64,000 nt of DNA from an uncultured Halieaceae bacterium (GTDB lineage: Bacteria > Pseudomonadota > Gammaproteobacteria > Pseudomonadales > Halieaceae). The translations under genes were made by a program, and so were the position numbers. This document shows positions 1-64,000 of the stretch, in pieces; the stretch's first letter is position 1; every line of letters starts with the position of its first letter. Location: assembly GCA_913056165.1 (NCBI GenBank), contig CAJXMD010000005.1:1-64000 (forward strand), in the 5' to 3' direction. Under the pieces are notes generated by a model. The model worked only from the letters and a program-made list of their open reading frames with translations. It searched no databases and had not been told where the DNA came from.

Positions 1-429
1 AACTGCCACTGCTTGGCCCGTTTCTCGGGACGTTTGCGCTTGATATTCAGCCTTGAGCGAAGCGTAATATGCCAAATGTTCGATATAGTGTTGACCAACC
101 TGTTTGGCCAATTCAAATCCTTTCTCGTTCTCGTCAATCTGGAAATAGGTATCCACTATCTGAAGTAGGGTGATGTCTTTCGGTGTATTACTGTTCACCG
201 TTATTTCCACACATTTATCGAGTACGGCTTTTGATCGCTCCACATCGCCTCGCTTGGCAAGGACATCAGCCAATCGGCTGAAGTTTAGTCTAAGGTTGGT
301 GACAAATCTCATATTGTTTTCATCCAAGAAAATGTCTGGATCCTCCATATTTCCGAAAGAAAACTCTTCCATCATGTTTGTGTACATGATGTCGGGCTGC
401 ACTTCACCGAAGTAACCAAATTGGTCTCA
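1..429 (-). CDS. C-terminal part of a Bacteroidetes-type DUF2723 membrane protein, partial at both ends (foreign or chimeric segment)
   Basis: Minus-strand translation from about 429 is open to position 1: DQFGYFGEVQPDIMYTNMMEEFSFGNMEDPDIFLDENNMRFVTNLRLNFSRLADVLAKRGDVERSKAVLDKCVEITVNSNTPKDITLLQIVDTYFQIDENEKGFELAKQVGQHYIEHLAYYASLKAEYQ. The DIMYxNMMxxFxxGNMEDPDxxLDENNMR pattern and TPR-like tail resemble the C-terminus of DUF2723 proteins. GC is about 44% by hand count, lower than the flank. Confidence 0.6.
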
Positions 430-1055
430 CTGGTTAGCACAAACTGGTGATCCGCGTGCTCTGCCACGAACTGTCGTCCAGTAGGTGATTGCCCGGCACA
501 GACCAGCGGCAGCTCACGTCCCGGATAGGGTGACACAGAGCAATCATCAAGCTGGAAGTAAGCACCATCGTAGGTCGATCTACCGCTCGTCCACAACTCT
601 TTAAGCACGTGAACATACTCTGCCGCATATTCGTAGCGCTTTTGATAGTGCTCATCCCCGGGCCACATGCCCATCTGCGTATACTCGGGACGATTCCAAC
701 CGGTGACTATATTCAACCCGCACCGACCACCACTGATATCATCGATGGTAGCGACCATTCTCGCCACGACCGCCGGGTGCTGACTGAGAATAGAGATAGA
801 TGGAGACAGCCCGATGGATTTGGTCTGGGCAGCGATGCCGGCCATCAGGGTAAAGGACTCGAGACAGCTGTCCCAGTAACCTGTCTCACCACCAAATCCC
901 CGAAATTTCATCATCGACAAGACAAAGTCCAGCCCATAGCGCTCGGCGGTCTGCGAAATGGCTACATTGTGCTCAAAGGTAGGCTCGTAAACCGGGCTGG
1001 CTTTCGAGGGGATGTAACCATTACTGCCGTTGGGCAGGAATACACCGAACTTCAT
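430..1055 (-). pseudogene. RutA-like flavin-dependent (luciferase-like) monooxygenase, N-terminal part only; truncated at the junction near 430
   Basis: MKFGVFLPNGSNGYIP...ISQTAERYGLDFVLSMMKFRGFGGETGYWDSCLESFTLMAGIAAQTKSIGL...DDISGGRCGLNIVTGWNRPEYTQMGMWPGDEHYQKRYEYAAEYVHVLKELW is close to pyrimidine monooxygenase RutA. Homology stops around HADHQFV and the ORF runs out at 372. Confidence 0.75.
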
Positions 1056-1060
1056 GCCTA

Positions 1061-1089
1061 GCTCCCCGTATTTGTCGGGAGCTCCCCGC
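1061..1089. repeat. Inverted repeat AGCTCCC-N10-GGGAGCT plus direct repeat AGCTCCCCG between hyuB and the RutA-like gene
   Basis: AGCTCCC at 1061-1067 and GGGAGCT at 1078-1084; AGCTCCCCG at 1061 and 1081. Confidence 0.5.
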
Positions 1090-1134
1090 TACCATCAAAA
1101 AAGCGGCAGAGCCCCTGCTATCGTTTAGCTCGGA

Positions 1135-3123
1135 TTACGCCTTGGCGCGCTTTTTTACCGCTGGCTTTGGCGCCTTCCTGGCTACAGCCTTTTTCTTCGG
1201 AGCGCTACGTTTGACCTTCACGCTACCGCCCTTGCCAGCGCCTCCTTGAAGCGCTTTGAGCGCCCAAGTTTGAAATTCGGGCTGTCGAGGCGGCTCAAGT
1301 CCCGTCTCCTTGAGGCACTGCTTTTTCAGAGTCGCAATATCGCCACCGCGGTCAAACATCGGAACCTTACCGCGCTTTTTGGCCATTTTCGCGCGCAGGG
1401 TTTGCGTGCGTTTGGCATTGACGGTGAGGTCATCATTCATGACAACGCCGTAGCGCTTTGCTCCCTCGACCGAGACCAGTCCGGCCCGAACGTCGAACTC
1501 GACGCGCTCGGTCTCACGCTTGAGGGGATCGCCACAGCCGCCACCGCCCCAGGTGTTGAAGTACAAAATGTCGCCCGATCCAACCTCAATCCGGTCACAC
1601 TTACTGGGCAGGCGCTCCTCGGAACCATCGGTGCGCACCAGGATCTTCTCAGACCGTCGACCCGGCTCCCCACCGTTCACCCCCCAGGGATAGGTCAACC
1701 AGCGGTCATCATGAATTGATATGGTGCCTGGCTCGAGGAAACAGTAGCCCATGCGAAGACCATTACCACCCCGGTTGTAACCCGCACCGCCGCTGTCGAT
1801 GATGGTCTCGTAGGTCTCGATGCGGAGTGGGAAGTAACTCTCCAGGAATTCGTTGGGTACGTTGGTAAAGCTTGGCCACAGGGAGTGACCGTCGGGGCCA
1901 TCCCCCGATGGCTTGCCGGGAATGCCGCCAAAGCCAATGGAGTAAAGTTGATACCACTCCCCGTCCTTGTCGTACCCCGAATACATAAAGTGAGGACTGT
2001 CGGAAAAACCTGCTCCCGCGAGGAAGTCGGGGTCGCCCTGACCCAGTAGGCCGCCAAGAACGTCAAAAATACGTCCAAGCGCGTGAGTCCGGCAGGAAAG
2101 CGCCGCGGGTTCTCGGGGTTTAAGAAGCGTTCCGTGAGGAATACGAACTTCCATTAAGTCATAGAAGCCGTCGTTGAACATGATCTGAGGGTCGAACACC
2201 ATGATCATGTAAACCCCGCAGAACATCTTGAACATCTCTTCATTAAGATAAAAATTGATCGAACTGATCGACTGGGGATCCGTGCCTTCAAAATCAAAGA
2301 TGACTTTGTCCTTCTCACGCCACATAGCGCATTTGATTTTGTAAGGGCCCATACCCAGCCCATCGTCACAGATATAGTCTTCGAAGTACTGCTTTTTCTC
2401 GGGTACCGTATTTTTGATGAGCTTGCTCATCGCGCGCTTGTTGCGATCAAGCAGTTCATCGAGCGCGGAGTAAAAAGTGTCGTCACCAAAACGCTCGGAC
2501 ATTTCAATTACCCGCTTCTCGGCAGTCCTAATTGCTGCAACCAACGCATTGAAATCGCTGCGGTTCCAATTGGGCATGCGGCAGTTGTGCAAGATGAGCT
2601 CTAGCAAATCGGTTTGCAGCTCATCATTTTTGTAGATCTTCGTCGGGGGTATGCGAATACCCTCTTCGAAAATCTCGCGGGCATCGGTGGGCAAGCTACC
2701 TGGCACCTTGCCACCCACATCGGTCATGTGACCAAACATGGCTGCGTAGGCAATGAGCCGCCCATCTTTGAAGATGGGCCTCAGCAGGAGCCAGTCATTG
2801 ATGTGACTGATTGCCCCGTTACAGGCGTAGGGATCGGTGGTCAGGAACAGATCGCCCTCTTCGATGGTGCCATCGTAGGCTTCCTTGAAGCCGTGAATAA
2901 AGCTACCGAACTGCCCCACGACCATCTTACCTTCGAGGTTGGCGATCATCGGGAATTCATCATGCTGCTCGCGAATACCCGGCGACATGGCTGTGCGGAA
3001 CAACACCGCATCCATCTCGTAACGGGCGTTCATCATCGCATTCTCGATGATGTCCAGGGTAATGGGATCGATGTCCTTACGCTTAAATTTCTTGGTGTTG
3101 GTTTCAACAATCGTTGCTGGCAT
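1135..3123 (-). CDS. hyuB: Hydantoinase B/oxoprolinase family protein with Lys/Ala/Pro-rich basic C-terminal tail
   Basis: 662 aa; DPITLDIIENAMMNARYEMDAVLFRTAMSPGIREQHDEF and GGGCGDPLKRE motifs typical of HyuB; adjacent to HyuA. Confidence 0.9.
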   Translation of the reverse strand: MPATIVETNTKKFKRKDIDPITLDIIENAMMNARYEMDAVLFRTAMSPGIREQHDEFPMIANLEGKMVVGQFGSFIHGFKEAYDGTIEEGDLFLTTDPYACNGAISHINDWLLLRPIFKDGRLIAYAAMFGHMTDVGGKVPGSLPTDAREIFEEGIRIPPTKIYKNDELQTDLLELILHNCRMPNWNRSDFNALVAAIRTAEKRVIEMSERFGDDTFYSALDELLDRNKRAMSKLIKNTVPEKKQYFEDYICDDGLGMGPYKIKCAMWREKDKVIFDFEGTDPQSISSINFYLNEEMFKMFCGVYMIMVFDPQIMFNDGFYDLMEVRIPHGTLLKPREPAALSCRTHALGRIFDVLGGLLGQGDPDFLAGAGFSDSPHFMYSGYDKDGEWYQLYSIGFGGIPGKPSGDGPDGHSLWPSFTNVPNEFLESYFPLRIETYETIIDSGGAGYNRGGNGLRMGYCFLEPGTISIHDDRWLTYPWGVNGGEPGRRSEKILVRTDGSEERLPSKCDRIEVGSGDILYFNTWGGGGCGDPLKRETERVEFDVRAGLVSVEGAKRYGVVMNDDLTVNAKRTQTLRAKMAKKRGKVPMFDRGGDIATLKKQCLKETGLEPPRQPEFQTWALKALQGGAGKGGSVKVKRSAPKKKAVARKAPKPAVKKRAKA

Positions 3124-3138
3124 CTTCTATCTCCCCTA

Positions 3139-5199
3139 TCACGCAGATGGTGCGATGAGTATGTTGCCGAACTGGTCGACGTTGCCGGTATGGCCAGAGA
3201 GGATCACCGACGTGGAGTCCATCTCTAGAACAATTGCCGGGCCCTCTATCTTGTTACCCGCTTTGAGTTTGTCGCGCCGATACAGCGTCGCCTGCATGTC
3301 CTTACCCTCCATGAAGACGGTGGACTTGCCTATGACCGCTGCCGCTGCGGGGGTGCGGGAACCGGACTTGGGCAAACGTCGGGCTTCGATCTCTGCGCTC
3401 TTACCCTGTGCCACTGCCCGTAGGTTCACTATCTCTTTGTCTGAATCCAGAGCAAAGGTAAACAGCTGCTTGTGCATTTCGTCAAAGGGATCCCCGATAA
3501 CTGACAGATCACCTTTCTTTAGGGCCTTCAGATCAAAATCCACAGTCAGCTGCAGGCCCTGACCCTGGTATCGGATATCCGCCTGACATGCCACGGTGCA
3601 TTCTTTGGGCGGCACTCCTTGCTTGTGCAGGGTTTTCAGCGCCTGATCCGCCAACTTGCCATAGATTTTCAAAAGCTCGTCTGTGGTGGTATCAGCAAAA
3701 CGCCGGATGAAGGTGCGAGAGGCTTCATCACGCACCCGAGTTGTGGCGTCACCGTAGGCACAGAGAACGCCTGGACCGGGAGGGATAATCACCGGCCAGC
3801 TATTCATGAGTTTGCCCAAAGCGTTGGCGTGCAGCGGGCCAGCACCACCAAAACCGATCAACGCAAAGTCTCTCGGATCATAGCCCTGCTCCACCGATAC
3901 CAAGCGTAGGGCGCCGTACATATTTTCGTTCACGATATCGATGATTCCAGCGGCCGCTCTCTTCACCGAAATACCCAGTGCCTTGGCCACGGGCTTGATC
4001 GCCTTTTCAGCCAAATCTTTGCGAATTTCCATATCGCCACCCAGCCTCACCTCGCTAGGCAGATAACCCAGCACTACATTGGCATCGGTTACCGTTGGCA
4101 ACGTACCGCCTTTGTTGTACGCAGCAGGCCCGGGCTCTGCTCCTGCGCTGTCGGGGCCAACCCTGAGCGCGCCTGTTAACTCGGGAACGTGGGCAATGGA
4201 GCCACCTCCTGCCCCAACCGTTCGGACATCCACTGACGAGGCACGAACCGTGACATCGCCGACCGTGGTTTCACGACGCAATTGCGCTTTGCCATCCTGA
4301 ACTAGTGCAACATCAGTAGAGGTACCTCCCATGTCGAAGGTGAGGAGGTTGTCGAAACCGGCCTGACGGGCCACCCACACAGCACCCGATACGCCCCCGG
4401 CAGGGCCGCTCATCAGCAGGTTTACCGGAAGGGATTCTGCGACTTTCGCCGACGCCATACCCCCATCCGATCGAAGGATATTCAGCTGCACGCCCTTGTT
4501 ACTCTTCTTGAGTTTTTTCTCAAGGTTCTTAACGTACTCCGCAACCTTGGGACGCACAAAGGAATTGGCTACGGTGGTGATGGTGCGCTCATATTCCTGC
4601 ATCTCGGGGACAACCGTCGAGGACAGGGAGATCGGAATACCCGGGAGCACTTGCTTGGCAACTCGCTCCACAGCTTTCTCATGGGCGGGGTTGGCATAAG
4701 AATTGATCAGAGAGACAGTCAGTGCCTCAATATTCTCGCCTTTTAAACGCTCGAGCTCCTTCTTAAGCGCTTTGGTATCAAGTGTTCGGACCGCTTTGCC
4801 GTCCGCTCCCATTCGCTCGTCAGCCTCGATGGTGCAGGCGAGAGGCGCCAGGGGAGCACTCTTGTTGTAAATCACCCAACCGCCCAAGCCTCCCGGCACA
4901 TAGGACCGTGCGATCTGCAAAACCTGTTTGTACCCTTTGGTGGTTACCAGCCCAACTTTGGCGCCGGACCCGGTCAGCACCGTGTTGGTGGCGACAGTCG
5001 TGCCGTGCATTACCTGGGTAATTTCCTTGGGGTCGATACCCGCATTACCACATACTCGGCTTATTCCGTTCATCACGCCGATCGAGGAATCGGAGGGTGT
5101 ACTGGGGACTTTCGCTGTGTGGATATCACCGCTGGATTCGTTTACCAAAATCAGGTCGGTGAAAGTGCCACCAACGTCCACGCCTAAACGGTAGGTCAT
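3139..5199 (-). CDS. hyuA: Hydantoinase A/5-oxoprolinase family protein
   Basis: 686 aa; MTYRLGVDVGGTFTDLIL, HGTTVATNTVLTGSGAKVGLVTTKG, FDMGGTSTDVALV, GFGGAGPLHA. Confidence 0.93.
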   Translation of the reverse strand: MTYRLGVDVGGTFTDLILVNESSGDIHTAKVPSTPSDSSIGVMNGISRVCGNAGIDPKEITQVMHGTTVATNTVLTGSGAKVGLVTTKGYKQVLQIARSYVPGGLGGWVIYNKSAPLAPLACTIEADERMGADGKAVRTLDTKALKKELERLKGENIEALTVSLINSYANPAHEKAVERVAKQVLPGIPISLSSTVVPEMQEYERTITTVANSFVRPKVAEYVKNLEKKLKKSNKGVQLNILRSDGGMASAKVAESLPVNLLMSGPAGGVSGAVWVARQAGFDNLLTFDMGGTSTDVALVQDGKAQLRRETTVGDVTVRASSVDVRTVGAGGGSIAHVPELTGALRVGPDSAGAEPGPAAYNKGGTLPTVTDANVVLGYLPSEVRLGGDMEIRKDLAEKAIKPVAKALGISVKRAAAGIIDIVNENMYGALRLVSVEQGYDPRDFALIGFGGAGPLHANALGKLMNSWPVIIPPGPGVLCAYGDATTRVRDEASRTFIRRFADTTTDELLKIYGKLADQALKTLHKQGVPPKECTVACQADIRYQGQGLQLTVDFDLKALKKGDLSVIGDPFDEMHKQLFTFALDSDKEIVNLRAVAQGKSAEIEARRLPKSGSRTPAAAAVIGKSTVFMEGKDMQATLYRRDKLKAGNKIEGPAIVLEMDSTSVILSGHTGNVDQFGNILIAPSA

Positions 5200-5307
5200 G
5201 ACTAGCCTCCTTACGCTAGGTTTTTTTAGTCACCTACATTTGGTGTCTGTAAGCCTCGTGTTGGCTACTCTGGAGAGCCTGTACCCCTCACTGGAGCGAT
5301 TAGCACA

Positions 5308-5323
5308 ATTGACCGGACATTTG
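5308..5323. promoter_or_regulatory. Weak candidate GntR operator (ATTGACCGGACATTTG) in the hyuA / CoA-transferase divergent region
   Basis: Right half GGACATTT is identical to the perfect palindrome at 13904; left half has two mismatches. Confidence 0.35.
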
Positions 5324-5417
5324 ATGCAGGATACTGTTGCCACCCGAAAGATGCACCAAAGCCGATCAACACGCAAGGCACTTTCGCGCTTCAAGCTGAA
5401 CAACTGCGGAGATTGTG

Positions 5418-6602
5418 ATGGACAAACCGTTAGCGGGAATCCGCGTACTCGCTATTGAGCAATTTGGGGCTGGACCCTATGGCTCTATGTACCTCGCTGA
5501 ACTAGGGGCTGAGGTCATCAAAATTGAAAACAGGGCAACTGGCGGCGACCCCTCACGTCAGTCTGGTGCGATAACCCTGGATGCCGATGACAGCGCTTAT
5601 TTTCAGGCCTTCAACCTGTCCAAAAAAAGCGTCACCTTGAATCTGAAGGACAGCAAAGGCAGAGAGATATTCGAAAAGCTGGTCGAAACCGCGGATGTGG
5701 TCTGGAATAACCTAAGAGGAAGCCAGCCAGCGAAACTCGGCTTAGATTACGACAGCCTGAAACAGATCAAGCCGACCATTATTTGCACTCATATTTCGGC
5801 TTATGGACGAGACAACGATCGAGCAGACTGGCCAGGATATGACTACCTGATGCAGGCAGAGTGTGGATTCCTTGGTCTAACAGGAGAGCCTGAGTCGCCA
5901 CCCTCCCGATTTGGTCTGTCCATGATTGATTTTATGACCGGCGTGGTTGCTGCGCTGGGCTGTGTGTCAGCATTGTTGGGCAGAGACCGTCAGGGAGGCC
6001 GTGATGTCGACGTCAGTTTATTCGACGTTGCCCTTCACCAGCTGACTTACCCTGGCACCTGGTATATGAATCACGGTATTGAAACAGATCGTGTCGCGCG
6101 ATCAGCACATCCTTACAACACTCCTGTGCAGCTGTTTAAAACCGCAGACGGCTGGATTTTCCTGATGTGCATGACCCAGAAGTTTTGGGAACTGCTCGCG
6201 GAGCTGATAGGACATCCCGAGTTAAAAGCCGACCCCCGGTTTCTTCTCATGAGCGATCGCGCGGCTAACCGCGCAGTTCTAACCGAGGTACTAGACGCCA
6301 TTCTCTCGACGCAAACGACTGCTCACTGGTTTGACCTACTTCAAACCAAGATTCCGGTTGCACCGGTCAACACCCTACCAGGAGCGCTGGACAACCCCTT
6401 TGTCGCCAGAAACGGCATGCGCCAAACCCTGAGCCATCGCACCGTGGGGGACTATGAGGCGCTGAGCAACCCCATCAAGCTGGACAATCACCGATTGAGC
6501 ACAAGCTGCGCCAACGGATTGGGTGCTGACAACGAGGCGATATTCGGTGAGGAGTTGTCGATCGAAGACCTGGAGGCGCTAAAGACGAGCGGCGTCATCT
6601 GA
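5418..6602 (+). CDS. CaiB/BaiF type III CoA-transferase
   Basis: MDKPLAGIRVLAIEQFGAGPYGSMYLAELGAEVIKIENRATGGDPSR; LNLKDSKGREIFEKLVETADVVWNNLRGSQPAKLGLDYDSLK. Confidence 0.93.
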   Translation: MDKPLAGIRVLAIEQFGAGPYGSMYLAELGAEVIKIENRATGGDPSRQSGAITLDADDSAYFQAFNLSKKSVTLNLKDSKGREIFEKLVETADVVWNNLRGSQPAKLGLDYDSLKQIKPTIICTHISAYGRDNDRADWPGYDYLMQAECGFLGLTGEPESPPSRFGLSMIDFMTGVVAALGCVSALLGRDRQGGRDVDVSLFDVALHQLTYPGTWYMNHGIETDRVARSAHPYNTPVQLFKTADGWIFLMCMTQKFWELLAELIGHPELKADPRFLLMSDRAANRAVLTEVLDAILSTQTTAHWFDLLQTKIPVAPVNTLPGALDNPFVARNGMRQTLSHRTVGDYEALSNPIKLDNHRLSTSCANGLGADNEAIFGEELSIEDLEALKTSGVI

Positions 6603-6627
6603 TACCTGACGATAAAATCTCCAGCCC

Positions 6628-7431
6628 TCAGTGCTGGCCAAGAAAGTCAAAGAGGATGTCGCAGAAGGCAATTTTTTCTTCCTTCCCCGCTACGACATGC
6701 GCCACTTGATCCATGGTCACGCCGACGCCCTTGGGCAAACCCTGTTCCAACGGAAGGGTTGTTCTCGGGCCAGTAATAACATCCTGCCCCGCATGGACGA
6801 CCAGTGTGGGAGCTGCGATATCGCCGAGGTGGGGGCGGATATCATGGCCGAGACAGGCCTGAATAAAGCGAAGATGGGCTGACAGGCGCCCCTCGAGATT
6901 GCCCCAGACACCATCACTACCCAAGAGCTTGTCGCGGTAAGCGTTGTAGTAATCCGGTCTGAAGGAGTAGGACGCGACCATCGACTGGAATGCCAGAAAG
7001 CCGGCGTGCTCGTGCATATCACCGAAGGCGCGAAGCTGATCTGCAAGCATAGGGTCAGCCCAAGTCCAACAGCCCATATTCACCATACACCGGACCAGAT
7101 CAGGCCGCTTGAGGGCGACCCATTGCCCAATACAGGCACCCATACCGACAAGACCAACGAAGTAAACAGACTTCATGTTGAGATGATCCAGCAACGCGGC
7201 GATGTCATCAGCAAACAGCTCGGTCGAGGGTGTCATTGAGAGATCGTCTGTTGATTCCCCTATACCTCGATAATCGATGATCACTGTTTGATAGCTGTCC
7301 GTCATACCTCGGGCAAGGTAGTGATGACGACCATGACAGAACGTGTCCCACCCCCCGATGTATATGGCAGGCGGCCCCTCCCCGTGTACCTCGTAGTACA
7401 TCTCGTGACCGTTGATTGTCGCAGTTGGCAT
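6628..7431 (-). CDS. Alpha/beta hydrolase
   Basis: 267 aa; YYEVHGEGPPAIYIGG, DYRGIGESTDD, FVGLVGMGACIGQWVALKRPDLV, APTLVVHAGQD. Confidence 0.88.
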   Translation of the reverse strand: MPTATINGHEMYYEVHGEGPPAIYIGGWDTFCHGRHHYLARGMTDSYQTVIIDYRGIGESTDDLSMTPSTELFADDIAALLDHLNMKSVYFVGLVGMGACIGQWVALKRPDLVRCMVNMGCWTWADPMLADQLRAFGDMHEHAGFLAFQSMVASYSFRPDYYNAYRDKLLGSDGVWGNLEGRLSAHLRFIQACLGHDIRPHLGDIAAPTLVVHAGQDVITGPRTTLPLEQGLPKGVGVTMDQVAHVVAGKEEKIAFCDILFDFLGQH

Positions 7432-7557
7432 AGATCTCTCCCTTTAGGAATGCATGACGCTTTTATGGCGCATCATGGGGTAATGTGATGTGGCGCTTTA
7501 AGATGATGGATGGTAACGGGAAGTAACAGCTGGCGTCTCCAGAGACTGGAATTACGC

Positions 7558-8175
7558 CTAGCGTTTGTCCAGATAGGCCAACACCTGCTCAAGGCTAGTC
7601 ACGTCCGCGTAGCGTCGCCCAACATCCCGCAAGTTGCTGTCGTGGGCCTCCATATCTTGATCACCGCAGCAATCTTCAGGAACGATAGTTCGATATCCGG
7701 CCGAGAAGCTGTCGACTATGGAAGCACGAACGCAACCTGACGTGGTACAACCCGTCATGATGGTCGTGTCGATACAGTGGGTGACAAGCCAGGGCTTCAA
7801 AGGCGTTTCATAAAAAATAGACGGCGCGGTTTTTATAAACTCGAATACGTAGTCGTCGCTAATACGTGGGTCCAGTTCCGTACAACGATGTCCATGATAG
7901 AAGCTGCCGTCATAGAGCGTGTCAATTTTCCAATAGGTCATTTCATCGGGTCCGCCCCAGGACACCCGGCACGCCGCGGCGGGTATACCCTTTTTCTTGC
8001 AGACTCCCAGCAATTTTGCCGTGTTATCAACCGCGCGCTGAATAAACGGACTTTTGCCTATTGGACTGACTCCATCGGTGAAGCCCAACTGGAAGTCCAC
8101 CATAATGAGCGCGGGCCTCTCACCAAAACCGATCTCGCGCTGGCCGTAACCTGCTTTTTCAAAATTATCCATCAC
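7558..8175 (-). CDS. Isochorismatase-family cysteine hydrolase (N-carbamoylsarcosine amidase-like)
   Basis: ALIMVDFQLGFTDG ... IMTGCTTSGCVRASIVDSFSAGYRTIVPEDCCGD: catalytic Asp and Cys present. Confidence 0.9.
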   Translation of the reverse strand: MMDNFEKAGYGQREIGFGERPALIMVDFQLGFTDGVSPIGKSPFIQRAVDNTAKLLGVCKKKGIPAAACRVSWGGPDEMTYWKIDTLYDGSFYHGHRCTELDPRISDDYVFEFIKTAPSIFYETPLKPWLVTHCIDTTIMTGCTTSGCVRASIVDSFSAGYRTIVPEDCCGDQDMEAHDSNLRDVGRRYADVTSLEQVLAYLDKR

Positions 8176-8245
8176 GTTGTCTCCACCGTTGGGCGTGCCT
8201 GCAATATGACTTAAGATGGCGGACCATTACAAGGAGTCTTGGCCA

Positions 8246-8929
8246 ATGACACAGCCCGGTTTCGTCAACAGCTTCAGCCAAACCTTTGCCCTCGATCCAG
8301 CCCGCACGGCGCTGGTCGTTATCGACATGCAAAACGCCACTGGGAATAGGCACATGGGCCTTGGCAAACTTCTGGCTGAGCGAGGAGAGGCGGACAGCGC
8401 GCGCTACCGGTTTGATCGCATCGAGCAGGTGCTGGTGCCCAATATTCAACGACTCCTCGCCCACTTCAGGTCGACTGGAGGCAAGGTGATTTTTATCACC
8501 TACGGCGCAAACGCACCCGATGCTAGTGATGCGCCGCCACACATGGCACCCATCATCAAGGCGACTAACAACATCGCGGGGCAGCCAGAGCACGAAATCG
8601 TTGAAGGCCTGCGACCAAACTCAGGTGAAATCGTCCTCAACAAAACAACCCAGGGCGCTTTCCGCAGTACCGCGCTCGACAGCACATTGCGCGCACTCGG
8701 TGTTGATACGGTGATTACCGTTGGCGTATCTACAAACAACTGCGTCGCGATGACCTCTATGGAGGCCTGCGATTTGCAATACCGGGTGGTGGTGGTCGCT
8801 GATGGTACCGGCACCGACAGCGATCAAATGCAGGAGGCTACGCTGACAATGCTAAAGCGGCTTTGGGCCCGGGTGCTAACCACAGATGAGGTGCTCGCTG
8901 AGTTGACCCCTTCCAACACGACATCCTGA
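8246..8929 (+). CDS. Isochorismatase-family cysteine hydrolase (RutB/biuret-hydrolase-like)
   Basis: TALVVIDMQNATGN ... VNKTTQGAFRSTALD (ORF reads VLNKTTQGAFRSTALD); VITVGVSTNNCVAMTSMEACDLQYRVVVVADGTG. Start from MTQPGF with upstream AAGGAG. Confidence 0.88.
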   Translation: MTQPGFVNSFSQTFALDPARTALVVIDMQNATGNRHMGLGKLLAERGEADSARYRFDRIEQVLVPNIQRLLAHFRSTGGKVIFITYGANAPDASDAPPHMAPIIKATNNIAGQPEHEIVEGLRPNSGEIVLNKTTQGAFRSTALDSTLRALGVDTVITVGVSTNNCVAMTSMEACDLQYRVVVVADGTGTDSDQMQEATLTMLKRLWARVLTTDEVLAELTPSNTTS

Positions 8930-8931
8930 GG

Positions 8932-9876
8932 ATGAGACAACTGCCTGCCGGGGGCGTGCTCGGGACCTTACTTGTAGCCACGGGTGCCATATTTCTCGCA
9001 TCAAAAGGCCTCTTCGCCAAAAGCCTCTACGCGCAAGGATTGAATCACAACGACGTCGCGGCCATCCGCTCAGTGTTGGCGATCCCCGGCTTCTGGATAG
9101 TGGCGCTGGTACTTCATGGCCGGCCCCGCTCCTCGACCCGATCCAACAGCCAAATCCATACCCACGGCGTTATTCGCTCTCCGACACTGTCTGACGTAAT
9201 CGGCGCTATGTTTGCCGGGATACTGTGCTACTACTTTGGTGCTCTGGCTAACTTTTATGCGTTGTCGCTGATTCAGGCAAACGTGGAGAGAGCCCTGCTA
9301 TTTTCCTATCCGGCACTGGTAATCGTGTTCAATGCACTCTGGACCTGGGAGCGCCCTGCATCAGCCACCCTGTTGAGCGTTGCACTGACAAGTTTTGGGG
9401 TGCTACTGGTGACTGGCGCAGCAGATCAGTCCCTGACCCAACAACAGCTCATTGGTGTGGGATGGGTGCTGTTTTGCTCTATTACCATCGCTGTCTACTT
9501 TATGATGAGTGCTCCCCTGACTCAACGGCTTGGATCAGGTAACTTCACCGCGATAGCCATGACAGCCGCCGGCTTCGCTTTTTTCCTCCACTACCAGTTG
9601 CAGGGCCCCACCCGCTGGTTTTCCATGCCCCCTGACGCTTTGATACTGATGTTAGGGTTGGTGTTGTTCGCCACTATCTTACCTCTAGTATGCGTCGCCG
9701 AGGGAGTGAGACGCATTGGAGCCTCTCGTGCTGCCGTCATCAGTACCCTGGGGCCACCCGCTACTGCCGCCATGGCCTTTTACTTCCTCGGCGAGAGGCT
9801 GTCCTACACCCAACTTTTCGGCATGCTCATCGTCGTGGCCAGTATTACCTTTCTCGAGCTTAGTCAGCGGCGTTAG
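8932..9876 (+). CDS. EamA/DMT-family transporter
   Basis: 314 aa, about 10 hydrophobic segments; internal duplication typical of EamA; C-terminal PPATAAMAFYFLGERLSYTQLFGMLIV. Confidence 0.9.
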   Translation: MRQLPAGGVLGTLLVATGAIFLASKGLFAKSLYAQGLNHNDVAAIRSVLAIPGFWIVALVLHGRPRSSTRSNSQIHTHGVIRSPTLSDVIGAMFAGILCYYFGALANFYALSLIQANVERALLFSYPALVIVFNALWTWERPASATLLSVALTSFGVLLVTGAADQSLTQQQLIGVGWVLFCSITIAVYFMMSAPLTQRLGSGNFTAIAMTAAGFAFFLHYQLQGPTRWFSMPPDALILMLGLVLFATILPLVCVAEGVRRIGASRAAVISTLGPPATAAMAFYFLGERLSYTQLFGMLIVVASITFLELSQRR

Positions 9877-9913
9877 CGCGCAATATCGCCCCTAAGTTGG
9901 CGATTACCGCAAA

Positions 9914-9923
9914 TGTCCGTACA
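9914..9923. promoter_or_regulatory. Candidate GntR operator AAATGTCCGTACAATT upstream of the TauD-like gene
   Basis: TGTCCGTACA core, shared with 15672 and one mismatch from the perfect palindrome at 13904. Confidence 0.55.
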
Positions 9924-9954
9924 ATTGACACATGAAGCAAAAGAGGCTGGATTC

Positions 9955-10800
9955 ATGTTTGACGTTAGACCCCTGAGCGGCAGCTTTGGTGCCGAGGTGA
10001 TTGGCTTCACTATCGGTGAGAACAACACCGCCGAGCAGGTAGAGGCTGTCAAAGCCTTATGGGCAAAGCACAAAATATTGCTGTTTCGCGAACAGAGCAT
10101 GGACGAGAAAGTACTCGTCGACTTCAGTCGCCAGTTTGGTGAGCTCGAAATTCACGTACGAACCGAGTACCTATCCCCGCACCATCCGGAGGTCCTCTAC
10201 ATTTCCAACATAAAGGATGGGGATCGCAAGATTGGCATTCTTGCCGACACCGAAGTGGGCTGGCACTACGATCAGATATACCTCCCCCGCCCCGCTGTGG
10301 GCTCCCTTCTTTGTGCCGATATCCTGCCGCCTACCGGCGGCAATACGGAGTTTGCTGACATGGCTGCGGCGTACCAGTCTCTGCCCGAAGGGACCCGAGA
10401 GCGACTGAAGGGATGTCGTGCCATTCAGTCCTATGAGGCATTCAATAGGGCATACAGCGTACCGACCAATGACGCGCAGAAGAAGCGCTCACCTGACATC
10501 GAGCATCCTCTCGTGCGACGCCACCCTATCACCGGGAAGGATGCCCTTTATCTTTGCCCGGGAATGACCACAGAGATCGTCGGCTGGAACGCCACAGAAA
10601 GTAGTGAAATGCTCGAAGAGCTGTTTGAATGGTGCGTCAAACCCGAGTTCGTTTACTCGCACCAGTGGCAGGCTGGCGACGCTATCTTGTGGGACAACGC
10701 CTGCACCATGCATCGTCGAGACCCCTTCGATCAGAATTACCAGCGATTGATGAAGCGGACGACGATACTACCCGCGGCGCACCTCGCGGTCCCTGTGTAA
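9955..10800 (+). CDS. TauD/TfdA-family Fe(II)/2-oxoglutarate-dependent dioxygenase
   Basis: FDVRPLSGSFGAEVIGF, GWHYDQIYLPRPAVGSLLCADILPPTGGNTEFADM (HxD), ILWDNACTMHRRDPFD (distal His). The ORF ATG at 9913 lies in the putative operator, so 9955 is the preferred start. Confidence 0.9.
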   Translation: MFDVRPLSGSFGAEVIGFTIGENNTAEQVEAVKALWAKHKILLFREQSMDEKVLVDFSRQFGELEIHVRTEYLSPHHPEVLYISNIKDGDRKIGILADTEVGWHYDQIYLPRPAVGSLLCADILPPTGGNTEFADMAAAYQSLPEGTRERLKGCRAIQSYEAFNRAYSVPTNDAQKKRSPDIEHPLVRRHPITGKDALYLCPGMTTEIVGWNATESSEMLEELFEWCVKPEFVYSHQWQAGDAILWDNACTMHRRDPFDQNYQRLMKRTTILPAAHLAVPV

Positions 10801-10865
10801 CCTCTGATCTTAGAGGGAGAGTGAGGCTCTGAGAGGTCGCTGAGCGCGACCCCCGGAGCTTGTAT

Positions 10866-12416
10866 TTAAGCCTTATCCTCAGGTGGCGTGCAACCCGTCG
10901 CACAGCACTGCCCCGGCTGCTTCTGGCGCGCTGGAGATCCACTTTCCCCAAGATCAGCGACGCCGCGGTCAAGCAACCTCTCGACCAAGGCCCGCCGCTC
11001 CTCGATGGGGTAGCGCCGGTAGATCTCTCTCTTCATCGCCTGCGGCGAGCCACCGCCGTGAAGGCTGATGATGGAATACCAACCCCCTGTCGAAGACGCC
11101 GTCAGATCGCCGATGAATCTGGAAACCTCCATACGCTGCTCGTAGGGGATATCGGCTCTGCCGCCCAGCACGGAGGCAAGATCCCCCGCCGTCTCTGGGT
11201 TGTGATCCTCATCCGGACCCGGTAGCGCCACCACCAGGCCTCCCGACACCTCGTGGGCAGCCCGGTGCATGTCGTATATCTGGGTGGCGAGAAGCAGTTT
11301 TCCCACGTTGGAGAAAACCGGCTCGGGCATGTACGAACCCGCGGGATCCTGAACGCCATAAACCGACGAGGCGACACCACAGGCGTAGAAGCCTTCGACG
11401 ATCTTGATTAAATCAACCATACTCTCCCGCAAATGGGGCACATCTTCTGCATCGAGCCCATTCGCTTCTGTCATCAGTGCGCCCGCACCAATCAACAAAT
11501 CACCAAACCCGGCTCTTGCACCAATACAACTCTGCCGATGGTGATTGGCATAGGAGGTGACCAGATGCTCGGTATGCTCCCATTCTCCAGCCATAAAGAC
11601 TCTTTCCCAAGGCACAAACACATCGTGGAATTGGCAAACCGCCGTACTCTGACCGTATTTGGCGCTGAACTTAGCCTCCTCTTCTCCGGGCCGGCCCGCC
11701 ACTTTGGAGATAATGGTCAGTCCCGGCGCATCCAGCGGCACGGCGCAGCACACAGCAAAGTCAGCATCAGAAGCCGTCATGGTCCGACAAGGCATAACCA
11801 ACAGCTCGTGCATGTAGGGCCCTCCCGTCACAATCGCCTTGGTTCCGCGAATGACAATGCCGTCGCTTCGACGCTCCTTGACGTGCACATAGGCATCAGG
11901 GTTGGTCTGTTTGTGGGGGCGAAGGCTGCGATCTCCCTTGGCATCGGTCATGGCGACACCCAGGGTCAAATCTGCCTTTTGAATCGCGTGTAAATACGTG
12001 AGAAACCGGTCGTGGTATTCGAGGGCCCCGTCCGCGTCAGTCATGCGCCAGGTGGATTGGTAAATTGCGTTCAAGGCATCGTGGGTCAAATAGCGCTGGG
12101 CACAACCACTCTCACGACACAGCAGACGCACCGCCTCGAGTTTACTGAGTAGGTCCTCGGTGTGACGATTGATATGCAGCATGCGATTGACTGTATGTCC
12201 CGAGGTGGACTGCTCAGCAAGCATCAAGCCACCGTACTCAGGCCGCTGAGCGAAGTCATAGGTAACACCCACTGCGCGAATACCGGGCGCGAGTCGAGGG
12301 TCATCCGCCACCGATTCGACACGGCCTCCATCGATAAATACGGTCGGCTGATACTGCCTGAGACTCTCTTTGTACTCCTCGGCGGTCATGATTTTGCCGC
12401 CGGCCTTCATCAACAT
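10866..12416 (-). CDS. 4-hydroxyphenylacetate 3-hydroxylase (HpaB)-family flavin monooxygenase
   Basis: 516 aa; MTAEEYKESLRQYQPTVFIDGGRVESV; DAYVHVKERRSDGIVIRGTKAIVTGGPYMHE; PWERVFMAGEWEH. Confidence 0.9.
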   Translation of the reverse strand: MLMKAGGKIMTAEEYKESLRQYQPTVFIDGGRVESVADDPRLAPGIRAVGVTYDFAQRPEYGGLMLAEQSTSGHTVNRMLHINRHTEDLLSKLEAVRLLCRESGCAQRYLTHDALNAIYQSTWRMTDADGALEYHDRFLTYLHAIQKADLTLGVAMTDAKGDRSLRPHKQTNPDAYVHVKERRSDGIVIRGTKAIVTGGPYMHELLVMPCRTMTASDADFAVCCAVPLDAPGLTIISKVAGRPGEEEAKFSAKYGQSTAVCQFHDVFVPWERVFMAGEWEHTEHLVTSYANHHRQSCIGARAGFGDLLIGAGALMTEANGLDAEDVPHLRESMVDLIKIVEGFYACGVASSVYGVQDPAGSYMPEPVFSNVGKLLLATQIYDMHRAAHEVSGGLVVALPGPDEDHNPETAGDLASVLGGRADIPYEQRMEVSRFIGDLTASSTGGWYSIISLHGGGSPQAMKREIYRRYPIEERRALVERLLDRGVADLGESGSPARQKQPGQCCATGCTPPEDKA

Positions 12417-12465
12417 GGCTTACTCTCCACCTGTTTGTTTTTTGTTTCTTCGGTCATGGGATTTG

Positions 12466-13884
12466 TCACGACAATCCTCTCAGGGCGTTCAAAAATTCAC
12501 CGCAATCGGGTTGGGCATCCAAATTCCAGATGGTATGCCAGAGTGCTTCAGCGCGCTCCTCGGGTAAGACGAGGCTGCAGTTTTGCAGAAACTTCTGCTT
12601 CACTTGCTCTTCCTCCAATAAACGACCCGCGGCGCCGCGATTCACCTCTTCAAATTTGCAGAGTGTTTCTCCCGTCTTGAGCGTAATCTCAACCCCACCC
12701 GAAAAAGCCTGAGGATAGCGGGACCTCGGATCATGCCGGCAAGTGATTTTTTCAGCCAGCGCAAGTGTGACGGAGTCGCTGCGATGATCCTGATCTAGCT
12801 CTTGCAAACCAAATCGCCCCTTTGTCAGCGCCGTTGCCACCGCATAGGGAGCACTGAACTTTGCGTCGTATTCGCTTTCGGGCTTTCGCTTGCGCTCAAT
12901 GGGATCCACAACGACACCGAACTGGCGCTCATCCAGCTTGATGACCACATGATCGATATCTTCTACGTCGAAACCACCCTGCTGGCGCAACGTCAGCGCT
13001 GCATCGATGGGTGCATGGTTGAAGTGGCAGACCGGATAGGGCTTTATCGCCACCTCGTCCAGCGCCCAGGGCTGACTGTCAGGCCGCCAGTTCAGTCCCT
13101 CCGCCCGACTGGCATCACGGGTAAACAGCGAATAAAAACCGAAGCGACCGCCATAGGCATCTTGGGGCGCCTGAAATCCGGATACGGCCAGCCGGGCAGC
13201 AGTGAGCGCAGACGAAGCCGCCCAGCCGGGATGCAGTCGCTTCGTCCAGGCACCTTCATCCAGAAACGCCATGCTGCCGCCAGCCATGCTCAGGGCGATT
13301 CCCTGTGCATTAACAGCATCGAACTGGGAGCCGCCCAGCAGGCGCACAGCCGCTACGGTTGCGCCGAAGATGCCTACCACACCCGTCGGGTGAAAACCCA
13401 GCTCCTGAAATACACCGCCGGCAGCGGCACCCAGCCGACCGTCAATTTCCAGCGCCACGAGGACAGCCATTAACAGCTCGGTGCCGCTTACCTCGGCGCG
13501 ATGAGACAGGGCAAGCGCTGTGGGCAAGGCGCTTGCCGAACAGTGAACAACCGACGGCAGATGAGTGTCATCGTAATCAAGACCATGGACTAAAACCCCG
13601 TTGATTAACGCCGCATCTCGCTGGGGGTAGAGCCTTTCACAGCCTATGGCGACGGCAGCGCCGGCCTCATCAAACGCCTCAATCGCCTTGCGAGTGCGAT
13701 CAGAAAAATTATAGTGGTGTGAGGCGTAGGCAATGCCGATGGCATCCGCTACGCAACATTTAAGGTATTGCCATACCCGCTCGGGAACCTGCGAATGTGA
13801 TACTCCCAAGCCGACACGAGCAAAGCAGGCCGCAGGACTCTCTGCCTTGTCTTCCCACTCTTTCCGACTCTCAACCGCCGCCAC
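12466..13884 (-). CDS. MmgE/PrpD family protein
   Basis: 472 aa; LINGVLVHGLDYDDTH (HGLDYDD motif), LPTALALSHRAEVSGTELLMAVLVALEIDGRLG. Confidence 0.9.
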   Translation of the reverse strand: MAAVESRKEWEDKAESPAACFARVGLGVSHSQVPERVWQYLKCCVADAIGIAYASHHYNFSDRTRKAIEAFDEAGAAVAIGCERLYPQRDAALINGVLVHGLDYDDTHLPSVVHCSASALPTALALSHRAEVSGTELLMAVLVALEIDGRLGAAAGGVFQELGFHPTGVVGIFGATVAAVRLLGGSQFDAVNAQGIALSMAGGSMAFLDEGAWTKRLHPGWAASSALTAARLAVSGFQAPQDAYGGRFGFYSLFTRDASRAEGLNWRPDSQPWALDEVAIKPYPVCHFNHAPIDAALTLRQQGGFDVEDIDHVVIKLDERQFGVVVDPIERKRKPESEYDAKFSAPYAVATALTKGRFGLQELDQDHRSDSVTLALAEKITCRHDPRSRYPQAFSGGVEITLKTGETLCKFEEVNRGAAGRLLEEEQVKQKFLQNCSLVLPEERAEALWHTIWNLDAQPDCGEFLNALRGLS

Positions 13885-13903
13885 AATCCAATGTCCCTAC
13901 CGA

Positions 13904-13921
13904 AAAATGTCCGGACATTTT
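13904..13921. promoter_or_regulatory. Perfect 18-bp palindrome AAAATGTCCGGACATTTT, probable GntR operator upstream of MmgE/PrpD
   Basis: Exactly self-complementary; about 20 bp upstream of the 13884 start codon (minus strand); core shared with sites at 9914 and 15672. Confidence 0.7.
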
Positions 13922-13947
13922 AGCGAAGCGGAACGCAGATAGCGAAC

Positions 13948-14838
13948 CTATTGCTTGGCCTCTAGCAAATCAGCCAGGGCCAGAATGCGCTGACTCTTAT
14001 AAACAATAGGATAATCAATGAAATAGCCGTCCAACTGAATCGAAGCTGACCCCTGGCTCTCTGCCTCCTCAAATGCCGCCACCACAGCTCGAGCGTGCGC
14101 TATCTCATCTGTCGATGGGGTAAACACCTGGTTGGTCAAGGGAACCTGATTTGGATGAATGCACAACTTGCCGCCGAAACCATACTTCCGACCCCGCTCG
14201 GCAGAGGCAATGAAACGCTCGTTATCGTTGATCTGCAACACCACCGTATCCACCGGGGGTAGCAGATCGCCAAGCCGGGATGCATGAGACAAGCGTGCCC
14301 GAGCATACTGAAGCACCTCCTCGTCAGCCGACCAGAGATAATCGAGGTCAAGGGTATAGTCCCCGCCACCAAAAGCGAGCCGCTTAACCCGACTACCGGC
14401 AGTCGCGATAGCCGCAGCGTTCTCTACTCCCGCCGCCGTCTCGATGATAGGAAGAAGGTCGAGGCTGCCCGTTGTTATGCCGGCGGCACTTTCCACCTCT
14501 TTGACCCACTGATCTACCTGTCTGAGCACCTCGGGTGATTCAACTTTTGGCAGGACGATACCATCCAGCCACGCTCCTACCGTTTGTTTAATATCTTCCT
14601 GACAGTATTGGGTGTCCGCACCGTTCACCCTGACGTAGTGTAGAGCACGTCCGTCCGCCGCCTTGAAGGCCTCAACAACCTTGCTCCGGGTCATCTCCTT
14701 CTCGGCGATCGCAACCGCATCTTCTAAATCAAGAATGACGGCATCCGCACCCAGCTCGAATACTTTCTCGACACGTCGAGGGTGATTCGCCGGCGCAAAC
14801 ATAAAACTCCGCGTGGCAGCCAACACTCGGTCACTCAT
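13948..14838 (-). CDS. CitE-like CoA ester lyase (HpcH/HpaI family; citramalyl-CoA lyase-like)
   Basis: 296 aa; RSFMFAPANHPRRVEKVFELGADAVILDLEDAVAIAEK; LPKVESPEV; IIETAAGVENA; FGGGDYTLDL; CIHPNQV. Confidence 0.92.
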   Translation of the reverse strand: MSDRVLAATRSFMFAPANHPRRVEKVFELGADAVILDLEDAVAIAEKEMTRSKVVEAFKAADGRALHYVRVNGADTQYCQEDIKQTVGAWLDGIVLPKVESPEVLRQVDQWVKEVESAAGITTGSLDLLPIIETAAGVENAAAIATAGSRVKRLAFGGGDYTLDLDYLWSADEEVLQYARARLSHASRLGDLLPPVDTVVLQINDNERFIASAERGRKYGFGGKLCIHPNQVPLTNQVFTPSTDEIAHARAVVAAFEEAESQGSASIQLDGYFIDYPIVYKSQRILALADLLEAKQ

Positions 14839-14856
14839 CGGGTTACTCCGCTGTGG

Positions 14857-15642
14857 TTATTTATTCCAAGACCAGTGGCCAGCGTTTTGCCAGCCGCTAG
14901 TAAACTCCAGTGAATAGCTGTAGTTCTGGGCGGGATGCTCGGATACTGATATCTCGAAGAGGCGGCCTTTATTGCCATAATAACGTCGGCATAAACATAG
15001 GGAGGGTGTACCCACGTCGACCCCGAGAGCCTTGGCTCGCTCTTCGTCGAAACTACTCGCATAGATTTCAATACCAATTTTTTGGACTTCTTCGCCAAAG
15101 GCCTTGCTAATGATCTCGTAAACGGGACGGGAATTTGCACCCCCAAGCTGCCGGGCGATAGTGGCGTATTCGGGCAACACATACACGTCCGTCCAGCAAA
15201 CCGGCATGCCCGATTCGAACGTCCGAGGACCGGACATTCTGGTCCACCGGCTTCCTTTGACCGCCTTCAATCGTTGCGCCGCCGAACCGCTTAGCGTTAC
15301 CGCTTCTTCAGCCACAACCCGGAAGGCGCTGTCGGCTGGGTAGCTAAACAGTTCCTCAGGCGATTTGACCATCTGCACAAAAGCCGGTTGTGCTTCCGGG
15401 GAGAGTACCAACGTACCGCGACCGCGCTGGCGCTGAACGATCCCCATGTCTTCAAGCACTCGAAGGGCCTCGCGCACGGTGTGGCGACTACTCTGATACC
15501 GTTGAATGAGCTCCATCTCACCGGGAAGCAGGGTGCCGACGGGGAAAATGCCCTGGCCAATACCCGCGAGCAGGTCATCTGCTATCTCTCTGTACAGGGG
15601 CCGTCCAGATCCTCGGGCCACAGCCCCTGACGCCTGTTGCAT
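14857..15642 (-). CDS. GntR-family transcriptional regulator with UTRA domain (HutC subfamily)
   Basis: From MQQASGAVARG: LYREIADDLLAGIGQGIFPVGTLLPGEMELIQRYQSSRHTVREALRVLEDMGIVQRQRGRGTLV (wHTH), then a UTRA-like C-terminal domain. Confidence 0.93.
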   Translation of the reverse strand: MQQASGAVARGSGRPLYREIADDLLAGIGQGIFPVGTLLPGEMELIQRYQSSRHTVREALRVLEDMGIVQRQRGRGTLVLSPEAQPAFVQMVKSPEELFSYPADSAFRVVAEEAVTLSGSAAQRLKAVKGSRWTRMSGPRTFESGMPVCWTDVYVLPEYATIARQLGGANSRPVYEIISKAFGEEVQKIGIEIYASSFDEERAKALGVDVGTPSLCLCRRYYGNKGRLFEISVSEHPAQNYSYSLEFTSGWQNAGHWSWNK

Positions 15643-15671
15643 ATTCTCCCCCGTTAAAACACACTTTGAGA

Positions 15672-15681
15672 TGTCCGTACA
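15672..15681. promoter_or_regulatory. Candidate GntR operator GATGTCCGTACATATT in the GntR / MaoC divergent region
   Basis: TGTCCGTACA core located about 30 bp upstream of the regulator start and upstream of the MaoC gene. Confidence 0.6.
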
Positions 15682-15759
15682 TATTAACGCAGTACCCCCT
15701 CTCCCAAAAGTGCCTTGGATAATCCGAGGAGAGGCAGATCCTTTACGCTGGAGCACAGG

Positions 15760-16254
15760 ATGACCAACACCGATATTGCCACTCGCTACGCCCAGATGGG
15801 CGGCCGCTACTTCGAAGATTTTGAGATAGGCGATGTCTATCATCACCTCCCCGGCAGAACGATATCGCAACAAGACAACAGCTGGTTCACGCTACTGACA
15901 ATGAATACGCATCCACTGCATTTCGACGAGGAGTACGCTGCGACAACTGAGTTCGGCCGACCCTTGATCGCCAGCCCGCTAACGGTGGCGGTGGTAGTTG
16001 GTATGAGCGTGTCCGATGTCAGTGCCAAGGCAATCGCCAATCTGGGGTGGAAGGAGATCAAGCTGCCCAATCCGGTATTCCCGGGCGACACCCTTTACGC
16101 CAATAGCGAGGTACTGGACAAACGGGAATCCAAATCCCGGCCGAATGCCGGAATCGTCAGCGTGCTGACCAAAGGAATAAACCAAGATAACGCTGAGGTA
16201 TGCGTCTTTGAGCGGCAGATGCTGATTCCCAAGAGGCCGCCCGCAGCTAGCTGA
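15760..16254 (+). CDS. MaoC-family acyl-CoA hydratase (itaconyl/mesaconyl-CoA hydratase-like)
   Basis: GRYFEDFEIGDVYHHLPGRTISQQDNSWFTLLTMNTHPLHFDEEYAATTEFGRPLIASPLT; NPVFPGDTLYANSEVLDKRESKSRPNAGIV. Confidence 0.9.
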   Translation: MTNTDIATRYAQMGGRYFEDFEIGDVYHHLPGRTISQQDNSWFTLLTMNTHPLHFDEEYAATTEFGRPLIASPLTVAVVVGMSVSDVSAKAIANLGWKEIKLPNPVFPGDTLYANSEVLDKRESKSRPNAGIVSVLTKGINQDNAEVCVFERQMLIPKRPPAAS

Positions 16255-16299
16255 GTCCCGCCTCGCGCCCTCTATCGCCACCCCACTCAGGAGTTACCC

Positions 16300-17448
16300 A
16301 TGGCAACCGATACAGATCTGGAACAACAAATCCTGGCCACCATCGACAAATGGGTGGATCAGGAACTAAAACCGATCGCTCGAGAATTTGATCAGGCCGA
16401 CCAATATCCTGAAGAACTTGTTGAACAGATGAAAGAACTGGGGCTCTTCGGCGCCACGATCGACGAGGAATACGGAGGGTTGGGCCTCAGCGCAAGCACC
16501 TACGCGAAAATCGTGTCTCGAATTTGTGAAGTCTGGATGGCGCCATCAGGGATCTTTAACTCCCACCTCATCATGGCCAGCTGCGTTCAGCGTGCGGGCA
16601 CCGAAGCGCAAAAAGCCCACTTCCTACCTAAATTTGCATCGGGGGAGCTACGCGGAGGAATCGGTCTTACCGAACCTGATGCCGGATCAGACCTTCAATC
16701 GATTCGCACGGTGGCTCGCCGCGATGGTGACAACTACGTGATTAACGGGACGAAAACCTGGATATCAAATGGCATCAAAGGGAACTGCCTAGCGGTGCTA
16801 ACCAAGACCGATCCGCTCGCAGAGCCACGACACAAGGGGATGAGTCTGTTCTTGTGCGAAAAAGGCGAGGGTTTCAGCGTCGGTAAAAAGTTGAAGAAAC
16901 TCGGGTACAGAGCCATAGATAGCGCGGAACTGATTTTTGAGGACTTTGCGGTCTCCGCTGACAATCTTATTGGCGGCGAGGAGGGGCGAGGATTTCAGCA
17001 GGTAGCGGGTGGACTGGAGCTCGGACGCATCAATATCGCCGCCCGTGGTGCGGGCATGGCAAAAGGCGCTACCGACATGGCGCTCGCCTACGCTATGGAG
17101 CGCAAGACGTTTGGTAAGGCGATTTCGGAGCATCAGGCGATTCAGCTAAAACTCGCCGAGATGTCAACAAGGGCAGCTGCTGCTGCACTTCTGGTTCAGG
17201 AAGCCGCGGTCAAATACGACCGAGCAGAGCGCTGTGATCTTGAGGCCGGACAGGCCAAATTTTTCGCCTCCGAGACCGCGGTTCAAAACAGCCTCGACGC
17301 CATGCGCATCTTTGGTGGCTACAGCTACTCACCGGAATATGAAATCGAACGCTTCTACCGCGACGCGCCCTTGTTATGCATTGGCGAGGGTACCAATGAA
17401 ATACAGCGCATGATCATTGCCAAGCAAATGGTGGCGAGGGCTGGTTAA
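16300..17448 (+). CDS. Acyl-CoA dehydrogenase
   Basis: 382 aa; GGIGLTEPDAGSDLQSIRT, MERKTFGKAISEHQAIQLKLAEM, GEGTNEIQRMIIAKQM. Confidence 0.95.
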   Translation: MATDTDLEQQILATIDKWVDQELKPIAREFDQADQYPEELVEQMKELGLFGATIDEEYGGLGLSASTYAKIVSRICEVWMAPSGIFNSHLIMASCVQRAGTEAQKAHFLPKFASGELRGGIGLTEPDAGSDLQSIRTVARRDGDNYVINGTKTWISNGIKGNCLAVLTKTDPLAEPRHKGMSLFLCEKGEGFSVGKKLKKLGYRAIDSAELIFEDFAVSADNLIGGEEGRGFQQVAGGLELGRINIAARGAGMAKGATDMALAYAMERKTFGKAISEHQAIQLKLAEMSTRAAAAALLVQEAAVKYDRAERCDLEAGQAKFFASETAVQNSLDAMRIFGGYSYSPEYEIERFYRDAPLLCIGEGTNEIQRMIIAKQMVARAG

Positions 17449-17454
17449 CCTCGC

Positions 17455-18123
17455 CTAATCGACGAAACGGGTAAAGGTGTTGGCGGCAAGACGACTTGTG
17501 CGAAAGGTATTAACAAGCGCACCGGCGGCTGGGTAGCCCAGAGAGATGGCGCAGACCAGCATCTGCTCATCAGGCGCCTCCAGAAGCGGCATGACGCTAT
17601 CATAATAGGGGCAGAAAGCCGCCTGAGGGCAGCTCTCGAGTCCCTCTTCTCTGGCGGCCAGCATGAGCGACTGCAGAAACATGCCATAGTCGAGCCAGCT
17701 ACCCAGCTCCATATCCCGATCGATCGTGAAAAACAAGGCAACCGGCGCTCCGAAAAACTGATAGTTGGTCACTCGATAGCGCTGGACCGCTTCCGTATCC
17801 GCCTTGTCGATACCGAGCAAACCATAGAGACCAAACCCCGTTTCCCGTCGTCTTCCAATGTAAGGTTGGCGCCAGTTTTTTGGGTAATAGTGATACTCTG
17901 CATCACCCTCATCACCCTCAAGAAAGCGACGTGAACACTCCGCCGTAATTCTCTCCTTACGATCGCCCCTTACCACATATACCTGCCAAGGCTGGATATT
18001 GGAACCAGAGGGCGCCCGACCCGCGATATCGATCAGATACATGATCAGGTCATCACTTACTTCTCGGGTGGAATCAAACGCGCGAATACTTTGCCGGCCT
18101 ACAATCGCCTCGCTGACGTTCAT
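17455..18123 (-). CDS. Nitroreductase family protein
   Basis: MNVSEAIVGRQSIRAFDSTREVSDDLIMYLIDIAGRAPSGSNIQPWQVYVVRG; C-terminal GYPAAGALVNTFRTSR. Confidence 0.9.
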   Translation of the reverse strand: MNVSEAIVGRQSIRAFDSTREVSDDLIMYLIDIAGRAPSGSNIQPWQVYVVRGDRKERITAECSRRFLEGDEGDAEYHYYPKNWRQPYIGRRRETGFGLYGLLGIDKADTEAVQRYRVTNYQFFGAPVALFFTIDRDMELGSWLDYGMFLQSLMLAAREEGLESCPQAAFCPYYDSVMPLLEAPDEQMLVCAISLGYPAAGALVNTFRTSRLAANTFTRFVD

Positions 18124-18124
18124 G

Positions 18125-19021
18125 CTACGCCGCGTTCTTGGACAGCCAGTAGTGAGCTCGCCCACCCTGGGGCGACCCAATAAACTCGCTCAGCAGCTCG
18201 ACCGCCGTTAACAGCCGAGGCATGGCAATACCCGTCGAATAGCCCATCGCCTCGCACAGCATCACAACATCCTCTGTGGCCACGTTGCCTTTCGCTCCTG
18301 GCGCGAAAGGACAACCTCCTAATCCACCCGCTGAGGAATCAAACTGTCGCACACCCACTTCAAGAGCGGCGTACACGTTTGCCATTGCCATCGCCCGGGT
18401 GTCATGGAAGTGACAGCCCAGAGCATCGGCACCGAATTCTTCGACCAGTGGCTTCATTAAATCCCTGACCGCACCCGGATTCGCTGCCCCAATTGTGTCC
18501 GCAATCACCAGACGCGCGGGTTTGCATGCCATCAACTGGCGTGCCTGAGACAGCACGACATCTGGAGACACCGGCCCCTCATAAGGGCACTCAAAGGCCA
18601 CCGCCAAATAAGCATGCACAGAAACGCCCTCATTGTTCGCCCGGGTCATCAGGTCTTCGCCCATCGCAAAAGTTTGCTCGAGGCTCATTCGGATGTTGTT
18701 CTGGTTCATCTCCTCAGTCGCTGCTAAAGCAATTGCCAGAGTCTTTACCCCACAACCGATAGCTGCGTCATAGCCTTTCATATTGGGTACCAGCGCCGAG
18801 TATGAAATTGCCGGGGCCGGCAGATTAGCTGCAAGAACATCGGTACCCGCCATCTGAGGGACCGCTTTGGGGGAGACAAAACTACCAATCTCCAGTTCAG
18901 GTACGCCTGTCTCGGCAAGCGCCTCAATCAGCTGTTGCCGCTGCTCCAACGTCAGATGCTTCGGCTGTGCCTGCAAGCCATCTCGAGCGGCTACTTCCTT
19001 AATTACTACTGAATCAGTCAT
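18125..19021 (-). CDS. Hydroxymethylglutaryl-CoA lyase family protein
   Basis: KEVAARDGLQAQPKHLTLEQRQQLIEALAETGVPELEIGSFVSPKAVPQMAGT; ADTIGAANPG; GCHFHDTRAMAMANV; GGLGGCPFAPGAKGNVATEDVV. Confidence 0.92.
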   Translation of the reverse strand: MTDSVVIKEVAARDGLQAQPKHLTLEQRQQLIEALAETGVPELEIGSFVSPKAVPQMAGTDVLAANLPAPAISYSALVPNMKGYDAAIGCGVKTLAIALAATEEMNQNNIRMSLEQTFAMGEDLMTRANNEGVSVHAYLAVAFECPYEGPVSPDVVLSQARQLMACKPARLVIADTIGAANPGAVRDLMKPLVEEFGADALGCHFHDTRAMAMANVYAALEVGVRQFDSSAGGLGGCPFAPGAKGNVATEDVVMLCEAMGYSTGIAMPRLLTAVELLSEFIGSPQGGRAHYWLSKNAA

Positions 19022-19167
19022 GGTGTCTTCCTCGATCGACTGTACTGCTAAAACCACACCCACAATCACATCACGTTAGGCAAGCGTCAAACAATACCGA
19101 CTCCACCGGTGACAGATTTTCGTCTGGTTAATCTTTGTCATCTCGCTCTTCACGGTTACTTCCACGG

Positions 19168-19566
19168 TCACTGTTCTTCGCAGAGTTGCACCAGCGCCCC
19201 AGAAAGCGTGTCAGGACTAACATCGTTTACCAGCCAATTCTCCAATCCAGAGCGGGGCTCGTTTGCTGTCATCGCGCCGCCACCAAGGACAACCTGATCG
19301 GTCGCGGCCTGCAAGCTGTCGACACCAAGGGAGAGCAGAAACAACCCTTCGCCTCGCTCCTCTAACACGCGCTTTGGCTCGCCTTCTGTAACCGGCTGAA
19401 CCAACACGAGCCAGACGTCGCCAGCCTTGAATCGGGCCGTTTTGACGCCCCGCCCGGGCAGATCATCGAGCAGCACCTCTCCAACAGCGAGCTGTTGCCG
19501 CCATTGGGATACCGCTTTTTCAAGATCCCGAACGAGCAGGGTTATGTGATGTACACCATTTATCAT
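19168..19566 (-). CDS. VOC/glyoxalase-like protein
   Basis: INGVHHITLLVRDLEKAVSQWRQQLA ... GGGAMTANEPRSGLENWLVN; overlaps the upstream amidohydrolase by 4 bp (ATGA). Confidence 0.8.
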   Translation of the reverse strand: MINGVHHITLLVRDLEKAVSQWRQQLAVGEVLLDDLPGRGVKTARFKAGDVWLVLVQPVTEGEPKRVLEERGEGLFLLSLGVDSLQAATDQVVLGGGAMTANEPRSGLENWLVNDVSPDTLSGALVQLCEEQ

Positions 19567-21272
19567 GGTCGCCTCTCATAAACTAATCGACCATCAGAAT
19601 AGGTGCGATTTACTTGAATACGATGTAGATCATAGATTGGTACTGCATATGGATCCTCATCGAGAATAACGAAATCAGCCAGCTTATTAAGCTCCAGACT
19701 ACCAATATCATCCTCCAGACCAAGCTGCCAGGCAGCATCTATTGTATGAGCCCGGATGGCTTGATCCACACTCAGTCTTTCGCTGATTTTTGCCTGAATC
19801 GGATAGTCACGATTGCCCGCCTGTTGTCTGGTAACGGCCATTTCAATATTGAACATGGGATTTAGCGCATCTTCCCCAATCCAGGTAACCGGATAGTCGC
19901 TTCCCAAGGTGATTTTCGCCCCCTGGCGTCTGATTGAAGCAATCGGGTAGAGCTGCTGGAATCGGGCGCGGCCAAGATACTCGAGTGCCAGATAATCATA
20001 TTCAAACCACGTCGGCGTGGTTTGCCCAACTACATTCAACGCTGCGAAACGCGGTATATCCTGTGAATCAACCACTTCAATGTGACAGATAGTAAAACGA
20101 CTAAGCGTGTCTGGATGAGTGGTGCGTGCCGCTTCAATAGCATCGAGCGCGGCCTTCACGGCGCCATCACCGATCGCGTGTAAATGCAGATCGATGTTGC
20201 GACCCGCTGCCTCGATGACAGTACCTGTCATTTCGCTTGGCGGTAGCAGAGGTGTCGCCCGGTGGCCCTCGGGGATTGAATAAGGCTCCAGAGTCACTGC
20301 TGTTTTGGCTTCCACAGTGCCGTCAAGAGAGAGCTTGAGGGTATTCACTTCGAAGAAGGGGTGATCATAGCGCTTGTTAAGCTCACGGAGATTTTCGACG
20401 GAATCGATCAAGTCTGAGGGGCGGTTAACGTAGAGCGACGCCACCACTCGAACCGGCAGGCGCTGCTCCTGAGCGAGCGCGAGGGCGACCTCTCGACCGA
20501 CCTCCTCGGTATCAATCATGCCGGCATCGAATGCCGCGGTGAGACCAACGGCAGACATTTTTTCAAAAAAATCTGGGGCTTTAGTCTGTAATACCTCCTT
20601 CGACACAAGATTCAACACTGTCGCGACCGGATCGATCGCCGCCCCCTCAACCAGCCAACCTGTCGGCACGCCCTCCTCATCCCGCTGAAAAAAATGGGCC
20701 CCGGGAACCGGGTCTGGTGTCGACTGACTAATACCGGCCATGGCCAGTGCTTTGGAGTTAACCCATGCCGTATGACCACCCTCGTCGATGATCAGCGCGG
20801 GCTTGTCGCTCACAATTTCATCCAGCTGTGCGGCAGTGGGGCCATTGATACCAAAGGCTCGCGCCAGAAAGCCTGCCCCCAGAACAGGATTCTGATCTGG
20901 ATTGTTAATTACGTGCTGTTTCAGGGAAGCCAGAACTTCATCGGCACTTTGCGAAGGGGACAGCATTGCGCCATCCATCAGGGGCAAGGTATCCATAATA
21001 TGAATATGGGTGTCTATAAACCCGGGAAAAACCGATTTTCCATCGAGCGACAGCACATCGGATTGGTCTCGCGCCCATGCCATAGCCCCCGAGTCATCAC
21101 CCAGATATACAATTCGATTTCCCTCTACCACCATCGCCGTGTGCCGCGTGGCCACGTCATCCATGCTGTAGATCAACCCGCCCACAAACACCTGGCGCTC
21201 TGCGTCATCGCCACTTTGGACGTCCAAAGAAAAGACCATGAGTAAGGCTAGTACCGTCCGTGTTCGAATTCC
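19563..21272 (-). CDS. Exported amidohydrolase (YtcJ-like)
   Basis: N-terminal signal-like segment RTRTVLALLMVFSLDVQS; SVFPGFIDTHIHIMD; DLHLHAIGDGAVKAALDAIEAA; ITLGSDYPVTW. Confidence 0.9.
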   Translation of the reverse strand, partial: GIRTRTVLALLMVFSLDVQSGDDAERQVFVGGLIYSMDDVATRHTAMVVEGNRIVYLGDDSGAMAWARDQSDVLSLDGKSVFPGFIDTHIHIMDTLPLMDGAMLSPSQSADEVLASLKQHVINNPDQNPVLGAGFLARAFGINGPTAAQLDEIVSDKPALIIDEGGHTAWVNSKALAMAGISQSTPDPVPGAHFFQRDEEGVPTGWLVEGAAIDPVATVLNLVSKEVLQTKAPDFFEKMSAVGLTAAFDAGMIDTEEVGREVALALAQEQRLPVRVVASLYVNRPSDLIDSVENLRELNKRYDHPFFEVNTLKLSLDGTVEAKTAVTLEPYSIPEGHRATPLLPPSEMTGTVIEAAGRNIDLHLHAIGDGAVKAALDAIEAARTTHPDTLSRFTICHIEVVDSQDIPRFAALNVVGQTTPTWFEYDYLALEYLGRARFQQLYPIASIRRQGAKITLGSDYPVTWIGEDALNPMFNIEMAVTRQQAGNRDYPIQAKISERLSVDQAIRAHTIDAAWQLGLEDDIGSLELNKLADFVILDEDPYAVPIYDLHRIQVNRTYSDGRLVYERRP

Positions 21273-21418
21273 CATAAGCTCTCCTGTCATGTGGCCTAAG
21301 GGCAGAGGGATGTCTAAACCGCCCTGATGCTGGCGGCGTATGACTTCTACGTATCATGTCGCTTCTGTGACTAACGGCGCAATAGTAACGACACTCAGCC
21401 TTTGACCAAGGAGCCCTA

Positions 21419-22018
21419 ATGACTTTTTCCCGCACGCTACAGCACCATCTTCAGGGACTGGGAGCACGTCCGGCCCTTATTGTTGTGGATGTTGTGAAGG
21501 GGTTTACCGATCCCACCTGCCCCTTGGGCTCTCGGGCGGACACTGTTGTTGCTGCAAACTGCCAACTCATGGATGCATTCCATACCAAGGGCTTACCCGT
21601 CGTCCTGAGCACGGTGATTTACCGTGACCCTGACCATGCCAGCGTCTTCCGCAGTCGACTCCCGGATTTGAATCTATTAACCCCGGACTCTCATTGGGTG
21701 GAGTTCGATCCTCGACTACCGATAGAGAACAGCGACATTAGACTCGAGAAACGTCATGCCAGTTGCTTTCATGGCACGGATCTCGACGACACCTTACAAT
21801 CATTACATGTCGACTCTCTGGTGATTACGGGCTTAACAACCAGTGGCTGCGTGAGAGCCACCGCCGTCGACGGACTGCAAAACAATTACAGGGTAGTGGT
21901 GCCCAAAGAGGCAGTCGGCGATCGCAACCCCGACGCCCACCAGGCAAATCTTTTCGATCTAAATGCGAAATATGCGGACGTGCTATCGCTCGAAGAAGTG
22001 CTCGCTACGCTAGCTTGA
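21419..22018 (+). CDS. Isochorismatase-family cysteine hydrolase
   Basis: ARPALIVVDVVKGFTDP ... LVITGLTTSGCVRATAVDGLQNNYRVVVPKEAVGDRNPDAHQANLFDLNAKYADVLSLEEVL. Confidence 0.9.
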   Translation: MTFSRTLQHHLQGLGARPALIVVDVVKGFTDPTCPLGSRADTVVAANCQLMDAFHTKGLPVVLSTVIYRDPDHASVFRSRLPDLNLLTPDSHWVEFDPRLPIENSDIRLEKRHASCFHGTDLDDTLQSLHVDSLVITGLTTSGCVRATAVDGLQNNYRVVVPKEAVGDRNPDAHQANLFDLNAKYADVLSLEEVLATLA

Positions 22019-22300
22019 GGATGTTTGAGAAGCTTCAAATGCCGCCAATTGCTCGGCGGTAGCCTCGGTCTGATATTGAGCTTTCCACTCTGAATAAGGC
22101 ATGCCGTAAATCAGTTCCCTGGCCGTCTCCATCTCTACCTCTTTCCCTCTCTCAGCCGCCTCCGCGACATACCACTTGGACAGGCAGTTGCGGCAGAATC
22201 CTGCAAGAGTCATCAACTCGATATTCTGTACATCTTTCCTGTCGTCAAGGTGAGCTAACAGTCGGCGGAACACCGCTGCCTCAATCGCGTCATTTTGCAT
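22010..22300 (-). CDS. DUF1244 domain protein
   Basis: VFRRLLAHLDDRKDVQNIELMTLAGFCRNCLSKWYVAEAAERG...YGMPYSEWKAQYQ. Confidence 0.85.
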   Translation of the reverse strand: MQNDAIEAAVFRRLLAHLDDRKDVQNIELMTLAGFCRNCLSKWYVAEAAERGKEVEMETARELIYGMPYSEWKAQYQTEATAEQLAAFEASQTSSS

Positions 22301-22763
22301 TAGCTTCAGTCTCCAAGCGGTCTGCTATTAATGCTGCAAGCGCATCCCCTTGATCAGGAAAGCGCCATTTAAGAGTTCCAAAACTCGATACCGGGTAAAA
22401 TGCGGTCGCCTTGATTTCCAATGGGCGACGTATTTCAGGCTCAGAAAGTAATCCAGAAGAGCACCAAAAGAGATGAAATCCATTATCAAAAATGCGGACA
22501 AGTTCTCCCGCTGACACTACCAAACTCGTCTCTTCCCAGGTCTCTCTTGTCGCGGCACACTGCGCACTCTCTCCGGCATCAACGCTTCCCCCTGGCGGGC
22601 CCCACTCGTCATCGTGAGAAGAGACCAGCAGCAAAGCGTCATTCTGGTAAACCAAACAGCCGGCACTTTTCGCTGTCAATGGCTCGCCTTCAAATTGACA
22701 GTCGGGTGCTTTGGTGCAGCCTGTCAACAGCAGGATCAGTAGCGTCAGGTATCTACCTGTCAT
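22290..22763 (-). CDS. Nudix hydrolase with predicted lipoprotein signal peptide
   Basis: MTGRYLTLLILLLTGC lipobox, then GGSVDAGESAQCAATRETWEET Nudix box-like motif. Confidence 0.8.
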   Translation of the reverse strand: MTGRYLTLLILLLTGCTKAPDCQFEGEPLTAKSAGCLVYQNDALLLVSSHDDEWGPPGGSVDAGESAQCAATRETWEETSLVVSAGELVRIFDNGFHLFWCSSGLLSEPEIRRPLEIKATAFYPVSSFGTLKWRFPDQGDALAALIADRLETEANAK

Positions 22764-25700
22764 AAATCACCTCCACCGCCTCACCGCCTACCGCTCCCCG
22801 CAGTTTTTCGAGCAGCTCGTCACTGGGATCAACGCACCATCGCTCACCCAAGCGAATGAGGGCTGACGCTTTTGGCTGGTTGTAATCGAGTGTAATTGGG
22901 CAGGTCCCACCACCATCAGCTTCCAGAACTTGACGAAGGGCAAGTTTGAGACCGTTCTCCAGCTCGCTGTAGTTGATCCTAAGCCTTATCTCTCTTACCT
23001 GCCCCTGACGGGCATCTTCCAGAGATCTTATTTCCCTCACCCGCATGGAAAGTCCGCCGGTGTAGTCATCGTGCTGAAGGCGACCTTCCAGTAGCACGAC
23101 ACGATCTTTCTCCAGCAGATCCCGGTGATCACTGTAGGCTTCAGCGTAGACAGTACATTCGATTTGCCCCGTGTTGTCATCCAGCTTCACGACCGCCATG
23201 ACACCACGCTGAGTCTTTATCGCCCTGACGTCGACAATAATGCCCGCCACTGTGGTGCTTGTGTCTACCTGTAAATCCCGTATTCGGCGAGGCACGAACT
23301 TCCGAAGTTCCTGCTCATATTCCTGAATAGGGTGGCCGCTCAAGAAGCACCCGAGACTTTCCTTTTCCCCATTCAAAACCTCCTTTAACGTCCAGGCCCG
23401 GGCTCGGCGGTGCTCCCCATAGACGTCGTCTTCGTCACTCGAAGGCGCAACGCTACCAAACAGATCGCTCATCCCCGCTGCGCTGTTGGCAGCGTCCTGT
23501 TCTGCCGCGCGCAGCGCGTCGTCCAGCGCGCTAAGTTGTATCCAACGTTCCGCAGAAAATTCATCGAGCGCACCACTTTTTACTAGTGCTTCCAGAGCTC
23601 GACGATTGACTTTCTTCGGATCAGTGCGAGCACAAAGATCAAAAAGATCTTTGAAAGGTCCGCCATCCGATCGCGCCGCGATAAGATTTTCAATCGGTCC
23701 CTCACCGAGGCCTTTGATCGCGCCCAGACCATAGACAATTTCACCCGAGCCGTTGACCGCAAATGCGTACTGTCCCTCGTTGACCCCGGGGGACTTGAGT
23801 ACAAGCTTCATCAGGCGGCATTCATCGCGGAACGTCAGCAACTTATCGGTATTGTCCATCTCCGAACTCATCACCGCCGCCATAAACTCCGCCGGATAAT
23901 GGGTTTTCAACCAAGCGGTCTGGTAAGAGACCAGCGCATAAGCCGCAGAATGAGACTTGTTAAATCCGTAACCCGCAAATTTTTCGACCAAGTCGAAGAT
24001 TTTCATGGCCAGTTCGGCGTCAACCCCTTTGGAGACCGCCCCCTCTTCAAAAACCGACCGCTGCTTGGCCATTTCTTCCGGTTTCTTTTTACCCATGGCA
24101 CGCCGGAGTAAATCAGCACCGCCTAGCGTGTAGCCGGCCAATTCCTGGGCGATCTGCATGACCTGCTCCTGATACAGGATGATTCCATAGGTGGGCTGTA
24201 ATATCGGTTGGAGTGAGGGGTGCTGATACTGCTGATCCGGGTAAGCTAGGGCCTCTCTACCGTGCTTTCGGTTGATGAAATTATCCACCATTCCCGACTG
24301 AAGAGGACCGGGGCGAAACAGCGCGACCAGGGCGATGATATCCTCAAAGCTGTCCGGTTGAAGCCGCTTGATAAGGTCTTTCATACCCCGAGATTCCAGC
24401 TGAAATACAGCGGTCGTCTCGGCACGCTTGAGTAAGTCAAAGACCGGAGCATCATCCAGAGGGATATTGGCGATATTAAGGGCAGAGTCACCATTGCGCT
24501 GGGAGGCGTTGATCATCTCGACAGCCCAGTCAATGATGGTCAGGGTTCTCAGTCCCAGAAAGTCAAACTTAACGAGTCCCGCGTCCTCAACGTCATTCTT
24601 ATCGTATTGGGTGACGAGGCCACTCCCCTCCTCATCGCAATACAACGGTGAAAAATCGGTCAAACGCGAGGGAGCGATCACCACCCCCCCAGCATGTTTG
24701 CCCACATTGCGGGTGATTCCCTCAAGCTGCCGAGCCATGTCCCAGATTTCTTGGGCCGATGTATCTTCCTCCAGCAATCGCCGGAGGGCTTCCTCCTGCT
24801 CGAAGGCCTTGTCGAGGGTCATACCTACTTCGAAGGGGATCAGCTTGGACATTTTATCTGCCAGGCCGTAGGGCTTATCCTGAACCCGGGCGACATCTCT
24901 CACCACGGCTTTTGCCGCCATGGTGCCAAACGTAATAATCTGGGAAACAGCCTCCTTACCGTAAGTCTGTGCGACGTAGTCAATCACTTCGTCACGCCGC
25001 TCCATGCAGAAATCCACGTCAAAATCAGGCATCGAGACCCGCTGTGGATTCAGAAAACGCTCAAACAGCAGGTCATACTGCAGTGGATCAAGATCGGTAA
25101 TATCCAACGCATAGGCAACGAGCGAGCCTGCCCCTGACCCTCGGCCAGGCCCCACCGGTATACCCTGCTTTTTGCCCCAGCGTATGAAGTCCATGACGAC
25201 AAGAAAGTAACCGGGGAATCCCATTTCACTGATGGTCTGAAGCTCAAAGTCCAGCCGATCCCGATATTGTTGACGTGTATCTTCGTCCACAATCTGGAGA
25301 TCCTCGAATCGACGCACTAACCCCTCGTGGGATTGCCTCGCCAGAAACTCATCAATTGTCATGCCTTCCGGCACGGGAAAATCTGGCAGGTAGGGCTCAC
25401 CCAGCGGGATCGTGACGCTGCAGCGACGGGCTATTTCAACACTGTTAGCGAGAGCCTCAGGAATGTCGGAGAAGAGCGCCTCCATCTCCTCGGGAGATTT
25501 GAGGAATTGCTGCTCCGAGTAAAGCCGAGGGCGACGAGGATCGTCCAAGGTGCGACCGTCTCCAATGCAGACTCTTGCCTCATGGGCTTCGTACTCCTCC
25601 TGAGCAAGAAATCGTACATCGTTAGTGGCCACCACCGGGCAATCCAGCTCAGCGGCAAGAACTATAACCTCGTGAATGAAATCCTCTTCATCCGGCCTTC

Positions 25701-26214
25701 CCGTTCGGTGCAGCTCGAGGTAGAAGCGATCGGGGAAAATTGCCATCCAGTCGGTCAACGCCGCACGCGCTGCGTCTGTGTGCCCGTGGATCAGCAGCTG
25801 GCCTACATCCCCCTGACGCCCACCTGAGAGAGCAAGAACACCATCGCTAAACTCGGCAATCCAGTCACGATCAATTCGGGCGGTGCCCAAATACTGCCCC
25901 TGTTGCCAAGCCTTGGAGATCAAGCAAATCAAGTTGCGATAGCCAGCGTCATTCATTGCCAACAGGGTCAAATTATGGGGCCTGTCCCTGTCCGATGGAT
26001 CCTCAAGCAGAAAATCGACGCCCACGATCAACTTAATACCCGCAGACTGTGCAGCCTTGTAGGCCTTGATGAGGCCGTAAAAATTGGTGAGGTCAGTAAT
26101 CGCCACGGCAGGCATGTCCATCGCCGCAACCGCTTCCACAAGCTTGGGAATCCTGACGATCCCGTCGCTGAGGGAAAACTCGGTGTGGACGCGTAGATGA
26201 ACAAAAGCACTCAT
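22753..26214 (-). CDS. dnaE: DNA polymerase III subunit alpha
   Basis: 1153 aa; FVHLRVHTEFSLSDGIVRI, GRGSGAGSLVAYALDITDLDPL, MPDFDVDFCMERRDEVIDYV, NKSHSAAYALVSYQTAWLKTHYPAEFMAA. Confidence 0.98.
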   Translation of the reverse strand: MSAFVHLRVHTEFSLSDGIVRIPKLVEAVAAMDMPAVAITDLTNFYGLIKAYKAAQSAGIKLIVGVDFLLEDPSDRDRPHNLTLLAMNDAGYRNLICLISKAWQQGQYLGTARIDRDWIAEFSDGVLALSGGRQGDVGQLLIHGHTDAARAALTDWMAIFPDRFYLELHRTGRPDEEDFIHEVIVLAAELDCPVVATNDVRFLAQEEYEAHEARVCIGDGRTLDDPRRPRLYSEQQFLKSPEEMEALFSDIPEALANSVEIARRCSVTIPLGEPYLPDFPVPEGMTIDEFLARQSHEGLVRRFEDLQIVDEDTRQQYRDRLDFELQTISEMGFPGYFLVVMDFIRWGKKQGIPVGPGRGSGAGSLVAYALDITDLDPLQYDLLFERFLNPQRVSMPDFDVDFCMERRDEVIDYVAQTYGKEAVSQIITFGTMAAKAVVRDVARVQDKPYGLADKMSKLIPFEVGMTLDKAFEQEEALRRLLEEDTSAQEIWDMARQLEGITRNVGKHAGGVVIAPSRLTDFSPLYCDEEGSGLVTQYDKNDVEDAGLVKFDFLGLRTLTIIDWAVEMINASQRNGDSALNIANIPLDDAPVFDLLKRAETTAVFQLESRGMKDLIKRLQPDSFEDIIALVALFRPGPLQSGMVDNFINRKHGREALAYPDQQYQHPSLQPILQPTYGIILYQEQVMQIAQELAGYTLGGADLLRRAMGKKKPEEMAKQRSVFEEGAVSKGVDAELAMKIFDLVEKFAGYGFNKSHSAAYALVSYQTAWLKTHYPAEFMAAVMSSEMDNTDKLLTFRDECRLMKLVLKSPGVNEGQYAFAVNGSGEIVYGLGAIKGLGEGPIENLIAARSDGGPFKDLFDLCARTDPKKVNRRALEALVKSGALDEFSAERWIQLSALDDALRAAEQDAANSAAGMSDLFGSVAPSSDEDDVYGEHRRARAWTLKEVLNGEKESLGCFLSGHPIQEYEQELRKFVPRRIRDLQVDTSTTVAGIIVDVRAIKTQRGVMAVVKLDDNTGQIECTVYAEAYSDHRDLLEKDRVVLLEGRLQHDDYTGGLSMRVREIRSLEDARQGQVREIRLRINYSELENGLKLALRQVLEADGGGTCPITLDYNQPKASALIRLGERWCVDPSDELLEKLRGAVGGEAVEVIYDR

Positions 26215-26233
26215 AGGGGGTACGCTAGCCGAC

Positions 26234-26827
26234 TCAGTCGGCCTTGAGCAAGCGTTTTACCGGACCAAAACTCCGGCGGTGCACGTCCAGCACCCCGTGA
26301 GTCGCTAGTGCCTGCAAATGTTCCCGAGTGGGATAACCTTTGTGCTTGGCAAAACCGTATTCGGGATACTTCTCATCAAGCATCGTCAGCTCACCGTCTC
26401 GCTGAACCTTAGCGAGAATTGAGGCGGCCCCTATAGCAGGCTCGAGCGCATCCCCCCCAATGATCGGTCGGGCCTCGTAGGTCCACCGTGGCAAGCGGTT
26501 ACCATCGACCAGAACCAGTTCAGGCTTTACGGCCAGACCCTCAACCGCTCGTTTCATCGCCAACAGTGCAGCTTCGAGAATATTAAGCGCATCGATTTCC
26601 TGCACCGATGCGCGGCCTATGGACCAAGCCAGCGCCTGCTCTTTGATTTCTTTGGAAAGTGCCTCCCGACGCAGAGGCGATAGCTTTTTGGAGTCCGCAA
26701 TTCCCAACGGGACTCTCTCACCGAGAATCACCGCCGCCGCCACTACGTCGCCTGCAAGAGGCCCCCTTCCCACTTCGTCCACACCTGCCACCAACCGATG
26801 ACTCAGCTCGGCAAACAGATCCGCCAC
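26234..26827 (-). CDS. rnhB: Ribonuclease HII
   Basis: [50 protein letters not shown]. Confidence 0.97.
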
Positions 26828-26832
26828 GCGAA

Positions 26833-27975
26833 CTAGCCCGTTAACCCTTCGAGTGCGTCGACCGACCGCTGGGGAAAGCCGCCGCCAATCATGGCTGCCA
26901 ATTCGTCAAAATACGGGACTTGCTCTAGATCACCACGCTCAAGGGCGTTCTCGACGGCCGCGGCCAGCGCGTCAGGGGTCGCCGCGTCCTGCAACAGCTC
27001 TGGCACCAGGGCTCGCCCAGCCAGCACATTGGGTAACCCCACAAAGTGCGTAATCGCAAGGCGCGAAAGTATCTGCCAGGATAACCAGTGCATGCGGTAG
27101 GCGATGACCATCGGCTTTCTGAGCAGCATCGCCTCAAGAGTGGCGGTACCAGACGCCAACAGAACCACATCAGCCATCGCCATGATCTCCCGTCCCTGGC
27201 CCTGCACAACCCTCACCGGCAGATCTGTGCCCTGCAGAGCTGCGTCGATCTGCCGCTCCCTATCTTGATTGGCCGCAGGAATAATAAATCTGAGCGCAGG
27301 ATCTACACTGTGCAAACGCTTGATAGTCTCAACGTAGATCGGCATCAAAGCCGCGATTTCACCCTCGCGGCTTCCCGGCAGAACCGCCAACACCTTCGCC
27401 TGCTGCTCTACACCGAGTTGCTGACGGATTAGAAATGGATCAGGAAGCGCGGCAAGTTCCTCTACCAAGGGGTGACCAACACAGGTAGCGGGAATCCCAG
27501 CCTCCTCATAGACTGAAACCTCGAACGGCAACAGGCAGAGCATTAAATCCACAGACTTTGCGATACGCTTTATGCGGCCTGCTCGCCACGCCCAGACGGA
27601 AGGACTCACGAGGTGCGCGGTCTTCACCCCCCCCCGGCGCAACCGTGATTCAACGCCAAGATTGAAATCGGGACTATCGATGCCAAGAAAGCAATCGGGG
27701 CGCTGACGCAGTTGTTGCTCACAAAGGTCCCGACGTATGCGAAGTAACTCAGGCAATCGCTTCATGGGCTCTACAATGCCAAAGACTGACAGCCGATCCA
27801 TGGGGTGTAGAGACTGCAGGCCCTGCTCCTCGAGGCGGGATCCCCCGATACCTGACAAACTCAGCCCGTTACCGAGCCGGGCTCTCAGCTCGCGGGCAAC
27901 AGCAGCCCCGAGTATATCTCCCGAGGTCTCTCCTGCTGCGATTCCAATGTGCAAGGAAGTCTCGGACACCTCAAC
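26833..27975 (-). CDS. lpxB: Lipid-A-disaccharide synthase
   Basis: [52 protein letters not shown]. Probable GTG start near 27969-27975 overlapping the lpxA end. Confidence 0.97.
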
Positions 27976-28741
27976 GGACAATGCCACGCTCTGAAGCGTG
28001 AAGGCTATCCACCAACGGCTGGACTTCGGGCGTTTCCTTAGCCATCCCTTCCAGACGCTGAACCGCTGCATCAAGAGTCAGGCCCTGCCGGTAGATGATT
28101 TTATACGCTCGGCGTAATTCGGCGATGGCATGGGGGTCGAACCCCCGGCGTCGCAATCCCTCGGCATTTATCGTCTTGGCCTGCGCCGGCGATCCCGCCA
28201 CCGTCACATACGCCGGCACGTCTTTGCCTATGCTGGTTCCCATACCACTAAAGCTGTGGGCACCGATCTTGCAAAACTGATGAACCAGCGTGTAGCCGCT
28301 GAGGATTGCCCAGTCACCGACGATAACGTGTCCGGCCAATGCCGTGTTATTTACCAGAATAGTGTGGTCGCCCACCACGCTATCGTGACCGATATGAACA
28401 TACGCCATGATCAAATTGTGGCAGCCTATCTCGGTGAGGGATTTATCCTGTACGGTGCCCCGGTGGATCGTGACGTTCTCCCGGATAATGTTGTCATCAC
28501 CAATGCGTAACTCAGTGGGTTCGTCACGGTATTTGAGGTCGGGTGTTGCCTCCCCAATCGAAGAGAATTGGTAAATATGATTGCGGGCGCCAATTGTGGT
28601 GGGCCCCTTAACCACCACATGTGATTCGATCACCGTTTCATCACCGACAGTCACCCCTGGCCCAACAATAGAGTAAGGACCGATCGTCGCCGAGTCGGCT
28701 ATTTGCGCCGAAGAATCAACAATGGCTGTTGGATGGATCAC
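27971..28741 (-). CDS. lpxA: Acyl-ACP--UDP-N-acetylglucosamine O-acyltransferase
   Basis: Hexapeptide-repeat protein MIHPTAIVDSSAQIADSATIGPYSIVGPGV; TIHRGTVQ; AYVHIGHDSVVGDHTILVNNTALAGHV. Confidence 0.97.
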   Translation of the reverse strand: MIHPTAIVDSSAQIADSATIGPYSIVGPGVTVGDETVIESHVVVKGPTTIGARNHIYQFSSIGEATPDLKYRDEPTELRIGDDNIIRENVTIHRGTVQDKSLTEIGCHNLIMAYVHIGHDSVVGDHTILVNNTALAGHVIVGDWAILSGYTLVHQFCKIGAHSFSGMGTSIGKDVPAYVTVAGSPAQAKTINAEGLRRRGFDPHAIAELRRAYKIIYRQGLTLDAAVQRLEGMAKETPEVQPLVDSLHASERGIVR

Positions 28742-28744
28742 CGA

Positions 28745-29179
28745 TTATCGATCCGCGCACAAAATAGTGGCTGACGCGCAGATATTTCCCTCTACCTCAG
28801 CGCGCACGGCAAACTTCCAGATGCCTCGCCGCTCGCTGACAATTTCCGCGTGCAAATGGACACGATCGCCAGGAACACAGGGACGCTTGAAGCGCAGGTT
28901 ATCGACCCCTACCAAGTAGTAAATAGAGCCATCTGCTGGGGTTTTACCCATCGACTTAAAACCCAGAATACCGGCTGCCTGCGCCATTGCCTCCACAAGC
29001 AGCACACCGGGAAACACCGGATTATCCGGGAAGTGTCCATCAAAAAAAGGTTCGTTAATGCTCAGGTTTTTATAGGCTTCTATCCGTTTACCCAGTTCGA
29101 TATCCACTACGCGATCGACCAACAGGAAGGGGTAGCGATGAGGCAGATGCTCGCGAATTGCGTCGATATCCATAATCAC
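28745..29179 (-). CDS. fabZ: 3-hydroxyacyl-[ACP] dehydratase
   Basis: [50 protein letters not shown]. Confidence 0.97.
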
Positions 29180-29191
29180 AAGATTGTCTCC

Positions 29192-30229
29192 TCAATCGGG
29201 ATTGGTCGATTCCATCAGACTGGCAAGCTTTTTCTCAAGTTGAGCCACTCGCTTGGCCATTTGAGCAAGTTGCTCAAAGCGCACTGCATTTTTGCTCCAG
29301 TCTCGATGCGGTTGGATCGGCGTACCCGAGGCATAAACACCGGGTTCAGCGATAGATCGCGTGACTCGCCCCTGCCCGTTAATGTGAACATTGTCTCCGA
29401 TGGTAAGATGATCACTCACGCCAACCATCCCAGCCAGTGTGCAATCCCTGCCGATCGTAGTGCTACCGGCTATTCCCGAGCAGGCAGCTATCCCGGTACG
29501 CTCACCTATCCGGACGTTGTGAGCAATATGAATCTGATTATCGAGGATCACATGATCCTCCAGCACCGTGTTGCCCAAGGCACCGCGGTCGATTGTTGTA
29601 CTCGCCCCTATTTCCACATGATTTCCGATGATCACTCCACCTAGCTGGAGGATCTTCTCCCATCGGGCCTCTCCGGGCGCGAAACCAAAGCCATCGGCAC
29701 CAATCACGGCGTTGGCGTGAAGGATGCAAGCATCTCCGATGGTCACGCCGTGGTAAAGGACCACGCCGGGATATATTCGCGTGCCTTCCCCCACCGAACT
29801 GCCGGCCCCAATATGTACGCCTGCTCCGACCAGCGTATCGGAACCAATAGAGGCGCCGGCCTCAATGACCGCATAGGGACCAACGGTGACACCAGTTCCC
29901 AAAGTAGCGCTCTCGTGAACCAATGACGTTGGATGAATAGTCCCGGTAGGTACCGGGCGGTTATCAAACAGGTGAGTCGCGCGAGCGTAGTGAAGGTAGG
30001 GCCTATCGCTTAGCAGGCACGCCCCAGACCAACTTGATGCCCAATCAGGATGCAAAATAACAGCACCTGCCTGTGAGTCCGAAAGCTGCGGGAGATACTT
30101 CGATTGGGACACAAAACTGAGCTCGTTGGAGACTGCTTGCTCAAGGGGCGCTATGCCCACAATCTCCAATGCCGGATCACCCCTGAGCTCCAACGCCAAG
30201 GCGCTGGCGATGTCACCCAGTGTTGTCAT
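29192..30229 (-). CDS. lpxD: UDP-3-O-(3-hydroxymyristoyl)glucosamine N-acyltransferase
   Basis: 345 aa hexapeptide repeats; GADGFGFAPGEARWEKILQLGGVIIGNHVEIGASTTIDRGALGNT. Confidence 0.97.
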   Translation of the reverse strand: MTTLGDIASALALELRGDPALEIVGIAPLEQAVSNELSFVSQSKYLPQLSDSQAGAVILHPDWASSWSGACLLSDRPYLHYARATHLFDNRPVPTGTIHPTSLVHESATLGTGVTVGPYAVIEAGASIGSDTLVGAGVHIGAGSSVGEGTRIYPGVVLYHGVTIGDACILHANAVIGADGFGFAPGEARWEKILQLGGVIIGNHVEIGASTTIDRGALGNTVLEDHVILDNQIHIAHNVRIGERTGIAACSGIAGSTTIGRDCTLAGMVGVSDHLTIGDNVHINGQGRVTRSIAEPGVYASGTPIQPHRDWSKNAVRFEQLAQMAKRVAQLEKKLASLMESTNPD

Positions 30230-30239
30230 GGGGCAGCCC

Positions 30240-30758
30240 TTACCCCTCAGCAGGCAACTGGTTTAGTTTGTCAGTTACCTTGGCGGTGATGCTGTATCCC
30301 AGGTCAGCATGGATCACGGTTTGCTGCTGTAACAGCAAACCTATTTGCTCGGTCGCAATAATGTCGCGCAAGACCTCACGCGCTTTAGGCGCCAGCTCCT
30401 GAAAAACAAGTTGTGCGTTTTGTTGCTGCATCGATTGGAGTTTCTTGCCCACGTACTCGAGATCAGCATTTTTGCTCGCTACCTTTTGCCGAGCAGCTAC
30501 CTTCTGATCTTCACTCATTGCGGCCTGGTCACGCTGAAAATCCTGAGCCAGTTTTTCAAGCTCTGTGCGCAGACTTTCAAATTCTTCCCTGTCTGCTTTG
30601 AAGTCCTCGTTCTCTTCAAACTCAGCCAGCCGCTGCTGGGCAAAGTCTGTCTGAAGGATAGCTTCCTCTAAATTCACAACCGCAATACGACCTTGGGCAG
30701 AAGCCAACAGTGGCAACATGGTACATGCCACAAGAACCATCAGCTTTGACACTACTTT
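30240..30758 (-). CDS. skp: OmpH/Skp periplasmic chaperone
   Basis: Signal peptide VKVVSKLMVLVACTMLPLLASAQG, then RIAVVNLEEAILQTDFAQQRLAEF and coiled coil; located between bamA and lpxD. Confidence 0.92.
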   Translation of the reverse strand, partial: KVVSKLMVLVACTMLPLLASAQGRIAVVNLEEAILQTDFAQQRLAEFEENEDFKADREEFESLRTELEKLAQDFQRDQAAMSEDQKVAARQKVASKNADLEYVGKKLQSMQQQNAQLVFQELAPKAREVLRDIIATEQIGLLLQQQTVIHADLGYSITAKVTDKLNQLPAEG

Positions 30759-30783
30759 CACGGGAACCTCCGTAACTTGATAA

Positions 30784-33405
30784 TTAAAAACTTCGTCCCA
30801 GCGTAAACTGGAATACTTCTCTTTCATCGATCGGACTGGCGTTTAGTGGCTTCGCCAAACTGAAGGTAAGGGGTCCGAATCCCGATAACCACGTAACGCC
30901 TATTCCCACAGAGTACCGCAGCTCTCCCGCGTCAACATCAAAACAATTCACCTGATTACTGCGGCATTCGGTATTGAAAACATTGCCAACATCGAAGAAG
31001 AAGGCTGACCGAAGTGAACTGCGATCCTTGATAAATGGCATGGGAAACAGAATCTCTGCGCTACCCTCTGCAAGCACGTTGCCTCCGAAGGGATCAGGCT
31101 CTGTATAAACCGGCTGAACAACGACCTTGCCCGTCGTAGGGTCGACCACGTAACCGTACTGCCGGCCATCAGGTCCGCCAACCTGTGTGGGTCTGCCAGC
31201 CTCATCGATCGCAGTGATAGGCTGGTTACCAACGTACAACAGGGGCGGCGTACTGCGCGGACCAAGGGTATTGGTCTCAAATCCCCGGACAGAGCCAAAT
31301 CCGCCCGCAAAGAAGTGCTCATAAAACGGTAGTTCAGTGGTGTCACCATAGCCGCCGCCGTATCCAAGCTCGCCACGGAGGTGAAGGGTAAATTCCCGCC
31401 AGATGGGGAAATAGATTTCACCGCGGTAGGTAAGCTTGTAAAACTCCAGATCCGAGAACGGCATTGACACTTCAAGAGCAACCGACTGGGAGGCACCACG
31501 AGTCGCCAACTGCCCTCGGTTCAAGGTCGATTGAAGCCAGGAACCCGTTAAGGAATAATTCAAGTACTGATCCCCGTTCAGATCGAGGAAACCCGCCTGA
31601 CCGGGCAATGTAAGCGCTGTAATCGGGAGCTCGGTGATGGGACGCAGCTCCTCAGGCATGGAATACGAGCCATCAGCCTGAAGCGTGGTCTCGTACCAAT
31701 TCTGAATGGCAGGGTCGAGACGTGGGCTCGCCTTTATCTCCTGAACGGCATACTGCCCCGCCGTAATCTTTGTATCAGTGATTCCAAAGGAAAAACCCAA
31801 TCGCTGAGTTTCACTGATCGGATACCCAAAGTTCATGTTCGCACCCACGGTATCCGTGGTGTAACTGGCCACATTGATCTCTGACAGGTCTGTCTTGCGA
31901 TAAAAAACACTCCAGCCCCGACTCACACCGTCCTCCGTAAAGTATGGATTCGTGTAGTTGAGACTGATGACATCCTGGTACCGGGATGAATTGAGGTTGA
32001 TGCCTACTCGTCGTCCGGTTCCCAGGAAGTTGTTCTGCTGGAGGTTCAAGCCCAGAATGAGCCCGGCGTCCTGCGCGTAACCGATAGACCCACCGATTGA
32101 TCCAAAGGACTGCTCTTCCACAGTATATTCAACATCGATCAAATCGTCGTAACCAGCCACTTCCTTGGTTTCAACTTCCGTGGTCTTGAAGAAGCCCAGC
32201 CGCTGCAGACGAATGCGGCCCTGCTCGATGGAGGCTGCCGACGCCGGTGCCGACTCCATTTGACGCATCTCACGACGCAATACATCGTCGGCGGTACTCA
32301 TATTTCCCTTGAACTCGATCCGACGAACGTAAGTTCTCTTACCGGGATCAACAAAGAACTTTACCTCCACCGAGTTGCTGTCATCCACCACCTCGGGAAT
32401 TCCCGTTACCTTGGCAAAGTTGTATCCCTCGTTACCCAAACGCCGGGTCAGATACTCCTCTGTCGTAGTGACCAGCTGCTGCGAGTAAATCTGCCCTTCG
32501 CGCACCAGCAAGAAGCGCTCAAGGTCTTCTGCAGGAAGCACCAGATCTCCAGAGAGCCCGACATCGGAAACGGTAAATCGCTCACCCTCGGTCACATTAG
32601 CCGTGATGTAGACCGCTTCCATACTTGGCGATACCGCGATCTGTGTGGAATCGATAACGAACTCCAAATAACCGCGGTCCAAATAGTAGGAACTTAACTT
32701 CTCCAGATCCGAGGTCAGCTTCTCCTTGGAGTATTTGTCATCGCTGGTAAAGAAGGACAGCCAACCGGTCGTCTTCAGCTCAAAAATGTCCTGTAAATCC
32801 TCATCCGAATAAACACTATTGCCCACCACGTTAATGTGCTTGATCGTCGCCACCGTTCCCTCATTGACATCGATGGCAATCGACACCCTGTTCCTGGGCT
32901 CGGGGATGACTTCGGTATCAATCCGCGCATCATAGCGGCCCTGAAGGACATACTGACGTTGTAGCTCGAGCTGCATGCCCTCGAGAGTAGACCGCTGAAA
33001 AACATTACCCACCGCAAGCCCTGCGCCTTTAAGACCATCAAGGAGCGCGTCGGTCTCAATCGCCTTGTTACCGTCAATGGTGATTTCGCTGATGCTTGGG
33101 CGCTCAGCCACCGTGATAACCAGAACGCTGCCATCACGACCAATGGCGATGTCGTCGAAATTACCCGTGGCAAAGAGATTTTTTGCCGCAGCCCTCACCG
33201 CATAGGTATCCGCTACGTCTCCCACACCTACAGGCAAGGCCGCAAAAACGCTGCCGGGAGAGATCCGCTGAAGCCCTTCTACGCGAATGTCAGCGATGGT
33301 GAACGGCCCCTCTTGACCCACCGCCGACATAATGACTGCGCAGGCCAAGACACTGGACATCACAATCTTCATCAGCACGGACTTAAAGTGATCAAAAGGC
33401 TGCAT
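30784..33405 (-). CDS. bamA: Outer membrane protein assembly factor BamA
   Basis: 873 aa; FTIADIRVEGLQRISPGSVFAALPV (POTRA), VRGFETNTLGPRS, C-terminal FQFTLGRSF. Confidence 0.97.
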   Translation of the reverse strand: MQPFDHFKSVLMKIVMSSVLACAVIMSAVGQEGPFTIADIRVEGLQRISPGSVFAALPVGVGDVADTYAVRAAAKNLFATGNFDDIAIGRDGSVLVITVAERPSISEITIDGNKAIETDALLDGLKGAGLAVGNVFQRSTLEGMQLELQRQYVLQGRYDARIDTEVIPEPRNRVSIAIDVNEGTVATIKHINVVGNSVYSDEDLQDIFELKTTGWLSFFTSDDKYSKEKLTSDLEKLSSYYLDRGYLEFVIDSTQIAVSPSMEAVYITANVTEGERFTVSDVGLSGDLVLPAEDLERFLLVREGQIYSQQLVTTTEEYLTRRLGNEGYNFAKVTGIPEVVDDSNSVEVKFFVDPGKRTYVRRIEFKGNMSTADDVLRREMRQMESAPASAASIEQGRIRLQRLGFFKTTEVETKEVAGYDDLIDVEYTVEEQSFGSIGGSIGYAQDAGLILGLNLQQNNFLGTGRRVGINLNSSRYQDVISLNYTNPYFTEDGVSRGWSVFYRKTDLSEINVASYTTDTVGANMNFGYPISETQRLGFSFGITDTKITAGQYAVQEIKASPRLDPAIQNWYETTLQADGSYSMPEELRPITELPITALTLPGQAGFLDLNGDQYLNYSLTGSWLQSTLNRGQLATRGASQSVALEVSMPFSDLEFYKLTYRGEIYFPIWREFTLHLRGELGYGGGYGDTTELPFYEHFFAGGFGSVRGFETNTLGPRSTPPLLYVGNQPITAIDEAGRPTQVGGPDGRQYGYVVDPTTGKVVVQPVYTEPDPFGGNVLAEGSAEILFPMPFIKDRSSLRSAFFFDVGNVFNTECRSNQVNCFDVDAGELRYSVGIGVTWLSGFGPLTFSLAKPLNASPIDEREVFQFTLGRSF

Positions 33406-33536
33406 GAAAAGCCATCTCTCCCAAAGTTTTTATTGATCGCTGCTGGAATACAAACAGGCTTCCACAGCCGGCGACGGCGATATTCGTCCATGCCGGACAT
33501 GGCAAATACCGACGCTCCGCGCCAGCTTCTCGAACA

Positions 33537-34889
33537 TCACAGGCGGGCCACATCATTATACAGGGCAAACGCCATTAAACTCAGCACCATTGCAAAACCC
33601 AGCTGATAGCCAAAGGCCTGTATGCGCTCGGGAACTGCGCGACCGCTGATAGCCTCGATACCGTAAAAAAGCAGATGCCCGCCGTCGAGCACCGGGATGG
33701 GTAGCAAGTTGAGGGCTCCGAGAGACACGCTCAGTAGCGCCAGAAAACCAAACCAGGACCACAGCCCACTCTCGGCTGAAGAGGCGGCGATTTTGGCAAT
33801 GGTGATGGGGCCCGACAGGTTATCCGGGGAAATCAGCCCTTTCACCATTTTGACCATGGACTCAAAGGTAAACAGCGTCAAATCCAGGGTTCTTACGACG
33901 GCGGCCTTCAGGGCCTCCAGAGGCCCTCTGTCGAAACGACGAACGCGCTCCTCGGGGAAAGCCGGTATGCGCACACTCATTCCAACAGAGCCAATATCAC
34001 CCCCCTCGAGGCTCCGGCGTTCGGGCACCACCTTAATGGGAAGGCGCAATCCATCTCTAATGATTGTCGCGACTAAGGGGACTTCTGGCCTGCTCCTGAC
34101 ATAATCGACCCAGTCAGCCCATTCACCGATTTTTTCTTCGTCTGCGGCGACAATTTCATCTCCCGATAAAAACCCTGCTCGCTCTGCTGGCCCCTCTGGC
34201 GTTACCTCATCGACAACCGCAAGAATCACCGGCATTTCCAAGGTGATCCCAAGGCCATCGAGTGGATCCGGGTTTTCAACGCCTGCTAACCACCGGTTAA
34301 TGGGGGCAGTGGAGCTATAGACCACTTCTGAACCCGGGTAACGGGCCGCTATTTCGATGTCACCGGTATCCCCAAGGCGCTCCAAAAGACGGAAGCTGAG
34401 CGCATTGACTGTTGGGGTCTCTCTCCCATCAACCGACACAATTTCCTGACCGGTCTCAAGGCCAGCAAAGTAGGCGGGGGTATCAGGTTCCACCCGGTCT
34501 ATCACGGGCAACAAACCGCTCTCACCCCGAAAGAACAGGGCCCAGAAAACCAGTACGGCCAGCAGAAAGTTGGCCAATGGACCGGCGCTAACAATGGCGA
34601 TTCGCTTCCAGACAGATTGACGATTGAAGGCAGCGGCTCGTTCAGAGGGGTCCACGTCACCCTCTCGCTCATCCAGCATCTTGACATAGCCGCCCAGCGG
34701 TATGGCCGCAATGGTGTACTCGGTTCCGTGACGATCGGTGGTTTGCCAGATGGCTTTACCGAATCCAATAGAGAATCGCAGCACCATGACACCGCAGCGC
34801 CTGGCCACCCAAAAATGTCCATACTCGTGAAAGGCTACAAGCACACCCAGAGTAAAAAGCGCGATCACAATAGTTTGGATTAAAGCCAT
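33537..34889 (-). CDS. rseP: RIP metalloprotease RseP
   Basis: 450 aa; VAFHEYGHFWVARRCGV (HExxH), PDZ domains, NLLPIPVLDGGHLLFYGIEA. Confidence 0.97.
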   Translation of the reverse strand: MALIQTIVIALFTLGVLVAFHEYGHFWVARRCGVMVLRFSIGFGKAIWQTTDRHGTEYTIAAIPLGGYVKMLDEREGDVDPSERAAAFNRQSVWKRIAIVSAGPLANFLLAVLVFWALFFRGESGLLPVIDRVEPDTPAYFAGLETGQEIVSVDGRETPTVNALSFRLLERLGDTGDIEIAARYPGSEVVYSSTAPINRWLAGVENPDPLDGLGITLEMPVILAVVDEVTPEGPAERAGFLSGDEIVAADEEKIGEWADWVDYVRSRPEVPLVATIIRDGLRLPIKVVPERRSLEGGDIGSVGMSVRIPAFPEERVRRFDRGPLEALKAAVVRTLDLTLFTFESMVKMVKGLISPDNLSGPITIAKIAASSAESGLWSWFGFLALLSVSLGALNLLPIPVLDGGHLLFYGIEAISGRAVPERIQAFGYQLGFAMVLSLMAFALYNDVARL

Positions 34890-34891
34890 CC

Positions 34892-36088
34892 CTAATCTCC
34901 TATCCCGCTCTCGGCCATTGACATCTGCGCCACCATTTCCGACGCCTGACGGCGTGATTCGCTATCCAGAGCTTCGACCGCCGAGAGATCGGATGGTTCA
35001 GCCAGACTGACTGAATCGAGGGGTTTCTCAATGACTTGGTCAATACCGGTAAACCTGATTTGCCGCTGTAAAAACGCGGCTACCGCGACCTCATTTGCTG
35101 CGTTAAGGACGCACATGCCCCCGGGTAGAGCAATAGCCTCCATCGCCAGGCGCAGGCACGGAAAGGCATCGAGATCAGGAGCCAAAAAATCGAGTTGCCC
35201 CGCTGCCACCAAGTCCAGAGGATCCACTGCTGCGTCGATCCGGTCAGGCCATGCAAGACCAAAGGCAATAGGCGTACGCATATCAGGGTTTCCGAGCTGC
35301 GCTAAAACGGAACCATCGGTATACCGAATCATCGAGTGAACAATACTCTGGGGATGAATGACGACCTCAACTTGTGAAGGCGTCCTTGAAAACAACCAGC
35401 AGGCCTCCGCAAGCTCCAAACCTTTGTTCAACAGTGTTGCCGAATCAACCGAGATCTTAGGCCCCATCGACCAGTTTGGATGATCGCAGGCTTGTTCCGG
35501 AGTTACCTTATGTAACTGCTCCCGCAGCTGACCCCGAAAGGGCCCACCAGATGCGGTCAGGATGATTTTCTCCACCGCATCCATTGTTGGCCTGGCAAAT
35601 TCGTCACTTGGCAAGCACTGGAACATGGCGTTGTGCTCACTGTCGATGGGCAGCAGCACGGCGCCCCCGCGCTTAACAGCATCGATAAATACCGAGCCGG
35701 CGCTTACCAACGCTTCCTTGTTGGCCAGTAGCAAACGCTTCCCTGCCTCGGCCGCCGCCAGCGCCGGTCTCAACCCAGCGAAACCGACAATGGCTGCCAT
35801 CACAATGTCGATTTCGGGGTGCTCAGCCACCTCGACCATGGCGGCTTCGCCTGATCTGACCTCGGTGACTCCACTCGCTGGCAACTTGTCTTTGAGGGCC
35901 TGCGCTGCATCAGCGCATCCCATTACCGCGATCTTGGGGCTGTGGCGGGCAACGAGCTCGCACATCTCATCCACTGAGCGGTTAGCCGCGAGGGCATAGA
36001 CCTCAAACCGATCGGGATGACGACCAATCACATCAAGGGTATTGAGACCAATAGAGCCAGTAGCTCCCAGAATAACGACCCGTTGCAT
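34892..36088 (-). CDS. dxr: 1-deoxy-D-xylulose-5-phosphate reductoisomerase
   Basis: [64 protein letters not shown]. Confidence 0.98.
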
Positions 36089-36091
36089 GAT

Positions 36092-36928
36092 TCAGTAGCC
36101 CATGAGGATCAGACCGAGAGCGAAGACTGGCGCGGCGCCGCATAAGCTGTCGAGACGATCCAACACGCCACCGTGACCAGGTAGCAGCACCCCTGAGTCC
36201 TTCACACCACCAATGCGTTTGACCATGCTTACCGTTAAGTCCCCCAATACCGAGGCACCAGCAAAGGCCAATCCGAGAACAAAAATGGAGGGAAGAGCGA
36301 GGTGGGAAAGGCTCAAAGGTAACAGGGAAGCAATAACTCCAGTAACTACCATGACCCCGAGCACCCCTCCCCACAAACCCTCCCAGGTTTTCCCGGGACT
36401 GACCGCGGGGGCGAGCTTGTGTGCGCCCCATTTCTTCCCAACAAAAAAAGCACTTACATCAGCCGTGGCCACACCTAACACCAAAACCACCATCAGAACG
36501 GGACCGTACGGTAAGGTGAGAAGGAACACCGATGACAGCCATGTGGCAGAGAGGATTAACCACCCCATCATCGTGCGCACGAAGGGACTGCGCCACAGCC
36601 ACGTAGATCTGGGGTAGCTCTCTACCAATAACATAGCGACAGACCAGAAGAAGCAGGCCACGCCAAGCCAGGGCTGGATCAAAGCGCGGGCTGGATCATC
36701 CCCGAGTTCACACAAAAACCACAGAGAGGCCATGGCACAGAACAAGATCAAACTGTAAAGCCAACGCAACACCGGAGCCGACCATCCCGCCAGAGCCGCC
36801 CACTCCCAAGCTGCCGCCATGGAAATAAGGGCAAACAACAGTGCCAACCAATTCATGTTCAGGAATGCAACGCTGGCTAGAAAGACGCCAGCGAGAATGA
36901 CTGCCGTGATAATACGCTGGCGAAGCAC
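36092..36928 (-). CDS. cdsA: Phosphatidate cytidylyltransferase
   Basis: DVSAFFVGKKWGAHKLAPAVSPGKTWEGLWGG; SVLGDLTVSMVKRIGGVKDSGVLLPGHGGVLDRLDS. Confidence 0.97.
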   Translation of the reverse strand: MLRQRIITAVILAGVFLASVAFLNMNWLALLFALISMAAAWEWAALAGWSAPVLRWLYSLILFCAMASLWFLCELGDDPARALIQPWLGVACFFWSVAMLLVESYPRSTWLWRSPFVRTMMGWLILSATWLSSVFLLTLPYGPVLMVVLVLGVATADVSAFFVGKKWGAHKLAPAVSPGKTWEGLWGGVLGVMVVTGVIASLLPLSLSHLALPSIFVLGLAFAGASVLGDLTVSMVKRIGGVKDSGVLLPGHGGVLDRLDSLCGAAPVFALGLILMGY

Positions 36929-36929
36929 C

Positions 36930-37712
36930 TCAGTCGCTCTCCCCCACCGGCGTGAGCGAGGACATCAAATCCGCTATGTTTCTTGCGCCAAAGCGTCGCT
37001 CCCGGGCACCGAATTCGGCGATCGCAGCATCGAGCTCCGCGGCGTCAAACGCTGGCCAAAAAACATCCGTAAAGAACAGTTCAGCATAGCCCAGTTGCCA
37101 AAGCAGGAAATTGGACACCCTGTGATCGCCACCGGTGCGAATACACAGGTCTAAAGCTGGCTCACCTGCGAGAGATAGTTCCTGCTCAACATCATGCTCT
37201 GTAAGTTTCGAAGCCTCCAGATCCCCGCTCGCAATTTTTGTCGCGACCCGCTGTACTGCATTTGTAATATCCCAGTGGCCACCATAATCCACCGCCAATA
37301 CCAGCGTTCCCCCGGTGTTATTCTCAGTCATCCCCTCACAACGCTCCATCAGGCGACAGAGTCTGGGACTAAACCGGTCGCGGCGCCCAATAAACTTGAG
37401 TCTGATATTGTCTTCGTTGAGTTTATCGGTTTCCCGTCTCAGGTAGCGTGAAAATAAAGCGAGCAGAGCCCGGACCTCTGGCTCGGGACGACCCCAATTC
37501 TCACTACTGAACGCGAACAGGGTGAGCACTTCCACACCACGCGCCTGACAGGCCTCCAATGCGGCGCGAACCGCTTCAACACCCGCCCTATGCCCGGCGG
37601 TTACAGAAAGTCCTCGCTGTTTCGCCCAGCGGCTGTTGCCATCCATGATGATGGCGACGTGGCGCGGGATAGCACCGGATATCGTCGGTAGATTGCTAGA
37701 GGGAGCGTTCAT
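36930..37712 (-). CDS. uppS: Isoprenyl transferase (undecaprenyl diphosphate synthase)
   Basis: PRHVAIIMDGNSRWAKQRGLSVTAGHRAGVEAVR; LTLFAFSSENWGRP; LDLCIRTGGDHRVSNFLLWQLGYAELFFTDVFWPAF. Confidence 0.98.
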   Translation of the reverse strand: MNAPSSNLPTISGAIPRHVAIIMDGNSRWAKQRGLSVTAGHRAGVEAVRAALEACQARGVEVLTLFAFSSENWGRPEPEVRALLALFSRYLRRETDKLNEDNIRLKFIGRRDRFSPRLCRLMERCEGMTENNTGGTLVLAVDYGGHWDITNAVQRVATKIASGDLEASKLTEHDVEQELSLAGEPALDLCIRTGGDHRVSNFLLWQLGYAELFFTDVFWPAFDAAELDAAIAEFGARERRFGARNIADLMSSLTPVGESD

Positions 37713-37737
37713 AACTGGTTTGAGGGAAGCGCCTGCT

Positions 37738-38295
37738 TCAAATTTCCATCAGGTCGGCTTCTTTGACAGCAAGAGCATCTTCAACCTTTGCGATAAAGCT
37801 ATCTGTCAGCTTTTGGATGAGATCTTGGCCACGACGATCATCATCTTCGGAGATCTCCTTGTCCTTGACCAGTTCCTTCAAAAGGCTGTTGGCGTCGCGA
37901 CGGGCATTCCGAATAGACACGCGCGCCGCCTCGGCCTCCGCTCTGGCTTGCTTGATGTAGCCCTTTCGAGTCTCCTCGGTAAGCATTGGCATGGGAATAC
38001 GGATTACATCGCCGGCCGTTGCGGGGTTCAGGCCCAAATCAGATTTCATTATCGCCTTCTCAATCGTTGGAGTCATGCTTTTGTCAAAGGCCGTGACCGC
38101 CAGCGTTCGCGCATCCTCCACATTGATATTTGCCAGCTGGTTTAGCGGCGTTTCGGCTCCGTAATACTCAGCGCGTACCCCATCCAACAAGCTAGGGTGG
38201 GCTCTTCCAGTCCTGATTTTATTGAAATTGTGCGACAGGGCTTCGAGGGACTTTTCCATGCGCTGCTGCGCATCCTGTTTGATATCGTCAATCAT
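37738..38295 (-). CDS. frr: Ribosome recycling factor
   Basis: [77 protein letters not shown]. Confidence 0.98.
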
Positions 38296-38333
38296 TACCT
38301 TTTGTCCATTTGCTGGCGGAAAAAATCCACCTC

Positions 38334-39047
38334 TTATCTGATTAAAGTGCCCTCTGAACCACCCCGCACGATGCTTAACAGGGCTCCACGCTCGGCCATA
38401 TCGAACACCCTGACCGGTAGATTGTGATCCCGACAGAGGCAAATCGCAGTAAGGTCCATCACCTCAAGCTTCTTGTCCAAGACCTCGTCAAAGGTCAGTT
38501 CCTCGAATCGCTTTGCGCTTTTGTCTTTCATCGGATCGGCGCTGTAGACACCATCGACTTTGGTCGCTTTGAGAACGAGGTTTGCGTCGATTTCAATCCC
38601 CCGCAAACAGGCCGCTGAATCAGTGGTAAAAAAAGGATTACCAGTACCTGCAGAAAAGATAACGACATCGCCATTGCTAAGAGCCCGGATCGCCTTTCGT
38701 CTGTCGTAGTGATCGACCACCCCACTCATGGGTATTGAGGACATCACCTGCGTGGCGATGTTGGAGCGCTCAAGGGCGTCGCGCATGGCCAAGGCATTCA
38801 TCACGGTGGCGAGCATACCCATATGGTCCCCGGTGACCCGATCGAGGCCCGCTTCCTGCAGCGCCTTGCCACGGAACAAATTTCCGCCACCTACGACGAG
38901 CCCCACTTGCACACCGATACCCACAAGCTGCCCCACCTCGAGGGCAAGCTGGTCAAGGACTTTCGGGTCAATGCCAAACGCCTCATCCCCGGTCAGGGCC
39001 TCACCGCTGAGCTTTAGCAGGATGCGCTTGTATACTTTTTCTTTCAC
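38334..39047 (-). CDS. pyrH: UMP kinase
   Basis: [63 protein letters not shown]. Confidence 0.98.
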
Positions 39048-39148
39048 GACCCAACCTCTATTTTCCAGAGCGGCATACTACCGGAATCCTCCAGCCCACG
39101 TCAGGCGACGAAGGGGGTAAATCGGTGATTGATAGACATTTTGCCTAT

Positions 39149-39176
39149 AAAAAACGGGGCCAACGCCCCGTTTTTA
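39149..39176. terminator. Rho-independent terminator (bidirectional-type) downstream of tsf
   Basis: AAAAAACGGGGCCAACGCCCCGTTTTT: GC stem with A- and T-tracts. Confidence 0.85.
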
Positions 39177-39200
39177 TTAAACCCCAAGTCCGAGCCCATG

Positions 39201-40055
39201 TTAGCCGTTTAGCTGGGCCGCGACTTCGTCGGCAAAATCGACCTTCTCCACCTCGATTCCCTCACCAACCTCGAAACGGGAAAAGGAGACTACCTCTGCA
39301 CCCGCGGCCTTGACCAACTTGCCAACCGTGGTATCCGGATCCTTGACGAAGGCCTGCTCGGTCAGACTATTTTCAGACAGGTACTTTTTGATTCGCCCAT
39401 CAATCATTTTTTCAATGATTTCCGCTGGCTTGCCCGATTCCTGAGCCTGAGCGGTAAAAATGTCGCGCTCTTTATCAATCAATTCCTGAGGCATGTGCTC
39501 GGGAGACACGACCTGAGGATTGACTGCCGCCACGTGCATGGCAACGTCCCGAGCCAAATCTTGATCGCCACCTTTAAGCTCGACCAGGACGGCGATTCGC
39601 TTGTTCCCGTGAACGTATCCTCCGAGAACGCCATCGCCATCAACCACCACCGCTCTGCGTATGCCTATATTCTCACCAATTTTTTGCACCAGCGCCTCAC
39701 GGGCCTCTTCAATGGCTCCCGACTTCAGCGCCTCAACGTCATCGGAGCGGCTGTCGAATACAGAATCGGTGACCTGCCCTACAAAGGCAAGAAAGTTCTC
39801 ATCCCGGGCCACGAAATCAGTCTCGCTGTTGACCTCGACCAAAATTCCGTAGCCGCCGTCTTCAGCAATTCGCATGGAAACGACACCATCAGCAGCGATT
39901 CGACCTGCCTTCTTTGCCGCTTTCATGCCGCTGGACTTACGCAATGCCTCAATGGCCGCTTCGACGTCGTTGCCGGCTTCTGCCAATGCCTTTTTGCACT
40001 CCAGCAGACCCAGACCAGTGCGCTCACGCAACTCTTTCACCAATGCTGCAGACAT
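39201..40055 (-). CDS. tsf: Elongation factor Ts
   Basis: [70 protein letters not shown]. Confidence 0.98.
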
Positions 40056-40131
40056 ATTTAATTCCTCACTGGGTTGAGGCTCTGGCGCCACACCCTGTTC
40101 AGACGGATATTTCCGCCTCGGTTAATGGGGA

Positions 40132-40154
40132 AGTGCCGCGAGGATCGCGGCACT
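40132..40154 (-). terminator. rpsB-tsf intergenic hairpin (attenuator-like)
   Basis: AGTGCCGCG-AGGAT-CGCGGCACT, 9-bp perfect stem; no long T-tract, so it may be an attenuator or stability element. Confidence 0.55.
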
Positions 40155-40159
40155 AAACG

Positions 40160-40963
40160 TTAGGCGCCTGAGGCTGCTTCTTCTGCAGCAGGCGCTTCCT
40201 CTGCGGGAGGTGCTTGCTCCGCAGCAGGCGCTTCGGTCGCCTCGACCTCAACAAACTCGTCTACCGCCGGTACTTCACCACGCTCGGCCTTGCCTTCAAG
40301 CACGGCGTCCGCAACCGCTTTGACATACAGTTTGATAGCGCGAATAGCATCATCATTACCAGGGATGATGAAATCAATTCCATCAGGGTTGCTGTTGGTG
40401 TCGACGATGCCGATGACGGGGATGCCCAACTTATTGGCTTCCGTAACCGCAATCCGCTCGTGATCTACATCCACCACGAAAAGGGCATCTGGAAGTCCCG
40501 CCATTTCTTTGATGCCGCCAACAGAGCGCTCAAGTTTGTCCTTTACGCGAGTACGCATCAGCGCTTCTTTCTTAGTAAGTCGCGCAAAGGTGCCATCCGC
40601 TTCCTGCTCTTCAAGCTCACGCAAACGCTTTATCGATGCCCGGACAGTCTTGTAGTTGGTTAGCATGCCGCCCAACCAGCGGTGGCTCACGTAGGGCATG
40701 CCACAGCGCTCGGCCTGCTCCTGAACAATCTTTCCTGCCGCACGCTTGGTCCCAACGAACATGATGTTGTTCTTGTTGCTCGCCAAACGCTTCACATAAT
40801 CCAGCGCTTCATTGAAGGCCGGCACAGTGTGTTCAAGGTTAATAATGTGGATCTTGTTGCGCGCCCCGAAAATGTACTGATCCATCTTGGGGTTCCAGAA
40901 GCGGGTCTGGTGCCCGAAGTGTGCGCCTGCCTGTAACAGGTCGCGCATGCTTACCTGCGTCAT
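40160..40963 (-). CDS. rpsB: 30S ribosomal protein S2 with acidic Ala/Glu/Pro-rich C-terminal extension
   Basis: [47 protein letters not shown]-terminus [28 protein letters not shown]. Confidence 0.98.
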
Positions 40964-40969
40964 GATTAA

Positions 40970-41135
40970 TTCCTTGTTTGGGTTATCCTTCCGATCACCC
41001 CCTGAGTCCAACTGACAATGCCAGCACCCGGCCCAGGTGACACGGTGATCGTGCGTCGTTAGTTCGTCGCTGAACACACAGGTTCAGACACGTGTTCCCA
41101 GTGGCATCAAGGCCACGGGCGCGCTTTATACCACA
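40970..41135 (-). promoter_or_regulatory. rpsB leader region (position of the t44/S2 leader element)
   Basis: Long leader between divergent map and rpsB with several short self-complementary segments; position matches the known gammaproteobacterial t44 element. Assignment is by synteny, not covariance. Confidence 0.4.
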
Positions 41136-41219
41136 TGCCTGTCAAAGACTAAAGCCCCCGCAGACAGCGCTTCTAGGTTCCGCTACAATCCCCGGCTCTG
41201 GTTATTTGAAGATATCTCC

Positions 41220-41999
41220 ATGTCGGTGAAACCCAAAACTCAAGAGCAAATCGAGGGGATGCGCGTGGCCGGGCGTCTCGCGGCAGAGGTTCTTGAGATG
41301 ATTGAACCTCTGGTCGAGGTGGGCATGACCACCGCCGAGCTCGACAAACTGTGCCACGACTATATTGTCGACGTGCAGCAGGCCATCCCCGCCCCGCTGA
41401 ACTACCACGGATTCCCCAAATCCATCTGCACCTCTGTCAACGATGTTATTTGCCACGGCATCCCCTCAGACACCAAAAAATTGAGAAATGGGGATATCAT
41501 TAATATCGACGTGACCGTCATAAAGGATGGATGGCACGGCGACACCAGCATCATGGTGGGGGTTGGCGATGTAGCTCCTCATGCTGAGCGCTTGATGCGG
41601 GTCACTCAGGAGTGCCTGTACTTGGCCCTAGAGGTGGTCAAACCCGGCGCCACTCTTGGTGACATCGGGCATGTAATCCAGAAACATGCGGAGGGTCACT
41701 ACTATTCGGTAGTTCGCGAGTACTGCGGCCACGGCATCGGCCAGATTTTTCACGAGGAGCCCCAGATATTGCACTACGGCTCCCCCGGGCAAGGGCTTGA
41801 ACTGGTTGAGGGCATGACCTTCACCATTGAACCGATGATTAATGCGGGCAAACGCCACACCAAGTTAAACACGAAGGATGGGTGGACAGTAACCACCAAA
41901 GACGGTCGACTGTCAGCACAGTGGGAACATACCCTCGTAGTCACTGCTGACGGCTGCGAGGTGCTGACCCGCCGCCAAAGTGAAACGCTTCCCTGTTAG
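41220..41999 (+). CDS. map: Type I methionine aminopeptidase
   Basis: IEGMRVAGRLAAEVLEMIEPLVEVGMTTAELDKL; NYHGFPKSICTSVNDVICHGIP; YCGHGIGQIFHEEPQ; FTIEPMI. Confidence 0.97.
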   Translation: MSVKPKTQEQIEGMRVAGRLAAEVLEMIEPLVEVGMTTAELDKLCHDYIVDVQQAIPAPLNYHGFPKSICTSVNDVICHGIPSDTKKLRNGDIINIDVTVIKDGWHGDTSIMVGVGDVAPHAERLMRVTQECLYLALEVVKPGATLGDIGHVIQKHAEGHYYSVVREYCGHGIGQIFHEEPQILHYGSPGQGLELVEGMTFTIEPMINAGKRHTKLNTKDGWTVTTKDGRLSAQWEHTLVVTADGCEVLTRRQSETLPC

Positions 42000-44648
42000 A
42001 TGCCTGGCATCCCCCTACAAGTAAACGCAGCGATTGAGGACACCGGCAATCCAACAAGAGACTGCCAGCTGTTCCTGAATACCGTGACCGAACAGCTTGG
42101 TGAGGAATTTCACCCGACCAAACCCATTTGGCCCCTGTTAGCCGCCCGTGCCGACGCCATGGATCAACTCATTCGGCACCTCTGGTCTCGCGCCGGGCTA
42201 GAGGATCTAGGTCTCGGTATTTTTGCCGTGGGAGGGTATGGCAGGGGCGAGCTCTACCCACAATCAGACATAGATCTGCTTGTACTCACCGAGGGTGATA
42301 CCGACACGGATACAGGAGAGCGGCTAACAGGACTGTTGCAGCAGCTTTGGGATATCGGTCTCACGGTAGGATCGAGCGTACGCTCTATTGACGAATGCGC
42401 CGAACTCGCCGCAAACGATCTCACTATTTTCACTACACTGATCGAAGCAAGGCCGATCGTTGGGGACGCTGACCTGCTGCCGATCTTAAACAGCAAGGTG
42501 GGGCCCGCTTCCATGTGGGACAGCAAATCCTTTTACCTTGCCAAGCTCGCCGAAACCAACGAACGTCATGACAAATTTGCCAATACTGAGAACAACCTCG
42601 AGCCCCATGTGAAAAACGGACCGGGGGGCCTCCGGGATATTCAGGTGATTGGCTGGATTGCCACCCGTCATTACGGGATCTCACTGGAAGCCCTTGATGA
42701 GGTGGATTATCTGAACCCCGATGAAAAGCGCATGCTGGAGGCAGGAAAGAATTTCATAGGTCAAGTTCGCTTCGCGCTCCATATGCTCACAGGGCGGGAA
42801 GAAGACCGCCTGTTATTCGACCACCAGCGCAAACTGGCCGCCCAATGGGAAATGGTGGACGGAGAAAAGCTCGCGGTTGAACAGTTTATGCAGGTCTACT
42901 ATCGGTGGGCGCAAGCGATTGGGCAGCTTTATGAGCTTGTCATGCAGGCATTTGATCAACAAATCCTCCACGCGGAGGACACGCATCCTCAAGTGCCGAT
43001 CGATGATGATTTTGAAGTCATGGGCGGTTTGCTCTCGGCTCGACATGCCAACGTCTTTCAGGACAAGCCAGGCAACATCTTGCGAGCCTTTGTAATACTC
43101 GCAAACGATGCGTCAATCGGTGGAATCACACCGAGCACCTGGCGTCTATTGCGAGCTGCTCAAAAACTTATAACACCGGCGTTTCGCTCTGATCCGGAAA
43201 ATCAGAAGTACTTCATGGCACTTTTGCAATCCCCCCACGGCGTGACCATGCAACTGAGGCGAATGGCCAGGCATGGCATTCTGGGGAAGTATCTTCCCGA
43301 ATTCGGCAGAATTGTTGGGCAAATGCAATTCGATCTCTTCCACGCCTACACGGTTGATGCTCACACGCTTGAGGTTCTCGCCAATACGCGGCGATTTATG
43401 CGCGCAGATTTCACTGACAAGTTTCCCGTATCAACCCGAATCGCCCAGCGACTCAGAAAACCGGTGCTTTTGTACATCGCCGCGCTATATCACGATATCG
43501 GTAAGGGACGGGGTGGAGATCACTCCGAACTCGGCGCCGTTGATGCACACGGATTTTGTCAGCGACATGGCCTGGATCAACGGGATACGGAACTGGTTGT
43601 ATGGCTGGTTAAAAATCACCTGTTTATGAGCTCCTTCTCTCAGCGCAAGGACATTTCCGATCCGGATGAGATAGTGAAATTTGCATCCCACGTCACCACA
43701 GAGGAGCGCCTCGATTACCTATACACGCTTACCGTTGCGGACATCCATGGCACCAACCCGGAACTTTGGAATGCTTGGCGCAGCTCTTTGTTGCGGCAAA
43801 CCTATACAGAGACGCGACGTGCCCTCCGGCGCGGCCTTGAAAATCCCCTTGCTCGCCAGGATGTGGTAGATGCAACCCGAGCAGCGGCAGCAGATCTTCT
43901 GGAGTACCGTGGTTTCCTCAGCTCAGACATGGAAAGCGTCTGGGCATCCAGAGATGACGATTACTTTGTAAGAGAACGGCCCGAGGACATTGCCTGGCAC
44001 ACAGAGGCCATTGCGAACCACCGGGATCCCGGCAACCCTCTGGTACTAGTTCAGCAGAGTCAGGATTCTGCCGTGGCAAATGCGACACAGATCTTCGTCC
44101 ATGGACCCGACCGTCCGGAGTTGTTTGCCCGCTTGTGCGCCGAGATAGAATTTCTCGACTTAAGCATTAACGATGCCCGCATTTACACGGGCATGAACGG
44201 CACCACCCTTGACACTTTCTTTGTGCTCAAAGCGGATGGAAGCCCCGTCCCGGATGACGCGGTAACGCTTGAAAAAATTAGATCATCTCTGCAGAGAGCA
44301 ATGGATTCCAGTCAGGATCGTTCTTTCACGCACCGGCTCCCCAGACGCAAGAAATCCTTCGTGATTCCCACGGAAACTACCCTCTACCAAGACACCAATA
44401 GGGGCTGGAGCGTGCTCGAGGTGACCACCCGGGATAGACCCGGACTACTTGCCCACATTGGCTCTATCTTTGTTAGCCAGGGTATCGGGCTGCAGGCAGC
44501 CAAAATCCAAACCCTGGGTGAGCGAGTGGAGGACGTCTTTTTTATTACCGATCGCCAGGGCAACATGATCCAAACGCAAAACACACTGGACCTACTGACC
44601 GATACCATAAGAGAGACCCTCGACGAGGGAACGCAAGCTCCCTCATGA
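42000..44648 (+). CDS. glnD: [Protein-PII] uridylyltransferase
   Basis: 882 aa; FAVGGYGRGELYPQSDIDLLVL; GPGGLRDIQVIGWI; YHDIGKGRGGDHSELG; two ACT domains. Confidence 0.97.
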   Translation: MPGIPLQVNAAIEDTGNPTRDCQLFLNTVTEQLGEEFHPTKPIWPLLAARADAMDQLIRHLWSRAGLEDLGLGIFAVGGYGRGELYPQSDIDLLVLTEGDTDTDTGERLTGLLQQLWDIGLTVGSSVRSIDECAELAANDLTIFTTLIEARPIVGDADLLPILNSKVGPASMWDSKSFYLAKLAETNERHDKFANTENNLEPHVKNGPGGLRDIQVIGWIATRHYGISLEALDEVDYLNPDEKRMLEAGKNFIGQVRFALHMLTGREEDRLLFDHQRKLAAQWEMVDGEKLAVEQFMQVYYRWAQAIGQLYELVMQAFDQQILHAEDTHPQVPIDDDFEVMGGLLSARHANVFQDKPGNILRAFVILANDASIGGITPSTWRLLRAAQKLITPAFRSDPENQKYFMALLQSPHGVTMQLRRMARHGILGKYLPEFGRIVGQMQFDLFHAYTVDAHTLEVLANTRRFMRADFTDKFPVSTRIAQRLRKPVLLYIAALYHDIGKGRGGDHSELGAVDAHGFCQRHGLDQRDTELVVWLVKNHLFMSSFSQRKDISDPDEIVKFASHVTTEERLDYLYTLTVADIHGTNPELWNAWRSSLLRQTYTETRRALRRGLENPLARQDVVDATRAAAADLLEYRGFLSSDMESVWASRDDDYFVRERPEDIAWHTEAIANHRDPGNPLVLVQQSQDSAVANATQIFVHGPDRPELFARLCAEIEFLDLSINDARIYTGMNGTTLDTFFVLKADGSPVPDDAVTLEKIRSSLQRAMDSSQDRSFTHRLPRRKKSFVIPTETTLYQDTNRGWSVLEVTTRDRPGLLAHIGSIFVSQGIGLQAAKIQTLGERVEDVFFITDRQGNMIQTQNTLDLLTDTIRETLDEGTQAPS

Positions 44649-45835
44649 ATGAAGGCCTCACTCAGCTACAGCCCTACCCCTTTGAGAGATTGAGTAGGCT
44701 ATTTGCCAAGGTAGCACCCAATCCGGCGTACGCACCGATAGCACTCACCATCGGCGAACCGCAACACGCGCCGCCAGAGTTCGCAGCCACGGCGTTAATC
44801 GACAAGCTTGACAGCTTGGGACGGTACCCACCGACCGTGGGGTCAGAAGACCTAAGGTGTGCAATTGCGACATGGCTTAGTCACCGATTTCAGCTTCAAG
44901 GGGTAGACCCCAGCAGTCAGGTGCTGCCCGTCAACGGGACCCGCGAAGCCTTGTTCGCGATCGCCCAAGTCATCGTCGGTAGCGGGCAGCCGGGCGCGGT
45001 TATCAGCCCCAACCCCTTCTATCAGATCTATGAGGGCGCCGCCCTCTTGGCAGGCACAACGCCCAAATTTATCCCTGCGACCGAAGAAAGCCACTTTATC
45101 CCTAATTACAGTGCTCTCGAGGAACAGGATTGGATTGACTGCGAGCTGCTGTATCTGTGTACGCCCGGAAATCCTTCCGGCGCCACCATACCCATTGAAA
45201 CACTGCAAAATTTGATCCGGCTAGCTGATCAGTACAACTTTGTCATCGCCAGTGATGAGTGCTATAGCGAGATTTACCGCACGGGATCGACCCCTCCTTC
45301 GGGCCTGCTACAAGCCGCTGCGGGAATGGGACGACACGGTTTTGAGCGCTGCCTTGTTTTTCACAGCTTGTCCAAACGTTCAAACCTGCCGGGGCTGCGA
45401 TCAGGTTTCGTTGCAGGAGATGCTGAGATCATCGAGAGGTTCCGCCGGTACAGGACTTATCACGGCTGCGCCATGCCAATACACCATCAGGCGGTCAGTA
45501 TCGCCGCCTGGTCCGACGAGGATCACGTTGCGGCCAATCGGCGTCGCTACAGCGAAAAATTTGATCGCGTTGTGCCGCTTTTGGAACCTCACCTGGAGGT
45601 ACTCATGCCCGAGGCCGGCTTTTATCTATGGCCGCGAACACCGCAGGATGATGAAACCTTTGCGACCGCTCTGATGGAAAAATGCAATGTCGCAGTGCTC
45701 CCAGGTAGCTACCTCGGCAGATCCGTGAACGGACTAAACCCTGGAAGCAACAGAGTCAGGATGGCCTTGGTCGCCGAGGTTGACCGATGTGTCGAAGCTG
45801 CTCAGCGAGTGGCGCACTTTTTACAACAGGGCTGA
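44645..45835 (+). CDS. dapC: Succinyldiaminopimelate transaminase
   Basis: Class I/II aminotransferase; LQPYPFERLSRLF; PLCTPGNPSGA-type (LYLCTPGNPSGATIP); SLSKRSNLPGLRSGFVAGD; located in the map-glnD-dapC-dapD cluster. Confidence 0.92.
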   Translation: MNEGLTQLQPYPFERLSRLFAKVAPNPAYAPIALTIGEPQHAPPEFAATALIDKLDSLGRYPPTVGSEDLRCAIATWLSHRFQLQGVDPSSQVLPVNGTREALFAIAQVIVGSGQPGAVISPNPFYQIYEGAALLAGTTPKFIPATEESHFIPNYSALEEQDWIDCELLYLCTPGNPSGATIPIETLQNLIRLADQYNFVIASDECYSEIYRTGSTPPSGLLQAAAGMGRHGFERCLVFHSLSKRSNLPGLRSGFVAGDAEIIERFRRYRTYHGCAMPIHHQAVSIAAWSDEDHVAANRRRYSEKFDRVVPLLEPHLEVLMPEAGFYLWPRTPQDDETFATALMEKCNVAVLPGSYLGRSVNGLNPGSNRVRMALVAEVDRCVEAAQRVAHFLQQG

Positions 45836-46532
45836 TCAAGTGACGCAAAAACTCCTCACAGATTCCCGCTCAGGCAACCTGAGCAAGCAAGAGCGCGTTG
45901 CATTCATCGATCGGCGCCTTTACGAGCTTTATCCCACCACCCCGGTTCCTCTCGACCACTCAGATCCATATACCCTGCTAATCGCCGTTCTGTTGAGCGC
46001 GCAGTGCACCGATGAACGGGTTAATCAAGTAACCCCCGCCCTGTTTGATCAAGCTGATTGTCCAGAGGCAATGGTTAAACTATCCGTTGAAAAAATCAGA
46101 TCCATCATCAGGCCCTGTGGCTTATCGCCTCAAAAATCCAAGGCCATTCATCGTCTAAGCCAAATGCTGATTGAGAGTCACAACGGAGAAGTCCCTCAGT
46201 CCTTCGAGGCGCTGGAACAGCTGCCCGGGGTGGGACATAAGACTGCCTCGGTAGTCATGGCTCAGGCGTTTGGCGTCCCTACATTTCCGGTAGACACGCA
46301 TATTCACCGCCTGGCCCAGCGCTGGGGGCTCTCGCGAGGCCGCAATGTGGTGGAGACCGAGCGTGATTTAAAACGCGTGTTTCCCGAGCACCGCTGGAAT
46401 GCCCTGCATCTACAAATCATATTTTATGGCCGCGAGTACTGCACTGCGCGGGGATGTGATGGCCGGGTGTGCGAAATCTGCACAACCTGTTTCCCATCGC
46501 GCAAGCACCCCAAGGCACTGCACAAGCCGTGA
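45780..46532 (+). CDS. nth: Endonuclease III-like DNA glycosylase/AP lyase
   Basis: DPYTLLIAVLLSAQCTDERVNQVTPALF; LEQLPGVGHKTASVVMAQAFGVPTFPVDTHIHRLAQRWGLS. Start may be internal because the ORF overlaps the dapC 3' end by 56 bp. Confidence 0.93.
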   Translation: MTDVSKLLSEWRTFYNRADQVTQKLLTDSRSGNLSKQERVAFIDRRLYELYPTTPVPLDHSDPYTLLIAVLLSAQCTDERVNQVTPALFDQADCPEAMVKLSVEKIRSIIRPCGLSPQKSKAIHRLSQMLIESHNGEVPQSFEALEQLPGVGHKTASVVMAQAFGVPTFPVDTHIHRLAQRWGLSRGRNVVETERDLKRVFPEHRWNALHLQIIFYGREYCTARGCDGRVCEICTTCFPSRKHPKALHKP

Positions 46533-46564
46533 TATCTGCTAGCATTCGCCCTGTAGGAGACAGT

Positions 46565-46915
46565 ATGACCACCACCATTTACGGCATTCCGAACTGCGAC
46601 AGCGTCAAGAAAGCGCGGAAATGGCTGGATTCACGTGGAATACGCCATGACTTCGTGGATTTCAGGAAGACACCAGTGGAGGGCAAACGCCTTCATACGT
46701 GGTTTGACCGCATAGGGGCAGAGAAGCTGGTCAATCGTCGGAGCACGACGTGGAAATCCCTTTCTGAAGCAGACAGGGCAAAAGTAGATGCGGGAGATGG
46801 TCCAAGTCTGATTGAGGATAACGTCACGCTGATCAAGCGTCCTGTCCTCGAGCACGGCACCACGATCATGGTTGGATTTTCCGAAGCGGCCTACGCCGAG
46901 CTTTTCAATCAATAA
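46565..46915 (+). CDS. ArsC/Spx-family (YffB-like) reductase
   Basis: TTTIYGIPNCDSVKKARKWLDSRGIRHDFVDFRKTP; LIKRPVLEHGTTIMVGFSEAAY. Confidence 0.92.
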   Translation: MTTTIYGIPNCDSVKKARKWLDSRGIRHDFVDFRKTPVEGKRLHTWFDRIGAEKLVNRRSTTWKSLSEADRAKVDAGDGPSLIEDNVTLIKRPVLEHGTTIMVGFSEAAYAELFNQ

Positions 46916-46939
46916 CGTAACCGACAAGGGTAACAGGCA

Positions 46940-47950
46940 ATGACATCAATGCATGGGTTTGGTCTTGGACTAGCCACCAAGAACAACAAGGGGGAAATTC
47001 TCGAGGTGTTCTACCCAAAGCCCCTCTGTGACCTAAGTGGCGATTTGGCCGGGATGCTCTCAGATGTCACGGGGGAGCTCGATGCCGCAGCGTTGAATGA
47101 ACTCGCCAGCGCGCTGCTCGCTACCGGGGAAGAGCAGCAGGCCGGCATTGCCCAACAGATGCGGGAGACAAGCGGCACAGTGATAGCCACTCCCCTCACA
47201 AGCAACACTGCCCCGGCCTCCGTTGCTGACGCCTACCTGAAACTTCACTTGCTATCTCATCGTTTGGTGAGGCCTCACGGCACGGATCTGGACGGTCTTT
47301 TCGGCCTGCTACCCAACGTGGCGTGGACCAATCAAGGGGCCGTCTGCTTGAATGATCTCGCCCAGCGTCAGCTGGATTCCCGGCTTCGGGGCGAAGTGCT
47401 CGAGGTGGCAAGCGTAGATAAATTCCCCAAAATGACCAATTACGTGGTGCCCACCGGCGTCAGGATTGCCCATACGGCGCGAGTGCGTTTGGGCGCCTAT
47501 CTTGGTGAGGGCACCACCGTCATGCACGAAGGCTTCATCAACTTCAACGCCGGTACCGAGGGACCTGGCATGGTGGAAGGTCGTATCTCCGCCGGTGTCT
47601 GGGTTGGTGGCGGTTCTGACCTCGGCGGCGGCTGCTCCACGATGGGTACGCTGTCTGGAGGCGGAAATATCATTATCTCTGTAGGTCGGGAGTGCCTCAT
47701 TGGCGCCAACGCGGGTCTCGGCATCCCGCTCGGAGACCGCTGCACGATCGAGGCAGGCCTATTCATTACCGCGGGCACCAAGGTGACTTTACTGGACGGA
47801 GCTCGCAAGCCGGTTGAGACCGTGTCTGCTCGAGATCTGGCGGGCAAGTCGGATTTACTGTTTCGTCGCAACAGCACCTCCGGAACTGTTGAGTGCCTCA
47901 CCAACCGCTCGGCTATTGAGCTCAACGACAGTCTTCATGCCAACAACTGA
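46940..47950 (+). CDS. dapD: 2,3,4,5-tetrahydropyridine-2,6-dicarboxylate N-succinyltransferase
   Basis: 336 aa; [69 protein letters not shown]. Confidence 0.96.
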
Positions 47951-49091
47951 ATACGGACGCGAGGCGATCGCGCTGACGAAGGAGCTCATTGCACGTCAGT
48001 CGGTGACTCCCGAGGATGCTGGCTGTCAGAAGCTGATGATGACTCGTCTCGGCAAGCTGGGGTTTGATTGCGAGCCAATGAACGTTGCGGATACGCAAAA
48101 TTTCTGGGCGTGTCGTGGCTCCAGCGGACCGACGCTGGTTTTCGCCGGCCACACGGACGTCGTCCCGACAGGTCCTCAGGAGCGCTGGTCCACGCCGCCA
48201 TTTGAAGCGACGGAAATCGATGACAAGCTATATGGTCGTGGCGCCGCCGACATGAAAGCCGGGCTCGCCGCGATGCTGGTCGCTGTGGAGGCATTCATCA
48301 CCCGTCACCCGAACCACCTGGGGCGAATCGCTTTTCTCATTACCTCAGACGAAGAAGGCCCGGCTCGCAATGGCACGGTGAAAGTCGTTGAGGCGCTCAT
48401 GGACCGGAACGAACAAATCGACTGGTGCCTGGTCGGAGAGCCCTCCAGCACTAGCCAACTGGGTGATGTTGTGCGGGTGGGTCGTCGCGGATCGATTAAC
48501 GGGTCAATCACTATCCATGGCATCCAGGGCCATATTGCCTACCCTCATCTCGCAGAGAACCCCATTCATCTGGCTTTCAAGGCGCTGGATGCCATCGCCG
48601 CCGAGGAATGGGATCAGGGCAACGAGTTCTTTCAGCCCACGTCGCTGCAGTTCTCCAACATAAGTGCGGGGACAGGGGCGAGTAACGTGATTCCGGGGGA
48701 ATTAAACGCCCAATTAAATGTTCGATTCTCGACTGAAACCACCGATGGTCGGATCCGTGAGCGATGCGAAGAAATTCTGAACACACACGGTCTACGCTAT
48801 GAGATCGAATGGTCGCTCAGCGGACAACCCTTCCTTTCACAGCCGGGGGCCTTGGTGGGCGCCATACAAACCGCCATCAGCTCGGTGGTTGGCATCGACA
48901 CGGAACTATCGACAGGGGGCGGCACGTCCGACGGGCGATTTATCGCTAAAACCGGCGCCGAAATTGTGGAACTCGGACCTATCAATGCGTCGATTCACCA
49001 AATTGACGAACATATCCTGACTGCCGATATTCCGAGGCTTACCGCCCTTTATCACAGCGTTATGGTCCAGCTGTTGACTGAGGCAGCTTAA
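47937..49091 (+). CDS. dapE: Succinyl-diaminopimelate desuccinylase
   Basis: [90 protein letters not shown]. Confidence 0.97.
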
Positions 49092-49458
49092 TCGCCACCT
49101 CGACCTCTGAAGTCTCCGGGCGTGCGCTCTGCCACGCGGTCCAGTAACCCACCGTGCCGGCCGATCGCCGGGGATTGAGTTGAGATAAATCTATCGTTAG
49201 CCGCAGGCTCTTGCCCTCGAGCCAGGCCGTCAAGGCCTCGACAATCAGTAACGGCGCTTCGATATGGCTCCGTAGCTCAGCCAGCACCCCAGCCACCCCC
49301 ATCTCGGGCGCCTCGAACAGAGTGAGGGTAGCCTCAGATATCCCCTCTCGCTGGCGAATGAGATCACGGGCTTGCCCTTGATCGATGATCGACTCGACCG
49401 TCATGTTAATAAGGCAGACGCCATCGCCGTTAAAACACTCAAAAAGACAATAAGGCAC
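49060..49458 (-). CDS. Conserved-looking hypothetical protein
   Basis: 132-aa ORF adjacent to rsmJ on the same strand; overlaps the dapE 3' end by 32 bp; no family recognised. Confidence 0.55.
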
Positions 49459-49467
49459 TTCTAACTC

Positions 49468-50241
49468 CTAACGAACATAGACATCAAAGCGCACCGCTCT
49501 TCCCTTGAGAGTATGGGATGGTGGTGGTCCTGTCAGCGGGACCGCTTTGAGAGGCCTTTTAACCACTATACGAGAGACCGGCTGCGCAAAGGCCCAGTCT
49601 GTCAAATGTTGGTGATCCGGAGGATAACCATGCAAGGCTTGCAACACTCTCAAGTCTTTCTTTGAAGCAGCCGTTCCCTTGCGCTCCTCAAACATCGGAT
49701 CCAGATAAATGACCTGCTCGGGGGCTGCGGCAATTCCCGTGCTGTCGCGATGTTGTACCGACATCCTCGCGGCTGCCTGTCGAACTTCCGGAAATTGGCT
49801 GATGATCGCCCTGTTCAAGCCCTCCTGCAGGATAAACGCCAACACGGGAGATCGCTCAAACATTGCTACCTGACAGCCAAGGTCAGCCAGAACGAAAGCA
49901 TCACGACCCAGACCGGCGGTGGCATCAAACACCCAAGGGTGGCGATTGCCCTTATTGCCAACCGCACGACCCAGCAGTTCATTTTGCCCCCCTCTACGTC
50001 GATGCATCATGGCAGGTGAGGCGAAATCAACCCTTACGGGGCCCGGCCTGTTTGCGCTTATCTCCTGCAGCCAGGCGTCTTCCCTGTCGATTATCAGGGC
50101 GACCGAGCCTGAGGCTCCATCCAGATTTTTCTCATACGCCAAGTCCAGCTGCTCAGCGACCAGTCTGGCCCGATCTATAGCGCCGGTCTGTGCCGGTACC
50201 ACCGTGCAAACAGACGCACTGTCAGACATTGATTCACTCAT
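49468..50241 (-). CDS. rsmJ: 16S rRNA (guanine(1516)-N(2))-methyltransferase
   Basis: PVRVDFASPAMMHRRRGGQNELLGRAVG; VFDATAGLGRDAFVLADLGCQVAMFERSP; VIYLDPMFEERKGTAASKKDLRVLQALHG. Confidence 0.95.
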   Translation of the reverse strand: MSESMSDSASVCTVVPAQTGAIDRARLVAEQLDLAYEKNLDGASGSVALIIDREDAWLQEISANRPGPVRVDFASPAMMHRRRGGQNELLGRAVGNKGNRHPWVFDATAGLGRDAFVLADLGCQVAMFERSPVLAFILQEGLNRAIISQFPEVRQAAARMSVQHRDSTGIAAAPEQVIYLDPMFEERKGTAASKKDLRVLQALHGYPPDHQHLTDWAFAQPVSRIVVKRPLKAVPLTGPPPSHTLKGRAVRFDVYVR

Positions 50242-50432
50242 CTTCGGGCCAGCGCAAAACCATTGTATTCGTCGATCGCAAGTCCTCGCGGAGCACATAA
50301 TCAAGGGATGCCGACGCGGATAATTGACCTGCCTTAACCTCCATAACCATCTCTCGCATGAATTAGCGATCTCACCGCTGTTTCGGGCCGCTGGAAGTTG
50401 GCATTATATGAGTTGTTTAGCTGGGGTGCCCC

Positions 50433-50924
50433 ATGATCCGACTCGCAGTGTTACTGATACTACTCGCTGGCTGCGGCAACTACGACATTAGCGTCAATGA
50501 TCAGATCATTTACGACGCCCCGGCAATTTTTCTGGATTTTGATCTGCCCGATGAAGCCTTACAGACATGTGTAAGACAGCGGGTTATGGATCTGCGCCTG
50601 AGTTCACCGGAAGCCCTGATCGACTTGAACTGCAGCAACGCAGGTATTGAATCCCTTGAAGGCATAGCACTCTTCAGAAATATTGAGCGACTTAAACTAT
50701 CCAGCAACAGAATCCGGAATTTGATGGCCCTGACCAAGCTGTCAGCGCTTCACGCCCTATGGCTAAATGACAACGTGGTTATTGATCCGGTGCCTCTGAA
50801 CTCTCTCTCTGATTTGAGGACCTTGAATCTAGCAGACAACGACAGCTTGCAATGCCCTAAAACTGGGCTGCTGGATCATGTGGAAACTCTTACACTGCCA
50901 ACACACTGTGCGGAGAGGACCTAA
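50433..50924 (+). CDS. Leucine-rich-repeat lipoprotein
   Basis: MIRLAVLLILLAGCGNYD lipobox; LRR segments IESLEGIALFRNIERLKLSSNRIRNLMALTKLSALHALWLNDN. Confidence 0.8.
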   Translation: MIRLAVLLILLAGCGNYDISVNDQIIYDAPAIFLDFDLPDEALQTCVRQRVMDLRLSSPEALIDLNCSNAGIESLEGIALFRNIERLKLSSNRIRNLMALTKLSALHALWLNDNVVIDPVPLNSLSDLRTLNLADNDSLQCPKTGLLDHVETLTLPTHCAERT

Positions 50925-50927
50925 CAC

Positions 50928-51839
50928 TTGGTTTATTGGATCTATCAACTTCTGTCGCGCCTTCCCCTCTCCGTTCTTTACGGTCTGTCCAGCGTCGGTG
51001 CCTGGGCGCTGGAGTTTGTTTTCCGCTACCGGCGCTCAGTCATCACCGACAACTTGTCAGCGTCTTTCCCGGAACTGACCGCTAAAGAAAAAAAGAGTAT
51101 CAGAAGGCGGTTTTATCGAAGTCTTGCAGATACCACAATCGAAATTATCGGCGCCGCCCACAAACCTTTGGGGTTTTTTGAGAAACGTCTCGAGGTTACC
51201 AACATCGACTTACTGCATCAGCTTAGCGAGCAGGGAAGCCAGACTGTAATCGTTATGCTGGGGCACCAAGGGAATTGGGAGTGGATGCTGCATCGTGCCG
51301 CTGGTCTATACGATATGCCGATGGCATTCATTTACAAAACCCTGCACAGCGCTGCTGCAGATCGATTTAGTCTTGAAGCTCGATGTCGCTTTGGGGCCGA
51401 GGCGATCGAGATGCATAAATCGGCCCGAAATATGATTCGTAACCGACGAAAACCCCGCATCATCTATATTCTGGGTGATCAGTCACCGGGACAACGTGAG
51501 CGGGTCCACTGGGCCCGCTTTCTGAACAGGGACACACCCTTTTTCTCTGGGGCCGCCGTGCTGGCTAAAGCGACTGGCTATCCGGTGGCTTTTGCAGCCT
51601 GTCGGCGCACAGCGCGTGGACACTATCACGTTACTCTCAGTGAGCTCGCCGCGAGACCCGACGAGCTGGAAGAACAGGAAATCACTAAACGCTACGCAAA
51701 AGTGCTGGAGCAAGCGATTGAACGGGCGCCCGAAGACTGGCTGTGGAGTAATCGACGCTGGAAATATCAGGCCGAAGCCAACTCTTCAGCTACCGGATCA
51801 AATGCGGACAGAGAAATCCAATCGAAGCCCTCTGACTGA
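50928..51839 (+). CDS. LpxL/HtrB-family lysophospholipid acyltransferase
   Basis: GHQGNWEWMLHRAAGLYDMPMAFIYKTLHS (H-x4-E); ILGDQSPG; FLNRDTPFFSGAAVLAKATGYPVAFAACRR. Apparent TTG start. Confidence 0.9.
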   Translation: MVYWIYQLLSRLPLSVLYGLSSVGAWALEFVFRYRRSVITDNLSASFPELTAKEKKSIRRRFYRSLADTTIEIIGAAHKPLGFFEKRLEVTNIDLLHQLSEQGSQTVIVMLGHQGNWEWMLHRAAGLYDMPMAFIYKTLHSAAADRFSLEARCRFGAEAIEMHKSARNMIRNRRKPRIIYILGDQSPGQRERVHWARFLNRDTPFFSGAAVLAKATGYPVAFAACRRTARGHYHVTLSELAARPDELEEQEITKRYAKVLEQAIERAPEDWLWSNRRWKYQAEANSSATGSNADREIQSKPSD

Positions 51840-52564
51840 CAGGCCATCACCACTTCCACGGAATTAAGCAAGGACACCTCGCGCAGGGCTTCTCGCGCAA
51901 ACTCGACTGTGTTGTTCTGCTGACTGAGGTGACCTGCAACCAGAATTCGCAACGAGTCCGTGTCTACCTGCTGTAAAAATCGAGCAGCCTGCTGGTTGTT
52001 CAGGTGCCCGTAATTACCACCAACCCGCCGCTTCAGCGGGGCGGGGTAAGCGCTGCGGCGTAATAGCTCAGGCTCATGATTAAACTCCAGCAGAAGCCCC
52101 GTGCATCCCCCATAAGCATTCACCAAGAAAGGAGTGATGGAGCCCAGATCGGTCAAAATACCCAGAGCTAGCTCATTACAGTCAAATCGGTATTGAACTG
52201 GCTCACGAGCGTCGTGAGGCACTGGCAGTCCTAATACTCGAATATCTCCCACCCTGAAATCATCTCCCGCGTTGAAACAGAACAACTGATGGGCGCTCTC
52301 AAATAATCCTGATGCCGCAGTACCATGAGACAAAAAAACGGGAATGGAGTAGCGCCGAGACAGGGCGGACACCCCTGAGGAATGATCGCTGTGCTCGTGA
52401 GTCACCAAAATCCCGTCAAGATCTTCTGGGGTGAGTCCAAGGCGGGACAATCGGGAAATCGATTCCTTCAGAGGAAACCCGCAGTCAACCAATAAGCAAG
52501 TGTCGCCAGACGCGACCAAGGTTCCATTACCTTTGCTTCCACTGCCCAAAGAGGCAAATCGCAT
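51767..52564 (-). CDS. MBL-fold metallohydrolase (YycJ/PhnP-like)
   Basis: MRFASLGSGSKGNGTLVASGDTCLLVDCGFPLKES; ILVTHEHSDHSSGVSALSRRY. Confidence 0.93.
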   Translation of the reverse strand: MRFASLGSGSKGNGTLVASGDTCLLVDCGFPLKESISRLSRLGLTPEDLDGILVTHEHSDHSSGVSALSRRYSIPVFLSHGTAASGLFESAHQLFCFNAGDDFRVGDIRVLGLPVPHDAREPVQYRFDCNELALGILTDLGSITPFLVNAYGGCTGLLLEFNHEPELLRRSAYPAPLKRRVGGNYGHLNNQQAARFLQQVDTDSLRILVAGHLSQQNNTVEFAREALREVSLLNSVEVVMACQSEGFDWISLSAFDPVAEELASA

Positions 52565-53625
52565 TAATTAATGCTGCCCTTGATCAGGGTGAGTAATGCC
52601 TGTTGATCTCGTCGGGGGATTTGGCCCCCCTCTGTACCAAACAAGCTGATCAGCATCTCGTCCTCACTTAAGGAGGCCAGCTTGACCATGTATTGCTTGT
52701 TCGCCAGGGGGTGCTCATCCTCGCCACCCCACATCCAATCAAACCAGCCACCGTCGTCATCTTCCTGCTGGCCAACAAAAGTGACGTAAAACACGCCTTC
52801 GCTTCGGTTCTTGTCGTCAATGGCGAAACCCGCCTCCGGCAATGCCTTGTTGACGGAGGCCCATGCCCGATTGAAAGGCAGCATCAAACGCAAGCGGGTG
52901 TAGGACTCCGTGTCCTCCAGAGATATACGCCCGGCAGCGCTCATCGCGCGATCGGCCATCATCGAAATCGGTGCCGACTCAGCGCTGTTGGCAATGAACT
53001 GAGCAACATTGCGCAACATTTCCTGCTCGAGCTCCAAATCATCCGAGCCTTCGGGCCAACTGCTGTTATCGACTGCCTGATTTTGCTGCAGAACATGCAG
53101 CTCGGCGGTATTCCGCTGGACGCCGCTGTCAACACGAAAACGGAAGCGAGTCGAGAGAGGGCGCTCTTTCAACTCAACAAATTGGGTATCGATCAATCCA
53201 GCCTGAGCGTCGGAGGCCGCCACACCGATACCTGAAGCGGTTAAAAACGCACGCACTTGTGGCCACAGTTGGCCGGGAGCTACGGCAACCAGCGCCCAGC
53301 TCTCGTCCCCGAGGCGCTGTATGCGGACAGTTTCATACTGGCTAGCGCTGGTTAGTGGCGTGGGCCGCGGCACGCCAAATTCACTTTCCAGGCGGAAATT
53401 CTCGGATACCTCGGGAATTGGATAAGTGGGATCAATCGCTGCATCACCGGTACCCGCCGATGGCGGCACGGTGATCACAGCCAGCTCGGGCGCCTCCTGA
53501 TAGCGGGCCGTGTTGTCGGGAAACAACCCGTCTTCACCATAAATCCAACTGCATCCGGTCGAGGTTACGAACGCTGTAAAAAAGCAAACCCGAGCGAGGC
53601 CGGTCAAGCTTACCCACCGTCTCAT
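52564..53625 (-). CDS. bamC: Outer membrane protein assembly factor BamC
   Basis: Lipobox FVTSTGCSWIYGEDGLFPDNTARYQEAPELAVITVPPS; directly downstream of dapA. Confidence 0.88.
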   Translation of the reverse strand: MRRWVSLTGLARVCFFTAFVTSTGCSWIYGEDGLFPDNTARYQEAPELAVITVPPSAGTGDAAIDPTYPIPEVSENFRLESEFGVPRPTPLTSASQYETVRIQRLGDESWALVAVAPGQLWPQVRAFLTASGIGVAASDAQAGLIDTQFVELKERPLSTRFRFRVDSGVQRNTAELHVLQQNQAVDNSSWPEGSDDLELEQEMLRNVAQFIANSAESAPISMMADRAMSAAGRISLEDTESYTRLRLMLPFNRAWASVNKALPEAGFAIDDKNRSEGVFYVTFVGQQEDDDGGWFDWMWGGEDEHPLANKQYMVKLASLSEDEMLISLFGTEGGQIPRRDQQALLTLIKGSIN

Positions 53626-54500
53626 AGTAAACCCGCCCTCGTCATCGCAGCACGCACTCGCTCGTAACAGGATGAATCCAATTCGGTCAGAGGGAGTCTG
53701 ATCCCCCTGTCAATCATGCTGGCCTCCGCCATCGCCCACTTCACAGGTATCGGGTTTGCCTCCAGGAACAGCGCACTGTTGAGACCTGCGATCTTATCAT
53801 TCTCTGTCACTGCCGCATCGAAGTCTCCCGCAAGAGCGAGGCGACAGACTTCTGCGACTATGGGTGCGGCAATGTTCGCTGTTACAGACACATTGCCTTT
53901 GGCTCCCGCACGCATCAGCTCAAGTGCGGTCTCATCATCTCCGGAAAAAACTGAGAACGTCTCAGGAAGACGGCTAATAAGCTCAGCGCCTCTCGCCACA
54001 TCACCCGTTGCGTCTTTAATCGCGACAATATTGCTGACCTCGCTCAAGCGAAGCACCGTGTCGTTGGACAAATCCACACCGGTTCTGCCGGGGACGTTGT
54101 AAAGAATAATAGGCAAGTTCACCGAAGATGCCACCTGGCAGAAGTGGCGATAAAGCCCCTCCTGAGGTGGCTTGTTGTAATAAGGAGTAACCAGCAGAGA
54201 ATAATCCGCCCCAACCTCAGCCGCTGTCACGGTTAGCTCTACTGCCTCATGGGTTGAGTTAGCACCCGTACCGGCCACGACGGGGATCCTGCCGGCAGCC
54301 TGCTCAACGGCAAATCGGATAACGTCACAATGTTCGGGGACAGTCAGGGTAGCACTCTCACCGGTCGTTCCCACGACGCCAAGCGCCGCTGTCCCGGAAC
54401 TCACATGGTATTCGACAAGCCTGGCGAGAGCATCCCAATCGATATCACCCTCGGTTGTCATTGGCGTTACCAGAGCAACGATACTTCCGGTTATCATCAA
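53622..54500 (-). CDS. dapA: 4-hydroxy-tetrahydrodipicolinate synthase
   Basis: SIVALVTPMTTEGDIDWDALARLVEYHVSSGTAALGVVGTTGESATLT; YYNKPPQEGLYRHF; ILYNVPGRTGVDLS; AIKDATGD. Confidence 0.97.
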   Translation of the reverse strand: MMITGSIVALVTPMTTEGDIDWDALARLVEYHVSSGTAALGVVGTTGESATLTVPEHCDVIRFAVEQAAGRIPVVAGTGANSTHEAVELTVTAAEVGADYSLLVTPYYNKPPQEGLYRHFCQVASSVNLPIILYNVPGRTGVDLSNDTVLRLSEVSNIVAIKDATGDVARGAELISRLPETFSVFSGDDETALELMRAGAKGNVSVTANIAAPIVAEVCRLALAGDFDAAVTENDKIAGLNSALFLEANPIPVKWAMAEASMIDRGIRLPLTELDSSCYERVRAAMTRAGLL

Positions 54501-54536
54501 AGGTCCCGTAAACGAAGTGAAAAGTTAGCGAATGTC

Positions 54537-55100
54537 ATGGTGGCGCCATTATCCATTTCAACAGGCATTAAACAAGCGGCCAAATACCTGATAACCGTCT
54601 TGGGCCCGCTCTTTCTCATGTTGAGCGACCACGTAATGGCTCAGTCGTCTTCCTGGCTACAGCCCGGGGAAGTCGAATGGCGCACTGAATCCCTTTCAGC
54701 GATTGATCAGCAATTCATGGCAAGCCAGCGGCAAACTGTGGAGAGTCTAGCCAATAAGCTGGGCAGATCACTCTCCGGCACCACCCAACGAGATCTGGAC
54801 ACCCTGCAGCTTATTCTTGACCGCAAGCTCGTCCCACAGGAGGACATCCTCACTCTGCAGGCATTGGGGGTTGTACTTGGCGACTTGCTCGGCGACGAGC
54901 TTAACATGCAATGGGTGGTCTACCGCGATCGAGCCGGCAGATCACGTGCCCTCCGATACCTGAGCACTGACATTTTTATCTTTCCTGTTACCCTGATTTC
55001 ACGGCGCTGGTCGGTAGGTAGTGACAAGGCCGTCACCACTATTTATCAGGATACGTATGACGCCACAGCCAACCGGTTACCCGGCGCTTCGTGGCGGTAG
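54537..55100 (+). CDS. DUF3806-like exported protein
   Basis: Signal peptide; QRQTVESLANKLGRSLSGTTQRDLDTLQLILDRKLVPQEDILTLQALGVVLGDLLGDELNMQWVVYRDRAGRSRALRY. Confidence 0.75.
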   Translation: MVAPLSISTGIKQAAKYLITVLGPLFLMLSDHVMAQSSSWLQPGEVEWRTESLSAIDQQFMASQRQTVESLANKLGRSLSGTTQRDLDTLQLILDRKLVPQEDILTLQALGVVLGDLLGDELNMQWVVYRDRAGRSRALRYLSTDIFIFPVTLISRRWSVGSDKAVTTIYQDTYDATANRLPGASWR

Positions 55101-55157
55101 TCGGTTCACGCGGCTCAAGCTCAGGACGACCGGCATCTCAAATCTGCTTTGAGACAA

Positions 55158-55886
55158 TCAGGCGGATCTCGCTGGCCAATTAAAGCTTCGCTGATACTCG
55201 TAGCGCCCCATTGTCAGGGTCGTGCGATGACAGGGGTCACCCAGCGCCGGATTGCCCTCCTCGTAGCCGTGATCCCCGGGGTAGAGAAACACTCGGTCCT
55301 CCCCCGCCGCTCTGATTTTTGGAAAGAAAAATGGCGGTTCCCGTTGCCCCACCGCGTCCCATAACGTTGGGAGATCCGGGTACCGAGCCACGTCAATTAA
55401 CGACACCAGTGTTGGGGGGGCTACTACCAGTTCGCCCTCATTCTGCAGGAGTACCGCTCTATCGGCAGGTATCCACTGGAAGTCGACAATTTCGTCGCCA
55501 TCAACAACAGGTAACTCAGATCCGGTATGTGGCGCCAAAAAGAAACGGGTATCGAAGCGGTACTTAACGATCTCTGGGGTGAGCCACCGGGAGAAATAAA
55601 CAAGGTCTCTGCCCGGCACATGTAGGCTGGTTTCCTCCTGAAGCTCCCTGAGCACTGCAGACACAGACCGGGAGTAATCATCGCTACCACCGTCTGTCTC
55701 ATCGACTTTGCCACCGGGAAAAACCCAGGCACCGCCCATGACCCGTAATTCAGGGTTCCGACGAAGCAGTAAACACTCGATGCCCTGTGCCCCCTCCCGG
55801 GCCAGAATTAGCGTGGCTGAGAGCTTTGCCTCCGGCACCGGATCGTTTTTCTTGTTCAGCTCTATCATTAAAAATTGCCCAGACAA
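55158..55886 (-). CDS. Nudix hydrolase
   Basis: ATLILAREGAQGIECLLLRRNPELRVMGGAWVFPGGKVDETDG...AVLRELQEETSL. Confidence 0.88.
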   Translation of the reverse strand: MSGQFLMIELNKKNDPVPEAKLSATLILAREGAQGIECLLLRRNPELRVMGGAWVFPGGKVDETDGGSDDYSRSVSAVLRELQEETSLHVPGRDLVYFSRWLTPEIVKYRFDTRFFLAPHTGSELPVVDGDEIVDFQWIPADRAVLLQNEGELVVAPPTLVSLIDVARYPDLPTLWDAVGQREPPFFFPKIRAAGEDRVFLYPGDHGYEEGNPALGDPCHRTTLTMGRYEYQRSFNWPARSA

Positions 55887-57708
55887 TCCAGGCAGCGCAA
55901 ATACATATTTCGAGGGTCCTGCAGGCTATCGACAAATTTAAGCGCGGGACTGAACTGCGCTGCGTAGCGCTGCAAGGTTGAAAAACCGGGGATATGAACG
56001 GCACCAAATTCTCTACCGAGCTGTTCGAGAATCAGTTGTTCCGGGCTGATCGGTGTCCCGAATAATCGAGTTCGCGGGTCATCCAGGGAGGCAAGCTGAG
56101 CGGCACTGTCGATGGCGTCATAGAGACCACCCAAAGCATCCACCAAACCAATCTCCAGGGCGTCTTCTCCACTCCAAACCCGGCCCCCAGCAACGGCTTC
56201 AACCGCGTCAACCTGCATATTCCGACCTGAGGCAACCAAGCCGATGAAATCCTTGTAGATATTTCCGACAAGGCTCTGAATGATGCGCTCGCCTGCGGGC
56301 TCTATCCCGGTATCGACCCTCGCAACGGTTGCAAGCTCGGTGGTTTTAACGCCGTCAACACCCACCTCTACCCGGTCGTAGAGACGCTCGAGAGTGGGAA
56401 AGGCCGCGAAAACGCCAATGCTGCCCGTAAGGGTCGTACTCTGCGCCCAAATTTGATCCGCTTCCGCCGCAATGTAGTAGCCTCCTGACGCCGCAAGAGG
56501 CCCCATAGAAACAACGATAGGTATCTCCCGCTCTTTGATTTCGAGCAGTCTTTGTCGCATGACCTCTGCTGCAAAGACACTTCCGCCCGGGGAATTTATT
56601 CTCAACACGATAGCGGCCACAGTCTCATCTGCTATGGCCGCATCAAGTTGACCCACGACGGTCTGGGCACCAGCAAAGCCCTGACCGCTATCCCCCGGAA
56701 TCATTTCTCCCTCAACGACAACCACAGCAATTGTGCCGGGATCCTCAGCGGCATCCGTCGGCTCCTCCAGTGCTGATAAGTAGTGGTCTACCGTGATGGC
56801 CTGATAATCCTCAGCCTCCTCATTGCCGCTGATGATTTTTGCAAGAAGCGCTTCCCGCCCGGATTCATGCTGCAACTCATCGATTAACCCCGCATCCACC
56901 ATGAGTTTCGACGCGTCGCCACCAGCCTGTTCGAGTTGCTCAGGAAAGGTATTGATAAACGTCTCAAGTTCACCAGGCGCCAAACCTCTCCCTTGTTCGA
57001 CCTGTTCCGCATACAGACGCCATAGGTCGCCAAGCCAGGCTCCCACCACCTCACGTTGCTGAGGTGACATATCATCGCGCAGGTAGGGTTCTACCGCTGA
57101 TTTATTCTCCCCAACCCGAAACACATTCATGGTCAGATAAATATTGTCGAGAAATTTCCTGAGATAGTTGCGATAAAAGGCAAATCCAGTCAGCTCAAGC
57201 CCACCCTCCGGATTCATCACTACGGTATCGGCTTGAGACACCAGCAAGTAATGTGCCTGAGAAAAATAATCGCCGACTGCGATGACGGGCTTTCCTGTCG
57301 CTTTGAACAGCTCAAGGCTGGAAATTAACTCCATCGCATGAGCGGTGCTCAGGGCTGGTAACTCCTGAAGATCCAGAATGACCGATGTAATCCGCTCATC
57401 TTCGGCGGCGCTGCGCAGTGCGCGTGTGAGACTGAATAGCAGCACCTCACCCTCATTGGCCTGCAACAGAGCATCAACCGGCTCACGCTGAGATCGGTTT
57501 TCGACAATCATTCCCGATGGAGCCACAAGCAGTGCGGTGCTCTCCGGAATCGGCTCCGGTTGAACCTCCTGAATGGCAAGTGCAATGATCGCACCCACGT
57601 AAATGATGACCACCAGCGGAACGAGTGTTACCACCACCCGGTTAAATCCCTTTATGCCACGCCACAGACCCAGTACTAACGCTTTAAACCAACGCCACAA
57701 AAACACAA

Positions 57709-57712
<4 letters not shown>
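55868..57712 (-). CDS. sppA: Signal peptide peptidase SppA, 67K type
   Basis: 614 aa; VAAIVLRINSPGGSVFAAEVMRQRL; VVSMGPLAASGGYYIAAEADQIWAQSTTLTGSIGVF. Confidence 0.95.
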
Positions 57713-58781
<1,069 letters not shown>

Positions 58782-58796
58782 CTAAGGTAGCCGACC

Positions 58797-60032
58797 ATGC
58801 CGTTTCACCCATGGGTTCAAAAGCCGGTCAACGGGATAGCATACCTCGCTAGCCGCTACCGGACAGACAGATGCGCAGAAATATCCGCAGCGCTGGTTTA
58901 CATGAGTCTGTTCGCGTTGGTGCCCTTGCTGACCCTTACCTACACGGTGGGATCGGTTATTCCAGGCGCGGCGGGACTCCAAGACCAGCTTCAGGAATTT
59001 TTGGTGGACAATCTGCTGCCCGAAGCATCCAGGGGCGTGGCCGATTACCTAGCCCAATTCTCGCAGCAAGCCAAAAATTTGACGGGAGTGGGATTGGGAA
59101 TTCTGGCGGTCACTGCCATTTTGATGCTGCGAAATATTGAGCGCGCGTTCAATAATATCTGGCATAACCAAAAAAACAGAGGCGCGGTTTCGAGCTTTCT
59201 CCTCTACTGGGCCGTTCTGAGTTTGGCTCCTGTGATCATCGCAATTGTCGTGGGCACACAAGCCTATCTTTACGCGGCGGCGCACTTCATTACCGATCTT
59301 GAGCCTTACGGTATCAGTGAATTTTTACTGTCGACGGTGCCTTATTCCCTCGGCGCACTGGGTTTAGCGGCGCTCTATCTGGCAGTACCTAACTGCTCGG
59401 TACCGGTAACACACGCGCTGATCGGTGGCTTTGCGGTGGCACTGGCCCTGACGATTGCACGGAAGCTGTTTACCTTGCTGATCGCCAAATCCAGCTACAC
59501 CCTAATTTACGGTGCTTTCGCTGCCGTGCCGATTTTCCTCCTCTGGCTCTATATCACATGGAACATCATCTTGATTGGCGCGATCGGGGTGCACGGGCTC
59601 TCCGCTTATCAAAGTAGCGCTCAAGCTCAACGACCCCTGCTACTCAAAACCTTGGATGTGCTCTTTTTGCTCTGGCAGACACAGCAAAGTGGAGGCGCTT
59701 TACGCGAGCTAGCTATTTTGGGCGATCGAAGTGTCAGTAAAACAGGAATTGACAGCGACAGCTGGCGCACTATTCGAGACAAATTGATAGACAGCAACAT
59801 GATTATGCAGAATCAGCAGGGCCATTATCTGTTGTGTGTTGATCCTCACAATGTCTCGGTTGCAGACGTCTATAAACTACTTCGCGAAGAGCAGGATCTA
59901 GGGTCATCCGCCGAGCAAAACGAGCACCGGTGGCAAGAAATAGCCCTTGAAATGCTCTCGGGATATCGAGAAATGCGGGCAAAAGAGCTCAGCCTGTCTC
60001 TCGCCGATTTATTTGCGGCCCCTCGCACGTGA
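58797..60032 (+). CDS. YihY family inner membrane protein
   Basis: 411 aa; ISAALVYMSLFALVPLLTLTYTV; IYGAFAAVPIFLLWLYITWNIILIGA. Confidence 0.93.
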   Translation: MPFHPWVQKPVNGIAYLASRYRTDRCAEISAALVYMSLFALVPLLTLTYTVGSVIPGAAGLQDQLQEFLVDNLLPEASRGVADYLAQFSQQAKNLTGVGLGILAVTAILMLRNIERAFNNIWHNQKNRGAVSSFLLYWAVLSLAPVIIAIVVGTQAYLYAAAHFITDLEPYGISEFLLSTVPYSLGALGLAALYLAVPNCSVPVTHALIGGFAVALALTIARKLFTLLIAKSSYTLIYGAFAAVPIFLLWLYITWNIILIGAIGVHGLSAYQSSAQAQRPLLLKTLDVLFLLWQTQQSGGALRELAILGDRSVSKTGIDSDSWRTIRDKLIDSNMIMQNQQGHYLLCVDPHNVSVADVYKLLREEQDLGSSAEQNEHRWQEIALEMLSGYREMRAKELSLSLADLFAAPRT

Positions 60033-60481
60033 AGATACCGATAAGTCGCCCACTGCGAACCCTGTTGCTCCTTGTGTTGCTGATGCCCGGCTGTGATTCA
60101 TCGATAGCCCCCGTTCCCGACGAGGGCACTTGGCGCTTAGTGAATTACTGGGCCGCATGGTGCAGTCCCTGCCGGGAGGAAATTCCTGAACTTAACGAGT
60201 TCGATAACACAACAAACGTTGTTGTGCTCGGGGTTAACTACGACGGCGTTAAGGGAGATGCTCTGACAGAACTGTTGCGAGATTTCGACATAAGATTTGA
60301 CAACCTTGATGAAGACCCGGCCAAGGCACTGGGTATCTCGCGGCCCCGCGTGCTACCCACAACCCTGGTGCTCGATCCGGCAGACAATGTGGTCGGCACA
60401 CTGACGGGACCGCAGACTCAGGAGAGCCTGAGGGAGTTCCTGAGTCGACACGGCTGGTCGGACAAAAAAAACGCCGGCTAA
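60029..60481 (+). CDS. TlpA-like thioredoxin-fold lipoprotein
   Basis: LLLLVLLMPGCDSS lipobox; WRLVNYWAAWCSPCREEIPELNEF (CxxC); PRVLPTTLVLDP. Confidence 0.9.
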   Translation: MKIPISRPLRTLLLLVLLMPGCDSSIAPVPDEGTWRLVNYWAAWCSPCREEIPELNEFDNTTNVVVLGVNYDGVKGDALTELLRDFDIRFDNLDEDPAKALGISRPRVLPTTLVLDPADNVVGTLTGPQTQESLREFLSRHGWSDKKNAG

Positions 60482-60491
60482 TAAGCCGGCG
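60464..60491 (-). terminator. Rho-independent terminator on minus strand
   Basis: Minus strand: CGCCGGC-TTATTA-GCCGGCG-TTTTTTTT; overlaps the stop of the thioredoxin gene. Confidence 0.8.
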
Positions 60492-60684
60492 AATGAAGGA
60501 GCCACTCAAATCGGGGGAAATCTGAAGCCAGATTTCGGCTGCCGCGACGTTTCCCGTGTGTCTTCCCCGGATCGACACCATCGCAACTGTCAGTAGTAAG
60601 ACCCGTGATGAATGGATAAGTTCCGCTGGATCGCAAAATATTTTTAAATTGTGGGAAGCCGTTAACACTCAACATATCAATGAG

Positions 60685-61164
60685 TTATGCCGTCCAGATT
60701 GCGGAGCCTGCCTGTCCGGCTCCGGATGAGACACTGAGCTCTACCTCAACCAGCGCCTGATCCTGACTATCATTTACAAGCTTTTCCAGAAGGTAATGCG
60801 CCAGCGCCTCAACAGTTACATTGGAAATTGGGAGCAATCGGGTTTCATCCGCAGGGAACTTGAGGGTGCGGCCATCAAAGCCGACCCAAATCTCATCCTC
60901 AACCACCTCCACGCTTTGATGGGGCGAATCGGCAGCCACCAACATATACTCATCCAGCGGCTCGCACAGGGCTGCAAGTTTGCGCTTGTACACATTGTAG
61001 TCGGCAGAAAAACCGTTATCTCCCATTTCGGCCACGATACGAGCCGACACAGAGTAGTTATGCCCATGAAGACGCTCGCGATCCGAAGCGCTAAATATTG
61101 TGTAGTGCGCTGCAGAGAATTTGTGAGCTTCTTTATCAATATATAAGGTTGTCAGGCGAGACAT
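60685..61164 (-). CDS. 6-pyruvoyl-tetrahydropterin synthase/QueD-family protein with ExxHGH motif
   Basis: HKFSAAHYTIFSASDRERLHGHNYSVSARIVAEMGDNGFSADYNVYKRKLAALCEPLDEYMLV: zinc His residues conserved; catalytic Cys position not Cys. Confidence 0.85.
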   Translation of the reverse strand: MSRLTTLYIDKEAHKFSAAHYTIFSASDRERLHGHNYSVSARIVAEMGDNGFSADYNVYKRKLAALCEPLDEYMLVAADSPHQSVEVVEDEIWVGFDGRTLKFPADETRLLPISNVTVEALAHYLLEKLVNDSQDQALVEVELSVSSGAGQAGSAIWTA

Positions 61165-61398
61165 GCTATGACCTTTTGCAGCCGTGACTGAGCGGAGCAT
61201 GTTGGTGAATCAGATCGTCGAGTGCAAGCCTTTTTGACGCGATCCGCCGACACCCACTTTGCGTACTGGCTAATAGTCAGTGCATAGTTAGTTTGGGATG
61301 ACCATCGGCTCGGCGTCTCTTCACCAGAAGCAACTTACCAAAAGCGCTTGGGTAATACTGGTTGGACAACTATCTCGGACCTACAGTAAAGGAGTCTC

Positions 61399-62109
61399 AT
61401 GACCAAACTCGCGATCATTACGGGAGCCAGCTCAGGGATTGGTATGGCGTCAGCCCGCCAGTTACTGAATGACGGCTTTCACGTCATCAACGTGTCGCGA
61501 CGGCCCTGCACCCTCGAGGGTGTTACCAACATCTGTGGCGATCTCAGCGAGACCGACAATATCCATCTCCTCGCCGGCCAGATTATCGCGGTCATTGAAC
61601 AGCAGGAGGCTACCAGCGTCTGTGTCGTTCACAACGCGGCGCTGATGCTCAAGGATTCGGTAGGCGACACCTCAGACGAAGATCTGCTGCGAGTGCTACA
61701 GATTAACGTGGTGGCGATCAATGCTCTCAACCGAATATTGCTACCTCACCTGCCGTCCACATCGAGCTTGCTCTTCGTTGGCTCGACGCTCTCTGAAAAA
61801 GCGGTTGCGGGTGCTTTCAGCTACGTCGTAAGCAAGCATGCCCAGCTGGGGATGATGCGAGCCACCTGTCAGGATCTCATGGGGAGAGGTATTCATACCG
61901 CACTGATCTGCCCCGGGTTTACCGATACCGAGATGCTTCGAGGTCATGTCGGAAATAATCAGGATATCATTCAGTCTATTAGCGGACTCAACAGTTTTAA
62001 TCGGTTGGTAGCGCCCGAGGAGATCGCTCGCCTGGTTGGCTGGTGCCACGAAAACCCCGTCATTAACGGTTCGGTTCTTCATGCCAACCTGGGTCAGGTC
62101 GAAAGCTGA
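61399..62109 (+). CDS. SDR-family oxidoreductase
   Basis: LAIITGASSGIGMASARQLLNDGFHVINVSRRP; VVHNAA; SYVVSKHAQLGMM (YxxxK). Confidence 0.92.
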   Translation: MTKLAIITGASSGIGMASARQLLNDGFHVINVSRRPCTLEGVTNICGDLSETDNIHLLAGQIIAVIEQQEATSVCVVHNAALMLKDSVGDTSDEDLLRVLQINVVAINALNRILLPHLPSTSSLLFVGSTLSEKAVAGAFSYVVSKHAQLGMMRATCQDLMGRGIHTALICPGFTDTEMLRGHVGNNQDIIQSISGLNSFNRLVAPEEIARLVGWCHENPVINGSVLHANLGQVES

Positions 62110-62111
62110 TT

Positions 62112-62894
62112 ATGTTGGCAGATGCTGCTCTGCGGGAGCGACGGGAACGGGTCTTTATCATCCTCGCGGCGGTCTTCCTGGGCTCGATGACGCTGCTGAA
62201 CGTTGTGGGAATTACCCGCTTCATTCAGCTTGGCCCTTTGGCGCTTGCCGTGGGCGTGCTCCCGTATCCGCTCACCTTTTTATGTACCGATCTAATTTGC
62301 GAGCTTTATGGTCGGGCGCGGGCAAATTTCCTTGTGTCGGTGGGTCTGGGCCTAAATGTTTTGGTCCTGATTGTCATGACGCTGGGGAGCATCGCGCCAG
62401 CGGTACCTCCTGACACCATGCCGCCCTGGCAGCTACTGCAGCTGGCTGATGCGGTCGCCCTGCCCAATGGCAGCATGGCCAGCGGACACATCGAATTATT
62501 TCAGCTGATTTATGCCACCACCTCCGGCGCCGTGTTCGCTTCTATGCTGGCGTACGTCGCAGCTCAATATTGCGATGTCCAGCTATTTCATTTTTGGAAA
62601 CGGCTGACGCGAGGGAAACATCTCTGGCTGCGCAATAATTTCAGCACGCTGATCAGCCAACTGGTGGACTCTGTCATGGTGGTGCTAGTGACCTTCGGCG
62701 CGGTTTATTGGCGAGGGGAGATAACCATCAATACACTTCTGGTGTTGGTGGGGAGTAACTACGCCTTCAAAGCACTTGCAGCCCTCGTAGATACCGCACC
62801 TCTGTACCTTCTGGTCCGCTGGCTTCGCGGCTATCTGCATCTGGGGCCCGATGACTACGCCGTCACCCTTACGGATCCATCGACACCAGCTTAA
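62112..62894 (+). CDS. VUT/YhhQ-family queuosine precursor transporter
   Basis: LGPLALAVGVLPYPLTFLCTDLICELYGRARAN; YCDVQLFHFWKRLTRGKHLWLRNNFSTLISQLVDSVMVVLVTF. Confidence 0.92.
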   Translation: MLADAALRERRERVFIILAAVFLGSMTLLNVVGITRFIQLGPLALAVGVLPYPLTFLCTDLICELYGRARANFLVSVGLGLNVLVLIVMTLGSIAPAVPPDTMPPWQLLQLADAVALPNGSMASGHIELFQLIYATTSGAVFASMLAYVAAQYCDVQLFHFWKRLTRGKHLWLRNNFSTLISQLVDSVMVVLVTFGAVYWRGEITINTLLVLVGSNYAFKALAALVDTAPLYLLVRWLRGYLHLGPDDYAVTLTDPSTPA

Positions 62895-63564
62895 GAGATG
62901 CGATCAACGGTACGGTAATTGCTCGGCCTCGGGCCAGCCCCTCGCGATCTAACTCTTCGAGCAACGACATGATTGCAGGGACCGAGCGAGGCGCCCTGGC
63001 GAGCAGGTAACTCAGGACATCGGGGGCCAATGTGATACCTCGCCTTGCCGCCCGAAAGGCGAGAAGCGCTTCGATTTCAGCATCATCAAAGCGAGGCAAT
63101 TGATAAATCGTGAGGCTGCCCAGCCTTGAGCGCAGATCCGGCAGCATCGATTCAAGCGTTGCGGGAGCCCCAGCGGCCGCATATATCTGGGGGAGTCCGG
63201 CATCGCGGCGCTGATTGAAACAGTGAAACAGGGCTTCTTCCCATGGGGTTCCGATGGCTCTATCCACATCGTCGATTGCCAGCAATGTCAACGCCCGATG
63301 ATTCTCCAGCAAGGCCTCAGGAGGTATGCCCTCAAGATCTTGGAGAGGTAGATACAAGGCATCGCTACCATGGTGATGACAGAGCGCCTGGAGCAAGTGG
63401 CTTTTTCCGGTGCTGGGCGATCCCCACAGATAAACTGAGTTACTCCCGCCCCGGGTCAGGCTGGCTACCTCCTCCATCAATACGTCGAGAGACCCGCGCT
63501 TCATAAAGTTATCCAGCGTGAGCTCATCATCCATGGGAATGGAAAGCGGAAGTTGCGCTACCAC
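62869..63564 (-). CDS. hda: DnaA regulatory inactivator Hda
   Basis: QLPLSIPMDDELTLDNFMKRGS; VYLWGSPSTGKSHLLQALCHH; LLAIDDVDRAIGTPWEEALFHCFNQRRDAG; RLGSLTIYQLPRFDD. Confidence 0.93.
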   Translation of the reverse strand: MVAQLPLSIPMDDELTLDNFMKRGSLDVLMEEVASLTRGGSNSVYLWGSPSTGKSHLLQALCHHHGSDALYLPLQDLEGIPPEALLENHRALTLLAIDDVDRAIGTPWEEALFHCFNQRRDAGLPQIYAAAGAPATLESMLPDLRSRLGSLTIYQLPRFDDAEIEALLAFRAARRGITLAPDVLSYLLARAPRSVPAIMSLLEELDREGLARGRAITVPLIASLKLVSMDP

Positions 63565-63576
63565 CAGTGCTGCTCC

Positions 63577-64000
63577 TTAGTCACCCTGGTAGGTGTCAGA
63601 ACGGCGATAGTGCTGCAATCCATGGCGGCAGAACACCCAAAGTACCGCCGCCACCGGCAGTGCACTTAACACCCCGACAAAGCCGGCGAGCTGAGCGCCA
63701 CCCATAAGCACAAATATCACAGCAACGGGATGCAGCCCTATCCGGTCCCCAATAAGCGTCGGCGTCAATACAAAACTCTCCAGCAGTTGACCAACGGCGA
63801 ACACGAGGGCTACCAACCCAAGAAACATGACGTCACCCGTCTGTATCCATGCAACCCCGAGAGAGGACCCAACGCCAACTGCAGCCCCCACATAGGGAAT
63901 GATCGAAGCGAGCCCGGCGGTGGTGCCCAGAACCAGCGCAAATTCGAGACCAATCACCCATAGACCCGCGCTGTAAATCGTGGCCTGCGCAAGCATTACT
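63577..64000 (-). CDS. AI-2E/PerM-family transporter, C-terminal part (N-terminus beyond window)
   Basis: LIPYVGAAVGVGS-type (ASIIPYVGAAVGVGSSLGVAW), LLESFVLTPTLIGDRIGLHPVAVIFVLMGGAQLAGFVGVLSALPVAAVLWV. Confidence 0.88.
   Translation of the reverse strand, partial: VMLAQATIYSAGLWVIGLEFALVLGTTAGLASIIPYVGAAVGVGSSLGVAWIQTGDVMFLGLVALVFAVGQLLESFVLTPTLIGDRIGLHPVAVIFVLMGGAQLAGFVGVLSALPVAAVLWVFCRHGLQHYRRSDTYQGD

Follow-up and report, generated by a model that had tools for sequence, protein, structure and literature searches.

The question raised by this locus is why a minus-strand gene that reads clearly as a monooxygenase breaks off within its own coding sequence and gives way, towards the edge of the DNA, to a second reading frame belonging to a different gene. 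The window, that is, the whole 64,000-nt stretch that was analysed, corresponds to positions 1-64000 of the plus strand of contig C5, and its base 1 is the contig end. Contig ends are a usual site of assembly debris. The contig is part of a host draft genome of 2.43 Mb in 114 contigs, listed as 86.7% complete with a contamination of 0.08. Our answer, to which we assign a probability of about 0.96, is that bases 1 to ~425 are an artefactual chimera, made by an assembler or library route, in which a Flavobacteriales (Salibacteraceae) tail has been placed on the host contig. The features concerned are the following:

1-401, minus strand: foreign tail, reading open up to the end of the contig, that corresponds to the C-terminal portion of a PF11028 (DUF2723/TMEM260-like) gene of Flavobacteriales and is recognised by its match to the Salibacteraceae locus L022
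402-425, minus strand: overlap zone of at most 24 bp that fits both genes, with exact L022 identity and residue agreement in the RutA-like frame
402-1055, minus strand: truncated RutA-like luciferase-family (LLM) flavin monooxygenase, first ~218 of ~350 codons (PF00296, RutA model, three congeners)
1135-3123, minus strand: hydantoinase B/oxoprolinase-type gene (PF02538, E 7e-143), collinear with the congener loci

The host side of the joint is a recognisable gene fragment. As proposed in the initial annotation, the minus strand from 1055 is RutA-like: the open reading frame (ORF) matches Bac_luciferase (PF00296, E 7e-46) with 157.4 bits, above the gathering score of 27.9, and its best NCBIfam model is RutA (TIGR03612), with 311.7 bits over positions 1-215 of the 355 of the profile. 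The same gene is intact in three congeners, where it encodes ~350 amino acids and is 81-83% identical over residues 1-218/219. The complete congener proteins align over residues 1-350 to positions 1-349 of this profile; they differ from RutA in that they score only 374-382 bits (381.7 and 373.8) against an equivalog cut-off of 498.3 bits, which the truncated window fragment does not reach either, and in having a hydantoinase B gene as neighbour. "RutA-like" is therefore the right wording. In two of the three congeners the alignment runs on into this hydantoinase B gene (window 402-2541 versus L005 and 403-2543 versus L003), and these alignments mark the hydantoinase B-type gene as truly adjacent to the RutA-like gene in the host. 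The missing C-terminus of the RutA-like protein has no close match in the host genome (best 35%), which is unsurprising for an incomplete draft.

The RutA-like gene belongs to a larger group of catabolic genes (402-14838), which also includes hydantoinase A and B types, a CoA-transferase III, an alpha/beta hydrolase (weakly PcaD/RutD-like), two isochorismatase-fold hydrolases, one of them weakly biuret-hydrolase/RutB-like, a TauD-type dioxygenase, and HpaB-type, MmgE/PrpD and citrate-lyase-beta-like genes. All of these score below equivalog cut-offs, and the group could encode a pathway for a cyclic amide or imide. At its end the hydantoinase B-type ORF (1135-3123) carries a basic tail rich in lysine and alanine (KVKRSAPKKKAVARKAPKPAVKKRAKA).

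The other side of the joint has a different origin. Window bases 1-428 are identical at 426 of 428 nucleotides (99.5%) to L022, a locus on contig JALRDM010000131.1 of the metagenome-assembled genome (MAG) of Salibacteraceae bacterium isolate JJ.5; this match ends abruptly, and no nucleotide match to L022 was found beyond window base 428. The minus-strand frame that runs from 402 to the window edge encodes 134 amino acids that are 99% identical to L022 and match, in a species-level genome collection, ten loci at 59-99% amino acid identity, all from MAGs labelled as Flavobacteriales or Salibacteraceae. In L022 the gene is an intact ORF of 1098 amino acids, with PF11028 at residues 35-212 (E 1e-75; 253.8 bits against a gathering score of 24.2). 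The tail had been described as the C-terminus of a DUF2723 protein, and this description holds by way of the full-length gene only: the 134-residue fragment alone gives no significant DUF2723/PF11028 match in a profile search. PF11028, formerly DUF2723 and now named TMEM260-like protein O-mannosyl-transferase in Pfam, is an N-terminal domain of the gene of which the tail is the C-terminal portion; the tail itself lies ~700 residues downstream of the domain, and the label applies to it because the full-length relative L022 carries that domain. Compared separately, as had been recommended, the two translations thus lead to different organisms, the left one to Salibacteraceae L022 and the right one to the full-length gene of three congeners.

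Composition agrees with this division. GC content is 44.1% in 1-401, 54.4% in 429-1055 and 54.9% in the whole window, compared with 42.1% in L022, and 1-401 is lower in GC than every one of 632 background segments of 401 bp taken from the rest of the window (mean 55.0%, sd 2.7). This bears out the lower GC reported relative to the adjacent region; the earlier value of about 44% for bases 1-420 is also correct (44.0%), although the count behind it is 185 of 420 and not 186. The trinucleotide log-odds per base of 1-401 is -0.017, on the donor side, whereas the background, scored in-sample, has a mean of +0.045 and a minimum of -0.007. By both measures, GC and trinucleotide composition, bases 1-401 resemble the donor and fall outside the range of the host background.

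The joint itself can be narrowed to a few codons. The RutA-like reading was said to collapse after HADHQFV, but it follows its relatives codon by codon through LTSETNLVTSVK (versus LTSEDNLVTSVK in the relatives) to residue 218, at base 402; the point of departure is residue 219, where the window has C and the relatives D, and the last nine residues (CSPTSCTQT) of the ORF called at 372-1055 are spurious. From the opposite side, identity to the donor L022 is exact over 380-425, with a mismatch at 426 and only scattered matches above it. Since the donor match is exact up to 425 and agreement with the RutA-like relatives extends to 402, bases 402-425 (ACCAATTTGGTTACTTCGGTGAAG) are compatible with both genes; the RutA-like frame translates them as TNLVTSVK, the PF11028 frame as (N)QFGYFGEV. 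Seven of the eight residues of TNLVTSVK are identical to those of L003 and L004; agreement of this kind by chance is very unlikely, and most of the word at 402-425 is therefore probably common to both genomes. Fewer than 24 bp may be shared, as a synonymous host difference would hide under the donor sequence. On these alignments the misjoin is placed within or at the edge of 402-425. The second frame does run to the window edge as initially described, but the junction is not at 429-430: foreign sequence extends to at least 425 and the boundary is the overlap zone. The 24-mer at 402-425 occurs once in the window, there are no repeats of note at the joint, and, in line with the initial annotation, no mobile element is seen there.

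Such a short word, if indeed present in both genomes, would be a sufficient cause for a misjoin. In a simple uniform-base calculation, a pair of such genomes would share by chance ~2.3 words at k = 21 and 0.04 at k = 24, so a community with hundreds of species would be expected to contain many of them. Donor and host presumably co-occurred in one sample. In the proposed sequence of events, the two genomes would share by chance an exact word of at most 24 bp at 402-425, a small-k de Bruijn graph assembler or a local end extension would cross there from the host to the donor genome, and extension would halt ~400 bp past the crossing, leaving the join inside the RutA-like gene. The counterpoint is that most assemblers finish with a k larger than 24, and the crossing would have to arise in an early small-k round, in local extension or in the library. 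Interspecies chimeras are a rare but recognised error of MAG assembly, typically lacking paired-read support (PMC7111523). The window resembles them in that two organisms are found in one contig, bases 1-428 leading to Salibacteraceae L022 and 402 onward to congeners L003-L005, with composition and phylogenetic profile changing abruptly between them; it differs in that the foreign part comprises only ~400-425 bp and is terminal.

The two sources, the breakpoint zone, the position at the contig end and the absence from congeners are direct observations; attributing the join to the assembler rather than to the library is our inference, and we consider the assembler route the probable one. In the library version of the artefact, a host strand would have been primed on donor DNA at the shared word during PCR or whole-genome amplification, and the product then sequenced and assembled. 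This would leave the same junction anatomy, and template switching would be expected to show microhomology at such a joint, but a single chimeric molecule needs enough depth to enter a contig. Of the two routes it is the less likely. A cloning chimera, also mentioned originally, is less likely than an assembly or library one in a metagenome-style draft. The preference for an artefact over lateral transfer stands, since each half has its intact counterpart in a different organism.

A real and very recent lateral transfer or recombination, bringing the Flavobacteriales fragment into the host RutA-like gene by microhomology at the word of at most 24 bp, would account for a contig that crosses the joint without Ns and for the existence of a nearly identical donor. 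It is nevertheless highly improbable, because both genes are broken and mutually out of frame, no mobile element or notable repeat accompanies the joint, and the piece occupies the very end of the contig, while a search of the host genome for the rest of the 9-kb donor locus found nothing. PF11028 was not detected in the host genome (a Bacteroides control was detected), and bases 1-402 are present in none of the 56 other genomes of the host genus. Relatives with the same DUF2723-fragment/RutA arrangement, which had been named as evidence that would speak against a chimera, were found on neither side: 0 of 56 congeners have 1-402, and the ten Flavobacteriales loci are collinear without it. As both sequences come from metagenome drafts, the misassembled or contaminated contig might instead be that of L022, a reading that we regard as having a negligible chance. 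The L022 gene is full length and collinear over practically all of it with nine other Flavobacteriales loci (73-83% amino acid identity), and this collinearity across the breakpoint rules out L022 as the chimera; moreover, a search made without a positive control found no RutA-like relative in the genome of L022.

In all, the consequences of the chimeric contig concern data quality only. The contig should be trimmed of its first ~425 bases, the annotation of the ORF at 372-1055 should describe a RutA-like gene that is truncated to residues 1-218, and neither a PF11028 gene nor a transfer event should be credited to the host. As a chimera formed at a short word that fits both genes, the locus is a clean case, its edge piece of ~400 bp being small enough to escape genome-level contamination estimates; the foreign tail is an ordinary artefact and not biology.
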